Shown here piece by piece: positions 1-64,000 of a stretch of DNA of 64,000 nt. This DNA is from Desulfomicrobium escambiense DSM 10707 (GTDB taxonomy: Bacteria; Desulfobacterota; Desulfovibrionia; Desulfovibrionales; Desulfomicrobiaceae). The DNA lies in contig NZ_AUAR01000002.1 of the NCBI RefSeq assembly GCF_000428825.1, forward strand, positions 186,001 through 250,000, given 5' to 3'. The notes beneath the pieces were generated by a model that searched no databases, was not told the DNA's origin, and worked only from the letters and a program-made list of their open reading frames with translations. Positions within the stretch are counted from its first letter, which is position 1. Every line of letters begins with the position of its first letter. The translations under genes and the position numbers were made by a program.

Positions 1-1655
1 ACCGCCACATCGAGACGGCCAACAAGAACAAGCTCGCCCTCATCTGGGAGGGCGAGGCCGGCGACACGAAGAAATACACCTACTACGAACTGTACCGCGA
101 GGTGAACAAGCTGGCCAACGCCATGCGCTCCCTGGGCGTGGCCAAGGGCGACCGCGTGGTCCTGTACATGCCGCTCATCCCCCAGACCATGATGGCCATG
201 CTGGCCTGCGCCAAGATCGGGGCCGTGCACTGCGCGGTCTTCGCCGGCTTCTCGGCCAAGGCCCTGCGCCAGCGCGTCACCGAGGTCGAGGCCAAGCTGG
301 TGGTCACGGCCGACGGCTTCTACCGCAACGGCCGCATCATCAACCTGAAGGCCACGGTGGACGAGGCCCTGGTCGGCGGCTGCGACTGCGTGGAGACCGT
401 GGTAGTGGTCAACCGCGCCAAGCTCGACGTGGACATGAGCGAGGCCCGCGACATCTGGTACGACGCCCTGGTCCGCCAGGAGCGCTCCGACGCGGCCACG
501 GAGATCATGGACGCGTCCGACCCGCTCTTCATCCTGCACACCTCGGGCACCACGGGCGAACCCAAGGGCATCGTCCACGGCCACGGCGGCTACATGGTCG
601 GCCTGCACCGGTCCCTGGACTGGGTCTTCGACATCAAGCCCACGGACATCTTCTGGTGCACGGGCGACATGGGCTGGATCACGGGGCACAGCTACGTGGT
701 CTACGGCCCCCTCATCGCCGGCACGACCACGGTCATGTACGAAGGCCACCCCCTCTACCCCCAGGCCGACCGCATGTGGGACATCGTGGCCCGCTACGGA
801 GTGACCATCCTCTACACCGCGCCCACGGTCATCCGCATGCTCATGCGCTACGGGCACCAGTACCCGCGCATGCACGACCTCTCGACCCTGCGCCTCTTGG
901 GCAGCGTCGGCGAGCCCATCGCCCCGGACACGTGGCTGTGGTTCTACAAGCACATCGGCCACTCCCAGTGCCCCATCCTCGACACCTGGTGGCAGACAGA
1001 GACGGGCGGGTGCATGATCACGCCCTTCCCGGTCTCGGTCCTCAAGCCCGGCTCCGTGCACCGGCCCATGCCCGGCGTGGAGGTGGACATCGTCGACGAC
1101 GACGGCCAGCCCGTGGAGAACGGCATGGCCGGCAACCTCGTGGTGACGAAGCCCTGGCCCGCCATGCTGCTTGACGTATACCGCAAGCCCGAACTCTTCG
1201 AAACCGCCTACTGGCCTCTGGGCCCCGGCAAGTACTGGGCCGGCGACATCGCCACCCGCGACGAGGACGGGCTCGTCTGGATTCACGGCCGTTCCGACGA
1301 CATCATGAACATCGCCGGCCACCGCATCGGCAACGTCGAGGTGGAGAACGCCTTCCTGTCCCACAAGGCAGTGGCCGACGCGGCCGTCATCGGCATCCCG
1401 GACAAGATCAAGGGCGAGGTGGCCAAGGCCTTCGTGGTCCTGCAGCCCGAGTTCGCGGCCCTGGACGACCGCAACGAGATCATCCGCATGCTCAAGACCC
1501 ACCTGCGCAAGGAGGTGGGCCCCGTGGCCGTGGTCCGTTCCGTGGAATTCGTGGACGCCCTGCCGCGAACCCGCAGCGGCAAGATCGCGCGGCGCGTGCT
1601 CAAGGCCCGCGAGGCCGGCATCAACATCGACATGACGGTCATCGCCGAGGACTGA
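1..1655 (+). CDS. acs: Acetyl-CoA synthetase (AMP-forming), 5'-truncated by window edge
   Basis: Activates acetate with ATP and CoA to acetyl-CoA, AMP and PPi in the cytoplasm. The open frame runs in from the window edge (first full codon at base 3) and 550 residues remain, so about 100 N-terminal residues of a normal ~650-aa Acs lie outside. Adenylate-forming motifs appear in order: [10 protein letters not shown] (about nt 541-570), WWQTETGG (about 990-1013), [15 protein letters not shown] near the hinge (about 1290-1334), and the C-terminal [11 protein letters not shown] with the catalytic Lys that is acetylated in characterised Acs proteins. The WWQTETGG signature favours acetate or propionate over longer acyl chains. 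The next gene starts 14 bp after the stop. Confidence 0.95.
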
Positions 1656-1669
1656 GCCGGGCCAGAAAC

Positions 1670-2815
1670 GTGCACCATGCCGACGTGATCATCGCCGGGG
1701 CCGGGCCCGCGGGCAGCACCGCGGCCCTGGTCCTGGCCCGGCGGGGCTTCGAGGCCCTGCTCCTGGACAAGGCCTCGTTCCCGCGCCCCAAGCTCTGCGG
1801 CGGCCTGCTGACCTGGAAAAGCATGCGCCTGCTCGAGCGCCTGCACGGCCGTACCGCCAACGACCTTACCCACGAAGGCGTCGTGGACACCGTGGCCGGC
1901 GGTTTCGCGCTCCATCTCGGCGGCCATCCGCTGATCCGGGACCGGCTGGCCTACCCTTTCCACCTCGTCCGCCGCGCCCGCTTCGACGCGTTCCTGCTGG
2001 ACCAGGCCCTGACGGCCGGGGCGCGAATCATCCACCACCACGAAATCACCGGATGCTCCCCCCAAGGGGACGTGCGCACGAAACAGGGCGAGTTTCGCGG
2101 CCGCTTCGTGCTCGGCGCCGACGGGGTCAATTCCGTGGCCCGCAAGTGCTTCGGGCTGACTCGGGAGCGCTGGCAAAGGAACCTCGCCACGGCCATCGAG
2201 ATCACCGTGCCGCGTGAAGCCGCATCGAGAATCACCGACGTCCCGGAACTCCACGCGGGCTTCCTGCCCACGGGATACGGCTGGGTCTTCCCGAACAGCG
2301 CCGGCATGGTCATGGGCATCTGCGGCCTGCGCCGGAACTCCGAAAATTTCCGCGAAACCTTCAAGACGTTCCTGCGCCACCTCCATATCGACGACCCCGA
2401 CGCGTTTCTCCGGCAACACGCGCTCGAAGGACATCCCATCCCCTACGGCAACGCCCTCCCCGACCCGGTCCGCGGCAACGTCCTGCTGGCCGGCGACGCC
2501 GGGGGCTACGCCGACCCCCTCCTGGCCGAGGGCATCTTCTACGCCCTGCTGACCGGCTGGTACGCCGGCGAGGCCCTGGCAGACGCCCTGGAAAAGGGAC
2601 TCCACCCCGGCCCGGCCTACCGCGAACGCATCCGGCGCCACGTCATGCCCGAAATGCGCGGGGCCAACCGCCTGCGCTGGCTGCTTTACGGCCTGAACAA
2701 GATCGACCCGAGGAACCTGGGACGGTATTTCCGGCTGCGCGGCGGAGCGCTGGCCGAGATGGTCCACGGCATGCGGTCCTATGACTGGGGCAGGAAAAAA
2801 CGGTGGGACTTCTGA
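1670..2815 (+). CDS. FAD-dependent oxidoreductase, geranylgeranyl-reductase family
   Basis: 381 aa with a GTG start at 1670, 14 bp after acs. An N-terminal Rossmann motif (DVIIAGAGPAGSTAA, residues ~5-19) binds FAD. The second FAD motif LLAGDAGGYADPLLAEGI lies near residue 270. This arrangement is typical of the geranylgeranyl reductase/digeranylglycerophospholipid reductase branch of p-hydroxybenzoate-hydroxylase-like flavoproteins. A KLCGG motif near residue 43 is also typical. The substrate cannot be told from sequence; bacterial members act on isoprenoids or remain uncharacterised. Co-orientation and close spacing suggest cotranscription with acs. The C-terminal tail is basic and carries no membrane segment. 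Confidence 0.8.
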   Translation: MHHADVIIAGAGPAGSTAALVLARRGFEALLLDKASFPRPKLCGGLLTWKSMRLLERLHGRTANDLTHEGVVDTVAGGFALHLGGHPLIRDRLAYPFHLVRRARFDAFLLDQALTAGARIIHHHEITGCSPQGDVRTKQGEFRGRFVLGADGVNSVARKCFGLTRERWQRNLATAIEITVPREAASRITDVPELHAGFLPTGYGWVFPNSAGMVMGICGLRRNSENFRETFKTFLRHLHIDDPDAFLRQHALEGHPIPYGNALPDPVRGNVLLAGDAGGYADPLLAEGIFYALLTGWYAGEALADALEKGLHPGPAYRERIRRHVMPEMRGANRLRWLLYGLNKIDPRNLGRYFRLRGGALAEMVHGMRSYDWGRKKRWDF

Positions 2816-2816
2816 G

Positions 2817-3497
2817 ATGCAGGAGGCGCTCATTCCGAAGCACGGCGGCTACCGTGGCCTGAAGAGCTTCCGGATGGCGCAGCTATTGTACGACGTGACG
2901 GTGCTGTTCTGCGAGCGCTTCGTGGACAGGCGCAGCCGCACCCACGACCAGATGGTCCAGGCAGCGCGCTCGGGAGTGCAGAACATCGCCGAGGGCAGCC
3001 AGGCTTCGGGCACGTCGAGGAAGATGGAGCTGAAGCTGACCAACGTGGCCCGCGCCAGCCTGGAAGAGCTGCGCCTGGATTACGAGGATTTTCTGCGACA
3101 GCGCGGTTTGCCAGAACTGGAGCCGGGCCACCCGGCGCTGATGCGGTTCAGGGAGAGGCGCTGCGCGACGCTTGACGAGGTGCGGTGCTGGGTCAAAGAG
3201 GAAATGGACAGGCAAAAGGCAATGGACGGGCACGGACTTTCACGGAACGGCACGGACAAAAACCATGACGCCCAGGCGGTTCCGGGGTCCGTGCCCGTCC
3301 GTGTTCGTCCGTGTCAGTCCATCAAGTCCATCCCCACTCTCTCCCCAGAAACCCTGGCCGCCAACGCCGCCCTGTCCCTGCTGAACCTTGCCTGCCATCT
3401 CCTTGACCGCCAGCTGTCCGCCCAGGCCGACACCTTCCTTCAAGAGGGCGGCTTCACCGAGCGGCTGCACCGCCTCCGCTCGAAGCGCCGCCCGTAA
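2817..3497 (+). CDS. Four-helix-bundle protein with C-terminal suffix domain
   Basis: 226 aa. The ATG at 2817 is 1 bp after the preceding stop; an in-frame ATG at 2781 would overlap the flavoprotein and is less likely. Residues ~1-130 match the four-helix-bundle/23S rRNA intervening-sequence protein family (AARSGVQNIAEGSQ and ASLEELRLDYEDFL are typical). Residues ~175-226 (ETLAANAALSLLNLACHLLD onward) match the suffix domain found on a subset of these proteins. The linker between them, residues ~136-171, is encoded by a GGACGGGCACGGAC-type inverted repeat and has biased composition. Family function is unknown; many members are small mobile-like ORFs. Confidence 0.8.
   Translation: MQEALIPKHGGYRGLKSFRMAQLLYDVTVLFCERFVDRRSRTHDQMVQAARSGVQNIAEGSQASGTSRKMELKLTNVARASLEELRLDYEDFLRQRGLPELEPGHPALMRFRERRCATLDEVRCWVKEEMDRQKAMDGHGLSRNGTDKNHDAQAVPGSVPVRVRPCQSIKSIPTLSPETLAANAALSLLNLACHLLDRQLSAQADTFLQEGGFTERLHRLRSKRRP
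3224..3300. repeat. In-gene inverted repeat (14-bp perfect arms)
   Basis: Left arm 3224-3237 reads GGACGGGCACGGAC and right arm 3287-3300 is its exact reverse complement, 49 bp apart. Further GGCACGGAC and GTCCGTG copies (3249-3257 and to about 3317) extend the symmetry. The repeat is in frame within the linker of the four-helix-bundle gene, which suggests a palindromic element inserted into a coding region without breaking it. Confidence 0.8.
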
Positions 3498-3500
3498 GCC

Positions 3501-5903
3501 TCAGCCCAGCCCGCCCCGCAGCAGGTCGGCGTAGAGCCGAGCCTGGATGTACTGCGCCAGGGCGGCCACGGCCCGGTCGCAGACCGGGAAGACCGGCACG
3601 CCGCCGGCCATGAGCGCGTCGCGCAGCGGGTCGTAGAGGCGACCGCCGTCGATGACGCCGATGACGGGCTTGTCACTCAGCCTGGCAACCTCCGGCAGAA
3701 GCTGCGCGATGCTCCCTTCGGCCCCCAGATCGAAGGCCGGCACGCGCGTGTCCGCCAGGGTGTGCATGGCCGGCGAGAGCGGGTCCAGGCCAAGGATGAC
3801 CGCGTCCACGCCCGGGTCTTCGGCCAGGATGGCCGCCACGCGGGCATGGGCCTCGTCGTCGGCCGAAGGGTTGATGTCCAGGGGATTGACGACGCTGACC
3901 AGCTTGTCCAGCCGCTTCTCCCGCAGCAGTTCCCCGATCCTCTCCACCGTCTCCGGCGCGAAGGGCGCCAGCTGCATGGCGTAGTCGTCGCTCTGGATGG
4001 AATCGGCCATGCCCACGGCCTCGAAGCCCGCGCCACTGACGGCCGCCAGGCGGTTGCCGCGGATCTTCTTGCCGTGCAGGGTCTCGGCCAGCAGGAAGAG
4101 GTCCTGGAACTGGTTGAAGTTCTGGGCCACGATGGCCCCGGCCTGGCGCACGCAGCTCTCGCAGACCATGTAGTCCCCGGCCAGGGAGGCCGTGTGGCCG
4201 CTGGTGGCGGACTTACCCTCGGGCGTGCGGCCGGCCTTGTAGAAGACCACCTCCTTGCCCGCAAGCACCGCCTCGCGCACGGACCGGCAAAAGGCCAGGC
4301 CGTCGAGGTCGTTGAAGCCCTCGGCGTAGACCGCGATGACGTCCACCTCGTCCGAGTCCTTGAAATAGCTGACCATGTCGCCCAGGGTCAGGTCCGTCTG
4401 GTTGCCCATGGAGATCATGTAGGCCGGCGCCAGTTCCGGGCACTGGCTGCTGCGGTGCAGCATGAAGGCCCCGCTCTGGCTGACTAGTGCCGCCCGGCGG
4501 TACGGTTTGTCGCGGTCACGCGGCAGTTTCTCTTCGGGGATGAACCACGTGTCGTAGCTGCCGGGACGCGAAACCACGCCCATGCAGTTGGCCCCCAGAA
4601 AGACCGGGCCGCCGTCGCCCTGGCCGTGAGCCGCGTCGATCCGGGCCATGACCTGCACCGCCCGCTCCCGGCTCTCCTCGGTCTCGCCCATGCCGCCGGG
4701 GATGAGCATGACCGCCCGGGCCGCATCCCGCGCGATGACCTCCTCGACCAACTCCGGCACCTGGGCCGCGTTCACGGCCACGACGAGCAGATCGAGCTTG
4801 TGCGGCAGGCCCGCCAAACCGGGCACGCAGGCCACCCCGCTTTCGTCGGGCCCGCCCTCGCGGAGGATGGTCAGGTTTTCGGGCGCAAATCCCTGGGCCA
4901 GGACGTTGTCGAGGATGATGCGCCCGAAATTGCGGCGCGTGGCCGAGACGCCGACGATGCCGATGCGTTCCGGGTGCAGGAGGTTGCCGATCTTGCCCAC
5001 GGGCCGCGCCACGGGCCGACTGGCCGGCAGGGAGAAGCGGCACATGCCGTCCAGGGGCACCATGAGGTAGTCCGTGAAGGCAAAGGGGTTGATTTCGAGC
5101 TCTTCGATGACGAAGGGCGCGTCGGGGTTTTCCGGGGAGTAGAAGTTGGCCATGGCGATGAAGCTCTCGAAGCATTCGATGAGCTGGTCGTCGCCGACGA
5201 TGCGGCGCTGGCCGCGGGTCAGGCCGGCCAGTTTCTTGTAGGAGATGGTCTGGCGGAAGAGCCCGAAGAAGGCCTCGCCGTCGGTCAGGGCCGTGGATGC
5301 GGCCACGATGGCCTGGCCCTTGCGGAAGCGCTGGGCGTAGAGCTCCGTGTCCGTGCCGCCCAGGCCCGCCGAAAGCACCATGCCGAACTCGCGCGTGCGG
5401 CGCAGGCCCACGATGAGCTCGTTGCCGAAGGCATCGGAGTCGGGCGGCATGAACTGGACCTGCAGCACGCCCTTCAAATCCCGGCTGATGGCCGCCACCA
5501 GCCCCTGTCCGGACAGGCCGCGGTAGGAAAGCGGGGCCGCGTCGGGGTGGCGCTCGATCCAGGCGGCGTAGTTCTCGGGCACCTCATAGAGCATGCGCCG
5601 CAGGGCCGAGCGCACGTTGTCGGGCGTCTTGGGCACGATGCGCACGCCGCCGACCTCGGTCTTGTGCACGATGGTCGGGGAGACGATCTTGAGCACCGCC
5701 TTGTCGCCGGGCATGGCGGCCAGTTCCTCGTCCGACGGCCGCGCGCCGCGCACCAGGAGGTTGGCCCTGGGCGGGGTCTCGGCCCCTGACCTGGCAAGCA
5801 GGGTGTAGACCTCGTATTCGTACAGAAAGTAGCGCCCTTCCAGCTGCGCTTCGCGGAACAGGGCGGTGATGGCTTCGAAATCGATATAGTCGGGCGTATG
5901 CAT
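3501..5903 (-). CDS. ADP-forming acyl-CoA synthetase (acetate--CoA ligase family)
   Basis: 800 aa starting at the ATG at 5903 (MHTPDY); a longer in-frame start at 5966 has no support. The N-terminal ~230 residues are ATP-grasp (KAVLKIVSPTIVHKTEVGGV is the usual signature). A CoA-binding domain and succinyl-CoA-ligase-like domains follow. SGHTASLAGD carries the His expected for the phosphoryl-transfer segment. The reaction acyl-CoA + ADP + Pi = acid + CoA + ATP conserves energy when run toward ATP. It lies downstream of fused IorAB, which makes aryl-acetyl-CoA, so an aryl-CoA substrate is plausible (inference). A strong terminator separates the two, so it needs its own promoter or readthrough. 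It converges with the upstream + gene, 3 bp between stops. Confidence 0.85.
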   Translation of the reverse strand: MHTPDYIDFEAITALFREAQLEGRYFLYEYEVYTLLARSGAETPPRANLLVRGARPSDEELAAMPGDKAVLKIVSPTIVHKTEVGGVRIVPKTPDNVRSALRRMLYEVPENYAAWIERHPDAAPLSYRGLSGQGLVAAISRDLKGVLQVQFMPPDSDAFGNELIVGLRRTREFGMVLSAGLGGTDTELYAQRFRKGQAIVAASTALTDGEAFFGLFRQTISYKKLAGLTRGQRRIVGDDQLIECFESFIAMANFYSPENPDAPFVIEELEINPFAFTDYLMVPLDGMCRFSLPASRPVARPVGKIGNLLHPERIGIVGVSATRRNFGRIILDNVLAQGFAPENLTILREGGPDESGVACVPGLAGLPHKLDLLVVAVNAAQVPELVEEVIARDAARAVMLIPGGMGETEESRERAVQVMARIDAAHGQGDGGPVFLGANCMGVVSRPGSYDTWFIPEEKLPRDRDKPYRRAALVSQSGAFMLHRSSQCPELAPAYMISMGNQTDLTLGDMVSYFKDSDEVDVIAVYAEGFNDLDGLAFCRSVREAVLAGKEVVFYKAGRTPEGKSATSGHTASLAGDYMVCESCVRQAGAIVAQNFNQFQDLFLLAETLHGKKIRGNRLAAVSGAGFEAVGMADSIQSDDYAMQLAPFAPETVERIGELLREKRLDKLVSVVNPLDINPSADDEAHARVAAILAEDPGVDAVILGLDPLSPAMHTLADTRVPAFDLGAEGSIAQLLPEVARLSDKPVIGVIDGGRLYDPLRDALMAGGVPVFPVCDRAVAALAQYIQARLYADLLRGGLG

Positions 5904-5998
5904 GGCGTATTCCAGCTCACGGCAAGAGGTTGTGGACGACGGGCCTTTATGCCCCGAGCGAACCACGGGATCAAGATCGGCGGAGAAGCCCGACCACG

Positions 5999-6022
5999 AA
6001 AAAAGCGGGCCGAAGCCCGCTT
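5999..6022 (-). terminator. Rho-independent terminator after iorAB
   Basis: Perfect 8-bp stem AAGCGGGC/GCCCGCTT (6003-6010 with 6015-6022) closed by a TTCG tetraloop on the minus strand. The minus transcript then runs into a T tract (complement of A5999-A6004). It lies 55 bp past the iorAB stop. Confidence 0.9.
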
Positions 6023-6076
6023 ACGATGAGACACAAGGGTGCAGGGACCGCGTCCCTGCCCGCCGGAGGCATTCCC

Positions 6077-8578
6077 CTACTTCCCCCCCAACTCCCGCCC
6101 GGCCAGGAAGGCCGCGTAGTTGGCCTGCCAGACGGCCGGCTTGGGGCTGACGTTCTTGAGGGCCTGCAGCCAGTACTCCGTGGGGAAGGAGTCGAAGGGC
6201 GGCAGGGTGCTGAGGACGCCGATCATGACCACGTTGGCGCAGCGGCCCGTGGGGTCGCCCAGGCCCAGGGCGGTGCTCAGGACGTCGACGTCGATGACCT
6301 TGTACCCATCCAGGGCCTGGCGCACGGCCTCGACAGAGGGGTAGTTCTCGGCCTTGAAGAGCGGGGGCATGATGGCCGTGTCGGCCAGGATGACCGTGCC
6401 GCCGGGCCGGAGCATGTCCAGGAAGCCGGGACGGAAGACTTCACTGCGCTCCATGCTGACCAGGCACTGGGTGGTGCCGGGCATGAGCACGGGCGAGTGG
6501 ACGCTGCCGCAGGCGAAGGTGCTGATGACGGGGCCGCCCATCTGGGCCATGCCGTGGGTCTCGCCCTTGACGATGTTCTGCTTGTCGTAGCCCAGGAGGT
6601 AGGCCAGCTGGGTCATGACGCGGCCGAAGAAAAGGTTGCCCTGGCCGCCCACGCCGCGGATGGCCACGGACAGGAAGGGCGGCAGGCCGCCGGCAACGGC
6701 CGGGAGGTCGATGGATGCGGGCGGCGCGGGCAGCTCCGGGCAAGTCGTCAGGCCGCAGGCGCTCTGGTCGCGGGCCGGGGCGATGGCGCCCTTGGGACAC
6801 ATCTGGGCGCAGGCCGGGTTCTGGCTGACACAGCCCGTGCAGATGTTGTTGAAGAAGGGCAGGCCTTCGGCGTCGGCCTCAATGCCGGAGCAGATCTGGC
6901 ACATGCCGCAGCGGATGCACAGTTCGGGGTCCACGGCCATTTTCACGCCGTAGGACTCCTTGGGCATCTTGCGGATGCAGGTGCCGGTGACCACGAGGGT
7001 GGTGAAGGTGCCGGCCTCGGCGTCGGCCAGGGCCTTTTTCAGGGCCTGTTCGAGATCCTTCTTTTCGTAGCCGCTGACCTCAACGACATTGGCGCCGTGG
7101 GCCTTGAGGCTGCCGTTCAGGTCGAAGACGTTGGGGTCGCCGGCCAGGTTGGCCGGGGAGGTCGGCGAGGGCTGGCCGCCGGTCATGGCCGTCCAGTTGT
7201 TGTTGAGGATGACCTTCACGCCCGGGATGTTGCGGAAGATGGTGTTGCGCGTGGCGTCCATGCCGCTGTGGCACTCGGTGCCGTCGCCCAGGACGGCCAG
7301 GCACTTACTCGCCGCCTCGGGCCGGGACAGGACGTAGCCCAGGCGCTTGGCTTCGCTGGCGCCCATGGCCAGGGCCGTGTCCATGGCGTTCAGGAAGTGC
7401 AGGAGGGTGTTGCAGCCGATGTCGCCGAAGACTGCTTCGAGCTTGCCCTTCTTGCGCATCTTGCCGACGATCTGGCCGAACAGGCGGTACGGGCAGCCCG
7501 CGCAGATCATGGGCGGACGAGGCAGGCTGGCCACCTTGGACGCGCTGGCGGAAGAAGACAGACCCAGGCGGGCGGCGATGAGGGCCGGGGACCATTCGGT
7601 GACGGTCTCATCCTGGCCCTTGCCTTGAACGGCGATGCCTTCGGCCAGGATGCTCTCCTGGATGAAGCGGTAGCCGTCCTCGATGACGAAGACGGGGCCG
7701 GAGACGCTCTCGCGGAAGCGGCGGATGAGGTCCATGGGCAGGGGGTAGGTGAAGCCCAGGGACAGGACGTCGATGTTCTGGCCCGTGGCGGCCTTGACCT
7801 CCTCGACGAAGAGGCCGTTCACGCCATGGGTGATGATGCCGACGCTGCCGTCGCCCTTGGTCCACGTGTTCAGCGGGCTTTCCTCGACCATCTTGCGCAG
7901 GGCCGGGATGCGCGTGGTGCGGACCTGGTCGTGGAACATGCGCGCCCGGTTGGGCAGGGTGATGAAATCGCTCATCTTCTCGGGCAGGGGGGCTTTTTCA
8001 CGCACGGCCGTGTCCATGAGCCGCACCAGCCCTTCACTGTGGCAGAGCACGCCCGAGGCGATGACGGCCACGGGGGTACTGAACTGCCGTCCGAGGTCTG
8101 CGGCGATGCGGGCGGCCTCGTGCATTTCCTGGTGGTTGCGCGGCTCGAAGACCGGCACGCAGCAGCTCTTGAGCACGTAGCGCGGGTCGACCAGATGTTG
8201 GGTGGAGCTGGGCGTGTAGTCGCTGGCGATGTAGTAGACGAGGCTGCCGCGCTGCCCGGTGTAGAAGGCGGCGCTGGTGATGACGTCGGCGGCCTGGAAG
8301 AGGCCGGGGATCTTCATGGTCACGACGCAGTCGCTGCCGGCCAGGGTGTGGCCGAAGCCGACGCCCGCGGCCACGGCCTCGTTCACGGACCAGCCCACGG
8401 TGATCATGTCCTGGACCTGGGACAGGCCCTTGTCGATGACCTCGGTGCTGGGCGTGCCCGGATAGCCGTCCGCGGCATGAATTCCCGCACGCACGCACCC
8501 CACGGCAAAGGCCATGTTGCCCTGGATGACCACACCCTTGCCCGCCTTGTCCGTACACATCGCCTTCACTGCACTCAT
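6077..8578 (-). CDS. iorAB: Indolepyruvate:ferredoxin oxidoreductase, fused IorA-IorB
   Basis: 833 aa with an ATG at 8578 preceded by a GGAGG site. It oxidatively decarboxylates aryl-pyruvates (from Trp, Phe, Tyr transamination) to aryl-acetyl-CoA, reducing ferredoxin. Order: N-terminal pyrimidine-binding domain (DGYPGTPSTEV), middle domain, TPP-binding domain (FGDIGCNTLL, LGDGTECHSGMDATRN, NNNWTAMTGGQP), a cysteine-rich ferredoxin segment (CIRCGMCQIC, CTGC, CPKGAI) for two Fe-S clusters, then the IorB gamma-type domain (RGVGGQGNLFFGRV). IorA and IorB are usually separate genes, so this is a fusion without a break. It is divergent from the orphan gene at 8873. Confidence 0.93.
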   Translation of the reverse strand: MSAVKAMCTDKAGKGVVIQGNMAFAVGCVRAGIHAADGYPGTPSTEVIDKGLSQVQDMITVGWSVNEAVAAGVGFGHTLAGSDCVVTMKIPGLFQAADVITSAAFYTGQRGSLVYYIASDYTPSSTQHLVDPRYVLKSCCVPVFEPRNHQEMHEAARIAADLGRQFSTPVAVIASGVLCHSEGLVRLMDTAVREKAPLPEKMSDFITLPNRARMFHDQVRTTRIPALRKMVEESPLNTWTKGDGSVGIITHGVNGLFVEEVKAATGQNIDVLSLGFTYPLPMDLIRRFRESVSGPVFVIEDGYRFIQESILAEGIAVQGKGQDETVTEWSPALIAARLGLSSSASASKVASLPRPPMICAGCPYRLFGQIVGKMRKKGKLEAVFGDIGCNTLLHFLNAMDTALAMGASEAKRLGYVLSRPEAASKCLAVLGDGTECHSGMDATRNTIFRNIPGVKVILNNNWTAMTGGQPSPTSPANLAGDPNVFDLNGSLKAHGANVVEVSGYEKKDLEQALKKALADAEAGTFTTLVVTGTCIRKMPKESYGVKMAVDPELCIRCGMCQICSGIEADAEGLPFFNNICTGCVSQNPACAQMCPKGAIAPARDQSACGLTTCPELPAPPASIDLPAVAGGLPPFLSVAIRGVGGQGNLFFGRVMTQLAYLLGYDKQNIVKGETHGMAQMGGPVISTFACGSVHSPVLMPGTTQCLVSMERSEVFRPGFLDMLRPGGTVILADTAIMPPLFKAENYPSVEAVRQALDGYKVIDVDVLSTALGLGDPTGRCANVVMIGVLSTLPPFDSFPTEYWLQALKNVSPKPAVWQANYAAFLAGRELGGK

Positions 8579-8872
8579 GAATCCTCCAAAGTATAAAAAG
8601 ACATCTAATAGCCGTACCGGTATGTAGAGACCACTCCGGTCCGCGGCTTGAGCCGGGACCGCCGGCCGTGTCACACGGCCCCCGTTGTCTGCCGGTACGC
8701 GAAGCTTCGGCCTTTCTCAAGCCCCGAAGCCCGCGACAGCACTCTGGCCACAACGTTGAAAACTGTGCAAATTCGTTTAAAAAACAGGTGGATAAACTAT
8801 ATTATCGATTTTCCGTGATACCGTATCCACAGGCTTGCATCTTCACCGAGAATCTGCTTGAAGAAACCTCAT
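8579..8872. promoter_or_regulatory. Divergent intergenic region, AT-rich core with DnaA-box-like sites
   Basis: This 294-bp gap separates iorAB (-) and the orphan gene (+). Bases ~8755-8835 are much more AT-rich than their surroundings. They hold TGTGCAAAT (8764-8772), GGTGGATAA (8787-8795) and GTATCCACA (8823-8831), each one mismatch from a DnaA box in one orientation. A TATATT/TATTAT stretch at 8798-8805 could be a -10 element for the + gene, with TTTAAA at 8776-8781 as a poor -35. The rest is GC-rich with no gene seen. Confidence 0.4.
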
Positions 8873-9448
8873 ATGGGAACCACCTACGCAAACATCACGC
8901 TCAAGGGACCGCAGGCGCAGGATATTCTGCAGGAACTCGGCAACCAGGGGAAGTCGGCCTTCGTCTCGCCGACCGAGGATGGGCTGACCACGGTCTACGA
9001 GATGGACAGCGACGAAGGTGACCCCTCCATCCTGACCGATCTGGCCGAAGACCTGTCGGGCTACTTCGGGTGTCCGGCCCTCGCCGTAAAAACCGAAGAT
9101 GAAGAACGGTTCTGCTACTGGCTCTACTCAGACGGAGAACTTGTGGATACCTATAAATCCGCAGCACCGTCCCTGGACCACGACGGCAAGGGCAAAAGCC
9201 TGGGCGGCAAGCCCGAGTTTCTGTCGCAGCTCTTCAATACCGATGTCACGAGCGAGGAAATCAGCGAAATCCTGCATTGCCCCGATCTGGATTGCGGCTT
9301 CTCTCTGGCCGTGGACCGGCATCTGAGCCTGGTGGAACTCCTCGGGCTGCCCATGTGCTCCGTGGGCTTCGGCTTCTGCGACCTGGATTCCGGGGAATAC
9401 CCCGAAGACCTGGAAGACGAGGACCTGCTGCGCATCGACGTGGATTGA
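8873..9448 (+). CDS. Hypothetical acidic protein
   Basis: 191 aa from the ATG at 8873; an in-frame TTG at 8858 is an alternative. Not recognised. It is strongly acidic, ending in a Glu/Asp-rich tail (PEDLEDEDLLRIDVD). It has no signal peptide or membrane segment and several cysteines (for example LHCPDLDCGF). Soluble and cytoplasmic is the only inference the sequence allows. It stands alone on the + strand, reads away from iorAB and converges on the decayed radical SAM gene. GC content and codon use match its neighbours. Confidence 0.65.
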   Translation: MGTTYANITLKGPQAQDILQELGNQGKSAFVSPTEDGLTTVYEMDSDEGDPSILTDLAEDLSGYFGCPALAVKTEDEERFCYWLYSDGELVDTYKSAAPSLDHDGKGKSLGGKPEFLSQLFNTDVTSEEISEILHCPDLDCGFSLAVDRHLSLVELLGLPMCSVGFGFCDLDSGEYPEDLEDEDLLRIDVD

Positions 9449-9497
9449 ACCGTCCCACACCCGCGGCCAAACCCCGCCTCGCCGGGGCCAGGCCCTG

Positions 9498-10156
9498 TCA
9501 TCCTTTCAGCAGACCGCGCCAGTGGCGCGCCCGCTCCGGCGTATATCCCCCCTCCACACACGGCCATATGGAATTGTTCTGGCACAGCGGCTTGCTCCGC
9601 AGCGGCCAAGTCGAGACCTCGCACGCCCGGTCGAAAAGAGGGCTCGTCGGTATGGGCGTGAAGTGGGCAAGTTCCGGCCGCACGCCCCAGGCCCTGGCCA
9701 GGGCGATGGTCCGCTCCACCTCGGATGCGTCATTGTCCGGCAGGCCGAAGAGGCGGACCATGCGCATGGCCTCGGCCGCGCCGGGGTACCAATACGTCAT
9801 GACCGTGGTCACGAGGACAAGATCGGGGGCAGGGGAGAGGCGTTGCAAGGCGTGGCGCACCGTGTCGGGATGATGCCCGTAACGGCTGTACCGCCGCGGA
9901 ACGCCCTGCAACACTGCGGGCTTGGGCAGCGGAGTCTTGGGGAAGGGGCCCTTGCCCGTGGGGTGGGCCTTGGGCCAAGGGGCTGCGGACCATGCGCGGT
10001 CCAGGCAGTCCATGAGCGCGACGCGGGCGTTTGCGGCCCGCATCATGTGCAGGCCGGCCAGCAGTCCGGCGGGGCGGGACCAGAGCCCGTAGGCCGCGAA
10101 ATCGTGGATCCAGGAGTTCAGGCCGAGGACGCGCGGGCCGTCCTCGGAGCCGTCAT
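9498..10156 (-). pseudogene. Radical SAM/B12-binding protein remnant with internal deletion
   Basis: The remaining reading frame joins the N-terminus of a family known in sulfate reducers (LGLNSWIHDFAAYGLWSRPA, then VLVTTVMTYWYPGAAEA) directly to its C-terminus (RLFGLPDNDASEVERT, then FTPIPTSPLFDRA). The join lies near 9752-9775. Missing are the rest of the cobalamin-binding-like domain and the whole radical SAM core, including the CxxxCxxC cluster motif; about half of the expected ~400 residues is gone. The start is also damaged. The ATG at 10156 overlaps the upstream TGA as ATGA, as expected for translational coupling, but is one base out of frame with the rest. The only in-frame start upstream is a TTG at 10229 inside the TPR gene. 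Family comparison is from memory. Confidence 0.7.
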
Positions 10157-10920
10157 TGCAGGAGGTCCAGGTAATCCCGGGCCGCTTTGGCTTCACCGGA
10201 CTTGGGATACTTGCTGGCGATGCGCTCAAAGAGTTCCTTGGCTTCCATCGTCTTGCCGATGCGAACCTGGTGCTCGGCCAGGGCCAACATGGTCGACGTG
10301 CTGTTCATGTCGGCCTCCAGGCCGCTCTTGAGCACCGATTCGGCATCGTCCATACGGTTCTGGGCGATGAAAGCGTCGGAGAGCAGCTTGTAGGCGGGGA
10401 TGAATCGCCAGTTCCGGGCCAGGGCCTTGCGGCCAAAATCCTCGGCCTCCTTGGCCCGCCCCTTACGCAGCAGGAGGCTGCCAAGGTTGTAGGCCGCGAA
10501 CTCCGGGGTGACATAGGTCAAAATGCCGAAGGCCTTGCGATAGGCGGCCTCGGCCTCGGCATCCTTGCCCTGGGCTTCCAGCACCTTGCCCAGGTTGTTC
10601 CAGGCCTCGGCGAAGTCTTCGTCGATCTCCGCCGCCTTGGCGAACCCTTCCTGGGACTTCTCCAGTTCGTCCAGGCCCAGGTAGATGAGGCCCGCGTCGA
10701 AATGGTACCGCGAGAGGTGGTCGGCCGCACTCTCGACCTTGATGAGCTCCTGCAGGGCGATCTGGTACTGACGGCCGCTGATGTGGGACTCGACGAGGTT
10801 GAGCCGCAGGTCCACTTCCTTGTCGGTCATGCTGCCTGAGGACATCCCCCTGGAGCCGGCCTTGGCCCCGCACCCGGCAAGGGCCAGACAGAGAAGGCAG
10901 AGCAGCGCGAACTTCTTCAT
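10153..10920 (-). CDS. TPR-repeat lipoprotein (PilF/PilW-like)
   Basis: 255 aa. Residues 1-17 form a lipoprotein signal with lipobox LAGC (Cys17), so the mature protein should be lipid-anchored in the envelope; with no Asp at +2, outer-membrane sorting is plausible. Residues ~50-255 are tandem tetratricopeptide repeats (for example AEAWNNLGKVLEAQGKDAEA). The layout resembles type IV pilus pilotins of the PilF/PilW type, but TPR lipoproteins have many roles. It is downstream of hisG, with a GC-rich stem-loop between, and overlaps the radical SAM remnant by 4 bp. Confidence 0.85.
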   Translation of the reverse strand: MKKFALLCLLCLALAGCGAKAGSRGMSSGSMTDKEVDLRLNLVESHISGRQYQIALQELIKVESAADHLSRYHFDAGLIYLGLDELEKSQEGFAKAAEIDEDFAEAWNNLGKVLEAQGKDAEAEAAYRKAFGILTYVTPEFAAYNLGSLLLRKGRAKEAEDFGRKALARNWRFIPAYKLLSDAFIAQNRMDDAESVLKSGLEADMNSTSTMLALAEHQVRIGKTMEAKELFERIASKYPKSGEAKAARDYLDLLQ

Positions 10921-10935
10921 GGGCGTCTCCTGGGC

Positions 10936-10954
10936 GGCCCCCGGATCGGGGGCC
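10936..10954 (-). other. GC-rich stem-loop between hisG and the TPR gene
   Basis: A perfect 7-bp stem GGCCCCC/GGGGGCC with a 5-base loop in a 39-bp gap. There is no T tract, so it may stabilise mRNA or attenuate rather than terminate. Confidence 0.5.
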
Positions 10955-10959
10955 CCGGA

Positions 10960-11841
10960 TTAGATGACCTTGTTCAGGGAGTACTCGATGATGGCCTGTG
11001 CTCCGACGGACTGGAGCCTCGGGATCAGGTCGCGGACCTGGCAGGTCTCGACCACGGTCTCGATGGACAGCCAATCGGAATTGTGCAGATGCGCCACGGT
11101 CGGGGAGTTCATGCTCGGCAGCAGCGCCATGACCTTGTCCACGGCCTCGGACGGGGCGTTCATCTTCAGGGCCACGAGCTTGTCGGCCCTCAGCGCCCCC
11201 TGCAGCAGGGTGTTCATGTTCTCGATCTTGGCCCGCTTCCACGGGTCGTTCCAGGCGTCCTTGTTGGCGATGAGCTGGGTGTTGGTCTGCAACAGCTCGG
11301 CGATGATGCGCAGGCCGTGGGCCTTGATGGTCGTGCCCGTCTCGGTGATCTCGACGATGGCGTCGACCAGCCCCTCGACCACCTTGGCCTCGGTGGCGCC
11401 CCAGGAGTACTCGACCTCCACGGGGATGCCGGCGTCCTGGAAATAGCGACGGGTGAAGCCCACGAACTCCGTGGCGATCTTCTTGCCGGCCAGGTCTTCG
11501 GGACGGCGATAGGGCGCGTCGCCGGCCACGGCCAGAACCCACTTGGCCGGACGGTTGCTGGCCTTGGAGTAGATCAGGTCGTCGACGACGACCACGTCGG
11601 ACTGGTTTTCCAGGATCCAGTCCTTGCCGGTCAGGCCGGCGTCCAGCAGGCCGCTTTCCACGTAGCGGGCCATCTCCTGGGCGCGGCACAGGGAGCAGGT
11701 CAGTTCCGGGTCGTTTATTTCAGGGAAGTAGTTCCGGTGATGGGAGGTCACCTTCCAGCCCGCCTTGGCGAAAAGCTTGACCGTGGCCTCTTCCAGGGAA
11801 CCCTTGGGAATCCCGATACGCATCTGTTTTCCATCAGCCAT
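10960..11841 (-). CDS. hisG: ATP phosphoribosyltransferase (long form)
   Basis: 293 aa, ATG at 11841 with AGGAGGT upstream. It catalyses the first step of histidine synthesis, ATP + PRPP to phosphoribosyl-ATP. The N-terminus (MRIGIPKGSLEEATVKLF) and the PRPP-loop segment (EITETGTTIKAHGL) are family hallmarks. Length and the C-terminal ~80 residues (PTVAHLHNSDWLSIETV onward) indicate the long form with a regulatory domain, which does not need HisZ and is feedback-inhibited by histidine. The stop of hisI overlaps this start by one base (TAATG), so the two are translationally coupled. Confidence 0.95.
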   Translation of the reverse strand: MADGKQMRIGIPKGSLEEATVKLFAKAGWKVTSHHRNYFPEINDPELTCSLCRAQEMARYVESGLLDAGLTGKDWILENQSDVVVVDDLIYSKASNRPAKWVLAVAGDAPYRRPEDLAGKKIATEFVGFTRRYFQDAGIPVEVEYSWGATEAKVVEGLVDAIVEITETGTTIKAHGLRIIAELLQTNTQLIANKDAWNDPWKRAKIENMNTLLQGALRADKLVALKMNAPSEAVDKVMALLPSMNSPTVAHLHNSDWLSIETVVETCQVRDLIPRLQSVGAQAIIEYSLNKVI

Positions 11842-12218
11842 TATTTGTAAACCTCCTTGGGGTCGAAAACCATGGGGGAGCAGTCGGTCCACTGCCCCTT
11901 TGCATCCCGTTCACGATAAAAACAGCTTCTGCGACCCGTATGGCAGGCCGCGCCGCCGATCTGCTCCACCTTCACCAGCACCGTGTCCCGGTCGCAGTCC
12001 ATGCGGATGGTCCGCACCTTCTGCACGTGGCCCGAAGTGCCGCCCTTGTGCCACAGGCAGTTGCGGCTGCGGCTGTAGTAATGGACCTCGCCGGTGCGCA
12101 AGGTCTCGTTCCAGGCGTCCTCGTTCATGAAGGCGAGCATGAGCACCTCGCCGCTGGCCGCGTCCTGGGCGATGACCGGGACGAGGCCACCGCACTTCTC
12201 GAAATCAGGCTGTTCCAT
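11841..12218 (-). CDS. hisI: Phosphoribosyl-AMP cyclohydrolase
   Basis: 125 aa, third step of histidine synthesis (opens the purine ring of PR-AMP). Metal-binding and active-site motifs are seen: [10 protein letters not shown] (~57-66), DCDRDTVL (~74-81) and [10 protein letters not shown] (~91-100). There is no PR-ATP pyrophosphohydrolase (HisE) domain, so HisE must be encoded elsewhere. It begins 2 bp after rlmN and is coupled to hisG. The hisG-hisI pair is detached from the other his genes. Confidence 0.95.
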
Positions 12219-12220
12219 TC

Positions 12221-13285
12221 CTAGTGTCCTTGTTCGTGCGTCGTATTCATGCGGCGTTCGGCCTCGGTCTTGAGCTGGCCGCAGGCCGCCGCGATATCCT
12301 GCCCCTTGCTCTTGCGCAAGGTCACGGTGAAGCCCTTCTTGCGCAGAAGCTCCTCGAAGGCCAGCACATCCTCGGGCGCGGGAGCGGCATACCCGATGCC
12401 CGGACCCGGGTTGTAGGCGATGAGGTTGATCTTGCACTTGAGATGCGACAGCAGGCGCACCAGCTGCCGGGCGTGCTGCAGGCTGTCGTTCACGCCCTTG
12501 ATGAGGATGTACTCGATGGTCACCCTCTCCCTGGGCTTGAGCTCCAGCTCCTGCAGGGTCTTGATCAGATCGTCGATAGGCCAGCGCGCTGCCCCGGGCA
12601 TGAGCTGCTCGCGGATCTCCTGGGTCGGGGCGTGCAGGGAGATGGCCGGCAGGGCCAGGCCTTCCGTGTCGAAGACGCCGAGCTTCCCCTTGATGGCGCA
12701 GGTCGAGAGGGTGATGCGCCGCCGCGAGAACTCGAGCCCCTCGGGGTGGGACAGGATCTGCAGGCTGCGCCGGACCTCCTCCCAGTTGGTCAGGGGTTCG
12801 CCCATGCCCATGTACACGAGGTTCTTGACCTCAGCGGCCAGGCCGTGGGTACGTAGATGCTCCCGTGCCACAAGGACCTGTGACGCGATCTCCCCGCCCG
12901 TCATGTTCCGCACGAAGCCCATGAGCCCCGTGCTGCAGAAGGTGCAGCCCATGGGGCAGCCGATCTGGCAGGACAGGCACTGGGTGTAGCGGTCCTTGTC
13001 CGGGATGAGCACGGTCTCGACCAGGGCCCCGTCGGTCAGGCGCAGCAGGAGCTTGACCGTGCCGTCGGTACTTTGCTGGGTTTCGACCGTTTCGGGCCAG
13101 CCAAGGGACCACTCGCGCGCGAGCTGATCCCGGAAATCCCTGGCGATGTTGGTCATGTCCGAAAAATCGCGCACGCCCTTGCGCCACAGCCACTGCCACA
13201 GCTGCCGGGCGCGGAAGGCCTGGTGGCCCATGGCGCGGACGGCCTCTTCAAGTTCAGGGTACGTTAGTTCAAGAATGTTGCGCAT
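12221..13285 (-). CDS. rlmN: Dual-specificity 23S rRNA/tRNA adenine-C2 methyltransferase
   Basis: 354 aa from the ATG at 13285 ([10 protein letters not shown]). A radical SAM enzyme that methylates C2 of an adenosine in 23S rRNA and in certain tRNAs. The CxxxCxxC cluster motif is Cys110, Cys114, Cys117 (CPMGCTFC). The GMGEPL motif and the C-terminal [14 protein letters not shown], carrying the methyl-carrier Cys, are present. An N-terminal accessory domain (residues 1-90) fits family architecture. First gene of a likely rlmN-hisI-hisG run; the 96-bp region upstream has no strong promoter match. Confidence 0.95.
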
Positions 13286-13381
13286 GCTGCCGCGTTGTCC
13301 GGAATCGCAAAGGCACAAGGAACGCGACCCGCGCGCCCCCCGTGCCTTCGACAAACAAAAAGATTGTTACGAAACAAAGGG

Positions 13382-14704
13382 TTAGAGTTGCTCTTTTTCC
13401 CTGTACGCCAGAACGAAACGTTCGGCCTCCTCGATGGTGTTCACGTCGCCCGCGATCTGGGCCTGGAGCAGGTTGTCGCGGATGAGGCCCACGGCCGGGC
13501 CGGGCTTGATACCGGCCAGATCCATGATCTGCTTGCCGTTCAGGAGCGGTTCGAGGAGTTCCTCGCGGATATCGGCGCGCTCCAGCATCTTCATGTTGTG
13601 ATTGAATTCCGTGTAGTTGGCATTCCTGGCCTTGATGTCGGCCCGGGCCATCTCGATGAGGCGCGGGTAGTCGTCCACGGCCTTGAAGCGCCGGATGCCC
13701 TTGTCCGTGAGCATGAAATGGAAGCGCATGTGGTTGCGCACCAGGTTGACGATCATGTCCACTTCCTCGGTGTTCAGGCGCAGGCGCTTCAGGATCTTGC
13801 GCGCGACCTTGGCCCCGATGCGGTGGTGCTGGTAGAACGTGGTCCGCCCGTCGTAGACCTCCCCGGCGTAGAGCTTGCCGCAGTTCAGAAACAGACAGCC
13901 CAGGGTGCCGTACCAATCGTAAGGCAGCTCTTCGGGATAGTGGCTCATGACCTTCAGAGTGTGCTCCCAGATGGACACGGGGCCGGTCTCCTCGTCGAAG
14001 GTCTGGAAGATGCGGCTCAGGGCGGCGAGTTCCGGCACCAGGCCGTGCAGGATCATGGAGTCGAAGAGCAGTTCGGCGAAGCGCCACATGTTCTCGGCCT
14101 CGACCTTGCGCCACTCGTCCATGATGTCCGTGACCGAGACATAGTCGAGGACACGGCGGGAGGCGCGGATGATGGACATCCACGAGTTCTCCTCGATGGG
14201 CAGGTGGTAGTTGGCCGAGAAGCGCAGGGCGCGGATGGCGCGCAGGTAGTCGTGCTTGAGGGTCTCGTCGGGGATGCCCTGGAACCTGATCTGGCCGCCG
14301 GAGATGTTTTCGAAGCCGTCGTACACGTCGCGGGAGCGGGGAATGAACGGGCAGGCGTAGTTGACCGGGAAGGCGTCGTCCTTCTCCAGCTTTTTGAGCA
14401 TGGTGCCCGTGACCTGCGCCACGCAGGCCTCGGGGTGGGACGCGTCGGCCATGTCGGCCGGGTGGAAGAGGAACGTCGCGGCGCCCTGGTTCATGCGGGC
14501 CACGATGCCGCCCTCGCCGGCGGCCACTTCGGGGAAAAGGCTTTTGAGGCCCTTCAGGTCCAGATCCGTGCAGATCTCCACCTCGGCGTCCTTGGACGTG
14601 GCGAGAATCTTGCGCTGCAGGGCGGCGTTGATGACATAGGCGTCATAGCCGTTGCGCATGATGGTTTTGCAGATGGAGGCCGCTTCTTTTATCGGCTGAG
14701 GCAT
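13382..14704 (-). CDS. CCA-adding/poly(A) polymerase-like protein, catalytic motifs degenerate
   Basis: 440 aa, ATG at 14704 with an AAGGAGA site. Architecture follows the class II tRNA nucleotidyltransferase/PcnB superfamily: head domain, RNA-binding region (LRAIRALRFSANYHLPIE), then an HD-like region. The usual GGxVRD loop and DxD metal motif of the head are not recognisable (RNGYDAYVINAALQRK, then EVEICTDLDLKG). The HD dyad is replaced by LN (LGCLFLNCGK where LLHDIGK is usual). The fold is probably kept for RNA or nucleotide binding while nucleotidyl transfer is doubtful. It sits 50 bp after a sigma-54 activator gene. Confidence 0.7.
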   Translation of the reverse strand: MPQPIKEAASICKTIMRNGYDAYVINAALQRKILATSKDAEVEICTDLDLKGLKSLFPEVAAGEGGIVARMNQGAATFLFHPADMADASHPEACVAQVTGTMLKKLEKDDAFPVNYACPFIPRSRDVYDGFENISGGQIRFQGIPDETLKHDYLRAIRALRFSANYHLPIEENSWMSIIRASRRVLDYVSVTDIMDEWRKVEAENMWRFAELLFDSMILHGLVPELAALSRIFQTFDEETGPVSIWEHTLKVMSHYPEELPYDWYGTLGCLFLNCGKLYAGEVYDGRTTFYQHHRIGAKVARKILKRLRLNTEEVDMIVNLVRNHMRFHFMLTDKGIRRFKAVDDYPRLIEMARADIKARNANYTEFNHNMKMLERADIREELLEPLLNGKQIMDLAGIKPGPAVGLIRDNLLQAQIAGDVNTIEEAERFVLAYREKEQL

Positions 14705-14754
14705 CAATGTCTCCTTGAAAGTCGTGTTGGCGGTCGTCGTGGTTCGGAGACCGT

Positions 14755-16128
<1,374 letters not shown>

Positions 16129-16207
16129 GTCATTCCCGGGCTGAAATCCCTTCCAAGAGAAACGGCTAGCCCAAATCCCGCCGCGGCTCAAGGCGGCGGC
16201 ACAAAAC

Positions 16208-17482
16208 CTACCTGGAAAACACCTTTTCCCCGCCGAGGTAGTGCGCCATGACCCGGCCCGGCACCTCCTTGTCCAGGCAGGGCGTGTTCTTGCCCTTGGA
16301 CAGCAGCGCCTCGGCCGAGGCCACCCAGGCCAGGTCCGGGTCGAAGAGGACGAAATCGGCCGGGTCGCCGGGCTGCATGCGGTTGGCGGGCAGACTGAAG
16401 ATGTCGGCTGTGCGCCAGCACCACAGGCGCGCGATGTCGGCGAAGTCCAGTTCGCCGCTGCGCACCAACTCGTAGGTCAGGGACAGGGCCGTATCGAGCC
16501 CGGAGATGCCGTTTGGCGCGTCGGCGAAGGTCACTTCCTTTTCATGGGCCGCGTGGGGCGCGTGGTCCGTGACCAGGATGTCGATGACCCCGGTCCGCAC
16601 GGCCTGGCGCAGGGCCAGCACGTCGTCGCGGGTGCGCAGTGGCGGGTTGACGCGCACGCTCGTGTCGTAATTGCCGACTCTGGTCTCGTCCCACAGCAGG
16701 TAGTGGGGGCAGGTCTCGGCCGTGACGGGCACGCCGCGCTCCTTGGCCCTGGCGATGAGCTCCACGGACTCGCGGCAGCTGATGTGGGCCAGATGGACGG
16801 GCAGGTTCAGGTACGAGGCCAGGAGAATGTCGCGGGCCACCTGCATGGCCTCGGACACGGTCGGCACGCCCTTGAGACCCAGACGGCCCGAGATCTCGCC
16901 CTCGTTCATGACCCCGCCGCGGCCAAGCCACGGGTCCTCGCAATGGTCGATGACCTTGAGGCCGAAGTCCGCGGCGTACTCCATGGCGCGCCGGAAAAGC
17001 TCGGTGTTCTCGACGGGCACGCCGTCGTTGGACAGGGCCACGCAACCCGCCCGGAACAGCTCACCGGCCGGGGCCAGCTCCTTGCCGGCGAGGCCCACGG
17101 TCAGTGCGCCCACGGGCCGCACCCAGGGCCCATTTGGGAACGCCTGGACAGCCTTCTGCAGCATGAGGCGCGTGACCGAGGCGGTGTCGTTGACGGGGCT
17201 CGTGTTGGCCATGGCCATGACCTGGCCGAAGCCCCCGCCGGCCGCGGCCGACAGGCCCGAGGCGATGTCTTCCTTGTACTCCTGGCCGGGCTCGCGCAGG
17301 TGCACGTGGGCGTCGATGAGGCTCGGCAAGACCGTGAGCCCGCCGCCGTCCACGACCCGGGCCTCGGGCGCCTGGGCCGTTCCAGCGTCGGCGAGCTCCA
17401 CCACCTTCCCGTCGCCGACGAGCAGGTCGCAATCGCGGTCCTGCCAGGAAACGTTTCGAATCAGCAGATCGACATGTGCCAT
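16208..17482 (-). CDS. pyrC: Dihydroorotase (class I)
   Basis: 424 aa. Third step of pyrimidine synthesis, cyclising carbamoyl-aspartate to dihydroorotate. Zinc ligands His59 and His61 are in DAHVHLREPG, and DHAPH holds the catalytic Asp. The LREPG motif and length place it in the class I long-form group that often pairs with PyrB. It starts 14 bp after pyrB, so the two form one unit. A CCGCCGC/GCGGCGG stem-loop just past the stop (16178-16199) has only a weak T run. Confidence 0.95.
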   Translation of the reverse strand: MAHVDLLIRNVSWQDRDCDLLVGDGKVVELADAGTAQAPEARVVDGGGLTVLPSLIDAHVHLREPGQEYKEDIASGLSAAAGGGFGQVMAMANTSPVNDTASVTRLMLQKAVQAFPNGPWVRPVGALTVGLAGKELAPAGELFRAGCVALSNDGVPVENTELFRRAMEYAADFGLKVIDHCEDPWLGRGGVMNEGEISGRLGLKGVPTVSEAMQVARDILLASYLNLPVHLAHISCRESVELIARAKERGVPVTAETCPHYLLWDETRVGNYDTSVRVNPPLRTRDDVLALRQAVRTGVIDILVTDHAPHAAHEKEVTFADAPNGISGLDTALSLTYELVRSGELDFADIARLWCWRTADIFSLPANRMQPGDPADFVLFDPDLAWVASAEALLSKGKNTPCLDKEVPGRVMAHYLGGEKVFSR

Positions 17483-17496
17483 TATTCCGCCTCCGC

Positions 17497-18429
17497 TCAG
17501 GCCGAGACCCGGGAGCGGGTCAGATAGAGGTGCAGGAGGGTCATGCGCACGGCCACGCCCGCGGCGACCTGGTCCAGGATGAGGCTCGCGCCGCAGTCGG
17601 CCAGCTCGGAGGCGATCTCCAGGCCGCGGTTCATGGGGCCGGGGTGCATGATCTTCACGCCGGGGTTGGCCTTCTCCAGGTGCCTGGGCGCCAGGCCGTA
17701 GATTCCGGCGTATTCACGCAGGTCCGGCAGCAGCCCGGCCTGCTGGCGTTCGAGCTGCAGGCGCAGGCAGATGACCGCGTCCACGCCCGCGCAGGCCCTG
17801 CCCACGTCGGAGAAAACCTCCACGGGCCAGGTCGTGATTGCAGCCGGCAGCAGGGTGCGCGGGGCGCAGACCCGCACGCGCGCACCGAGCATGGTCAGGA
17901 GTTCCACGTCGGAGCGGGCCACGCGGCTGTGGGCCACGTCGCCCAGGATGCAGACGGTCTTGCCCTCGAAGGAGTCCCAGACCCGGCTCAGGGTGAACCC
18001 GTCCAGCAGGGCCTGGGTCGGGTGGGCGTGCCAGCCGTCGCCGGCGTTGATGACCGAGCACTCCAGCCGTTCGGCCAGGAAGCGCGCCGCCCCGCTGTCC
18101 CAGTGCCGGATGACGATGGCGTCGGGGTTCATGGCCTGCAGGGTCAGGGCCGTGTCCTTGAGGCTCTCGCCCTTCTGCAGGGAGCTGCCCGACTTGGCCA
18201 GACTGAAGGTGTCGGCCGAGAGGCGCTTGCCGGCCATGTCGAAGGAGGTCTTGGTGCGCGTGGAGGCCTCGGCGAAAAAGAGAACCACGCTCTTGCCCTT
18301 CAGGATGGGCACCTTCTTGATGGGCCGCTGGTTCACTTCGGCGAACCTGGCCGCCGTCTCGAAGACGTGGCCGATCTCGGCCGGACTGAGCTGCGAAATT
18401 TCCAGAAGATCCTTGTGGCGCCAGTTCAT
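17497..18429 (-). CDS. pyrB: Aspartate carbamoyltransferase catalytic subunit
   Basis: 310 aa. Committed step of pyrimidine synthesis, carbamoyl phosphate + aspartate to carbamoyl-aspartate. Carbamoyl-phosphate motif STRTKTSF (~56-63) and [10 protein letters not shown] are present. No regulatory subunit gene (pyrI) follows; pyrC does, as in class A/B ATCase-DHOase assemblies. The start codon overlaps the TGA of a 39-codon leader ORF (ATGA at 18426-18429), and a terminator hairpin lies 45 bp upstream. This points to attenuation control. Confidence 0.95.
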
Positions 18430-18545
18430 ATCACTTCCCGTCCCGCCCTGGGGGCCATGGTTGGCGTGCGGCCAAAAAAAAGGGACCCGCCTTCCGGCCT
18501 GTCCCCTGTCGCTGCATGACGCACGGTCTTTGGTACACGTTTCAT
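18426..18545 (-). CDS. Putative leader peptide of the pyrBC operon
   Basis: 39 codons starting at the ATG at 18545, with AAGGG about 8 bp upstream, and stopping on the TGA inside the pyrB ATGA. The coding frame runs straight through the terminator hairpin and its T8 tract, which is read as Leu-Phe-Phe (GGSLFFGR). This matches in outline the E. coli PyrL leader (44 codons, Phe-rich over the attenuator U run, ending next to pyrB). No peptide function is implied; the ribosome's position would matter. Confidence 0.5.
18474..18505 (-). terminator. Attenuator-like terminator upstream of pyrB
   Basis: Minus-strand hairpin with GGGAC/GTCCC outer stem, a small internal loop and a GCC/GGC inner stem closed by GGAA (18482-18505). 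An uninterrupted T8 follows (complement of A18474-A18481). It lies inside the leader ORF and before pyrB, so it should act as a regulated stop for pyrBC rather than as the gyrA terminator. Confidence 0.65.
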
Positions 18546-18609
18546 GGCATGGGCCCTTACACCACCGGGGGCCGAGCGTCCAGTACCGCATTGCCCCCGC
18601 GATCCGCGC

Positions 18610-18643
18610 AAAAAAGGCGCGCCCCGTGCGGAACGCGCCTTTT
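18610..18643 (-). terminator. Terminator of the gyrase operon
   Basis: Stem GGCGCG/CGCGCC (18616-18621 with 18634-18639), extended by flanking A/T pairs, 12-base loop, followed on the minus strand by T6. Located 20 bp past the gyrA stop. It has A and T runs on both sides, so it could work in either direction. Confidence 0.85.
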
Positions 18644-18662
18644 CATCTTTTGGTGCAATGCC

Positions 18663-21212
<2,550 letters not shown>

Positions 21213-21244
21213 CTCAGTTCATTGTAAAATCTTATTGATTCGCG

Positions 21245-23680
<2,436 letters not shown>

Positions 23681-23697
23681 TTATTGTCCCGGCGGAA

Positions 23698-24852
23698 CTA
23701 GAGTTCCTCTTCGCTGTAATACGTGTCTTCCGTGATCTCCACGGGCATGGTGATGATCATGTAGTTGGGGTCGTCCTTGCCCGTGATGCGGCAGGGCTCC
23801 GAGGAGCCGACGAAGGAGAAGGTCAGGGAGTCGGACACGAAGTGGCCCAGGATCTCCAGGATGACCTTGGTCGGCAGGGCGATCTTGGCCAGCTCGCCTT
23901 GGTACTGGCAGCCGATGAGCTCCGTACCCTCGCCGATGTCCTGCCCCTGGCAGTAGAGGGACAGTTCCTCGGGGCCGAAGTCGAAGAACGTGGCCTTGTT
24001 GGCCTCGGTGTTGAAGACGAAGATACGGTCCAGGGCGTCGGTCAGCTCGTGCCGGTCCACCGTGAGGTTGGAGGCGAAGCGGTCCTTGTACTGGTTGATG
24101 AAATTGCGGTAGTCGGCGAACACGTAGGCCTTGAGCGGCAGGCTGAAGGCCTCCTTGCGGTTGCCCGTGCGCAGGAAGAGGCGCTTGTCCGAGAGGCTGA
24201 TCTCGATCTCGTCGTTGGTCAGCCACTTGCGGATTTCAAGCAGATACTTCTTGGAGATGAGGAACCCGTCCTGGCCCAGCACGGCCCGGATGTCGGCGTT
24301 GGTGAAGCGCAGCAGGCCGAACTGGTGGCCGTTCAGGCCGCAGATCTCCACGTCGTCGCCTTCCACGGGCGCGAACTTGATGCAGTTCATGCTCGTCAGG
24401 TCCTCGTCGTCGGCGATGCAGAAGGCGATGCGGTCGATGATCTCCTTGAAGAAATCGCCGGACCACAGCACGGCGTTCTCGGCCGGGAACGGGTTGAAAT
24501 CCTGGAACCAGGAGGACTCGTTGGCCGGCAGCTTGTATTTGCGCCGGCCCTGCTCGACGTGCAGGTGCTTGGAGGCCGGGTCGAGCTTCATGGTGATCTC
24601 ACCGGGGGGCAGGCGGCGCATCAGTTCGCAGAACTTCTTGCCCTGCACGCCGACCAGGCCGCCGTCGCTGATGACGGCAGGATAGACGCCCACGAACTCG
24701 ATGCTCGAATCCGTGGCCAGGATGGACAGGGAGTCACCCTCGGCCTTGAGCCAGACCGTGCGCAGATAGGCGGCTCCGGTCTTGGACGGGATGATGTTCG
24801 AGGCCTTGAGCAGCCCGTCGATGACGTCTTCCTTTCGTACTTTCAAAAACAT
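23698..24852 (-). CDS. dnaN: DNA polymerase III beta subunit (sliding clamp)
   Basis: 384 aa, three clamp domains as in the family. The N-terminus (MFLKVRKEDVIDGLLKASNI) and the C-terminus (DDPNYMIITMPVEI) match the clamp, which tethers polymerase III and other clamp-binding proteins to DNA. It sits between dnaA (21 bp upstream) and gyrB (23 bp downstream) in the classic origin-linked order. The A/T-rich spacer and TCCTTGTG-like stretch before the ATG leave the exact promoter unclear; cotranscription with dnaA is likely. Confidence 0.96.
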   Translation of the reverse strand: MFLKVRKEDVIDGLLKASNIIPSKTGAAYLRTVWLKAEGDSLSILATDSSIEFVGVYPAVISDGGLVGVQGKKFCELMRRLPPGEITMKLDPASKHLHVEQGRRKYKLPANESSWFQDFNPFPAENAVLWSGDFFKEIIDRIAFCIADDEDLTSMNCIKFAPVEGDDVEICGLNGHQFGLLRFTNADIRAVLGQDGFLISKKYLLEIRKWLTNDEIEISLSDKRLFLRTGNRKEAFSLPLKAYVFADYRNFINQYKDRFASNLTVDRHELTDALDRIFVFNTEANKATFFDFGPEELSLYCQGQDIGEGTELIGCQYQGELAKIALPTKVILEILGHFVSDSLTFSFVGSSEPCRITGKDDPNYMIITMPVEITEDTYYSEEEL

Positions 24853-24873
24853 CGCCGTCTCCTTGTGTCCTGA

Positions 24874-26154
24874 TCAGACAGGGGATTTTTCGTTCATGGC
24901 CAGACATTTTTCGGTCATGGCCTGTAACATGGATTTTATGCTTTTATCATCCCTCTGTAATTGCTGAATTTTCCGGCAACTATAGAGGGCCGTGGAGTGG
25001 TCTCGCCCGCCGAAGGCCCGACCGAGCTCGGGAAAGGACAGGCCGAGGTGCTTGCGGCAGAGGAACATGGCCACCTGACGGGCGAAAACGAGCTCGTGCC
25101 TGCGCCCGGCCGAGAGGATTTCGCCGGGGGAGAGGTCGAACTGGGCGCAGACCGCGTCGATGATCTGGTCCACGCTGAGGGAGGTCACGGAACGGTCGTC
25201 GAGGTAGTTGAGGATGTTGTCGAACTCCTCGTCGGAAATATGGTCGTGCACCAGCTCGCGGTACGCCCAGAGCTTGAGCAGGCAACCTTCGAGGTTGCGT
25301 AGGTCCGGAAAACGCTGGGCCAAGAGGAGGATGCGGTCCTTGGGCAGATCCAGGCGGCGCTCCCGGCAACGGGACTGGACGTACTGGGTGCGGATGTCCA
25401 GGTCCGGAATCTTGAGGGTCACGGTCAGCCCCCACTCAAGCCTTGACTTGAGTTTGGTCGTCAGGAACGAGAGCCCGGCCACCTTGCCGGAACACGCGAA
25501 AACCATCTGCTTTCGGTGCAGGTGAAAATGGTCGAACAGCGCCAGCAGCTCCCCCTGCAGATACGGGTAGCGCTCGATCTCCTGCAAGTCGTCAACGGCC
25601 AGAAAATTCATTGACATCAGATACTTGCGCGCGTCAGGCCTGGAGGAAAAGAGTTCGTGCAGGTCGTTGACGCCGGCCACGTGAATCCCGTCCCGGCCGT
25701 TCTCACTTTTGACGTTGGCGATGGCGCGCAGCAGGAAGGACTTGCCCGAACCGCTCTCGCCGCAGAGCACGAAGGGGTTGTAGGGCGCGTGGCTGCTCTG
25801 GGCCACCTCTTGGGCCGAAGCCAGGGGGAAGTAGTTCTTGGTGTTGACCAGAAAGTTGTCGAAAATGAACTCCGACCCGAAGGGCAGCTCATCGGAGGCC
25901 GGCCGCGCCTCGCGCACGATGCGGGAGCGGCTGCCGTCGCGGCACTCGTAGGCCAGGGCCAGGCCCGTGCCTTTCAGCGCGGCCTCGAACCGCTCCCGGG
26001 CGTGGCTCGCGAACCAATCAGCGAAATACATGTGCGGGAAGCGCACCGTGAGAACGCCATCCTCCACGCTCATGCCCAGAGACGAACGCCACCTGCCCAG
26101 CTCTTCGGAGGAAAAAGCCCGTTCCAGGGCCGCATCGACCTGATCCCTGCTCAA
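24874..26154 (-). CDS. dnaA: Chromosomal replication initiator protein DnaA
   Basis: 426 aa from a TTG at 26154, chosen because GGGAG lies 5 bp upstream; another in-frame TTG at 26166 lacks such a site, and there is no ATG near. AAA+ domain with Walker A GESGSGKS (Ser in place of the usual Thr), Walker B FLAVDDLQ, and KSRLEWGL before the arginine-finger region. Domain IV carries the DNA-binding signature GGRDHSTALYSC. The N-terminal domain I-II region is short. DnaA binds DnaA boxes and opens oriC. First gene of dnaA-dnaN-gyrB-gyrA. Confidence 0.95.
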   Translation of the reverse strand: MSRDQVDAALERAFSSEELGRWRSSLGMSVEDGVLTVRFPHMYFADWFASHARERFEAALKGTGLALAYECRDGSRSRIVREARPASDELPFGSEFIFDNFLVNTKNYFPLASAQEVAQSSHAPYNPFVLCGESGSGKSFLLRAIANVKSENGRDGIHVAGVNDLHELFSSRPDARKYLMSMNFLAVDDLQEIERYPYLQGELLALFDHFHLHRKQMVFACSGKVAGLSFLTTKLKSRLEWGLTVTLKIPDLDIRTQYVQSRCRERRLDLPKDRILLLAQRFPDLRNLEGCLLKLWAYRELVHDHISDEEFDNILNYLDDRSVTSLSVDQIIDAVCAQFDLSPGEILSAGRRHELVFARQVAMFLCRKHLGLSFPELGRAFGGRDHSTALYSCRKIQQLQRDDKSIKSMLQAMTEKCLAMNEKSPV

Positions 26155-26271
26155 TTCAGCTCCCAATTATCTTTGATCCGCCATGGCGGCCGGTTTACTC
26201 CGGCGTGCAAATCGGGCACAGTCACGCCCTGCGGACCGGCATCGGCCCGATATCATCTTCGGAGGACAAGC
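26155..26271. promoter_or_regulatory. dnaA/DUF39 divergent intergenic region
   Basis: About 117 bp between the dnaA start and the + strand DUF39 gene. It holds both gene starts' ribosome sites (GGGAG for dnaA, GGAGG for DUF39) and must hold two promoters. No DnaA box (TTATCCACA or one mismatch) or AT-rich unwinding element was seen, so it does not look like oriC. Confidence 0.5.
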
Positions 26272-27441
26272 ATGAGCGCCCAGCACACAGTCAGAACCAT
26301 CGCCGAGATCAACGAGAAGATCCGGCAAGGAAAAGCCGTCGTCCTCAACGCCAGCGAAATGACCAGCCTAGTTCGCAAGGAAGGCAAGGTCAAGGCCGCC
26401 CGCAAGGTCGATGTCGTCACTACCGGAACCTTCTCGCCCATGTGCTCGTCCGGCCTGCTGTTCAATATCGGCCAGCAGCCCCCGACCATCAAGACGTCCA
26501 AGGTCTGGCTCAACGGCGTGCCCTGCTATGCCGGCATGGCGGCCGTGGACTCCTACATCGGCGCCACCGAACCCACCGAAGAGGACCCGCTGAACAAGGT
26601 CTACCCCGGACAGTTCAAGTACGGCGGCGGCCACGTCATCGAGGACCTGGTCAAGGGCAAGCGCGTGCACCTCAAGGCCGAGGCCTACGGCACGGACTGC
26701 TACCCGCGCAAGGCCATCGAAAAGAAGGTCTCCCTGGCCGAACTGCGCAATGCCATCCTGCTCAACCCGCGCAACTGCTACCAGAACTACAACTGCGCAA
26801 TCAACCGCACGGGCAAGCTCAAATACACCTACATGGGCCCCCTCAAGTCCAACCTCGGCAATGCCAACTACGCCACAGCCGGAGAGCTGAGCCCGCTGCT
26901 GAACGACCCGTATTTCCGGACCATCGGCCTGGGTACGCGCATCTTCCTGGGCGGCGGCATCGGCTACGTCATCGGCGAGGGCACCCAGCACGTGGCCGAG
27001 CCCAAGCGCAACGAGCGCGGCGTCCCCATGAGCGCCTCGGGCACCCTCATGGTCAAGGGCGACCTCAAGGGCATGAACGCCCGCTACCTGCGCGGCGTGA
27101 GTATTGTCGGCTACGGCTGCTCCCTGGCCGTGGGCATGGGCATCCCCATCCCCATCCTGGACGAGGAGATGGCCTGGTTCACGGGCGTGGCCGACGAGGA
27201 CATCCAGGTGCCCGTGGTCGACTACGGCGAGGACTACCCCAACGGCTACCCCTCCAAGTACGGGCACGTCACCTTCGCCGAACTGAAGGGCGGCGTCATC
27301 AGCGTTGAGGGCAAGGACGTGCCGACCACGCCCCTGACCAGCTACACCCTGTCCCTGGAGGTGGCCGAGGAGCTCAAACGCTGGATTCTGGAAGGGCGTT
27401 TCCTGCTGACCGAAGCCCAGGAACCCATCCCGTCGAGGTAA
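26272..27441 (+). CDS. DUF39 homocysteine-biosynthesis protein
   Basis: 389 aa, ATG at 26272 with GGAGG 7 bp upstream. DUF39 (COG1900) proteins are needed in methanogens and Desulfovibrio for making homocysteine from aspartate semialdehyde and sulfide. Family hallmarks include KVDVVTTGTFSPMCSSG, VWLNGVPCYAGMAAVDSYIG and conserved cysteines (FSPMCSSG, NPRNCYQNYNCAINR). It is shorter than archaeal forms because the C-terminal CBS pair is absent. The next gene (3 bp away) encodes a DUF362 protein with two Fe4S4 motifs that could supply electrons (inference); the NIL-ferredoxin partner known elsewhere is not here. Confidence 0.85.
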   Translation: MSAQHTVRTIAEINEKIRQGKAVVLNASEMTSLVRKEGKVKAARKVDVVTTGTFSPMCSSGLLFNIGQQPPTIKTSKVWLNGVPCYAGMAAVDSYIGATEPTEEDPLNKVYPGQFKYGGGHVIEDLVKGKRVHLKAEAYGTDCYPRKAIEKKVSLAELRNAILLNPRNCYQNYNCAINRTGKLKYTYMGPLKSNLGNANYATAGELSPLLNDPYFRTIGLGTRIFLGGGIGYVIGEGTQHVAEPKRNERGVPMSASGTLMVKGDLKGMNARYLRGVSIVGYGCSLAVGMGIPIPILDEEMAWFTGVADEDIQVPVVDYGEDYPNGYPSKYGHVTFAELKGGVISVEGKDVPTTPLTSYTLSLEVAEELKRWILEGRFLLTEAQEPIPSR

Positions 27442-27444
27442 GCC

Positions 27445-28554
27445 ATGGCCGAGGCCGTCTATTTCTGGAACCTGCGCGCCTCGCGCAAGGCGCCCTTTGA
27501 AGCCAAGGTCAAGCGCATGCTCAAGCTCGCCGGCCTGGGAGCGGAGTTGCGTTCCGGGGACCTGACGGCCGTCAAGCTGCACTTCGGCGAAGGCGGGGGC
27601 ACGGGCCATGTCCGGCCCCTGCAGCTCGCCCCCCTGCTGGCCTTCATCCGCAAGTGCGGGGCCAAGCCATTCCTGACGGACACCAACACCCTCTACGTGG
27701 GCCAGCGCGGCGAGTCCGTGTCCCACTGCCTGCAGGCCGCGGCCCACGGCTTCGACCCCAACGTGCTCGGCGCGCCCGTCGTCATTGCCGACGGGCTGAA
27801 AAGCGGCAATGAACGGGCCGTGCCCTGCCCGGGCAGGCATTTCGACGCGGCCTACCTGGGCGGCGACATCGTGGACGCGGACATGCTGGTCACGGTCAGC
27901 CATTTCAAGGGCCACGAACTGGCCGGTTTCGGCGGGGCCATCAAGAACGTGGGCATGGGCTGCGCCACGCGCAGGGGCAAGATGCAGCAGCACTGCGGCC
28001 TGGGCCCCTCGGTCAAACCCGACCACTGCACGGGCTGCGGCCAGTGCGTGGAGGTCTGCAGCCACGGCGCCCTCGCCCTGGACCCGAGCGGCAGGATCTC
28101 CATCGACCGCGACAAATGCGCGGGGTGCGCGGCCTGCTTCCTGGTCTGCCGCACGGGCGGCCTGGAAGTGGACTGGCGGGTGGACGTGAACACGTTCCTG
28201 GAGCGCATGGCCGAATATGCCGCCGCGGCCCTGCTCTCCCGCCCCCGCAGGACCTTCCACCTGAGCTTCATCCAGCAGGTCAGCCCGGGCTGCGACTGCA
28301 TGGGCTTTTCCGACGCGCCCGTCTGCCCTGACCTGGGCCTGCTGGGATCGTGGGACCCGGTGGCCCTGGACCAGGCCTGCCTGGACCTGGTCAACCAGGC
28401 CCAGCCCCTGCACCCCAGCGCCCTGCCGGCCGGCATCGCGCCTGGCGAAGACAAGTTCATGGCCATCCACGGCCACGTGCGCGGGCAGTACCTGCTCGAG
28501 TACGCCCAGAGCCTCGGCCTCGGGTCGCGGGAGTACGCGCTGCAGCCGGTCTGA
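27445..28554 (+). CDS. DUF362 protein with two [4Fe-4S] motifs
   Basis: 369 aa, 3 bp after DUF39 and surely cotranscribed. The DUF362 fold covers most of the chain (VKLHFGEGGGTGHVRP, VSHFKGHELAGFGGAIKNVGMGC). A bacterial ferredoxin insert at ~195-245 has two clusters: CTGCGQCVEVC and CAGCAACFLVC. Such proteins are presumed electron carriers or redox enzymes of unknown substrate. Pairing with the sulfide-dependent homocysteine protein suggests a role in that step or in supplying reduced sulfur. Confidence 0.8.
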   Translation: MAEAVYFWNLRASRKAPFEAKVKRMLKLAGLGAELRSGDLTAVKLHFGEGGGTGHVRPLQLAPLLAFIRKCGAKPFLTDTNTLYVGQRGESVSHCLQAAAHGFDPNVLGAPVVIADGLKSGNERAVPCPGRHFDAAYLGGDIVDADMLVTVSHFKGHELAGFGGAIKNVGMGCATRRGKMQQHCGLGPSVKPDHCTGCGQCVEVCSHGALALDPSGRISIDRDKCAGCAACFLVCRTGGLEVDWRVDVNTFLERMAEYAAAALLSRPRRTFHLSFIQQVSPGCDCMGFSDAPVCPDLGLLGSWDPVALDQACLDLVNQAQPLHPSALPAGIAPGEDKFMAIHGHVRGQYLLEYAQSLGLGSREYALQPV

Positions 28555-28580
28555 ACCGTGAAATCGGGCTCGAAAGAGGC

Positions 28581-28608
28581 TGGACAAACGCGGCAAGGCT
28601 ATTATATG
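28581..28608 (+). promoter_or_regulatory. Candidate sigma-70 promoter of the small-protein/FmdB unit
   Basis: TGGACA (28581-28586, 5/6 to TTGACA), 16-bp spacer, TATATG (28603-28608, 4/6) in an otherwise GC-rich stretch, about 50 bp before the 37-aa gene. Confidence 0.45.
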
Positions 28609-28658
28609 TGCCCTTGCTTCGCGCCAGAAGAAATTTCACCCCATTGGAGGATTGCATA

Positions 28659-28772
28659 ATGGCCCACAAGAAAATCGAACGCATGAAAGAGATCGCCCGC
28701 CGCCGCAAGCGTCGCGCCGAGCGCATCAAGGAACGCATCAAGGAAGCCAAGGCCGCTGCTGCCAAGAAGTAG
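28659..28772 (+). CDS. 37-aa highly basic small protein
   Basis: ATG at 28659 with TTGGAGG 9 bp upstream and an upstream promoter candidate, so expression is well supported for so short a gene. It has 17 Lys/Arg among 37 residues, arranged as a charged helix (MKEIARRRKRRAERIKERI) with a Lys/Ala tail. No family is recognised. The composition recalls small ribosome-associated or nucleic-acid-binding proteins such as bTHX, but this is only resemblance. It lies 26 bp before an FmdB zinc-ribbon gene and shares its terminator. Confidence 0.7.
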   Translation: MAHKKIERMKEIARRRKRRAERIKERIKEAKAAAAKK

Positions 28773-28798
28773 GCTCTGTCGTCTTTGAGGAGGTAACC

Positions 28799-29047
28799 AT
28801 GCCCATCTACGAATACTGCTGTGAAGACTGTCGCCAGATTTTCGAGGAATGGCAGAAGGATTTCCAGGACAGGGAAAAAGTCTGTCCGGTCTGCGGTGGC
28901 ACAGCCCAGAGGCTTATCTCCAACACCTCCTTCGTCCTGAAGGGAGGCGGCTGGTACGCGTCCGGATACAGCAAGGAGTCCGGCGGGAACGGGAGCAAAA
29001 GCTCCTCGTCCTCCACATCCGCGGACACATCCTCTTCGGCGTCCTGA
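28799..29047 (+). CDS. FmdB-family zinc ribbon protein
   Basis: 82 aa, ATG at 28799 with a strong GAGGAGGT site. The N-terminus MPIYEYCCEDC and CPVCGG supply the two CxxC knuckles of the FmdB/CxxC_CXXC_SSSS zinc-ribbon family; a Ser-rich low-complexity tail (SSSSSTSADTSSS) is also typical. FmdB was proposed as a regulator of amidase genes in Methylophilus, but most members have unknown roles. The gene ends at a perfect terminator and shares a unit with the 37-aa protein. Confidence 0.9.
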   Translation: MPIYEYCCEDCRQIFEEWQKDFQDREKVCPVCGGTAQRLISNTSFVLKGGGWYASGYSKESGGNGSKSSSSSTSADTSSSAS

Positions 29048-29049
29048 CC

Positions 29050-29072
29050 AAGGCAGCTTAGGCTGCCTTTTT
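29050..29072 (+). terminator. Rho-independent terminator after the FmdB gene
   Basis: Perfect 8-bp stem AAGGCAGC/GCTGCCTT with TTAG loop (29050-29069) followed by further Ts. Confidence 0.92.
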
Positions 29073-29125
29073 CATTTTCGGCCCCGGAAACACCGCGGCC
29101 CGCACATCAACCACACCCCACCATC

Positions 29126-30418
29126 ATGATCGATCGCTATACACGCAAGGAAATGGGCGAGATCTGGACTCTGGAACGCAAGTTCCGGGTCTGGCTCGAA
29201 GTCGAGCTGGCCATCTGCGAAGGCTGGACCGCCATGGGCGTCATCCCGGCCGAAGACATGGCCGTCATCCGCGAGAAGGCCGACTTCGAGCTGGACCGCA
29301 TCCTGGAGCTGGAGGAGACGACCAAGCACGACGTCATCGCCTTCCTCACGGCCGTGGAGGAGAAGGTCGGGCCGTCGTCGCGCTACATCCACCTCGGCTG
29401 CACGTCCTCGGACATCGTGGACACGGCCAACGCCGTGCTCCTGACCCGCGCCGGCCGGATCATCCTGGCCGACCTGGACCGGCTCCTGGGCACCATCGCG
29501 AAGATGGCCGAGACCCACAAGGGACAGCTGTGCATGGGCCGCACCCACGGCATCCACGCCGAGCCTACCAGCTTCGGCCTGAAGATGGCCGTGTACCACG
29601 CCGAGTTCCAGCGCCACAGGCAGCGCTGGGAGGACGCCCTGGAGAACATCCGCTTCGGCAAGATCTCCGGCGCCGTGGGCACCTACGCCCAGCTGGAGCC
29701 CGAGCTCGAAAGGCGCGCCCTGGACATCCTGGGCCTGAACGTGGACCCCATCTCGACCCAGGTCATCCAGCGCGACCGCTATGCCCAGTACTTCACGGCC
29801 CTGGCGCTCATCGCCGGCGGCGTGGAGCGCCTGTGCGTGGAGCTGCGGCACCTGCAGCGCACCGAGGTCCTGGAGGTGGAGGAAGGCTTCGGCAAGGGCC
29901 AGAAGGGTTCCTCGGCCATGCCCCACAAGAAGAACCCCATCTCGGCCGAGAACCTGACGGGCCTCTCACGCCTGGTGCGCACCAACGCCCTGGCCGCCAT
30001 GGAGAACATGGCCCTGTGGCACGAACGCGACATCAGCCACTCGTCGGTGGAGCGCGTCATCATGCCGGACTCGACCATCATGGTGAACTACATGCTGAAC
30101 CGTCTGAACGGCGTTCTGGCCAACCTGCGCATCATCCCCGAGAACATGCAGCGCAACCTCATGGGCTCCTACGGCCTCTTCTTCTCCCAGCGGGTGCTCC
30201 TGGCCCTGGTGGAAACGGGCCTGGAACGCCAGAAGGCCTACGAGATGGTGCAGGCCGTGGCCATGCGCTGCTGGCAGGAGCGGACCTCCTTCGAGGAGGC
30301 CGTGCGCGCCGACGCCGGCATCACGGCACGCCTCGACGCCGCGCGTCTGGACCAGGCCTTCGACCTGAACTACTATCTGCGGCACGAACAGACCGTGTTC
30401 GACCGCGTCTTCAAATAG
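29126..30418 (+). CDS. purB: Adenylosuccinate lyase
   Basis: 430 aa. Two steps of purine synthesis: SAICAR to AICAR and adenylosuccinate to AMP. The fumarase/aspartase-superfamily signature [11 protein letters not shown] (~residues 262-272) and the histidine segment [11 protein letters not shown] are present. No clear Shine-Dalgarno sequence precedes the ATG at 29126 (ACCCCACCATC), which may limit translation or mean the leader is structured. pyrE follows after 10 bp, giving a purine-pyrimidine gene pair. Confidence 0.96.
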
Positions 30419-30428
30419 GTGATACACC

Positions 30429-30992
30429 ATGCTTGAACTGAAAAAACGTCTGGCCCGCCTGCTCATCGAGAAGTCCTACCTCGAGGGCGACTTCACCCTG
30501 ACCTCGGGCCAGAAGAGCGACTACTACTTCGACTGCAAGCACACTGCCCTGCACCCTGAGGGCGCGTGGCTCATCGGCAAGTTCTTCCTGGACATGATCC
30601 GCGCCAAGGGCGGCATCCAGGGCGTGGGCGGCATGACGCTGGGCGCCGACCCGCTGGTCTCGGCCGTGACCGTGGTCTCGCACCTGGAGGGCTACCCCCT
30701 GCCCGGGTTCATCATCCGCAAGCAGCCCAAGGGCCACGGCACAAACCAGTACCTGGAAGGCCTCAAGAACTTCACGCCGGGCATGAACGTCTGCCTGCTG
30801 GAGGACGTCATCACCACCGGCGGGACGCTCTTGAAGGCCGTGGACCGCGTACGCGAGCAGGGCCTGAACATCGTGGCCATCATGGGCGTCCTGGACCGCG
30901 AACAGGGCGGCCGGGAGAACATCGAGAAGGCCGGGTTCCAGCTGCAGACCATCTTCACCCGCCGGGACCTCGTCGAGACCGCGAAACTCTAG
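30429..30992 (+). CDS. pyrE: Orotate phosphoribosyltransferase
   Basis: 187 aa. Orotate + PRPP to OMP. The PRPP-binding motif LLEDVITTGGTL (~residues 123-134) and KSDYYFDCKH are diagnostic. Paired with purB rather than with the pyrB-pyrC block. The stop codon TAG forms the first base of the terminator stem, so transcription ends right at the gene end. Confidence 0.96.
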   Translation: MLELKKRLARLLIEKSYLEGDFTLTSGQKSDYYFDCKHTALHPEGAWLIGKFFLDMIRAKGGIQGVGGMTLGADPLVSAVTVVSHLEGYPLPGFIIRKQPKGHGTNQYLEGLKNFTPGMNVCLLEDVITTGGTLLKAVDRVREQGLNIVAIMGVLDREQGGRENIEKAGFQLQTIFTRRDLVETAKL

Positions 30993-31014
30993 GGAGGCTC
31001 CGGCCTCCCTTTTT
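30992..31014 (+). terminator. Rho-independent terminator after pyrE
   Basis: Perfect 7-bp stem GGGAGGC/GCCTCCC with TCCG loop (30992-31009), then T5. It ends 6 bp before the next start codon. Confidence 0.9.
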
Positions 31015-31020
31015 CCTGCC

Positions 31021-32244
31021 ATGGTCACCCGCTTCCTTCAGCTCCCGGTCCTGGTCCTCGCACTGGCCGCCTCCTGCGCCTTCGCCGAAGGCTGGGTGCC
31101 GACCCTCGCCCCGCGCACGAACCTGCCGCCGCAGTTCATGGCCGTGGACATGGGCCGCCAGCGCGCCTTTCTGCTGCGCAGCCAGGACGGAGCCCTGCGC
31201 ACGCTGCAAAGCATGTCCTGCACCACGGGCATGCGCGGCGGCGGCAAGCTCCTCGAGGGGGACCGCAAGACGCCCGAAGGCGTCTACTTCCTGCAGGGCA
31301 AGGCCACCGGCGGGCTCGATTTCGACCGCTTCGGCAACACCGCCTATCCCCTCAACTACCCCAACCCCGCGGACCGGGTCCTCGGCAAGACAGGCGACGG
31401 GATCATGATCCACGGCCGGGGCCGCACCTTCGGCCCGCGCCAGACCCTCGGGTGCGTTGTCCTGGAAAACGACGTCGTGGACCGGCTGGACCGGCACGTA
31501 CGCATCCAGGCCAGCCCCGTGGTCATCGCCGACGGGGTGAAGTGGGGCGAGACGGCCAGATTCGGCCCGCCGCCAGAGATCGTCATGGGCACCAAGGGCT
31601 GGGTCAAGGCCAGGGAACGGCGCGAAGGCGCGTTTTTCGAGATCTACGACCCCGAACGCTTCGAAAAGTCCTCGGGCATGAGCTTTGAGCAGTTCAAACG
31701 CAAAACCCTGCAGGAATTCTCCCGCTCCCCCTGGGTCGACATCCGCATGCAGGACCTGCAGGTGCTGGAGGGGCCTGGCTACATGGTCTCGGCCTTTGCC
31801 GAGCGCACCTATCCCCAGGGCGAGGAGGGTTGGCGGCGCCTGTACTGGATGCGCAAGGTCGAGCTGTGGAAGATCGTCGGTGAGGAGTGGGTGCCCCGGA
31901 ATCTGGGCCCGCGGCAGGATTACGCCACCCTGGCCGACAGCGAGATCCGCGAGCGCCTGCGCCAATGCGCCGAGGCCTGGGACCGGGGGGACCTGAAAAC
32001 CCTGATCCAGGCCTACGACCGCACGGCCAGCCGTGGCAGGGACAAGGGACGGGACGCCATCGCCGCGGCCCTGGACAAAGATCGCGGAAAACCGAACCCC
32101 TTCCGCGCCGAGCCCTCCGTGCGCGTCACGAAGGAGGGCGTCGAAGCGGTTCTGCGGCCGGCAGGCGGACAGGCCCGTACCTTCCTCTTCCTGCCCGGAG
32201 CCTTCGACGCCTGGGTCATCTCCCGCGAAGAGGGAGCTTCCTGA
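31021..32244 (+). CDS. L,D-transpeptidase-like (YkuD fold) exported protein
   Basis: 407 aa. Signal peptide at residues 1-22 (cleavage after FAEG region likely). The YkuD catalytic segment is MIHGRGR (His131) and TLGCVVL (Cys145), about 14 residues apart as usual. The Arg that commonly follows the Cys is Val here, so it is a divergent member closer to the YafK/ErfK group. Such enzymes form or cleave 3-3 crosslinks in peptidoglycan. The C-terminal ~170 residues (SNoaL-like/NTF2-type, EAWDRGDLKTLIQAYDRTAS) form a second domain. It starts 6 bp after the pyrE terminator, with no Shine-Dalgarno site visible. Confidence 0.75.
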   Translation: MVTRFLQLPVLVLALAASCAFAEGWVPTLAPRTNLPPQFMAVDMGRQRAFLLRSQDGALRTLQSMSCTTGMRGGGKLLEGDRKTPEGVYFLQGKATGGLDFDRFGNTAYPLNYPNPADRVLGKTGDGIMIHGRGRTFGPRQTLGCVVLENDVVDRLDRHVRIQASPVVIADGVKWGETARFGPPPEIVMGTKGWVKARERREGAFFEIYDPERFEKSSGMSFEQFKRKTLQEFSRSPWVDIRMQDLQVLEGPGYMVSAFAERTYPQGEEGWRRLYWMRKVELWKIVGEEWVPRNLGPRQDYATLADSEIRERLRQCAEAWDRGDLKTLIQAYDRTASRGRDKGRDAIAAALDKDRGKPNPFRAEPSVRVTKEGVEAVLRPAGGQARTFLFLPGAFDAWVISREEGAS

Positions 32245-32246
32245 GT

Positions 32247-33029
32247 ATGGCCTTCGTCAACCTGCCCCTGCGCTACCTGGACGAACACCCCGAACACCTG
32301 GAACTCTTCCTGTCGCGGCGCGTGAACCCCGAACTCGGCTTCGACGCCCGCGCCCTGGATTCCACAAACCCGCAGCGCCATGCGGAAAACGCCCGCATCT
32401 TTCATGATGCCGGTCTGACTTGCGCCGTGCACCTGCCCTTCTTCGACCTGCATCCGGGCAGCCTCGACCCGCTGGTGCGGCGGGCCGCCATCGAGCGCCT
32501 GCTGCAGGCGCTCGATGCGGCGCGGGTCTACGAGCCCGCCCATCTCATCGCCCACCTGGACTACAACCACCTGACCTACGCCGCGTTCCAGGAGCAGTGG
32601 CTGGAAAACTCCCTGGCCACCTGGCGGACGGTCCTGGACCATGCCTGCGCACCCCTTTTCCTGGAGAACGTGTTCGAACAGGCGCCGCAGCGCCATGTCC
32701 GCGTACTGACCGAGCTTGGAGGCCGGGCCGGAGCCTGCCTGGACCTCGGGCACTGGCACAGCTTCGCCCGCGGCGGCGAGCGCGGCAACCTGGCTGAGTG
32801 GCTGACGGCCCTTGACCCGTTCCCTCTGCACCTGCACCTGCACGACAACGACGGCAGCGCGGACCAGCATCTGGGCCTGGGCCTGGGCGCCATACCTTGG
32901 GACAGGCTCTGGGATTTCCTGGCAAAACGAAAGGCCCCGGTCACCATCACCTTCGAACCGCATACGAAGGATGATTTTCTGGCGACCGAGGCCTATCTGG
33001 CCCGAAATCCCGGACGCTGCCCGGTCTAG
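32247..33029 (+). CDS. AP-endonuclease-2/xylose-isomerase-like TIM-barrel protein
   Basis: 260 aa from the ATG at 32247, 2 bp after the preceding stop. Metal-ligand motifs of this barrel superfamily occur in order: VHLPFFDL, LIAHLDYN, LFLENVFE, CLDLGHWHSF, LHLHDNDG and TFEPH. It may act as a sugar-phosphate isomerase/epimerase or hydrolase; the substrate is not predictable. It ends in TCTAGA, where its TAG overlaps the stop of the convergent glycosyltransferase gene by bases 33026-33029. Confidence 0.8.
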   Translation: MAFVNLPLRYLDEHPEHLELFLSRRVNPELGFDARALDSTNPQRHAENARIFHDAGLTCAVHLPFFDLHPGSLDPLVRRAAIERLLQALDAARVYEPAHLIAHLDYNHLTYAAFQEQWLENSLATWRTVLDHACAPLFLENVFEQAPQRHVRVLTELGGRAGACLDLGHWHSFARGGERGNLAEWLTALDPFPLHLHLHDNDGSADQHLGLGLGAIPWDRLWDFLAKRKAPVTITFEPHTKDDFLATEAYLARNPGRCPV

Positions 33030-34582
33030 AAGCTCGCGCCCTCCTGGGCCGGCCAGACGCCCTTGTAGCCCCGGCACAGGAAAAGCGTGAAGGTCTGACC
33101 GAGGCGGCGGCCCTGGGCGGTGGTCACGGTCCTGGGTTCGTCCACGCTCTCGAAAAGTTCAAGGACCCGCTCCGAAACTTCCCCCTTTTCCCCCTTGACC
33201 ACGAAAACCGCATTCTGCACGGACGGATCAGGAGCCGGCCAGAAGTCGTACTGATTCATCTTGCGGCCGCCGGCCAGGCAATAGGCCCGCCGCTGGCCAG
33301 GAACGTAAAAGGACAGTTCCGCCGTGACCCCGTACTCGTCGGCGAAAACAAAGACCGCATCGGACCCGCCCAGCTCCTGCCGCGCCTCGTCGACCTTCTG
33401 GCCCAGTTCCTGCCAGCCACGCAGCCGGTGCACGGGGTTCTTCTCCCCGTCGAAAGGAATGAACGCCTGCAGATGAAGGACGGCAAAGACAACGATGCCC
33501 AGCACGGGCCAAGCGAAACGCCACCTGGGCCGCGGCTCGCGGTGGACGAAGCGCTCCAGGGCCATGGCCGCCAGCAGGATGCCCGCCGGATAAGCCGTGG
33601 CCGACCAGTTGGCCTCGACCTTGGCGTGCAGACTCCAGAGCAGGAAAAAGAGCCACACAGGCCAGAAGAAGACCGTCAGGATGATGGCCATGGGCCGCGG
33701 CAGCCAGGGGAAAACCGGCTCGGCCTGCCGCCGCAGGAGCTGCCGGCCGACCAGCCACGCCCCGATGAAGATGAAGACGAACCACCACGGCGTGACCACG
33801 CCCAGCTGGCTGCCCAGATATTCGGGAAAATTCTTCAGCGCGAAAAAGACCTTGGCCTTTTCCCCGGCCATGGCTCCCCGGTAGAGGACGTGCTTGATCC
33901 CGGCCCAATCGTTGGTGGCGTTCCAGATCAGGATGGGCAGCAGACCGGCCGCGCCGCCGATGCCGAGGGTCTTCCACAGCCTCGGCCAGAACAGGGCGGG
34001 CATGTCCTGCCCCCGGCCGATCCAGAAGGACGCCGCCAGGGCCAATGGGATGAAAAGCAGCATGGTGTACTTGGCCGCGATGCCCAGGGCCAGGAAAATC
34101 CCCATGAGGACGAAAAGGGGCAGGCTGCCCTTGTCCACAGCCAGACTCAAGACGATCATGCCCAGAATCCAGCAGACCAGCAGCGGGTTGTCCGTGGTCA
34201 TGAGGAGCCCCCCGGCCATGAACAGCAGGGTCGTGTTCAGCACCACGAGGGTCCAGAAGGCCGTGCGGATGCGCCGCAGCCAGATCCCGATCCAGCCCAG
34301 CACGGCCAGCTGCATGAGGGCCGCGCCGACCACGGCCCCGGCGCGAACGCCCAGTTCCGTGGCGCCGAGAAAAATAGAACCCAGGGCGTTGATGACGGCG
34401 ATGAGCGGCCCCTTGGAGTAATAGGACCACTGCAGAGTCCGGCTCCAGTCCCAGTATTGGGCCTCGTCGGGCGAGAGGCCCAGCTGCCCAGAGGCTACGA
34501 ACCAGTACCTGGCCCAGGTGGTCAGGGCGATGACGGCGAGACTTAAGCCCCAGTACAGGGCGTTTGATTGGCGTTCGTTCAT
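33026..34582 (-). CDS. GT39-like integral membrane glycosyltransferase
   Basis: 518 aa, inner membrane. Starts at the ATG at 34582, overlapping the rluA-type stop (ATGA). Many hydrophobic helices follow a periplasmic acidic motif (SPDEAQYWDWS) typical of ArnT/PMT (GT39) enzymes that use polyprenyl-phosphate sugars. The C-terminal ~130 residues are a soluble periplasmic domain. Acceptor unknown (lipid A, protein or other glycan). No lipid A modification genes lie nearby. Confidence 0.85.
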   Translation of the reverse strand: MNERQSNALYWGLSLAVIALTTWARYWFVASGQLGLSPDEAQYWDWSRTLQWSYYSKGPLIAVINALGSIFLGATELGVRAGAVVGAALMQLAVLGWIGIWLRRIRTAFWTLVVLNTTLLFMAGGLLMTTDNPLLVCWILGMIVLSLAVDKGSLPLFVLMGIFLALGIAAKYTMLLFIPLALAASFWIGRGQDMPALFWPRLWKTLGIGGAAGLLPILIWNATNDWAGIKHVLYRGAMAGEKAKVFFALKNFPEYLGSQLGVVTPWWFVFIFIGAWLVGRQLLRRQAEPVFPWLPRPMAIILTVFFWPVWLFFLLWSLHAKVEANWSATAYPAGILLAAMALERFVHREPRPRWRFAWPVLGIVVFAVLHLQAFIPFDGEKNPVHRLRGWQELGQKVDEARQELGGSDAVFVFADEYGVTAELSFYVPGQRRAYCLAGGRKMNQYDFWPAPDPSVQNAVFVVKGEKGEVSERVLELFESVDEPRTVTTAQGRRLGQTFTLFLCRGYKGVWPAQEGASF

Positions 34583-35499
34583 GAAGCCCCCTCCTTGGCG
34601 GGAGCGGTGGTGACGATGTCGTTGATGGTTCCGGCCAGGGCAGGGGGAACCTGCAAATCCCCGGTCCAGGGCGGAAGGACGAAATAGACGTGTCCCGGCC
34701 AGGACAGAAAGGCGGCATGGAGCATGAGCCCCCCGCCCCGGCCGTATTTGGGGTCGCCGACGATGGCGTGCCCCTGGTCGGACAGATGCACCCTGATCTG
34801 GTGGGTGCGGCCGGTGCCGAGCACGACCAGCACGAGACTGCGGCCCGCGGCGAGGCTGATGGGATGGACATGGGACACGGCCCGCCGCCCCTGCCCCGAA
34901 ACGACTTTCTCGCCCCTGCCGGTTTCGGCCTTGGCCAGGTCCGAGACGACGGTCGTCCAGCCCCGGGCCGGCCAAACGCTTTCGACCCAGCACAGGTAGG
35001 CCTTGGTCGCGCAGGGCCAGGCCTCGTGCATGGCGCGCAGGAAATCGTGGGTCTTGGCGCAGAGCAGAAGCCCCGAGGTGTCGCGATCCAGGCGGTGGAC
35101 GGGAACCGGCGTGAAAGCCTGGCCGGCGAAGCGGACCCGTAGCCGGTCGTGGACCGAGTCCGTCCAGCCCGTGCCGGCGTGGACCGGAAGGTTTGAAGGC
35201 TTGTTGACCACGATCATGTCCGCATCCTCGTGCACGATGTCGAGGTCCGTGCAGGCCGGACACGACTCCTGGCGCAACTCGACGGTCACGGGAGGGATGC
35301 GCACCTTCTGCCCGGCGGCCACCCGGTCGAAGGGCTTGCAGCGGCGGCCGTCGATGCGCACCTGGCCGGTGCGCACCAGGCGCATGACGAGACCGGCCGG
35401 GAGATGCCCCAGCCGCGCCTGCAGAAAGGTCGTGAGCTTGCGGCCGTTCTCCTCCGCCCCGACCTCCACAATCTGAACCGCCGTCCTGACCGGTTGCAT
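34579..35499 (-). CDS. RluA-family pseudouridine synthase
   Basis: 306 aa from the ATG at 35499, with GGAGGG just upstream. An N-terminal S4 RNA-binding domain (residues ~20-80) is followed by the RluA catalytic domain with HRLDRDTSGLLL, which carries the catalytic Asp, and GTGRTHQIRVHL. Isomerises uridines in rRNA or tRNA; which position (RluC or RluD-like) is not resolved. Its stop overlaps the membrane glycosyltransferase start. Confidence 0.9.
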   Translation of the reverse strand: MQPVRTAVQIVEVGAEENGRKLTTFLQARLGHLPAGLVMRLVRTGQVRIDGRRCKPFDRVAAGQKVRIPPVTVELRQESCPACTDLDIVHEDADMIVVNKPSNLPVHAGTGWTDSVHDRLRVRFAGQAFTPVPVHRLDRDTSGLLLCAKTHDFLRAMHEAWPCATKAYLCWVESVWPARGWTTVVSDLAKAETGRGEKVVSGQGRRAVSHVHPISLAAGRSLVLVVLGTGRTHQIRVHLSDQGHAIVGDPKYGRGGGLMLHAAFLSWPGHVYFVLPPWTGDLQVPPALAGTINDIVTTAPAKEGAS

Positions 35500-35572
35500 G
35501 GGCCCTCCGCTTTGACAGGCCCTTTCTTGATGGCTACACGGGCTCTTGTCAAATGGCCCAGGCACAACCCCT

Positions 35573-36817
35573 ATGAAAAACACCACCCGCTCCTTCCGTC
35601 TGGCGTGCACCGAGGATCAGATCCCGGATGTCGAAGCCCTGCTTCGGGCCGAAGGGTTCGGCTTCGAACCAGAGCCGTTCTTTTCCCTGGCCCGGACCCT
35701 GACCGCCGAGCCCATGCCCCTGGGCCGCAGCATCGCGGCGCGCTTCGGCTACATCTACATCCAGGACAAATCCTCCATGTTGCCGCCCCTGGCCCTGGCT
35801 CCCCGCCCCGGCGACCGGGTCCTGGACATGTGCGCGAGCCCCGGCAGCAAGACCGGCATCCTGTCCCGCATGGTAGGCCCGACCGGCCTCGTCCTGGCCA
35901 ACGAGCCCAGCCCCGACCGCCTGGCCACCCTGCGCGTGAACATGCGCCACCTGGGCTGCCTGAACGTGGCCACCTGCAAATACGAGGCGCAGAACCTGCC
36001 GCTCGCTGCGGGCTCCTGGCCCCTCATTCTCCTCGACGCGCCGTGCAGCGGCTGGGGCACGGTCGAAAAAAACCCCAAGGCCGCCCAGATGTGGGCCGGG
36101 GAAAAGACCGCGCCCCTGGAGGAACTCCAGCGCGAACTGCTGACCAAGGCGGCCGAACTGCTGGCCCCGGGCGGACGGCTCCTCTACTCGACCTGCACCA
36201 CCAACGTCCGCGAGAACGAGGACCAGGTCCGCTTCGCCATGGAACATCTGGGGCTCGCGCCGGCTCCTCTGCCCGAATTTGAGTCCTTCAGCTTCGCCCC
36301 GTCCCTGCCGGGCTGCCTGCTCGTGGACGGGGAGGGTAGCGCGGCCCAGGGCTTCTTCCTGGCCTGCCTGACCAAACCGGGCCAGGCAGGGGAGACAGAG
36401 TGGCCGGAAGGCCGGGAGCTTCCGGGCGACACGATCACGAGGCAGCACTTTCTCGCACGCACGGGGCTGGACACGAGCTGGCTGCCGGAGCACAGTTTCC
36501 TCTGCGTCGGCGGCCGCATCTACCTTATTTTCGAACAGGCGAGGAAACTGCCCGGCGAACTGCGCTGGCAGGGTTTCGCCGTGGGCAAGGCGGCAGGGGA
36601 TTCCGTCCTGGCCGACGCCACCCTGCGCATGTTCGTCCCGCCAGTACCCGACGGGAACAGCTTGGTGCTTGAAAACGTGCGGGACATCGCCGCCCTGCTC
36701 TCCGGACAGAGTCTGGCCTGGAAAGGCGATGCCCGGCGCAGGGCCTTCTATTACCGAAGCCTGCCCCTGGGGTTTCTGACGGTCAAGGGCAATCGGTGCC
36801 TGTGGTCGGATCGCTAA
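35573..36817 (+). CDS. RsmB/NOP-family RNA m5C methyltransferase
   Basis: 414 aa, ATG at 35573 (an in-frame TTG at 35546 is possible). SAM motif VLDMCASPGSKT, motif IV DAPCSGWGT (catalytic Cys) and motif VI YSTCTTN identify a cytosine-C5 RNA methyltransferase. The C-terminal region after ~residue 290 resembles the PUA-like tail of RsmF (YebU), so 16S rRNA is the most likely target. Divergent from rluA-type gene, sharing a 73-bp gap. Confidence 0.9.
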   Translation: MKNTTRSFRLACTEDQIPDVEALLRAEGFGFEPEPFFSLARTLTAEPMPLGRSIAARFGYIYIQDKSSMLPPLALAPRPGDRVLDMCASPGSKTGILSRMVGPTGLVLANEPSPDRLATLRVNMRHLGCLNVATCKYEAQNLPLAAGSWPLILLDAPCSGWGTVEKNPKAAQMWAGEKTAPLEELQRELLTKAAELLAPGGRLLYSTCTTNVRENEDQVRFAMEHLGLAPAPLPEFESFSFAPSLPGCLLVDGEGSAAQGFFLACLTKPGQAGETEWPEGRELPGDTITRQHFLARTGLDTSWLPEHSFLCVGGRIYLIFEQARKLPGELRWQGFAVGKAAGDSVLADATLRMFVPPVPDGNSLVLENVRDIAALLSGQSLAWKGDARRRAFYYRSLPLGFLTVKGNRCLWSDR

Positions 36818-36834
36818 CGCATGAGGAGAACGAC

Positions 36835-37593
36835 ATGATCGGATACCTGCGCAAGGCTGCGCGGCTCTTCCACCCCGAATCCAAGAGGACCATCATCCTG
36901 CCCCTGGATCACGGCCTGTCCGAAGGCAACATCCCGGGCCTGGAGGACCTCGGCAGCCTCCTGCGCGGCCTGCAACACCTGCCCCTGCAGGGCGTGATCA
37001 TGCACAAGGGCATGGTCATGGCCACGGCCGGGGAGATCCGCCTCGACCAGTCCCTCATCGTGCACCTTTCGGCCGGCACGCGGCACGGCCTGCCATCCTA
37101 CAACAAGGCCCTGGTCTGCTCCGTGCCCGAGGCCCTGCGCCTGGGCGCGGACATAATCTCCATGCACATCAACATCGGCAACGACCTCGAAGACCGCATG
37201 CTCTCGGACCTCGGCGCCTGCGTGGAGGAGGCCCACCAGCTGGGCCTGCCCCTTCTGGCCATGATCTACGCCCGCGGCGGGCAGATCGTGAACGAGAACG
37301 ACCCGACCCTGGTGGCCCACAGCATCCGCATCGGCGCCGAACTCGGGGCCGACGTCATCAAGGTGCCGTCCTGCGGCGGCCACCCGAGCTTCGCCCGGGC
37401 CGTGGCCACCTGCCCCGTACCCGTGGTCATCGGCGGCGGTCCGCGCAACGGCGACTTCCGGCATTTCCTGCGCAACGTGCGCGAGGCCCTGGATTCCGGC
37501 GTGTCCGGCGTGTGCATCGGCCGCAACATCTTCCAGCAGGAAAACCCGGCCAAGGCCCTCGAAGAGGTCTGCACCCTGGTTCACGGGAAATAA
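36835..37593 (+). CDS. Class I aldolase of the ADTH synthase type
   Basis: 252 aa, ATG at 36835 with AGGAGA upstream. TIM-barrel class I aldolase of the DeoC/LsrF/FbaB group with the Schiff-base Lys in ADVIKVPSCGG and the phosphate segment VIGGGPRNGDF. In Desulfovibrio, close relatives make 2-amino-3,7-dideoxy-threo-heptulosonate for an alternative dehydroquinate route to aromatic amino acids. The partner DHQ synthase II gene is not adjacent, so a fructose-bisphosphate aldolase role stays possible. Confidence 0.75.
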   Translation: MIGYLRKAARLFHPESKRTIILPLDHGLSEGNIPGLEDLGSLLRGLQHLPLQGVIMHKGMVMATAGEIRLDQSLIVHLSAGTRHGLPSYNKALVCSVPEALRLGADIISMHINIGNDLEDRMLSDLGACVEEAHQLGLPLLAMIYARGGQIVNENDPTLVAHSIRIGAELGADVIKVPSCGGHPSFARAVATCPVPVVIGGGPRNGDFRHFLRNVREALDSGVSGVCIGRNIFQQENPAKALEEVCTLVHGK

Positions 37594-37611
37594 TCCCCTG
37601 AATTCCATAAC

Positions 37612-37647
37612 AAATGGCCGGTCTGCACGCGTGCAGGCCGGCCATTT
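37612..37647. terminator. Bidirectional terminator between convergent genes
   Basis: A 36-bp near-perfect inverted repeat, 18-bp arms with a single T-G wobble, beginning AAATGGCCGG and ending CCGGCCATTT. The terminal A/T bases give T runs for both strands (short ones). Lies 18 bp past the aldolase stop and 18 bp before the methyltransferase stop. Confidence 0.85.
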
Positions 37648-37665
37648 CGTTTGCGAACCCTTCCC

Positions 37666-38391
37666 TCAGACTGTGGGTTCGGTGTTCCAGGCCATGAGCG
37701 GAGTTCGGGCCGGCGGCGCGGTCAGGTCGATGCGCACCGCCGTGACCGCGCCCATCCACGGGAAGACGGAGACGCTATTGAAGAGCCTGATGACGGGCAG
37801 GGCGTTCCAGGTGCAGGACGGCCCGAGCAGGATGGATCTGGCCTCCATGGCGCCTGGGGAAATGCTCTTCTGGATCAGGGCCCGCATTCCCGGCCAGGTG
37901 AACCAGCGCGCCCTGGCCAGGGTCGAATGCCGCTTTCCAAGACGCACCGAACACCCGTAGAGCGACCATTTGTTCAGGAACGTGACGAGGACGCCCTTGC
38001 GGGCCACACGCGCAGCCTCCTGCAGGACGAGGGCGGGATCGTCCACGAATTCGAGCACGGTCATGAGCGAGGCGTAGTCGAACTCGCGCTCCTCGAAGGG
38101 CAGATGCTCCGCGCTGCCCAGGTGCAGGTCGGCCCTGGTCCCGATCTTTTCCCGCGCGCTGGCCAGCATGTCCGGGCTCTGGTCGATGGCCGTCAGGTCG
38201 AAGCCGCAGGACCAGAAGAACTCAAGGAACGTGCCCGTGCCGCAGCCGATGTCCAGCAGCTTCTGCTTGCGTCTGGGCCAGTGGGCGATGACGCCCTGCA
38301 GCAGCCTTTCCTCCTGCCGCAGGGCGAAGCTCCCGCAGGGGCTCTTGGCCCACTGGTCATAGCGGGCCGCGGTCTGGGCATCCCAACCCAT
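37666..38391 (-). CDS. Class I SAM-dependent methyltransferase
   Basis: 241 aa. SAM motif I LLDIGCGTGTFLEFF (~45-59), motif II around DLTAIDQSPDML and motif III around FDYASLMTVLEFVDD, as in Methyltransf_11/25 proteins. The substrate is unknown. The ATG overlaps the ilvD stop by one base (TGATG), so translation is coupled to ilvD. Confidence 0.85.
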   Translation of the reverse strand: MGWDAQTAARYDQWAKSPCGSFALRQEERLLQGVIAHWPRRKQKLLDIGCGTGTFLEFFWSCGFDLTAIDQSPDMLASAREKIGTRADLHLGSAEHLPFEEREFDYASLMTVLEFVDDPALVLQEAARVARKGVLVTFLNKWSLYGCSVRLGKRHSTLARARWFTWPGMRALIQKSISPGAMEARSILLGPSCTWNALPVIRLFNSVSVFPWMGAVTAVRIDLTAPPARTPLMAWNTEPTV

Positions 38392-40061
38392 CAGATCTTC
38401 GTCACCGCGCCCTTGGCCGCCGATGAGGCCATGCGGCTGTAACGGCGCAGGATGGAGGACGTGATTTCCTTGGGATAGGGCTTCCAGTCCTGACGGCGCC
38501 GTTCGAGTTCGGCCTCGTCCACGAGGAGTTCGAGCTTACGGGCCGGGATGTCGATGCTGATGCGGTCCCCCTCCCTGACCAGGCCGATGACGCCGCCCTC
38601 GGCCGCCTCGGGGCTGATGTGCCCGATGGCCGCGCCGCGCGTGCCGCCGCTGAAACGCCCGTCGGTCAACAGGGCCACCTCGCCGCCCAGGCCCAGGCCG
38701 GAGATGGCCGAGGTGGGCGTGAGCATCTCGCGCATGCCGGGGCCGCCCACGGGGCCTTCGTTGCGGATGACGACCACATCGCCGGCCACGATTTTCCCGC
38801 CCAGGATGGCGGCAACTGCCTCCTCCTCGCCCTCGAAGACCCTGGCCGTGCCCGTGCGCCGCATCATCTCGGGCGCCACGGCCGACTGCTTGACCACGGC
38901 CCCGTCCATGGCCAGGTTGCCCTTCAGGATGGCGATGCCGCCTTCCACGGAATACGGCTCGGCCACGGTGCGGACTACTTCGGGCCGGGAAATGCGCGGT
39001 TTCAGGGCATCCAGGTTTTCACCCAATGTCCGACCGGTCACGGTCATGACGTCCAGTTCCATACGGCCGCTGCCGGCCAGTTCGTTCATGACCGCCTGGA
39101 TGCCGCCGGCCTCGTGCAGGTCGGCGATGTGGTGCGGCCCGGCCGGAGACAGGCGGCAGAGGTTCGGGGTGTTGCGGCTGATGCGGTCGAAGATGTCCAG
39201 CGTCAGGTCCAGTTCGGCCTCGCGGAAGATGGCGGGCAGGTGCAGGACCGTGTTGGTCGAGCAGCCCAGGGCCATGTCCACGGTCACGCCGTTGGCCACG
39301 CTCTTCTCGGTCACGATGTCGCGGGGGCGGATGTTCCGCTCGACCAGGGACATGACCTGCATGCCGGCCTCCTTGGCCAGGCGGATGCGCGCGCTGGTCG
39401 GGGCCGGGATGGTGCCGTTGCCGGGCAGGGCCAGGCCCAGGGCCTCGGACAGGCAGTTCATCGAATTGGCCGTGAACATGCCGGCGCAGGAGCCGCAACC
39501 GGGACAGGCGCACTCCTCCATGCGCTCCAGGTCCTCCTCGGTCATGCCGCCGCTTCTGACCTTGCCCACGCCCTCGAAGACCGTGATGAGGTCAATAGTT
39601 TTCCCCTCGAACTTGCCGGGCAGCATGGGCCCGCCGCTGACGATGATGGACGGGATGTTCAGGCGCAGCATGGCCATGAGCATGCCGGGCACGATCTTGT
39701 CGCAGTTGGGGATGAAGACCAGACCGTCGAAGGGCACGGCCGTGGCCGATATCTCGATGGAGTCGGCGATGAGCTCGCGGCTCGGGAGGCTCATCTTCAT
39801 GCCTTCGTGGTTCATGGCCAGACCGTCGCACACGCCGATGGTCGGGAACTCCATGGGCGTGCCGCCGGCCATGCGGATGCCGTCCTTGACCGCCTGGGCG
39901 AGGGTGTCCAGGTGCATGTGGCCGGGCACGATTTCGTTGGCCGAGTTGACCACGCCAATGAGGGGGCGCTTCATCTCCTCGCGGGTCATTCCCAGGGCGA
40001 AGAGCAGGGAACGATGGGGGGCCTTTTCCAATCCTTTCGTCATCTTATGGCTACGATTCAT
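38391..40061 (-). CDS. ilvD: Dihydroxy-acid dehydratase
   Basis: 556 aa. Dehydrates dihydroxy acids in isoleucine and valine synthesis. Fe-S cysteines are in PNCDKIVPG and [25 protein letters not shown] is the other signature. The ATG at 40061 (MNRSHKM) is preferred, since GAGGA lies 5 bp upstream; the ATG at 40043 is possible. It follows ftsX by 15 bp. Confidence 0.96.
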
Positions 40062-40076
40062 ACTGTCCTCGATTGT

Positions 40077-40949
40077 CTAATTGCGAAGGGCGACCAGGGA
40101 GCTCAGGACTCCGACGGCCGCCAGGGTTGCGACGATGGCCAGGCAATGCAGGGAGGGCAGGAAGGAGATGGTCATCCACAGTGGCGGGACGTTGAACATC
40201 TCCTCGATGCCGTTGTGCAGAAGCTTGAGCAGCCCCAGAGCCAGGCCGGCTCCGAGAAACCCTTGGAAAGCCCCGCCCACCAGCAGCGGAAACTGGATGT
40301 AGGCGCGGCTTGCGCCGACAAAGCGCAGGATTTCCAGTTCCTCCCGCCGGGCCAGTAGGGCCAGCTTGATGGTGTTGCCGACCACCAATGCGACCACGAC
40401 CAGCAGAAAGCCCGTCACCGGCCAGAAGGCCATCCGCGTCAGACCCACCCACGAGGTCAGCAGGTCGACCTGTAGGGGGTTGAAGGAGACCTTCTCCACC
40501 TTGGGCAGGGACCGCAGCCGCTCGACCATGGCCGCGGCCCACTTCTTGCCGTCCTCGGCGGGCAGCTCGCATTCCACCAGGGCCGTGGGCGGCAGGGGGC
40601 TTCTGCCCTTCATCCACTCCATGTCCGCGCTGTTCTGGAAGGATTCGGCCAGCACGCCCAGGGCCTGGTCCGGCGTGAAGGTGCGCACGTTGACCACACC
40701 CTCCATGGACGAAAGTCCCGCCCACACGTCGCGGACCTCCTCGGTCGTGGCCTGGGGCTGCCAGTAGACCTGGAACTGGACGTTGCCTTGCCGGGCGCCG
40801 ATCTGCAGGTCGAGGTTGTGCACGAGCATCAGAAATGCCCCGCCCAGGAAGGAGACCAGGGTGATGGCCGCGATGGTCATGCACAGGGACCAGGGAGCGC
40901 GGAACAGGTCCCGGACGCCCTGGCCCAGGAGCTGGAAAAAGACGCTCAT
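40077..40949 (-). CDS. ftsX: Cell division protein FtsX
   Basis: 290 aa, inner membrane. Four hydrophobic helices around a periplasmic domain (~residues 45-170), typical of FtsX: one near the N-terminus (LCMTIAAITLVSFLGGAFLM) and three at the C-terminus. With FtsE it forms an ABC-type complex that controls peptidoglycan hydrolases at the division site. The start overlaps the ftsE stop by 4 bp (ATGA). Confidence 0.92.
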   Translation of the reverse strand: MSVFFQLLGQGVRDLFRAPWSLCMTIAAITLVSFLGGAFLMLVHNLDLQIGARQGNVQFQVYWQPQATTEEVRDVWAGLSSMEGVVNVRTFTPDQALGVLAESFQNSADMEWMKGRSPLPPTALVECELPAEDGKKWAAAMVERLRSLPKVEKVSFNPLQVDLLTSWVGLTRMAFWPVTGFLLVVVALVVGNTIKLALLARREELEILRFVGASRAYIQFPLLVGGAFQGFLGAGLALGLLKLLHNGIEEMFNVPPLWMTISFLPSLHCLAIVATLAAVGVLSSLVALRN

Positions 40950-41626
40950 AGGCTGCCTCCCGTTTCCACGCAGCCCTCGTGCATGACGCCGTCGTGCAGG
41001 GTTACGATGCGCGCACCGGACATGCGCTCCATTATCTCGCGGTTGTGGGTGGCGATCATGATCGAGGTGCCGAATTTGTGGAACTGCTGGAATATGTCCA
41101 TCATGCGCATGGACAGCTCGTAATCGAGGTTGCCCGTGGGTTCGTCGGCCAGGAGGAGTTTGGGTTTGACGACCACGGCCCGGGCTACGGCCACGCGCTG
41201 CTGCTCGCCGCCCGAAAGCTCCTCGCACGGGGACATGGCCTTGTGGTCCAGGTGGAGGCTCCGAAGCACCGCGCGCACTCGCTTCTCGATGATGTGCCGG
41301 GGGATGCCGCGGACCTTCAGGGGCAGGGCCACGTTAGCGAAGACCGTCTGGTTGGTCAGGATCTTGAAATCCTGGAAGACAACGCTCACGTCGCGTCGCA
41401 GCAGGTGCTTGCGCCGTTCGGGCAGGGTATTGAGGTCGTACCCGGCCACGTCGACCTTGCCGCGCTGCACGGGCAGGGCGCCGTGCAGGATGCGCATGAA
41501 CGTCGTCTTGCCCGCGCCGGACGGCCCGCACAGGAAAACGAACTCCCCCTGCTTCATGCAGAAATTGACGTCCTTCAGAGCCAGCTGCTTGCCGAAGGAG
41601 TAGGACAGCTTGGATGTGGTGATCAT
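40946..41626 (-). CDS. ftsE: Cell division ATP-binding protein FtsE
   Basis: 226 aa ABC ATPase. Walker A GPSGAGKTTF, signature LSGGEQQRVAVARAV, Walker B LLLADEPTGNLD. Partner of FtsX. It lies 24 bp downstream of the response-regulator/TPR gene, so it may share a transcript with nrdJ and the two-component pair. Confidence 0.95.
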   Translation of the reverse strand: MITTSKLSYSFGKQLALKDVNFCMKQGEFVFLCGPSGAGKTTFMRILHGALPVQRGKVDVAGYDLNTLPERRKHLLRRDVSVVFQDFKILTNQTVFANVALPLKVRGIPRHIIEKRVRAVLRSLHLDHKAMSPCEELSGGEQQRVAVARAVVVKPKLLLADEPTGNLDYELSMRMMDIFQQFHKFGTSIMIATHNREIMERMSGARIVTLHDGVMHEGCVETGGSL

Positions 41627-41650
41627 AACCCCCTCTTCGGGCCGATGGTG

Positions 41651-42814
41651 TCAGTCGGCCTCGCGAGTGTGCGCTTTGTTGACCTGCTCGTAAAGAACCC
41701 TGGCCTTCTCGAACCCCGGATCGTTGCCCAGGGCGCGGGCCAAAAGCTCCTTGGCCTTGGCGAACTGCTTGCGGTTCACGTAGGCCACGGCGGCGTTGTA
41801 GAGAATTTTCGGATTGTCGGGTTCCTTGGACAGAGCCGTGCGGTAGATCTCCACCGCACGGGCCAGTTCCCCCTTGCGCCGGTAGGCCACGGCCATGTTG
41901 TTCAGGGTGTCGCAGGTCAGGGATGAAAATATGTACGCCCCGAAATCGCGCTGGACTTCGTCGACCATGTCCAGGTCCAGGTAGGCGTTCCAGATGTCCT
42001 GCTTGATCTGGTCGTTCTTGCGGTCGACATTGAGGGCCGTCATGAAGCTTTTCCTGGCCTCGTGCAGGTCTTCGCGGCGCAGCTGGATGGTACCGCGCAG
42101 CACGTGGTTCCCGGCGTTGTTGGGGCTGATGGATATGGCCCTTTCCGCCGCGCCCAAAGCCTGGTCCAATTTCCCCATCCTGGACTGCAGCATGACCAGG
42201 GTTTCCCAGGCCTTGGTGAAGAGCGGGTTGGAGGACAGGATCGCGCACGCTTCCTTCTCGGCCGCTTCGAACTCCGCAATGCCCATGAGCAGATGGACCC
42301 GTTCCAGACGGATACGCGGGTAGTTGTCGGGATGCAGGCTTTCGAAGCGGCGCAGAAGGTCGTCGGCCTGGTCGCATTTTCCGGATGCGCACAGGGTTTT
42401 CACTTCCGTCTTGAGCAGTTCGAAATCCCATTCGAACGTGCTGCCGAACACCGCTTCGAGGGCTTCGGACAGGGCCTTGATGGTCACCGGCTTGACCAGA
42501 TAGGCCGAGGCCCCTCCCTCGGAGGCCAGGGCGATGTCCTGCGTCTCGTACTTGGAGGTCAGAAAGATGAAGGGGACGTGCCTGGCCCCCTCCATGGAAC
42601 GCACGGTCTGCAGCAGCGACATCCCGTTCATCTTGGGCATGTTCCAGTCCGAGATGATGAGCCCGGGAGTCGCTCTGCGGACATGCTCGAGGGCCACCGC
42701 ACCGTTCTCGGCCTCCAGGAATCTGGAAAAGCCCAAGGCCCGCAAGATATGGATCACCGTCTCGCGGGCGGAAAGAATGTCTTCCGCCACCAGCACGGTC
42801 ATGTTCTTATCCAT
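41651..42814 (-). CDS. Response regulator with TPR repeats, no DNA-binding domain
   Basis: 387 aa. CheY-like receiver, residues ~5-125, with Asp56 (IISDWNMP) and Lys108 (LVKP). Residues ~135-380 are tetratricopeptide repeats (for example AYRRKGELARAVEIYRTAL). There is no HTH or output enzyme, so phosphorylation likely changes protein-protein contacts. Starts 8 bp inside the histidine kinase gene; the two form a coupled pair. Confidence 0.9.
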   Translation of the reverse strand: MDKNMTVLVAEDILSARETVIHILRALGFSRFLEAENGAVALEHVRRATPGLIISDWNMPKMNGMSLLQTVRSMEGARHVPFIFLTSKYETQDIALASEGGASAYLVKPVTIKALSEALEAVFGSTFEWDFELLKTEVKTLCASGKCDQADDLLRRFESLHPDNYPRIRLERVHLLMGIAEFEAAEKEACAILSSNPLFTKAWETLVMLQSRMGKLDQALGAAERAISISPNNAGNHVLRGTIQLRREDLHEARKSFMTALNVDRKNDQIKQDIWNAYLDLDMVDEVQRDFGAYIFSSLTCDTLNNMAVAYRRKGELARAVEIYRTALSKEPDNPKILYNAAVAYVNRKQFAKAKELLARALGNDPGFEKARVLYEQVNKAHTREAD

Positions 42815-44126
42815 GTTCGTTCCCGTCCAGAGAATCCGGAATGAAGAGAATGACGCAGAACCTGCTGCCCTTGGGCGTGGCGTCCTCGACCCAGATTCTG
42901 CCCTGAAACATGCTCACGATCTTGCGGCAGACGAAAAGCCCGATCCCCGTGCCCTTGATGCCGCTCTCCATGGATCTCTCCGTACGCACGAACTTCTCGA
43001 AGACGGTTTCCTTGTAGCGATCCTCGATGCCCTCGCCGTTGTCCTCGACCCAGAACTTGAGGACCGTGCGGGACGGGTCCTCGGTGCGGCGCGATTCCCA
43101 GCTGTCCATGCCGAGCCGGATGAGGCCGTTCTCCGGCGTGTACTTGACGGCGTTGGACACGAGATTCTGCACCAGATGCCCAAGGAGCATCCTGTCGCCC
43201 AGAACCCGCACGTCGAGGGCACACCCGTTCTCGATGACGATGCCCTTGTCCCTGGCCAGGGGCGCGATCTCAGCGAGCTGGCTTTCGACCAGGGGGAGAA
43301 AGGACACCGGCATGGGGCTGAAGCCGCGCTCGTGCAATTCGTCAACGCGGGCCACATGCAGAAACTCGTCGATCATCTCCAGAAGCTTCGAGGCGCCCTT
43401 GAAGGCCGTCTCGATGATGGGCCTCTGGGACTCGCTGGGGCCCAGATAGGTCAGCAGGTCCATGTTGGAGATGACGGCCGAGAGGGGGCTCTTGAAGTCG
43501 TGCACCACCATCTGGACCAGTTCGGCCCGTTCGGTGGAAGCCATGATCAGCTCCTTCTGCTTGATCTCCAGTTCCTGGGCCAGATCCCGGTACCGCTCCT
43601 TCTCCTTTTCGAGCCTGTCCAGAACGACGATGTTGTCGATGAGCGGCGTGACCCAGCCGGCGTATTCCAGAAGCAGCCCAAGGTCGGCCTGGGAAAAGGC
43701 GCCGCCCCCCTCCTTGTCGGAGACGTTGATGACCCCGATGACGCTCCCCTGCTCCGAGAGCAGAGGCACGGACATGAGGGAGGCCGTGCGGTAGGCGGCG
43801 CTGCGGCAACAAAAGCGCCCGTCGGCCGCGATGTCCGTGATGAGCAGGGGTTCCTTGAAGGTGCAGACGTAGCCCGAAACGCAGCGGGGAGACAGGGGCT
43901 GGCAGAGCCCCACGATCTCCTGCCTGGTTGCGGCCACGACCTTGAGCTCCTGTCTGTCCTCGTCGAACAGCATGACCGAGGCCTGGGAACTGCCGAGGCG
44001 CTCCTGAATGAGCACGCCCCCGAGGCGCAATTTCTCGGCCGGACTCTTGGACCTGCAGGCCAGGATGCCCATCATCCGGCGCAGGAACAGGCCAAGGTCC
44101 GGCTCGATACCGTTAGGCAGAGGCAT
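42807..44126 (-). CDS. GAF-domain sensor histidine kinase
   Basis: 439 aa, no membrane segments, so cytoplasmic. GAF domain ~30-165 (EKLRLGGVLIQERL, SVPLLSEQGSVIGVINVSDKEGG), then a coiled linker, HisKA with phospho-His209 (VVHDFKSPLSAV) and a HATPase domain (NLVSNAVKY, DNGEGI, GTGIGLFVCRKI). The GAF domain carries several cysteines (LCQPLSPRCVSGYVC, CC), suggesting redox or ligand sensing (inference). The start is 6 bp after the nrdJ stop and its end overlaps the response regulator. Confidence 0.92.
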   Translation of the reverse strand: MPLPNGIEPDLGLFLRRMMGILACRSKSPAEKLRLGGVLIQERLGSSQASVMLFDEDRQELKVVAATRQEIVGLCQPLSPRCVSGYVCTFKEPLLITDIAADGRFCCRSAAYRTASLMSVPLLSEQGSVIGVINVSDKEGGGAFSQADLGLLLEYAGWVTPLIDNIVVLDRLEKEKERYRDLAQELEIKQKELIMASTERAELVQMVVHDFKSPLSAVISNMDLLTYLGPSESQRPIIETAFKGASKLLEMIDEFLHVARVDELHERGFSPMPVSFLPLVESQLAEIAPLARDKGIVIENGCALDVRVLGDRMLLGHLVQNLVSNAVKYTPENGLIRLGMDSWESRRTEDPSRTVLKFWVEDNGEGIEDRYKETVFEKFVRTERSMESGIKGTGIGLFVCRKIVSMFQGRIWVEDATPKGSRFCVILFIPDSLDGNEHG

Positions 44127-44132
44127 GACCCG

Positions 44133-46370
44133 TCAACCGCACTTGGTGTACCCGCAGGAGGGGCAGACGAAACACCCTTCCTGGAACACGAGTTCCGTCG
44201 AACACTCCGGGCACTCGGTCTTGGACAGGGACTTGTCGAAGCTGCGGGGGGACGTCCCCTGCAGGTACTTGTTTTCCAGCACCCAGGACACGGCGTCTGG
44301 AATGGACAGGAGCATGCCTTTTTTCTGGAAGACGGGATGTTCCCCGCCGATCCCCTTGAGCTGCTTGACGATCTCGCGCACGTGCACGCCGGAGCGCAGG
44401 GCCAGTGACACCAAGCGGCCGATAGCTTCGGCCTTGGCCGTGATGGAACGCCCTGAACGGCCAATGGTGGTGAAGACCTCGAAGGGCTTGCCGTCGATCT
44501 CGTTCACGGTCAGGTACAGATCCCCCAATCCCGTGCGGACCTTCTGGGTGAAGCCGTAGACGATGTCCGGACGGTCCATGGGCCGCGTCTCTTCCTCGGC
44601 CTTCTTGCCGTCCTTGCCGCCCTCGCCCGTGCACAGGACCTGCACGCTCTTGCAGCCGTCGCGATACACGGTCACGCCCTTGCAGCCCTCCTCGTAGGCC
44701 ATCCAGTAGATTTTGTAGATGTCCTCCTGGGTGGCGGAGTTGGGCAGGTTGACGGTCTTGGACACGGCGTTGTCCGTGTGCTTCTGGAAGGCGGCCTGCA
44801 TCTTCAGGTGCCAAACAGGATCGATGTCCATGGCCGTGACGAAGACCTTGCGCAGGTCCTCGGGCAGAAATTCCATGCCGTGCACCGTGCCCTTCTCGAC
44901 GACCTCGGCCATGACCTTTTCGGAATGGCAGCCGGCGTCGTGCAGGGCCTGCACGAAAAAGGAGTTGGCCTCGGTCAGCTTCTCGCCGTCCATGACCTGG
45001 CGCACGAAGCACAGGGCGAAAAGCGGTTCCACGCCCGAGGAACACCCGGCGATGATGGACAGCGTGCCCGTGGGGGCGATGGTCGTGGTCGTGGCGTTGC
45101 GGTATGGCCCGAGGTTCTGGTCGCTGTAGACAGACGTCTCGAAGCCCGGGAAGGGGCCGCGCTCCTTGGCCAGCTGGGCAGAGGCGGACTTGGATTCGCG
45201 CTGCAGGAACTCCATGAGCTTCTCGGCCAGGACGATGCCCCGACGGCTGCTGTAGGGCAGGCGCAGCTGGTAGAGCATATCGGCCCAGCCCATGACGCCC
45301 AGGCCGATCTTGCGGTTGCGGCGCACGGTATGGGTGATGCGCTCCAGCGGGTACTCCGAGGCGTCGATGACGTTGTCCAAGAAGCGCACGCTCAGGTGGA
45401 TGACCTCGCGCAGCCTGTCCCAGTCGACCTCCTTGGCGCCGTCCCTGTCGACCACGAAGCGGGCCAGGTTGATGGAGCCCAGGTTGCAGGCCTCGTAGGG
45501 CAGCAGGGGCTGCTCGCCGCAGGGGTTGGTGCTCTCGATTTCGCCCTGGTCGGGGTTGGGGTTGTCGCGGTTGATGCGGTCGATGAAGATGATACCGGGG
45601 TCGCCGCTTTCCCAGGCCTTGCGCACCAGCAGCTCGAAGACCTCGCGGGCCTTGAGGCGCTCGATGACCTCGCCTGTGTGCGGGGCGACCAGGGCGTACT
45701 CTTCGTCCTTCTCCACGGCCTGCATGAATTTTTCCGTCAGGGCCACGGACAGGTTGAAGTTGTTGAGGTCGCCCTCGCGCTCCTTGGCCCGGATGAATTC
45801 GAGGATGTCGGGGTGGTCGACGCGCAGAATGCCCATGTTGGCCCCGCGCCGCGTGCCGCCCTGTTTGACCTGCTCAGTGGCCGTGTTGAAGATCTTCAGA
45901 AACGAGATGGGACCCGAGGCCACGCCGCCCGTGGAGCCGACGCGGCTGTCCTTGGGACGCAGGCGGCTGAAGGAAAACCCCGTGCCGCCGCCGGACTTGT
46001 GGATCAGGGCGGCGTGCTTCACCGCGTCGAAGATCTCGTCCATGGAGTCGCCGACCGGCAGGACGAAGCAGGCGGCCAGCTGTCCGAGATCCGTGCCTGC
46101 GTTCATGAGCGTGGGGGAATTGGGCAGGAAGTCGTAGTCGATCATGAGCCTGTAGAAGGTCCGGGCGAGGTCTTCGACCTTCCACGTGGAGTCCGGGTAG
46201 CCGGCTTCCATGGACGCGATGCTGGCGGCAACCCTCCAGAACATCTGCTTGGGGGTTTCGATGGGACTGCCGTCCAACCCCTTTTTCTGGTAGCGCTTCC
46301 GGAGCACCAGTTCGGAGTTGGCGTTGAGGGTCACTTCGGGCAGATCCGCCGGCATTTTCATAAGGTCCAT
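44133..46370 (-). CDS. nrdJ: Adenosylcobalamin-dependent ribonucleotide reductase (class II)
   Basis: 745 aa, ATG at 46370 with GTGAGG upstream. Reduces ribonucleotides using B12 radical chemistry and works without oxygen. Active-site motifs: GGTGFSFSRLRP, TEQVKQGGTRRGANMG and NPCGEQPLLPYEACNLGSIN. The C-terminal CPEC/CPSCGYTKCG cysteines form a Zn-ribbon or redox tail. An ATP-cone is absent. No cobalamin riboswitch or NrdR box pair was found in the 370-bp leader region. The histidine kinase pair lies directly downstream. Confidence 0.96.
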   Translation of the reverse strand: MDLMKMPADLPEVTLNANSELVLRKRYQKKGLDGSPIETPKQMFWRVAASIASMEAGYPDSTWKVEDLARTFYRLMIDYDFLPNSPTLMNAGTDLGQLAACFVLPVGDSMDEIFDAVKHAALIHKSGGGTGFSFSRLRPKDSRVGSTGGVASGPISFLKIFNTATEQVKQGGTRRGANMGILRVDHPDILEFIRAKEREGDLNNFNLSVALTEKFMQAVEKDEEYALVAPHTGEVIERLKAREVFELLVRKAWESGDPGIIFIDRINRDNPNPDQGEIESTNPCGEQPLLPYEACNLGSINLARFVVDRDGAKEVDWDRLREVIHLSVRFLDNVIDASEYPLERITHTVRRNRKIGLGVMGWADMLYQLRLPYSSRRGIVLAEKLMEFLQRESKSASAQLAKERGPFPGFETSVYSDQNLGPYRNATTTTIAPTGTLSIIAGCSSGVEPLFALCFVRQVMDGEKLTEANSFFVQALHDAGCHSEKVMAEVVEKGTVHGMEFLPEDLRKVFVTAMDIDPVWHLKMQAAFQKHTDNAVSKTVNLPNSATQEDIYKIYWMAYEEGCKGVTVYRDGCKSVQVLCTGEGGKDGKKAEEETRPMDRPDIVYGFTQKVRTGLGDLYLTVNEIDGKPFEVFTTIGRSGRSITAKAEAIGRLVSLALRSGVHVREIVKQLKGIGGEHPVFQKKGMLLSIPDAVSWVLENKYLQGTSPRSFDKSLSKTECPECSTELVFQEGCFVCPSCGYTKCG

Positions 46371-46473
46371 GGATACCTCACTTTCCTTGAAATTGTATGA
46401 GACATATTGAAATTATTGGCTCTTCTTGATCCGTGTCTCTGTACTGGAGATGGCCGAAGACTTCAACGGTGTG

Positions 46474-46499
46474 AAAAGGGGAACGGGTCGTCCTTCCCC
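46474..46499 (-). terminator. Hairpin with short T run, rfbA terminator or nrdJ leader attenuator
   Basis: Minus-strand stem GGGGAA/TTCCCC with 10-base loop, then TTTT. Located ~240 bp past rfbA and 104 bp before nrdJ. Confidence 0.5.
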
Positions 46500-46557
46500 T
46501 CTTTCTGCAAAAGAAATGAGAAAAGAATTTGTTGGTATTATTAGGCCGCTTCGAATG

Positions 46558-46572
46558 TGACTAATGTAGTCA
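46558..46572. promoter_or_regulatory. Candidate operator palindrome
   Basis: Perfect inverted repeat TGACTA-ATG-TAGTCA. A minus-strand TTGACT overlaps it and could be a -35 element, but no good -10 lies at 16-18 bp. The half-site spacing is not that of FNR/CRP sites. Confidence 0.4.
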
Positions 46573-46740
46573 ATATGCTGAAATAATGTTTATTTTTTAG
46601 GATGCCCAGCGGTTCCGAACAAAGCTTTCCGCGGTGTTCGACCCGGACTGCGTTCTAGCGAAGGAACATGGGAAAATGTTTGGAACAATCTTTTCCACAG
46701 GTGTTCCTTTACCAACTTAACTCATGAAATTATTGTTTTT

Positions 46741-47610
46741 TTATTCATCGTCAGCCAGTTCATCGAGGTAGCGGCCGTAGTCGTTCTTGGAGAACTTCGC
46801 GGCCAGCGCCTTCAGGTGTGCGCAATCGATGAAACCCTTCCTGAAGGCGATCTCCTCGATGCAGGCTATCTTGAAGCCCTGGCGTTCCTGGATGGCCTGC
46901 ACGAAGCTGCCGGCCTGCTGCAGGGATTCGTGGGTGCCGGCGTCGAGCCAGGCGTAACCGCGGCCGAGGAGTTCCACGTGTAGGGTGCCGCGGCGCAGGT
47001 ACTCGAGGTTGACGTCCGTGATTTCAAGCTCGCCGCGAGGCGAGGGACGCAGGGCCTTGGCGATGGCCACGACGTCGTTGTCGTAGAAATAGATGCCCGG
47101 CACGGCGAACTTCGATTTGGGCCTGGACGGCTTTTCCTCGATGCTGACAACCTTGCCGGCGTCGTCGAATTCCACCACTCCGTAGCGCTGGGGATCCCTG
47201 ACCGGGTAGCCGAAGACGATGCCGCCCTTGTCCAGTCCCACGCAGTTTTCGAGCACCACCGACAGCCCCTCGCCATGGATGATGTTGTCGCCAAGGACCA
47301 GGCAGACGCTGTCCAGGCCGATGAAGTCCTCGCCGAGGATGAAGGCCTGGGCCAGCCCGTCGGGCGAGGGCTGCACGATGTAGGTGAAGCGCACGCCGAT
47401 CTGGCTGCCGTCGCCGAGCAGGTCGCGGAAGCGCGGCAGGTCGTGGGGGGTGGAGATGATCAGGATATCCCTGATGCCCGCCAGCAGCAGGATGGAGAGG
47501 GGATAGTAGATCATGGGCTTGTCGTAGACGGGCAGGAGCTGCTTGCTGGTGCCCAGCGTCAGGGGGTAGAGTCGCGTGCCGGATCCTCCGGCCAGAATGA
47601 TTCCTTTCAT
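46741..47610 (-). CDS. rfbA: Glucose-1-phosphate thymidylyltransferase
   Basis: 289 aa. Makes dTDP-glucose, first step to dTDP-rhamnose. Nucleotidyl-binding motif [11 protein letters not shown] (~8-18), GDNIIHG and EEKPSRPKS are typical of RmlA. Length matches the ~290-residue bacterial enzyme. It stands alone; rfbB, rfbC and rfbD are not in the window. It is divergent from the MogA-like gene at 47755. Confidence 0.95.
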
Positions 47611-47754
47611 GGGTGTCCTTTCCTGTTGATTTCAGAAACAAACTATACGCGGGAAGAGTTCTGCGGACAAGTAGTCGCGGCTTTGCGGTAATGACAATGG
47701 CGCTTGCCTTTGGTAGCGATAGGCGTCGACTCTGAAAGAAACAAAGGGGATGGG

Positions 47755-48507
47755 ATGCGCATAACCTGGAAGAACCCTTGGCAGCCGGGACCCGTGATCA
47801 TCGCGGTGGGCATGGACCATGGCCTGGCTCACGGCCTTATCGATACGGCGCAGGAACTGCGCGCCGGGGATGTTTTGGATGATGGCGCATGCCGCGTGCA
47901 GGTGGAGAACAGGATCCGCCTTTGCAGCGCGGACGGCCTGTGCCTCGCTGCCTGGACCGGACAGGCCTCGGGAGCCGTCACGGCCGGCGAAAGGGACTGT
48001 GCCCTTTCCCGCAGCGGATTTTCCCTGGCCTGGATCACCCTGAGCGACAAGGGGTCGCGCGGCGAGCGTGTGGACGCGAGCGGACCGTGCATCCGCGATA
48101 CCGTCGCCGGGGCCATGGAGCTGAGCCTGGCCAGGGGGGTGATCATCCCGGACGAGCCGCTCATACTCAAGGCCGCCCTGGTCGACTGCTGCCTGAACCA
48201 CGGCTTTGACCTCGTCTTCACTACGGGCGGGACTGGAGTGGGGCCGCGCGACATCACGCCCGAGGCGACACTGCCCCTGCTGGACAAGAGGCTGCCGGGC
48301 TTCGAGCGGGCCATGACCCTGGCTTCCCTGGCCAAGACCCCGCACGCCGTCATTTCCCGGGCAGTGGCCGGGACCATGGGGAAATCCCTGGTGGTCAACC
48401 TGCCGGGCAGCCCCAAGGCCGTGCGGGAAAATCTGGCGGCCATCCTTCCGGCCCTCAGGCACACGGTGGAAAAACTCCAGGGAGACCCAAGGGATTGTGG
48501 ACAATAA
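47755..48507 (+). CDS. MogA/MoaB-like molybdopterin protein with N-terminal extension
   Basis: 250 aa, ATG at 47755 with an AAGGGGATGGG site. Residues ~85-250 form the MoCF fold, with TTGGTGVGPRDITPEAT as the molybdopterin-binding signature and LPGSPKAVREN. MogA adenylylates molybdopterin. The ~80 N-terminal residues (MRITWKNPWQPGPVIIAVGM onward) are not part of a standard 160-180-aa MogA and are not recognised. It starts a run of overlapping genes; its end overlaps the histidine kinase start by 11 bp. Confidence 0.8.
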   Translation: MRITWKNPWQPGPVIIAVGMDHGLAHGLIDTAQELRAGDVLDDGACRVQVENRIRLCSADGLCLAAWTGQASGAVTAGERDCALSRSGFSLAWITLSDKGSRGERVDASGPCIRDTVAGAMELSLARGVIIPDEPLILKAALVDCCLNHGFDLVFTTGGTGVGPRDITPEATLPLLDKRLPGFERAMTLASLAKTPHAVISRAVAGTMGKSLVVNLPGSPKAVRENLAAILPALRHTVEKLQGDPRDCGQ

Positions 48508-50140
48508 CCCCGAGCTGACACCCTCCGCCGAACTCAAAAGCTTTTTCGTCAAATTTTCCGTGATCCGTCTCGGAATCATGGTCTTTCTTCTCATGCTGGC
48601 CGTGTCCGAAATCCTGAACCTTTCGGATCGGGGTCTGCGGCTGGAAGTCGACAGGGATGTCCAGTACATTCTCTTCTTCGCCTCCGGGTTCGCTCTGAGC
48701 GTCGCCTATCTCCTGGCGTCGAAACGGTTCATCGGCTCCATGGCCCTGTTCCGCTTCCAGCTCACCGCGGACCTCTTCCTGACCACGTGGTGGATTGTGC
48801 TGACCGGCGGGTCGTTCAGCGCCTTCATGATCCTCTACATCCTGTGCCTCTTCTTTTACGGCCGCATCGTCGGTTTCCAGACGATCGTCTTCTCCTCCCT
48901 CGTCGTCTGGGTCCTTTTGTTCCTCATTTCGTGCGTGCAGTTCTATTTTCCCGGGCTGTGGGGGCAGATGCACATCCGCGGTTCCGATCTGGCCTACAAC
49001 TACAGCCTGTTCACCCTGGCCCTCATTCTGGTCGCCTCCCTGGTCAAACTGAGCCGCACGGCGGAAAACAGGCTTCTGCAGCGTCTCATCGAACAGGAAG
49101 GGGCCCTGCGCAGGTCCGAGGAAATCAAGTACCGCGTTTTCGACTGGCTCGACGCGGGCCTGCTGGTGGTCGACGACGACCGGCGCGTTACCAGCATCAA
49201 CCAGCGGGCCCTGGACTGGCTTCCTGGTTACGACCGCAGCCGGGCCATCGGCGCGCTGCTCGATTCCCTCTATCCGGAGTTCGTTCCCTTCTGGGGGGAT
49301 CGCCGCAAATCCACCCGCCGCCACATGGTCGTGAGCACGGACCGCGACCTTGTCTTTGGCTTCAAGATGACGGAGCTGCCTGAAAACCAGGGCTGGATGA
49401 TCCTCTTCTCGGACATCACCGAAGTGCAGAAGATGGAACGCCAGATCAAGGAAATGGAGAAGATGGCCAGCGTGGGCGAGCTGGCCGCCGGCCTGGCCCA
49501 CGAGATGAAGAACCCTCTGGCCGGCATCAAGACGAGTCTGCAGCTTCTGCTGTCCGACGATCTGGAGAAGGACTTCTCGGAGCGCCTCTCAAGGGTCATC
49601 CTGCGCGATATCGACCGCCTCGACTTCCTGCTCAAGGATTTTCTCATCTTCGCCCGCCCGCAGGCGCCAAGCCCAGATCACCTTGTTCTGGGCGAAGAGA
49701 TCGAGCATGTGCTCATGCCCCTGCGCCTGCAGCATCCCCGGGTCAGGATCCGCGTCGATGTCGGTGACGCTTCCTGCCCCTTCGACCGCAACCAGTTTCA
49801 TCAGATCCTCGTCAACCTGCTGGTCAACGCCATGCAGGCCCTGGAAGATGCGGACGACCCCGAGATCGTCATCTCCGCGTCCCGCGAAAACGCAAAATTG
49901 GTCCTTTCCATTTCCGACAATGGCCCGGGGCTGAGCCAAGGCGTCGAAGAGAAGTGCTTCGACCCCTTCGTCACCACCAAACCCGTCGGATCGGGGCTGG
50001 GCCTGGCCATCGCACGCCGCCTCGCGGCCCAGAACGGGACCTTCATCGACCTGCAGAACAACCCTTCCGGAGGGGCCAGGGCCGTCCTGGTCCAGGATGA
50101 ATCATTTTTCCGCCCCCGAGCGGACCAGGATGCACCGTGA
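48497..50140 (+). CDS. Membrane PAS sensor histidine kinase (PilS/NtrB-like)
   Basis: 547 aa, GTG at 48497. About six N-terminal membrane helices (residues ~20-185) without a large periplasmic loop, a PAS region (~210-310, including DAGLLVVDDDRRVTSINQRA), HisKA with His335 (AAGLAHEMKNPLAGI) and HATPase with DNGPGL and GSGLGLAIARRL. The layout resembles PilS and other NtrB-like kinases that partner sigma-54 activators. No response regulator is next to it; the sigma-54 regulator at 14.8-16.1 kb is one possibility in the window. Its end overlaps the next gene (GTGA). Confidence 0.9.
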   Translation: MDNNPELTPSAELKSFFVKFSVIRLGIMVFLLMLAVSEILNLSDRGLRLEVDRDVQYILFFASGFALSVAYLLASKRFIGSMALFRFQLTADLFLTTWWIVLTGGSFSAFMILYILCLFFYGRIVGFQTIVFSSLVVWVLLFLISCVQFYFPGLWGQMHIRGSDLAYNYSLFTLALILVASLVKLSRTAENRLLQRLIEQEGALRRSEEIKYRVFDWLDAGLLVVDDDRRVTSINQRALDWLPGYDRSRAIGALLDSLYPEFVPFWGDRRKSTRRHMVVSTDRDLVFGFKMTELPENQGWMILFSDITEVQKMERQIKEMEKMASVGELAAGLAHEMKNPLAGIKTSLQLLLSDDLEKDFSERLSRVILRDIDRLDFLLKDFLIFARPQAPSPDHLVLGEEIEHVLMPLRLQHPRVRIRVDVGDASCPFDRNQFHQILVNLLVNAMQALEDADDPEIVISASRENAKLVLSISDNGPGLSQGVEEKCFDPFVTTKPVGSGLGLAIARRLAAQNGTFIDLQNNPSGGARAVLVQDESFFRPRADQDAP

Positions 50141-53100
50141 ACACCTACATCGCAGACCTCCACCTCCATTCCCGGTTTTCGAGGGCCACGAGCAAGAACC
50201 TGACGCCGAGAAACCTGGTGGCCTGGGCCGCGGTCAAGGGCATCGACGTGCTGGCCACGGGAGACTTCACGCATCCCGGCTGGATGGAGATGATCCAGTC
50301 CCAGCTTGAACCGGGAGAGGACGGTCTGTTCCGACTGCGCGAGGCCAAGGGCCTGGAGGCGGAGCTGCCCTGGTTTTCCGGCAATCTCGACGCCTCGGGC
50401 ATCCGCTTCGCGCTGTGCACGGAGATCAGCTCCATCTACAAGCGCGGCGGCAAGGTGCGCAAAGTCCACAACCTGGTCTTCATGCCCGGCCTGGACGCGG
50501 CCCTGAGGTTCAACACTCGTTTGGCCCAGGTCGGCAACCTGGCCTCGGATGGGCGGCCCATCCTTGGGCTTGATTCGCGCGACCTCCTGGAGATGGTCCT
50601 GGAGACGGACCCGCAGGCCTATCTCATCCCGGCCCACATCTGGACGCCCTGGTTTTCCGTCTTCGGTTCCAAGTCCGGGTTCGACCGCATCGAGGACTGC
50701 TTCGGCGATTTGAGCGGCGAGATTTTCGCCCTGGAGACGGGCCTGTCGTCGGACCCCGAGATGAATTGGCTGTGGAGCGCCCTGGACCGTTTCTCCCTGG
50801 TCTCCAACTCCGATGCCCATTCCGGGGAAAAGCTCGGCCGCGAGGGCAACATCTTTTCCGGTGAGATGTCCTTTGCCGACATGCGCCGCGCCCTGCGCCG
50901 CGAGGAGGGGAGCGCGCGCTTCGAAGGCACCCTCGAATTCTATCCCGAGGAGGGGAAATACCACCTCGACGGCCACCGCAAGTGCGGGGTCATGCTGGAG
51001 CCCGCGGAGTCCGCTCGGCACAAGGGCCTGTGTCCGGTCTGCGGCAAGCCTCTGACCATCGGCGTGCTGAACCGGGTCTTTGCCCTGGCGGACCGGGCCG
51101 TGCCCGTGCGGCCGGCCCACCAGCCGTCCTTCACGTCCCTGGTTCCCCTGCCGGAAATCCTCTCGGAGATCCTCGGGGCCGGGCCCGCGACCAAGAAGGT
51201 CCAGGGCATGTACAACCAGCTCATCCGGGACTTCGGCTCGGAGTTCGCCATTCTGCGTTCAGTCCCCGTGGAGGATCTGCAGCGGTCCTCGAAGATGCTG
51301 GCCGAGGCCCTGCGCCGGATGCGCCATGGGGCTGTGTACCGCCACAGCGGGTATGACGGCGAGTTCGGGCGCATATCCATGTTTTCCCCCCAGGAACTGC
51401 TCGAATTCAGGCACGGCCGCATGCTGTCCATGGCCGCTCCGGTCGCGGAGGCCGAGGAGGTCGGGCAGCGCTGGCGCAGACCTCAGGGCCAGGCGGCCCC
51501 GAAGCGCGAGGAACCCCTGCAGGAACCGAACGAGATGCAGCAAGCCGCCATCCTGGCCGGGCCGGGTCCTGTCCTTGTCCTGGCCGGGCCAGGCACGGGC
51601 AAGACCCAGACCCTCATGGGCCGGGTGCGGCACCTGCTGGACCAGGGAGCGGACCCGTCGCGCATATTGGTCCTGACCTTCACCCGCAAGGCCGCGCGGG
51701 AGCTCAAGGACCGCCTGCAGCGCGCCTGCCCGGCCGGGGCGGCCCTGCCCAAGGCCGACACCCTGCACGCCTTGGCCCTCGAATACTGGGCCCGCGTCAT
51801 GGGCGAGGCGCCCATCCTGCTCTCGGAGGAATCGAGTCGGCGCCTTTTCGCCGCCGCCAACCCCGAGCTGCAGGGCAAGGCCCTGAAGACGGCCTGGAAC
51901 GAGCAGTCCCTGGCCCGGGAGAATGGCGTGCGCATCCCCGGCGAACAGACCCGCCGCTACCTGGACCACAAGGCGCGCTTCAACCTGGTGGACTACACCG
52001 ATCTGCTCGAATTCTGGTTCGAACACCTCCAACTCGGGCACCATGTCCCGGACTGGGACCACGTGCTGGTGGACGAGGTGCAGGACCTCTCGCCCCTGCA
52101 GATCGCCCTGGTCACGGGCCTGAGCGGAAAGAGCGGCCGGGGTTTTTTCGCCATCGGCGACCCCAACCAGGCCATCTACGGCTTCCGCGGCGCCGTGCGC
52201 GACATCGAGACGCGGTTGCGCGGCATCTGGCCCGACATGCGCAAGGTCAGGCTGGTGCGCAACTACCGCTCGTCCCAGCAGATCCTCGACCTGGCCGCGA
52301 GCCTCTTCCCCGAACGGGAGTCCCTCGTGGCGCAGCTCGGGCACGTTGCGTCCATGACCCTGTTCGAGGCCCAGAGCGCGGACCAGGAAGCGGGCTGGAT
52401 CGCCTCGCGCATGCGCGAGCTCCTGGGCGGCACGGGCCACTGGCAGGCCGACGCTCACGGCGGGGCCGCGCTCTCGCCGGGCGACATCGCCGTGCTCGTG
52501 CGCCTCAAGGCCCTTGTCCCGCCCATCGTCAAGGCTCTGGAAGGCGCGGGCATCCCTGTGTCCGTGCCCGAGCAGGAGCCGTTCTTCACGGACCAGCGGG
52601 TGGAGGTGGTCATGGGCATCGCCGGCAACGTGCTGGGCATGCCCGAGGCCGTGCAGCAGGAATTGCCGCCCTGTCCCGAGGCCATCGTCGAGAAGGGGCC
52701 CCTGGCCATGGCCGTGCATCTTTCGCTGACGCCCCCCTTCGACGAGCTGTTCTGGAAGAGCCGGGCCTTTCTTGATCTGGTCAAGGCCCACCAGAGCTTC
52801 GGCGGCTGGCGGGGCCTTCTGAACATGGTCCGCCTGGAGACGGAGCTGTGCGCCATCAGGTCCAGGGCCCAGAAGGTCCAGGTCATGACCCTGCACGGCG
52901 CCAAGGGCCTGGAGTTCGAGGCGGTCTTCCTGCCGGGCCTGGAGGAGGGCATCCTGCCCTTTGCCGGCATGGACATGCTGCTGGGCAAGACCGTGGAGGA
53001 CGGGGTCGATCTCGACGAGGAGCGCCGCCTGTTCTACGTCGGCCTGACCAGAGCCCGGTCGTCGCTTTTCATGAGCCACTGCGCCAGCCGCCGCATGTTC

Positions 53101-53229
53101 GGCAAGACCTTCAAGCTCGGCCTGTCCTCCCTGGTGCGCCGCCTGCCCCAGGACATGCTGCGCAAGAGCGCCATCCGCCGCCACGTCAGGAAGAACGAGC
53201 GGCAGCTGAGCCTCTTTCCGGCCCCATGA
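50137..53229 (+). CDS. EndoQ-like PHP nuclease fused to UvrD-type SF1 helicase
   Basis: 1030 aa, GTG at 50137 overlapping the kinase TGA. Residues ~1-310 match the EndoQ/TIGR00375 PHP family: His9/His11 (DLHLHS), Asp43/His46 (TGDFTH), Glu96, His111, His167 (AHIWTPW), Asp226/His228 (SNSDAH), and a zinc-finger-like part with Cys283, Cys299, Cys302. EndoQ cuts DNA 5' of deaminated bases. Residues ~455-1020 are a superfamily 1 helicase: Walker A AGPGTGKT (483-490), DEVQD (646-650), NQAIYGFRG, VMTLHGAKGLEFE and VGLTRARSSL. The region 310-450 continues EndoQ-like sequence (VGTKKVQ-type ATKKVQGMYN). Fusion is confirmed by one uninterrupted frame. Confidence 0.85.
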   Translation: MNTYIADLHLHSRFSRATSKNLTPRNLVAWAAVKGIDVLATGDFTHPGWMEMIQSQLEPGEDGLFRLREAKGLEAELPWFSGNLDASGIRFALCTEISSIYKRGGKVRKVHNLVFMPGLDAALRFNTRLAQVGNLASDGRPILGLDSRDLLEMVLETDPQAYLIPAHIWTPWFSVFGSKSGFDRIEDCFGDLSGEIFALETGLSSDPEMNWLWSALDRFSLVSNSDAHSGEKLGREGNIFSGEMSFADMRRALRREEGSARFEGTLEFYPEEGKYHLDGHRKCGVMLEPAESARHKGLCPVCGKPLTIGVLNRVFALADRAVPVRPAHQPSFTSLVPLPEILSEILGAGPATKKVQGMYNQLIRDFGSEFAILRSVPVEDLQRSSKMLAEALRRMRHGAVYRHSGYDGEFGRISMFSPQELLEFRHGRMLSMAAPVAEAEEVGQRWRRPQGQAAPKREEPLQEPNEMQQAAILAGPGPVLVLAGPGTGKTQTLMGRVRHLLDQGADPSRILVLTFTRKAARELKDRLQRACPAGAALPKADTLHALALEYWARVMGEAPILLSEESSRRLFAAANPELQGKALKTAWNEQSLARENGVRIPGEQTRRYLDHKARFNLVDYTDLLEFWFEHLQLGHHVPDWDHVLVDEVQDLSPLQIALVTGLSGKSGRGFFAIGDPNQAIYGFRGAVRDIETRLRGIWPDMRKVRLVRNYRSSQQILDLAASLFPERESLVAQLGHVASMTLFEAQSADQEAGWIASRMRELLGGTGHWQADAHGGAALSPGDIAVLVRLKALVPPIVKALEGAGIPVSVPEQEPFFTDQRVEVVMGIAGNVLGMPEAVQQELPPCPEAIVEKGPLAMAVHLSLTPPFDELFWKSRAFLDLVKAHQSFGGWRGLLNMVRLETELCAIRSRAQKVQVMTLHGAKGLEFEAVFLPGLEEGILPFAGMDMLLGKTVEDGVDLDEERRLFYVGLTRARSSLFMSHCASRRMFGKTFKLGLSSLVRRLPQDMLRKSAIRRHVRKNERQLSLFPAP

Positions 53230-53936
53230 GCTTCCGTCTGGCCGCACCGTCATGCGTCATCCCCGACCGGGTCGGCCCCAACTGCCTCGCTCTGGCGCCC
53301 CTGGTGCGTGAGGTCGCGCTCATGCTCCTCGAAACGCGGGGCTGTCAGGATTACGACGAGCGCGACCTGCCCCCGGACCTGCCCGACCTGGGCTTGTCCT
53401 ACCATGCCCATCTGCCCGTGGACCTGCCCTGGGAATCCGGCCCGGACGCGGTCTGCGGGGCTCTGGAGGCCATCGAGCAAAAAATTGCCTTTCTGCATCC
53501 CTGCGGGTATGTGCTCCATCCTCCGCCTCCCGGGGAGCTGACGCGGTTGGTGCGCCGGCGGCCCGATCTGGCGTCGTCCCTTCGCATGGAAAACAGCAGA
53601 GACAGCGACCTGAGGGACATCTGGCCGGAAATCGAGAGCCTGGGCCTGGGCGTGTGCCTGGATGTGGGGCATCTGGTCAGCTATGGACAGGAACGCATTT
53701 TGCAACTCCCCGGTTTCCTTGAGCGCGTGCGCATGTTGCACGTCTACGGCGGGGAGTCGGGCCGCGGTCACGCCGCTCTCGAAGACCTGCCCGATCCGGG
53801 GCTGCTGCGCGCCATCCTGGGCTCGGTGCGAGGGGACTGCGTGCTGGTGGCGGAGCTTTTCCGGCTGGATGAGCTGACGCGGTCCTTGGGACTGCTGCGT
53901 TCATGGCTCGACGCATGGGGGATGGATCATGATTGA
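53226..53936 (+). CDS. cbiR: CbiR-like cobamide-remodelling hydrolase
   Basis: 236 aa, ATG at 53226 overlapping the helicase stop (ATGA). TIM-barrel of the AP-endonuclease-2 superfamily, with ligand motifs YHAHLPVDL, YVLHPPPP, RMENSRDSDL, LDVGHL and LHVYGG. CbiR of Akkermansia removes the lower ligand of imported cobamides so the corrinoid can be rebuilt. The call relies on the adjacent cobU gene (8-bp overlap) and on remembered family resemblance; a generic sugar isomerase would fit the motifs but not the context. Confidence 0.65.
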   Translation: MSFRLAAPSCVIPDRVGPNCLALAPLVREVALMLLETRGCQDYDERDLPPDLPDLGLSYHAHLPVDLPWESGPDAVCGALEAIEQKIAFLHPCGYVLHPPPPGELTRLVRRRPDLASSLRMENSRDSDLRDIWPEIESLGLGVCLDVGHLVSYGQERILQLPGFLERVRMLHVYGGESGRGHAALEDLPDPGLLRAILGSVRGDCVLVAELFRLDELTRSLGLLRSWLDAWGMDHD

Positions 53937-54438
53937 GCTGGTGCTGGGCGGCAACAAGTCCGGCAAGTCCGATTTCGGCCTGGAACTCCTGCGGGCCGCC
54001 CCGAAGCCCTGGACCCTCGTGGCGACGGGCAAGTCCCGGGATCTGGCCTTCCGGGAGCAGATCCGCGCCCATCGCCTGGACCGCGAGCCGGACATCGCGG
54101 TGCGCGAGGCCGACACGGACCTGGCCGCCGCGCTGCGCGGGCTCTCGACCCTGGGCGGCGGGATCCTGGTGGACAGCCTCGACTTCTGGATGTTCGCCCT
54201 CTCGAGTCTGGACGCCGCGTCCGGGAAAGTCCGGCGTGAGGAACTGCTGGCGGAAATTTCTTCCTGGCGCGGGGGAAAACTGATTCTCGTCTCCACGGAG
54301 ATGGGCCTTGGTCCCCTGGCCTACGACGGCACCGTGCGGGCATTCGCGCGGGATCTCGGGCAGCTCAACCGCGAAATTGCCAGCATCAGTGCAAGTGTGT
54401 ATCTGGTGGTTGCCGGTCTGGCCCAAAAACTGAAGTGA
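53929..54438 (+). CDS. cobU: Adenosylcobinamide kinase/guanylyltransferase
   Basis: 169 aa. Phosphorylates adenosylcobinamide and transfers GMP during nucleotide loop assembly. P-loop GGNKSGKS (~residues 6-13, Asn where Arg is usual), and VDSLDFWMFAL in place of the common VDCLTLWLSNL. The C-terminus (LGPLAYDGTVRAFARDLGQLNREI) resembles the CobU tail. Overlaps cbiR by 8 bp. Divergence from typical CobU leaves some doubt about the guanylyltransferase step. Confidence 0.8.
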   Translation: MIELVLGGNKSGKSDFGLELLRAAPKPWTLVATGKSRDLAFREQIRAHRLDREPDIAVREADTDLAAALRGLSTLGGGILVDSLDFWMFALSSLDAASGKVRREELLAEISSWRGGKLILVSTEMGLGPLAYDGTVRAFARDLGQLNREIASISASVYLVVAGLAQKLK

Positions 54439-54445
54439 GAAGGTC

Positions 54446-55471
54446 ATGGCATATTTCAGAAAGCTGGATCCGAAGCTCGCCAAGCTTCAGGAATTGCTGA
54501 ACAAGAACGAGCGTTGGCTGATCCTCATCAATGCCGACCCCGACGCCCTGGCCTCGGCTTTGGCCCTGAAGCGCATCCTGGCCGGCCGCGTCGAGCAGGT
54601 GGCCATCGCCCATGTCAACGACATCACCAGGCCCGACAACCTGGCCATGATCCGGCTCCTGCGCATCGCCACCAAGAAGCTGACGCCTCCCCTGGCCGCC
54701 CAGTACGACCGCTTCGCCCTGGTGGACTCCCAGCCCCATCACCACCCCGATTTCGCAAACATCAAGTTTTCCGTGGTCATCGACCACCACCCCAAGGTGG
54801 CCGGCACGCCCGTCGATGCCGACTACGTCGAGATCGTGTCCGAGTACGGCTCCAACTCGACTATCATGACCGAATATCTCTACAACCTGGACCTGCGGCC
54901 CGGAAAGCTCCTGGCCACGGCCCTGCTCTACGGCATCAAGACCGACACCCAGAGCTTTGAGCGCGAGTTCCACGACAACGACATGAAGGCCTTCCGCTAC
55001 CTGTCGAAGTTCTACAGCAGGCCGCTGCTGCACAAGATCATCCGCTCGGAGTTCCGCCTGGAGTGGCTCAAGTACTTCACCCAGGCCTTCCGCAAGATGC
55101 GGCTCATGGGCAACACCATCACCATTTTCATGGGCAAGGTCGACTCGGCCGACATCCTGGTCATCCTGGCCGACTTCTTCCTGCGCGTGCACGGCCTGTC
55201 CACGACCATGGTCAGCGGCATCAGCGAGGACAAGCTCGTGATAGTGTTCCGCGGTGACGGCCTGCGCCGCGACATGGGCAAGTTCGCCAAGCGCCTGTTC
55301 GGCGACGTGGGCTCGGCCGGCGGGCACAAGTCCATGGCCCGGGCCGAGATCCCCATGGAGAAGCTGGGCTGCCAGCACGCCAGCCAGTTCATCTGGGAGC
55401 GCCTGCATAGCAGTTCCGAGACAAAGAAAAAGAAAAAGGATCCGGAGAACGGCCAAAACGGCTCCGCCTGA
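54446..55471 (+). CDS. DHH-family phosphoesterase
   Basis: 341 aa, ATG at 54446, 7 bp after cobU. DHH domain with Asp31/Asp33 (INADPDALASALA; the usual His before this motif is Asn) and Asp113-His114-His115 (VVIDHHPK), then a DHHA1 region with GSAGGHKSMARAE. NrnA-type members degrade oligoribonucleotides or pAp, others are exonucleases or c-di-AMP hydrolases. It ends in a Lys-rich tail. It lies 30 bp before polA in the same run of genes. Confidence 0.85.
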   Translation: MAYFRKLDPKLAKLQELLNKNERWLILINADPDALASALALKRILAGRVEQVAIAHVNDITRPDNLAMIRLLRIATKKLTPPLAAQYDRFALVDSQPHHHPDFANIKFSVVIDHHPKVAGTPVDADYVEIVSEYGSNSTIMTEYLYNLDLRPGKLLATALLYGIKTDTQSFEREFHDNDMKAFRYLSKFYSRPLLHKIIRSEFRLEWLKYFTQAFRKMRLMGNTITIFMGKVDSADILVILADFFLRVHGLSTTMVSGISEDKLVIVFRGDGLRRDMGKFAKRLFGDVGSAGGHKSMARAEIPMEKLGCQHASQFIWERLHSSSETKKKKKDPENGQNGSA

Positions 55472-55501
55472 CGGGCCGACCTTCCCCGGACCGGAGGGCG
55501 C

Positions 55502-58072
55502 ATGACTTTGCAGACACGGCTCGGCCTGAAGACCGAGCCCCTTTTTTTGATCGACGGCCACGCCTTCATCTACCGCGGCTTCTACGCATACCCTGATTTC
55601 AAGCGCTCGGACGGGTTCCCGACCAGCGCCATGTACATCATCTTCAAGCTCGTGCTGAAGCTCTTGCGCGAGGAGAAGCCCACCCATCTGGTCTTCGTCA
55701 CCGACGGGCGAGGGCCCACCTTCCGCAATGAACTCTACCCCGACTACAAGGCCCACCGTCCGCGCATGCCCGAAGGCCTGGCCGCACAGCTGGAGCCCCT
55801 CAGGGACGGCCTGCGCCTGCTGGGCGTCCCTGTGCTTGAGGCCCAGGGCTGCGAGGCCGACGACTGCATCGCCTCCCTGGCGGGCCGCTTCAAGGACCGG
55901 AGAAGCATCGTCATCGTCGGAGCGGACAAGGACCTGCGCCAGTGCCTGGACGAGGATGTGGTCATGTGGGACCCGGCCCAGGGCAAGGAGAAGATCATCA
56001 CCCTCGGCGACTTCACGCAGGAGACGGGCCTCACCCCCGGCCAGTGGGCCGACTTCCAGGCCATGATCGGCGATTCGGCCGACAACATCCCGGGCATTCC
56101 CAAGGTCGGTCCCAAGACGGCCATGGGCTTCCTGCGTCGCTTCCCGAGCCTGAATCTGCTGAAGGACAATTTCGACCGCCTCACGGCCAAGGAGCAGACT
56201 CTGCTCGGGCCGCACATGGATCAGGCCTTCGTTTACCGGCAGCTGACGACGTTGCGTACGGACGTGTGCACGGAATACGGCCTGGACGACCTGGCCGTAG
56301 GGCGGGTGGACGACGCGGCCCTGGAGTTTTTCCGGGAATACGAGTTCCGTTCCCTTCTGTCCGAGTTCCAGTCGCTGGCGGGAACCAAGGCCAAGCCTGC
56401 GGCAGCGGGCGGCGGTTTGTCCGGGGCCCCGGAGCCCGAGGCCCCGTCCCGGACGCCGCGGGTCGAACCCCGCGTGGTTTCGGAGCTGGGACCCATGGCC
56501 GGCCGCGAGGTGGGCCTCTTCGGAGAGTCCGGCCGCTGGATCCTGGGCACGGACGTCAGCGAGCTGCTTTTCATGGGGCGGGACGCGGAGCTCGGCCGGG
56601 CCCTGACCGGGGCGCGCGTGCACGTGACGTCGTACAAGACCCTGCTGGAGCTGGGCCGCCCCGACCTCTCGGGCTGCGCCGAAGTCTTCGACATTGAGCT
56701 GGCCGCCTACCTGCTGAGCCCCGAGGAGCGGAACTATTCCCTTGAGCGCATTCGTGACGGCCTGGGCGAGGAGATCGAGGTCCACCCCGAGAATCTGGGG
56801 CAGACCGTGCTGGCCGTGGGCCGGGTGCTGCGTTCACGCCTGGCCGGGTCGGAACTGCTCGGGCTCCTCAAGGGGCTGGAGCAGCCCCTGACCGAGGTCC
56901 TGGTGCGCATGCAACGTCGCGGTATCCGCATCGACCAGGCCAAGTTCCGCGATTTCCTGGACATGGTGCAGGCCGAGCTGGACCGGCTGACCCAGAGGAT
57001 CCACGACCAGGCCGGCGGGGAGTTCAACATCCGCTCCAGCCAGCAGCTGGCCGACGTCCTGTTTTCGAAGCTGGGCCTCAAAAGCAAACAGAAGACCCCG
57101 GGCGGCGCCCAGTCCACCTCCAGCGCCGTGCTGGATGGCCTGGTCGGGCAGCACGCAATCGTCGACGACATCCAGGAGTACCGGATGTACGAGAAGCTGC
57201 GCTCGACCTACCTCGAGCCCCTGCCGCAGCTGGCCGACGCCGAGGGGCGCATCCACACGACCTTCAACCAGCTGGCCACGGCCACGGGCCGACTGTCGAG
57301 CAGCAACCCCAATTTGCAGAACATTCCCATCCGCGGCAGCCTCGGTCCGCGCATGCGGTCCTGCTTCGTGGCCGCGCCGGGCAAGGCCCTCGTGGCCGCG
57401 GACTACTCCCAGATCGAGCTCAGGGTCCTGGCGCACATGTCCGGCGACCCGACGCTCCTGGACGCCTTCGCCGCGGGTGACGACATCCATGCCCGCACGG
57501 CCAAGATTCTGTTCGACAAGGCCGAGGTCACGCCCGACGAGCGGCGCAAGGCCAAGACCATCAACTTCGGCCTGCTGTACGGCATGGGGCCGCAGAAACT
57601 CGGCCGCGAGCTCGGCATAAGCCTCAAGGAGGCCAAGGAGTTCATCGAGGTCTACTTCAGCAAGCTGTCCCGCGTGCGGCAGTTCTACGAGGAGATCGAG
57701 GAGGGCGCCCGGTCCGTCGGGTACGTGACCACCCTGGCCGGGCGGCGGCGCATGCTGCCCGACATCAATTCCCGCAACGTCAACCTGGCCCAGCAGGCCC
57801 GGCGCATGGCCATCAACACCGTGGTCCAGGGCTCGGCGGCCGACATCATCAAAAAGGCCATGCTCGAAGTGGACAAGAGCAGGGTTATTGGCGAATTAGG
57901 CGCGAGCCTGATCCTGCAGATCCACGACGAACTCCTGTTGGAGGTCCCGCAGGACGCAGCCCGTGAGGTCGGTCAGGCCGTGGCTGCCGTCATGAGCTCG
58001 GTCTACGACCTGTCCGTGCCGCTGGCCGTGGACTGGGGCGTCGGCGCGGACTGGAGCGAGGCGCATAAGTAA
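55502..58072 (+). CDS. polA: DNA polymerase I, no proofreading active site seen
   Basis: 856 aa, ATG at 55502 with GGAGGG. N-terminal 5'-3' exonuclease (residues ~12-300: FLIDGHAFIYRG, CEADDCIASL, MIGDSADNIPGIPKVGPKTA). Middle domain ~310-480 lacks the FDTET, Asp and YxxxD residues of the 3'-5' exonuclease. Polymerase motifs follow: TATGRLSSSNPNLQNIP, DYSQIELRVLAH, RRKAKTINFGLLYGMG and QIHDELLLEV. Fills gaps after repair and removes Okazaki primers. Confidence 0.96.
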   Translation: MTLQTRLGLKTEPLFLIDGHAFIYRGFYAYPDFKRSDGFPTSAMYIIFKLVLKLLREEKPTHLVFVTDGRGPTFRNELYPDYKAHRPRMPEGLAAQLEPLRDGLRLLGVPVLEAQGCEADDCIASLAGRFKDRRSIVIVGADKDLRQCLDEDVVMWDPAQGKEKIITLGDFTQETGLTPGQWADFQAMIGDSADNIPGIPKVGPKTAMGFLRRFPSLNLLKDNFDRLTAKEQTLLGPHMDQAFVYRQLTTLRTDVCTEYGLDDLAVGRVDDAALEFFREYEFRSLLSEFQSLAGTKAKPAAAGGGLSGAPEPEAPSRTPRVEPRVVSELGPMAGREVGLFGESGRWILGTDVSELLFMGRDAELGRALTGARVHVTSYKTLLELGRPDLSGCAEVFDIELAAYLLSPEERNYSLERIRDGLGEEIEVHPENLGQTVLAVGRVLRSRLAGSELLGLLKGLEQPLTEVLVRMQRRGIRIDQAKFRDFLDMVQAELDRLTQRIHDQAGGEFNIRSSQQLADVLFSKLGLKSKQKTPGGAQSTSSAVLDGLVGQHAIVDDIQEYRMYEKLRSTYLEPLPQLADAEGRIHTTFNQLATATGRLSSSNPNLQNIPIRGSLGPRMRSCFVAAPGKALVAADYSQIELRVLAHMSGDPTLLDAFAAGDDIHARTAKILFDKAEVTPDERRKAKTINFGLLYGMGPQKLGRELGISLKEAKEFIEVYFSKLSRVRQFYEEIEEGARSVGYVTTLAGRRRMLPDINSRNVNLAQQARRMAINTVVQGSAADIIKKAMLEVDKSRVIGELGASLILQIHDELLLEVPQDAAREVGQAVAAVMSSVYDLSVPLAVDWGVGADWSEAHK

Positions 58073-58099
58073 CCATCAAATTTCATTGGACATACCGGT

Positions 58100-59272
58100 A
58101 TGTTGAACAAACTTCGATTGCTGACACCCGGACCGACGCCCTTGCCCGAAGAGGTCCGCCTGGCCCTGGCCAAGGACATGATCCACCACCGCAAGCAGGA
58201 TTTCGTGCGCGTCATGGAGCGCATCCAGCCCGGTCTGCAGTATCTCTTCGGCACCTCGCAGCAGGTCCTGCCCCTGTCCTGCTCGGGCACCGGGGCCATG
58301 CACGCGGCCGTGACCAACCTCTTCGCCCCGGGCGAGAAGGTGCTCGTGGTCGAGGGCGGCAAGTTCGGGGAGCGCTGGCGCGAGATCGCCGAGTCCCAAG
58401 GGCTGGCGGTCACCTCCCTGGTGACGGAGAACGGGCACGCCGTCACGGATGCGGCCGTGCGGGAGGCTCTGGACGCCGACCCGTCCATCGCCGCCGTGCT
58501 GGTGCAGGCTTCGGAGACCTCCACGGGAGTGCTGCACCCGGTGCGTGAGCTGGGTGCCGTGACCAGGGACAGAAACGTCCTCCTGGTGGTTGACGGCATC
58601 TCGGCCGTGGGCATCTCGCCCTGTCCCATGGACGCCTGGGGCGTGGACTGCCTGCTGACGGGCTCCCAGAAAGGGCTCATGCTTCCTCCGGGCCTGGCCC
58701 TCCTGTCCCTGAGCGCGCGGGCCTGGGACAAGGTGCGCGCCGTGGGGCCCAAGAACTTCTATTTTAACCTGCTGGCCGAGCGCGACAAGAGCCTGGCCAA
58801 CCAGACGCTGTTCACCTCGCCCGTGAACCTGCTGCAAGGCCTGGCCGTGAGCCTGGACTTGTTCCGCGAGCAGACTCTGGAGGGCGTGTTCCGCAAGCAG
58901 TGGGCCATGACGGCCATGGTCCGGGCCGGTGCGGCCAGCATGGGCCTGGAGCTGCTGGCCAAAACGCATTTCACCTGGGGCCTTACATCCATCAGGATGC
59001 CCGCCGGCATCGACAGTTCCGTGGTGCTGAAGGCCGCTGCCGAGCAATGCGGCGTGGTCATGGCCGGGGGCCAGGGTGAGCTGAAGAGATGCGTGGTCCG
59101 CCTCGGCCACATGGGACACGTGGACTGGGCCGACGCCCTGGCCGGCCTGCACGCCCTGAAGGTCGGGCTCGCCGCGGCCGGCGGCTACAGTGCCGCCAGG
59201 TCGTACATGGAAGATGCCATGGCCGCCTACGACGGGGCCCTGGAAGAGGGATATCCCGGAATGAAGGCCTGA
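58100..59272 (+). CDS. Class V PLP aminotransferase (serine/alanine-glyoxylate type)
   Basis: 390 aa. Fold-type I, class V. PLP-binding Lys191 in TGSQKGLMLPPGLA; N-terminal TPGPTPLPEEVR and SGTGAMHAAVTNLF are typical of serine-pyruvate/alanine-glyoxylate aminotransferases. Many anaerobes use such a protein in serine or phosphonate metabolism; here the substrate cannot be chosen. Upstream gap to polA is 27 bp, with no terminator. Confidence 0.9.
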   Translation: MLNKLRLLTPGPTPLPEEVRLALAKDMIHHRKQDFVRVMERIQPGLQYLFGTSQQVLPLSCSGTGAMHAAVTNLFAPGEKVLVVEGGKFGERWREIAESQGLAVTSLVTENGHAVTDAAVREALDADPSIAAVLVQASETSTGVLHPVRELGAVTRDRNVLLVVDGISAVGISPCPMDAWGVDCLLTGSQKGLMLPPGLALLSLSARAWDKVRAVGPKNFYFNLLAERDKSLANQTLFTSPVNLLQGLAVSLDLFREQTLEGVFRKQWAMTAMVRAGAASMGLELLAKTHFTWGLTSIRMPAGIDSSVVLKAAAEQCGVVMAGGQGELKRCVVRLGHMGHVDWADALAGLHALKVGLAAAGGYSAARSYMEDAMAAYDGALEEGYPGMKA

Positions 59273-59282
59273 AGGAGACGTT

Positions 59283-59582
59283 ATGAGCGAAGAGAAGAAA
59301 ACTGAATACGAAGACCTGACCTGCGGCTGCCCGGAACTGCCGCAGCTGGATTTCGCCACGTTCGTGCTGTCCATGAGTTCGTCGGCCCTAGTGCACCTGG
59401 GCGAGGTGCCGGAGCCCGAGACGGGTCAGATGATGGAGAACCTGCTGGCGGCCAAGCAGACCGTCGACATCCTGTGCATGCTCCAGGACAAGACCAGGGG
59501 CAACCTGACGGACCAGGAAGCCCGCCTGCTCAAGGACATGCTTTTCGAACTGAGAATGAAATACGTGCAGAAGGCGAAATAG
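59283..59582 (+). CDS. DUF1844 protein
   Basis: 99 aa, ATG at 59283 with GGAGACG upstream. Family hallmark is the helical core LDFATFVLSMSSSALVHLGEVPEPETG, common in deltaproteobacteria and related groups, function unknown. It lies between the aminotransferase and argC with 10-bp and 9-bp gaps, so it is cotranscribed with them. Confidence 0.9.
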   Translation: MSEEKKTEYEDLTCGCPELPQLDFATFVLSMSSSALVHLGEVPEPETGQMMENLLAAKQTVDILCMLQDKTRGNLTDQEARLLKDMLFELRMKYVQKAK

Positions 59583-59591
59583 GAGACAGGC

Positions 59592-60641
59592 ATGGCAAAG
59601 CGCGTCGGACTGGTCGGGGTGACCGGCTACACGGGAATGGAATTGACCCGCATCCTGCTGGACCACCCGGGGCTGCAGCTGACCCAGGTCACCTCCCGCA
59701 AGGAGGCCGGCCAGCCCCTGCGGAAAATTTACCCCTTCCTGCAGGGCACGGAGTTGGGGGACCTGGAGATCACCGCGCCGGACAGCTCCTACCTGGCCGA
59801 AAATTGCGACCTGGTCTTCCTGGCCGTTCCCCACGGCACGGCCATGGAGATGGCCGCCGAGCTGCGGGAGAAGGGGGCCAGGGTCGTGGACCTGAGCGCC
59901 GACTTCCGCCTGCGCGACCGCGAGGTCTACGAAAGCTGGTACGGCGTGACGCACACCCGCGAGGCCCTGCTGCCCGAGGCCGTCTACGGACTGCCCGAAC
60001 TCTACGCCGAAAAGATCGCCGGCGCCTCCCTGGTGGCCAACCCGGGCTGCTACCCGACATCGGCCATCCTGGCCCTGTACCCGGCCCTGCAGGCCGGCCT
60101 TGTTTCGGCCGACGACCTGGTCATCGACTCCAAGTCCGGCACCACCGGCGCCGGTCGCAAGGCTACGGTGGGCACGCTCTTCTGCGAGGTCTCCGACACC
60201 TTCCGGGCCTACAACCTGACCAGGCACCGCCACACCCCCGAGATCGAGCAGGAACTGGGCCTGGCCGCGGGCCGGGAACTCCGCCTGTCCTTCAACACGC
60301 ACCTTTTGCCCATCAACCGCGGCATCCTGACCACGGCCTACGCCAAGCTCGCGCCGGGCGCGGGATCAGAAGAGGTCCGCGCCTGCTATGAGAGCTTCTA
60401 CGCCGGGAAGAAGTGGGTCCGGCTGCTGCCGGCCGGGACCCTGCCCGAGACGAGGTGGGTGCGCGGCACCAACTTCTGCGACATCGGCCTGGTCACGGAC
60501 CCGCGCACGGACCGCCTCATCGCGCTCTCGGCCATCGACAACCTCTGCCGGGGCGCGTCGGGCCAGGCCGTGGCCAACGCCAACCTCATGCTCGGACTGG
60601 CCGAGGATGAGGGATTGCCCCGGGCCGCCCTCATGCCGTAG
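59592..60641 (+). CDS. argC: N-acetyl-gamma-glutamyl-phosphate reductase
   Basis: 349 aa. Third step of arginine synthesis, NADPH-dependent. Rossmann motif GVTGYTGMEL (~9-18), catalytic Cys153 in NPGCYPTSAIL, and HRHTPEIEQEL. Full length (~345-350 expected). GGAGACAGGC precedes the ATG. Other arg genes are not in the window. The EAL-HDOD gene starts 8 bp after the stop. Confidence 0.96.
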   Translation: MAKRVGLVGVTGYTGMELTRILLDHPGLQLTQVTSRKEAGQPLRKIYPFLQGTELGDLEITAPDSSYLAENCDLVFLAVPHGTAMEMAAELREKGARVVDLSADFRLRDREVYESWYGVTHTREALLPEAVYGLPELYAEKIAGASLVANPGCYPTSAILALYPALQAGLVSADDLVIDSKSGTTGAGRKATVGTLFCEVSDTFRAYNLTRHRHTPEIEQELGLAAGRELRLSFNTHLLPINRGILTTAYAKLAPGAGSEEVRACYESFYAGKKWVRLLPAGTLPETRWVRGTNFCDIGLVTDPRTDRLIALSAIDNLCRGASGQAVANANLMLGLAEDEGLPRAALMP

Positions 60642-60649
60642 GCAGGGAC

Positions 60650-61891
60650 ATGACTGAACCCGAAAAGCTCTACGACCGGATCTTCGTCGCCCGCCAGCCT
60701 ATTTTCGGCGTCGATATGAAGGTCTGGGGCTACGAGCTCCTCTTCCGGCACGGCGACACGCAGGCGGCCGCCATCACCGACGGCGACCAGGCCACGACCC
60801 AGGTCATCGCCGACGGGTTCACCCTGGCCTCGCGCGGCATGCGCAAGGGGACCAAAGCTCTGGTCAATTTCCCGCGCAACGTGCTTGTGGGCGCGGCGGC
60901 CTTCGTGCTCCCCCCCGAGCGTTGCGTGGTGGAGATCCTGGAGACGGTGGAGCCCGAGGCCGAAGTCATGGAGGCCTGCCGGGAGCTCAAGAAGCGCGGC
61001 TACACCCTGGCCCTGGACGACTTCGTCGGGCAGCCCGGGTTTGAGCCCCTGTGCGAGGTCGCGGACATCATCAAGGTCGACATCCTGCACAAGAAGCCGG
61101 CCGAGGTCATGGACATCGTCAAGGGCCTGCGCCCCTACAAGGCGAGGCTTCTGGCCGAGAAGGTCGAGAACCTCGACATGTTCACGGTCTGCAAGCGCCT
61201 CGGGTTCGCCTATTTCCAGGGGTATTTCTTCAGCAAGCCCGAGGTCATCCCGGGCCGCAAGCTCTCCTCAAGCCAGACCACGAAGATCAAGCTCCTCAAG
61301 GAGCTGAACCAGTCCGACACGGAGCACGACAGGCTGGTGGAGATCATCCAGACGGACCTTTCCATTTCCTACCGTCTCCTGCAGTACATCAACTCGGCCC
61401 GCTTCGGCCTGCGGGGCAAGATCGAGTCCATTCAGCGGGCCGTGAACATGCTCGGCCGGCAGAACCTGCGCCAGTGGTTGCAGGTCATCGTCCTGTCCGA
61501 CATGAACAGTACGGACAAGGCCCAGGAACTGGTGCGCATCTCCGTGCGGCGAGGCCGCTTCCTGCAGCTTCTGGCGGCCGACCGGCCAACCCCCTTCGGC
61601 TCCGACAGCATGTTCCTGCTGGGTTTTTTCTCCGTCCTGGACGCCATCCTCGACCAGTACATGGACCAGCTGCTGGAGGAAGTTTCCCTCGATGCCGACA
61701 TCAAGGCCGCCCTGACCGACCCGAAGAACCCGGCCGCGGTCTGGCTCGGACTCCTCGACGAACTCGATCGTGGCAACTGGGGACGGCTCGAAGCCAGGGC
61801 TGCGTCCATGGACATGCCCATGGACCTGGTGGACCGGGCGTCCATCGACGCGGCGGCCTGGACCGACGAGGTCATGGGCGGGGCGTTTTAA
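60650..61891 (+). CDS. EAL-HDOD signalling protein, copy 1
   Basis: 413 aa. N-terminal degenerate EAL domain (~10-205): EILETVEPEAEVM at the EAL position, LALDDFVG, IIKVDIL, LLAEKVEN. C-terminal HDOD domain (~205-405: SISYRLLQYINSARFG, RRAVNMLG-like IQRAVNMLGRQNLRQWL). Family members (YuxH-like) act in signalling, often without c-di-GMP hydrolysis. Full c-di-GMP phosphodiesterase residues are not all present. It is followed after 53 bp by a close paralogue. Confidence 0.9.
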   Translation: MTEPEKLYDRIFVARQPIFGVDMKVWGYELLFRHGDTQAAAITDGDQATTQVIADGFTLASRGMRKGTKALVNFPRNVLVGAAAFVLPPERCVVEILETVEPEAEVMEACRELKKRGYTLALDDFVGQPGFEPLCEVADIIKVDILHKKPAEVMDIVKGLRPYKARLLAEKVENLDMFTVCKRLGFAYFQGYFFSKPEVIPGRKLSSSQTTKIKLLKELNQSDTEHDRLVEIIQTDLSISYRLLQYINSARFGLRGKIESIQRAVNMLGRQNLRQWLQVIVLSDMNSTDKAQELVRISVRRGRFLQLLAADRPTPFGSDSMFLLGFFSVLDAILDQYMDQLLEEVSLDADIKAALTDPKNPAAVWLGLLDELDRGNWGRLEARAASMDMPMDLVDRASIDAAAWTDEVMGGAF

Positions 61892-61944
61892 GGGCGCGGC
61901 TTGAAAATCATCCCGGGCAACTGTAAGGACGACTCTGGAACCCC

Positions 61945-63189
61945 ATGATGGAAGAACAGTACCCGGAACAACTCTACGACAAGATCTGTGTCGCCAGGCA
62001 CCCCATTTTCACCGCGGATATGCAGGTGTGGGGGTACGAGCTGCTTTTCCGCCATGAAGAGGACATCCAGTCGGCCGTCTTCACGGACGGCGACCAGGCC
62101 ACAAGCCAAATTATCGCCGACGGCTTCAGCCTGGCCGCGCCAGGGCTGCGTCAGGGATCCAAGGCGCTCATCAATTTTCCGCGCAACGTCCTTGTCGGCG
62201 CAGCGCCCTACGTGCTGCCCCCCGAACGCTGCGTGGTGGAGATCCTGGAGTCGGTCCGGCCCGAGCCCGAGGTCATCCAGGCCTGCCACGAGCTGAAGAA
62301 GCGGGGCTACGTCCTGGCCCTGGACGACTACGAGGGCGCCCCGGGCCTGGAACCCCTGTGCGAGCTGGTGGACATCATCAAGGTCGACATCCTGCACAAG
62401 GCCCCGAAAGAGGTCCGGTCCATCGTCGAAGGGGTTTCGGGATACAAGGCGGCCCTTCTGGCCGAAAAGGTCGAGACCCACGACATCTTCAAGGTCTGCA
62501 AGAATCTCGGCTTCACCTATTTCCAGGGCTTCTTCTTCAACCGCCCCGAGATCATCCCCGGCCGCAAGCTCTCGGCCAGCCAAGTCACGAAGCTCAAGCT
62601 CCTGAAGGAACTGGGCGCCCTGGACACGAACCCCGACCGCCTGGTGCAGATCATCCAGACGGACCTGTCCATCTCCTACCGCCTGCTCAAATACATCAAT
62701 TCGGCCTTCTTCGGCCTGCAGGTCGAGGTTACGTCCATCCCACGCGCCGTGGCCATGCTGGGCTGCCAGAACATGCGCCAGTGGCTGCAGGTGGTCATCC
62801 TCTCGGACATGAACACCACGGACAAGGCCCAGGAACTGGTCCGCATTTCCGTGCAGCGGGCCCGCTTCCTGCAGTTGCTGGCCATGCGCCACCCCAGTCC
62901 CTTCGATCAGGACAGCATGTTCCTGATGGGCTTTTTCTCGCTGCTGGACGCCATCCTGGACCAATCCATGTCGACGGTGTTGGAGGAGATCCCGTTGGAC
63001 CCCGCCCTGAAGAAGGCGCTGGTAGACCCGACCAGCCCCGACTCGGCCTGGATCGGGCTTCTTGACGAAATCGACAGGTGCAACTGGGCCAGACTGAACG
63101 GCAAGGCTGCGCAGATGGGGCTGTCCATGGCGCTCATCAGCAGGCTGTCCGCCGAGGCCTCGGCCTGGGCCAACGAGGTGCTGACCTGA
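61945..63189 (+). CDS. EAL-HDOD signalling protein, copy 2
   Basis: 414 aa, ATG at 61945 (a second ATG at 61948). Same architecture as copy 1 and alignable end to end: MQVWGYELLFRHE, EILESVRPEPEVI, LALDDYEGAPG, IIKVDILHK, SISYRLLKYINSAFFG, DKAQELVRISVQRARFLQLLA. Tandem duplication is the simplest explanation. The EAL domain is degenerate as in copy 1. A stem-loop follows. Confidence 0.9.
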   Translation: MMEEQYPEQLYDKICVARHPIFTADMQVWGYELLFRHEEDIQSAVFTDGDQATSQIIADGFSLAAPGLRQGSKALINFPRNVLVGAAPYVLPPERCVVEILESVRPEPEVIQACHELKKRGYVLALDDYEGAPGLEPLCELVDIIKVDILHKAPKEVRSIVEGVSGYKAALLAEKVETHDIFKVCKNLGFTYFQGFFFNRPEIIPGRKLSASQVTKLKLLKELGALDTNPDRLVQIIQTDLSISYRLLKYINSAFFGLQVEVTSIPRAVAMLGCQNMRQWLQVVILSDMNTTDKAQELVRISVQRARFLQLLAMRHPSPFDQDSMFLMGFFSLLDAILDQSMSTVLEEIPLDPALKKALVDPTSPDSAWIGLLDEIDRCNWARLNGKAAQMGLSMALISRLSAEASAWANEVLT

Positions 63190-63207
63190 AACGCAGCACC
63201 CGCAACC

Positions 63208-63230
63208 CGGCACGTCCCGGCCACGTGCCG
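63208..63230 (+). other. Stem-loop between the EAL-HDOD pair and the prepilin peptidase gene
   Basis: Perfect 8-bp stem CGGCACGT/ACGTGCCG with CCCGGCC loop, no T tract. May be a partial transcription stop or mRNA end structure. Confidence 0.45.
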
Positions 63231-63246
63231 TCCCACCGGAAGCCCC

Positions 63247-64000
63247 ATGCCTGAAATGCAGCTCCCGCCAGTTCTCTTCCACGCCGCGGCCCTTATCCTG
63301 GGTCTGTGCCTGGGCAGCTTCTACAACGTCTGCGTCCACCGCTACCTCACGGGGCAGTCCGTGGTCAGCCCCGGCTCCCACTGTCCTGCCTGCGGGCACG
63401 TCCTGTCCTGGTGGGAGAACATCCCGGTCCTGTCCTACGTGCTGCTCGGCGCCAGATGCAGGTCCTGCCGGGGGCGCATCCACTGGCGTTATCCGGCCGT
63501 CGAACTCCTGTCCGGGCTGCTCTCCCTGCTTTTCGCCCTGAAATTCGGCCCCACCCTGCAGTGGGCCGTGTACATGGTCTTTCTCGGCATCTTCCTGGTG
63601 GCCAGCTTCATCGACCTCGACTCCTTCATCCTGCCGGACATCCTGACCTGGCCAGCCGCCGCATTGGCCCTGACCACCCCGCTTTACCTGCCCGCTGAAT
63701 GGCTGGACACGGCGCTGGGGAGTCTGTGCGGAGCGGGCGTCTTTCTCCTGCTGCAGCAGGCCTACCTGCGCCTGCGAGGTCTCGACGCCCTGGGCACCGG
63801 GGACATCAAGCTGATGCTCAGCCTCGGGGCCCTGACCGGCCTGTCCCGCCTCCCCCTCATGATCCTGCTCGCCGCGGTCTCGGCCCTGCTCGTGGCCGTG
63901 GTCTACATGCGCCGCCCCGACGCCCAGGGCATGCGCACGGCTGTGCCGTTCGGCCCCTTCCTCTGCCTCGGCGCCGTGCTGACGCTGCTCTGGGGCGACG
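63247..64000 (+). CDS. pilD: Prepilin peptidase, 3'-truncated by window edge
   Basis: At least 251 residues from the ATG at 63247; the frame is open to the window end. Inner-membrane aspartic protease that cleaves and N-methylates type IV prepilins. Features: CxxC pairs CPAC and CRSC (zinc, ~residues 48-76), catalytic Asp in FIDLDSFILPD and GTGDIKL, and several membrane helices. An N-terminal methyltransferase-like region (GSFYNVCVHR) is present. It may belong with type IV pilus or type II secretion genes beyond the window. Confidence 0.92.
   Translation, partial: MPEMQLPPVLFHAAALILGLCLGSFYNVCVHRYLTGQSVVSPGSHCPACGHVLSWWENIPVLSYVLLGARCRSCRGRIHWRYPAVELLSGLLSLLFALKFGPTLQWAVYMVFLGIFLVASFIDLDSFILPDILTWPAAALALTTPLYLPAEWLDTALGSLCGAGVFLLLQQAYLRLRGLDALGTGDIKLMLSLGALTGLSRLPLMILLAAVSALLVAVVYMRRPDAQGMRTAVPFGPFLCLGAVLTLLWGD

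Follow-up and report, generated by a model that had tools for sequence, protein, structure and literature searches.

In the parts of the literature on which we draw, endonuclease Q (EndoQ) is described as mainly archaeal, with a few bacterial copies. According to the sections consulted of one paper, the archaeal enzyme binds PCNA, the next steps proposed for the Thermococcales are displacement of the strand by PolB and cleavage of the flap by Fen1 on a PCNA scaffold, and a clamp motif is found in bacterial EndoQ homologues (PMC4858679). EndoQ homologues from Desulfovibrio are mentioned in three papers, whose available passages on these proteins draw no link to a helicase (PMC4357722, PMC4858679, and PMC8438529). 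The literature searched, part of it as excerpts, held no publication on an EndoQ-helicase fusion, although Figure 9A of PMC4357722, which includes a Desulfovibrio homologue, may draw extra length. As far as these partial texts go, the Desulfovibrio homologues and the clamp motif of bacterial EndoQ are already known, and the fusion of EndoQ to a helicase is apparently undescribed in the literature. Entries in sequence databases may annotate the two domains with no remark on their union.

The window analyzed here, a stretch of 64,000 nucleotides from Desulfomicrobium escambiense, carries such a fusion gene (Table 1). Desulfomicrobium is a genus of the Desulfovibrionales, referred to below as the order. 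The single 1030-residue frame that a sequence-only reading of this DNA had proposed was confirmed, as it reads without interruption from a GTG to a TGA codon. The gene looks translationally coupled at both ends, because its start shares the sequence GTGA with the stop of the upstream histidine kinase gene and its stop shares ATGA with the start of the CbiR gene. The nearest named relative, with 96% protein identity, is a Desulfomicrobium MAG, and the genome of the window encodes other UvrD-type helicases besides the fusion.

Table 1. Features of the EndoQ-helicase locus; positions are those of the window.
Feature	Positions	Strand	Evidence or remark
PAS/HisKA/HATPase sensor kinase, upstream	48497..50140	+	4-base overlap with the fusion start
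EndoQ-UvrD fusion gene	50137..53229	+	1030 aa; intact frame; homologues with equal architecture
EndoQ module, aa 1-424: PHP domain, zinc ribbon H280/C283/C299/C302, C-terminal domain	50137..51408	+	phmmer, predicted fold, residue map
Flexible linker, about aa 425-457	51409..51507	+	pLDDT <50 at aa 428-460; length varies among fusions
SF1A UvrD/PcrA/Rep-type helicase, about aa 458-1014	51508..53178	+	PF00580 and PF13361 above cut-off; predicted fold; motif residues
QLSLF, beta-clamp-type motif, aa 1023-1027, in predicted disordered tail	53203..53217	+	Sequence; pLDDT
CbiR (cobamide remodelling phosphodiesterase)	53226..53936	+	NF041277, 167.9 bits, cut-off 105; start overlaps the fusion stop
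DHH-family phosphoesterase	54446..55471	+	PF01368
DNA polymerase I (PolA)	55502..58072	+	NF004397, 866.9 bits, cut-off 720

EndoQ-family signatures had been assigned to residues 1-310 in the sequence-only reading; the identity of the module held, and its extent had to be corrected, since the whole enzyme occupies residues 1-424. Residues 6-424 were aligned with PfuEndoQ (5zb8) by phmmer with an E value of 1.9e-51. Among the 34 PDB sequences matched at E 0.001, all those matching the N-terminal half were EndoQ entries and no non-EndoQ chain was found there. The other PHP families, polymerase PHP and histidinol phosphatase, were ruled out because no such chain occurred among the same 34 sequences, and in the EndoQ tree described below the PHP part clusters among stand-alone EndoQs. 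The EndoQ fold expected for this part was also recovered, since the predicted structure superimposes on chain B of 5zb8 with a Z of 45.5 and an rmsd of 2.5 over 392 of 398 residues (VIA-align, best row). In a Foldseek search with the model of the fusion, the top ranks went to UvrD chains and PfuEndoQ came ninth (E 2.0e-35, TM by target 0.90), an order that is normal for a two-domain protein and was to be expected. The PHP metal set, claimed before to be complete, was borne out by the alignment to PfuEndoQ (D7, H9, H11, D43, E96, H111, H167, D226, and H228). In the residue map, where many of the 68 fused and 53 stand-alone rows are close relatives, Pfu residues D6, H8, H10, D42, E76, H84, H139, and H195 are common to 68/68 fused and 53/53 stand-alone rows, and D193 is kept in 67/68 and 53/53, respectively; two pieces of the gene of the window itself (L001 and L002) were left out of both this map and the EndoQ tree. 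Against the NCBIfam equivalog TIGR00375 the fusion scores 171.5 bits, below the cut-off of 326.6; this cut-off was reached in 0/247 genomes of the order and 0/395 of the phylum, and by only two of three named control genomes with a match. From sequence and predicted structure we regard residues 1-424 as confirmed to be a complete EndoQ, and this module would be expected to incise DNA 5' of dU, dI, dX, or AP sites.

The zinc ribbon was located by sequence around a CPVCG (CPxCG) stretch after the PHP domain, and its first ligand is His, where Pfu has Cys. The same His is present in 67/68 fused and in 51/53 stand-alone bacterial rows, and for this latter reason loss of the zinc site in the fusion was rejected. 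The exchange could be taken to mean that the EndoQ half now acts mainly on some other lesion (AP sites, oxidized bases, or others), with deaminated bases as a minor substrate; PfuEndoQ does cut AP sites and some oxidized pyrimidines, according to the part of PMC8307549 available to us. We hold this to be the least probable of the readings considered here, as the residues that exclude T and A in the same partial account (PMC8307549), Pfu H139, G169, and S171, correspond to H167, G202, and S204 in the window and are invariant in 68/68 fused rows and kept in 53/53 stand-alone rows; moreover, matches to UDG and EndoV are absent from most of the order, as detailed below.

The second module begins behind the linker. 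The full series of SF1 motifs proposed earlier was recovered in it, and the key motif residues (Walker A, DExQD, GDPxQ, and motifs IV-VI) occupy invariant columns across 33 fusions, an alignment (A1) that comprises the window and 32 of 34 complete fusions, omits L018, a near copy of L019, and the outlier L095, and includes L017, which is perhaps a chimera. The predicted fold matches UvrD of D. radiodurans with a Z of 41.6 over 522 residues; the best UvrD, Rep, and PcrA chains gave Z values of 38-42 and other chains lower ones. The best score against the NCBIfam equivalogs for PcrA, Rep, and UvrD was 203.6 bits, the cut-off being 911.2. By analogy, the module would unwind DNA in the 3'-5' direction at the expense of ATP. 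In the general anatomy of UvrD, the stretch between R711 and H920 is the expected seat of the 2B insertion, and its 209 residues in the window suggest a reduced 2B regulatory domain; the stretch has 206-217 residues in 14 of 15 rows of the order, 302 in L019, and from 132 to 298 outside the order. The model of the fusion has a mean pLDDT of 82.7 and, because its pTM is 0.51, the relative placement of the EndoQ and helicase domains is unsettled.

The neighborhood of the fusion is partly conserved. Further downstream lie the genes for CobU, the DHH-family phosphoesterase, and PolA. In the 14 named loci of the order with at least 4.3 kb of downstream sequence, the DHH phosphoesterase follows in 14/14 and PolA in 9/14, with PolA absent there in the other five; six of the 20 named loci (L006, L015, L016, L017, L020, and L021) have too little downstream sequence and were not counted. 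The sensor kinase adjoins the fusion in only part of the loci of the order. Outside the order, neither the DHH phosphoesterase nor PolA was seen in the flanks of 20 fused loci, which reach up to 6 kb and in several cases less. PolA is often encoded in the cluster of the fusion in the order, which speaks for the polymerase step considered below; its absence from five of the 14 loci and from the flanks seen outside the order speaks against that step.

An EndoQ match was found in 241/247 genomes and in 51/51 genera of the order, in an even sample, as are all the counts of EndoQ, UDG, and EndoV genomes for the order and the phylum. Frame lengths are known for the 150 matches listed, of the 241 genomes with a match, and 146 of these 150 sit in frames of at least 980 residues, which agrees with the fixation of the fusion in the Desulfovibrionales raised by the sequence-only reading. 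The one-chain architecture was found in 17 of 20 named loci, from a scan that reaches close relatives only (two of the 17 run off their contig within the helicase); the other three comprise one locus split by an in-frame stop and two cut by contig ends before the helicase. It was found again in 50/50 further loci, a non-random set of 30 taken by best score within the order and 20 taken by a long frame outside it. Likewise, L023-L082 are best-scoring loci and L083-L122 were chosen by frame length and family, so that neither series is random. A chance joining or a frameshift artefact was rejected, as the identical fusion recurs in many genomes. In the phylum, 255/395 genomes have an EndoQ match, for which the earlier wording of "a few bacteria" was too narrow. 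The frames of these matches measure mostly either 410-480 residues, as stand-alone enzymes, or 960-1174 residues (at least 33 of those listed), and 20 of the long ones were read and proved to be fusions in 20/20 cases. Fused and stand-alone EndoQ both occur elsewhere in the phylum.

This spread has to be weighed against the idea that the fusion guards the cell from DNA that is foreign or rich in uracil, as in phage restriction, rather than serving in repair. Such a role has been suggested for Bacillus EndoQ, as cited in the available part of PMC8307549, and the helicase half does score against the GajB models of Gabija defense. Nevertheless, among the 25 of 48 PADLOC matches listed for the window the best stretch always falls within the helicase half, the EndoQ part had no match in 72,556 plasmid and 50,697 phage records, and a gene that is near universal in its order (241/247) and stands beside housekeeping genes is unlike the patchy defense genes. 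A scan of viral contigs with two peptides taken from A1 returned 15 stretches and no relative of the fusion. We consequently regard the guard function as quite improbable. With the full fusion as query, no place in plasmids or phages covered 80% of it, and among the matches listed only the helicase half was represented. A mobile or phage origin was also rejected, in view of the absence of matches to the EndoQ part in the plasmid and phage records.

As to the history of the gene, the EndoQ tree, built with a quick method, gathers 68/68 fused rows in a single starred group (81 rows, SH-aLRT 97), whose remaining 13 members are split, fragmentary, or without a helicase. On this tree, the label "fused" changes seven times, six of the changes being forced by starred branches. 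Part of them is a matter of labelling, as two of the rows (L020 and L021) are fragments at contig ends and a third (L007) is interrupted by a stop. Six rows inside the clade (L103, L104, L105, L106, L108, and L111) have no helicase found nearby, and the same applies to L078, whose flank is only about 1.4 kb; losses, splits, or repeated fusion therefore have to be reckoned with. In three loci (L107, L109, and L110), EndoQ and helicase are adjacent, unfused genes. On the helicase tree, the helicases of these three loci make up one clade beside nine resident paralogues (support 94), in a position between the latter and most of the fused forms. Repeated capture of a resident UvrD is unsupported, since 9 of the 11 UvrD-type paralogues make up one clade apart from the fused helicases; the other two, L152 and L153, are long-branched, attach among fused rows, and are uninformative, and a twelfth (L157) has no usable frame. 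A single origin of the fused helicase form appears compatible with the helicase tree. From both trees, one fusion followed by losses or splits would be the simplest reading, several events being possible.

The fusion protein ends in ...ERQLSLFPAP, where QLSLF has the form of the textbook beta-clamp motif of bacteria, and pLDDT is below 50 at residues 1015-1030. By sequence and predicted disorder, a motif of the QL[SD]LF type is present at an exposed end of the protein. Within the last 15 residues, the strict form Q[LM].LF occurs in 24/34 complete fusions, being missing in 10/34, and in 28/51 complete stand-alone or split EndoQ frames, against 3/870 other complete frames of at least 200 residues in the same loci, a background of stop-to-stop frames some of which are not genes. 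All three background carriers are partner helicases, from loci L007, L107, and L110. A looser form of the motif is found in 30/34 fusions, 45/51 stand-alone or split EndoQs, and 15/870 background frames. Stand-alone EndoQs carry the motif at their own end and the fusions only at the end of the helicase; around the junction, at frame positions 380-560, the strict form was seen in 0/67 fused frames. In L107, L109, and L110, EndoQ ends in the strict motif in 3/3 loci and the helicase in 2/3, with QRSLF in the third, such that the neighboring genes have two clamp-type tails between them, whereas the fusion has a single one at its distal end. Sequence and model together suggest that this tail may bind the beta clamp. 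The sequence-only reading had mentioned neither the C-terminal motif nor the adjacent-gene pairs, nor that most of the order seems to be without UDG and EndoV.

The search for deamination-repair enzymes covered the UDG superfamily (PF03167) and EndoV (PF04493). UDG-superfamily proteins were matched in 69/247 genomes of the order, 63 of them over the cut-off, and none was found in 178/247, whereas outside the order 352/378 genomes of the phylum have a match. EndoV was found in 3/120 genomes of the order (not found in 117/120) and in none of the 101 most complete, compared with 177/378 outside it. The genome of the window has one weak UDG-like protein (E 4.8e-5, just below the Pfam cut-off) and a dUTPase, and gave no match in the EndoV search. 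Among the order genomes without a UDG match, 175/178 have EndoQ, a count derived, like the 26 UDG-less genomes outside the order, by comparing listings by eye; two well-completed genomes of the order are without a match to either EndoQ or UDG. Outside the order, EndoQ is present in only 5 of these 26 UDG-less genomes. EndoQ as a phylum-wide substitute for UDG was therefore rejected, and it is not a general substitute either because 233/238 EndoQ genomes outside the order keep a UDG match. Inside the order, EndoQ is so nearly universal that its presence carries no information on an association with the loss of UDG. Since most members of the order seem to be without the usual enzymes for deaminated bases, the fusion may be the main tool of most of them against deamination damage.

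We consider it fairly probable that the fusion works as a chromosomally encoded, clamp-tethered repair enzyme, nicking on the 5' side of deaminated bases and unwinding the lesion-bearing strand for DNA polymerase I. The computed basis consists of two complete modules with their active-site residues kept, the predicted EndoQ and UvrD folds, the tail motif, the distribution of the gene, and the searches in which UDG and EndoV were not found; incision, unwinding and its direction, clamp binding, the hand-off to Pol I, and the replacement of UDG and EndoV are what we infer. The C-terminal tail would hold the protein on the beta clamp, and the EndoQ module would flip out uracil, hypoxanthine, xanthine, or an AP site and cut on its 5' side, so that the upstream strand ends in a clean 3'-OH and the strand downstream begins, at its 5' terminus, with the lesion. 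The helicase, expected from its family to move 3'-5', could then load at this nick onto the template strand, which is undamaged, be carried downstream, and strip away the 5' end that bears the lesion, after which DNA polymerase I would fill in, its 5' nuclease would trim the flap, and ligase would seal. In most Desulfovibrionales, this direct-incision route would stand in for the repair started by UDG and EndoV. By analogy with the Thermococcales, the helicase, the clamp tail, and Pol I could fill here the parts proposed for PolB, Fen1, and PCNA.

The helicase might also act before the nick, moving on single-stranded DNA or at forks, opening the DNA, and presenting lesions to EndoQ as a motorized damage scanner. 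The clamp-type motif would bring the protein to forks, the helicase is equally like UvrD, Rep, and PcrA, and archaeal EndoQ cuts single-stranded as well as duplex DNA, according to the excerpted PMC8307549. This arrangement seems unlikely to us, however, given that EndoQ does without a fused helicase in archaea and in the stand-alone bacterial forms, and that 3'-5' movement from a nick on the 5' side would suit displacement of the lesion strand. The order of events that we prefer, with the nick first and unwinding after it, is plausible in that it fits the expected polarity of both activities. Nonetheless, PolA alone is able to displace strands, so that the helicase would not be strictly needed.

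A broader reading is that most Desulfovibrionales gave up the repair started by UDG and EndoV and rely on one clamp-tethered nick-and-unwind enzyme, a pathway that would have come about by fusing two neighboring genes for clamp-binding proteins, with the inner clamp motif dropped. We put this forward tentatively, its chances being slightly short of even, as it is weakened by the helicase-less rows inside the clade and by a glycosylase search limited to the UDG superfamily. In this bacterial order, EndoQ comes close to being a core gene; it is joined to a helicase and retained in genomes in which UDG and EndoV were mostly not found. The handling of cytosine and adenine deamination by these bacteria becomes directly testable in laboratory strains, and they offer a bacterial example of direct incision whose follow-up step may be encoded in the same polypeptide.

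Compared with known systems, the N-terminal half shares with endonuclease Q of PfuEndoQ, TkoEndoQ, M. acetivorans, and Bacillus the PHP domain, the zinc ribbon, the C-terminal domain, and the catalytic and pocket residues, and the chain as a whole shares the clamp-type motif at its C-terminus. Unlike these enzymes, the fusion has a helicase of about 570 residues behind the EndoQ part, carries the clamp motif at the helicase end, and has an H-C-C-C instead of a C-C-C-C zinc ribbon. With the stand-alone bacterial EndoQs of TIGR00375 it has equal catalytic residues and a phylum in common, but it differs in having the helicase and in scoring below the cut-off of that family. The C-terminal half resembles the SF1A helicases UvrD, PcrA, and Rep in motifs and overall fold; it departs from them by scores far below the equivalog cut-offs, by the short tail with the clamp motif after motif VI, and by the R711-H920 stretch, of only 209 residues in the window and more than 260 in several other fusions. 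GajB-type helicases work with a nuclease, and the fusion is like GajB of Gabija and other defense nuclease-helicase pairs in its UvrD-like helicase; in contrast to Gabija, it has another nuclease, joined to the helicase in one chain, and a near-universal chromosomal spread in its order.

In the window, CbiR and CobU genes lie between the EndoQ-UvrD fusion gene and the downstream pair encoding a DHH-family phosphoesterase and DNA polymerase I. In the relative loci L009, L010 and L013, neither CbiR nor CobU was found, and the fusion is followed by DHH and PolA. The relative locus L007 contains a single in-frame stop, located in the linker region, that parts EndoQ from the helicase.

Locus L017, from a MAG contig named Desulfomicrobium UBA11180, shares 93% identity with window positions 44137-50987; the match stops inside EndoQ, at about residue 284, with nothing matching beyond, and the helicase behind this EndoQ belongs to another lineage. 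L017 is thus either a recombined gene or an assembly chimera.

Coordinates of the features
Feature	Location
CbiR and CobU genes	window 53226-54438
L007, split form	L007:2627-5734
L017, locus on the MAG contig	L017:1-10297
L136, 226-aa protein	G000:C2:121300-122400

L136, in the window's own genome, matches the UDG superfamily weakly (E 4.8e-5), and similar weak matches were found repeatedly within the genus. In the search of the order's genomes, G182 (99% completeness) and G042 (94%) gave no match to EndoQ or UDG.

The Desulfovibrio fusions L018 and L019 each span 1295 residues, stop to stop. In L019, the one measured, the linker stretch is longer (164 residues versus 60), and the stretch corresponding to R711-to-H920 of the window fusion, expected to hold the helicase 2B insertion, comprises 302 residues versus 209.
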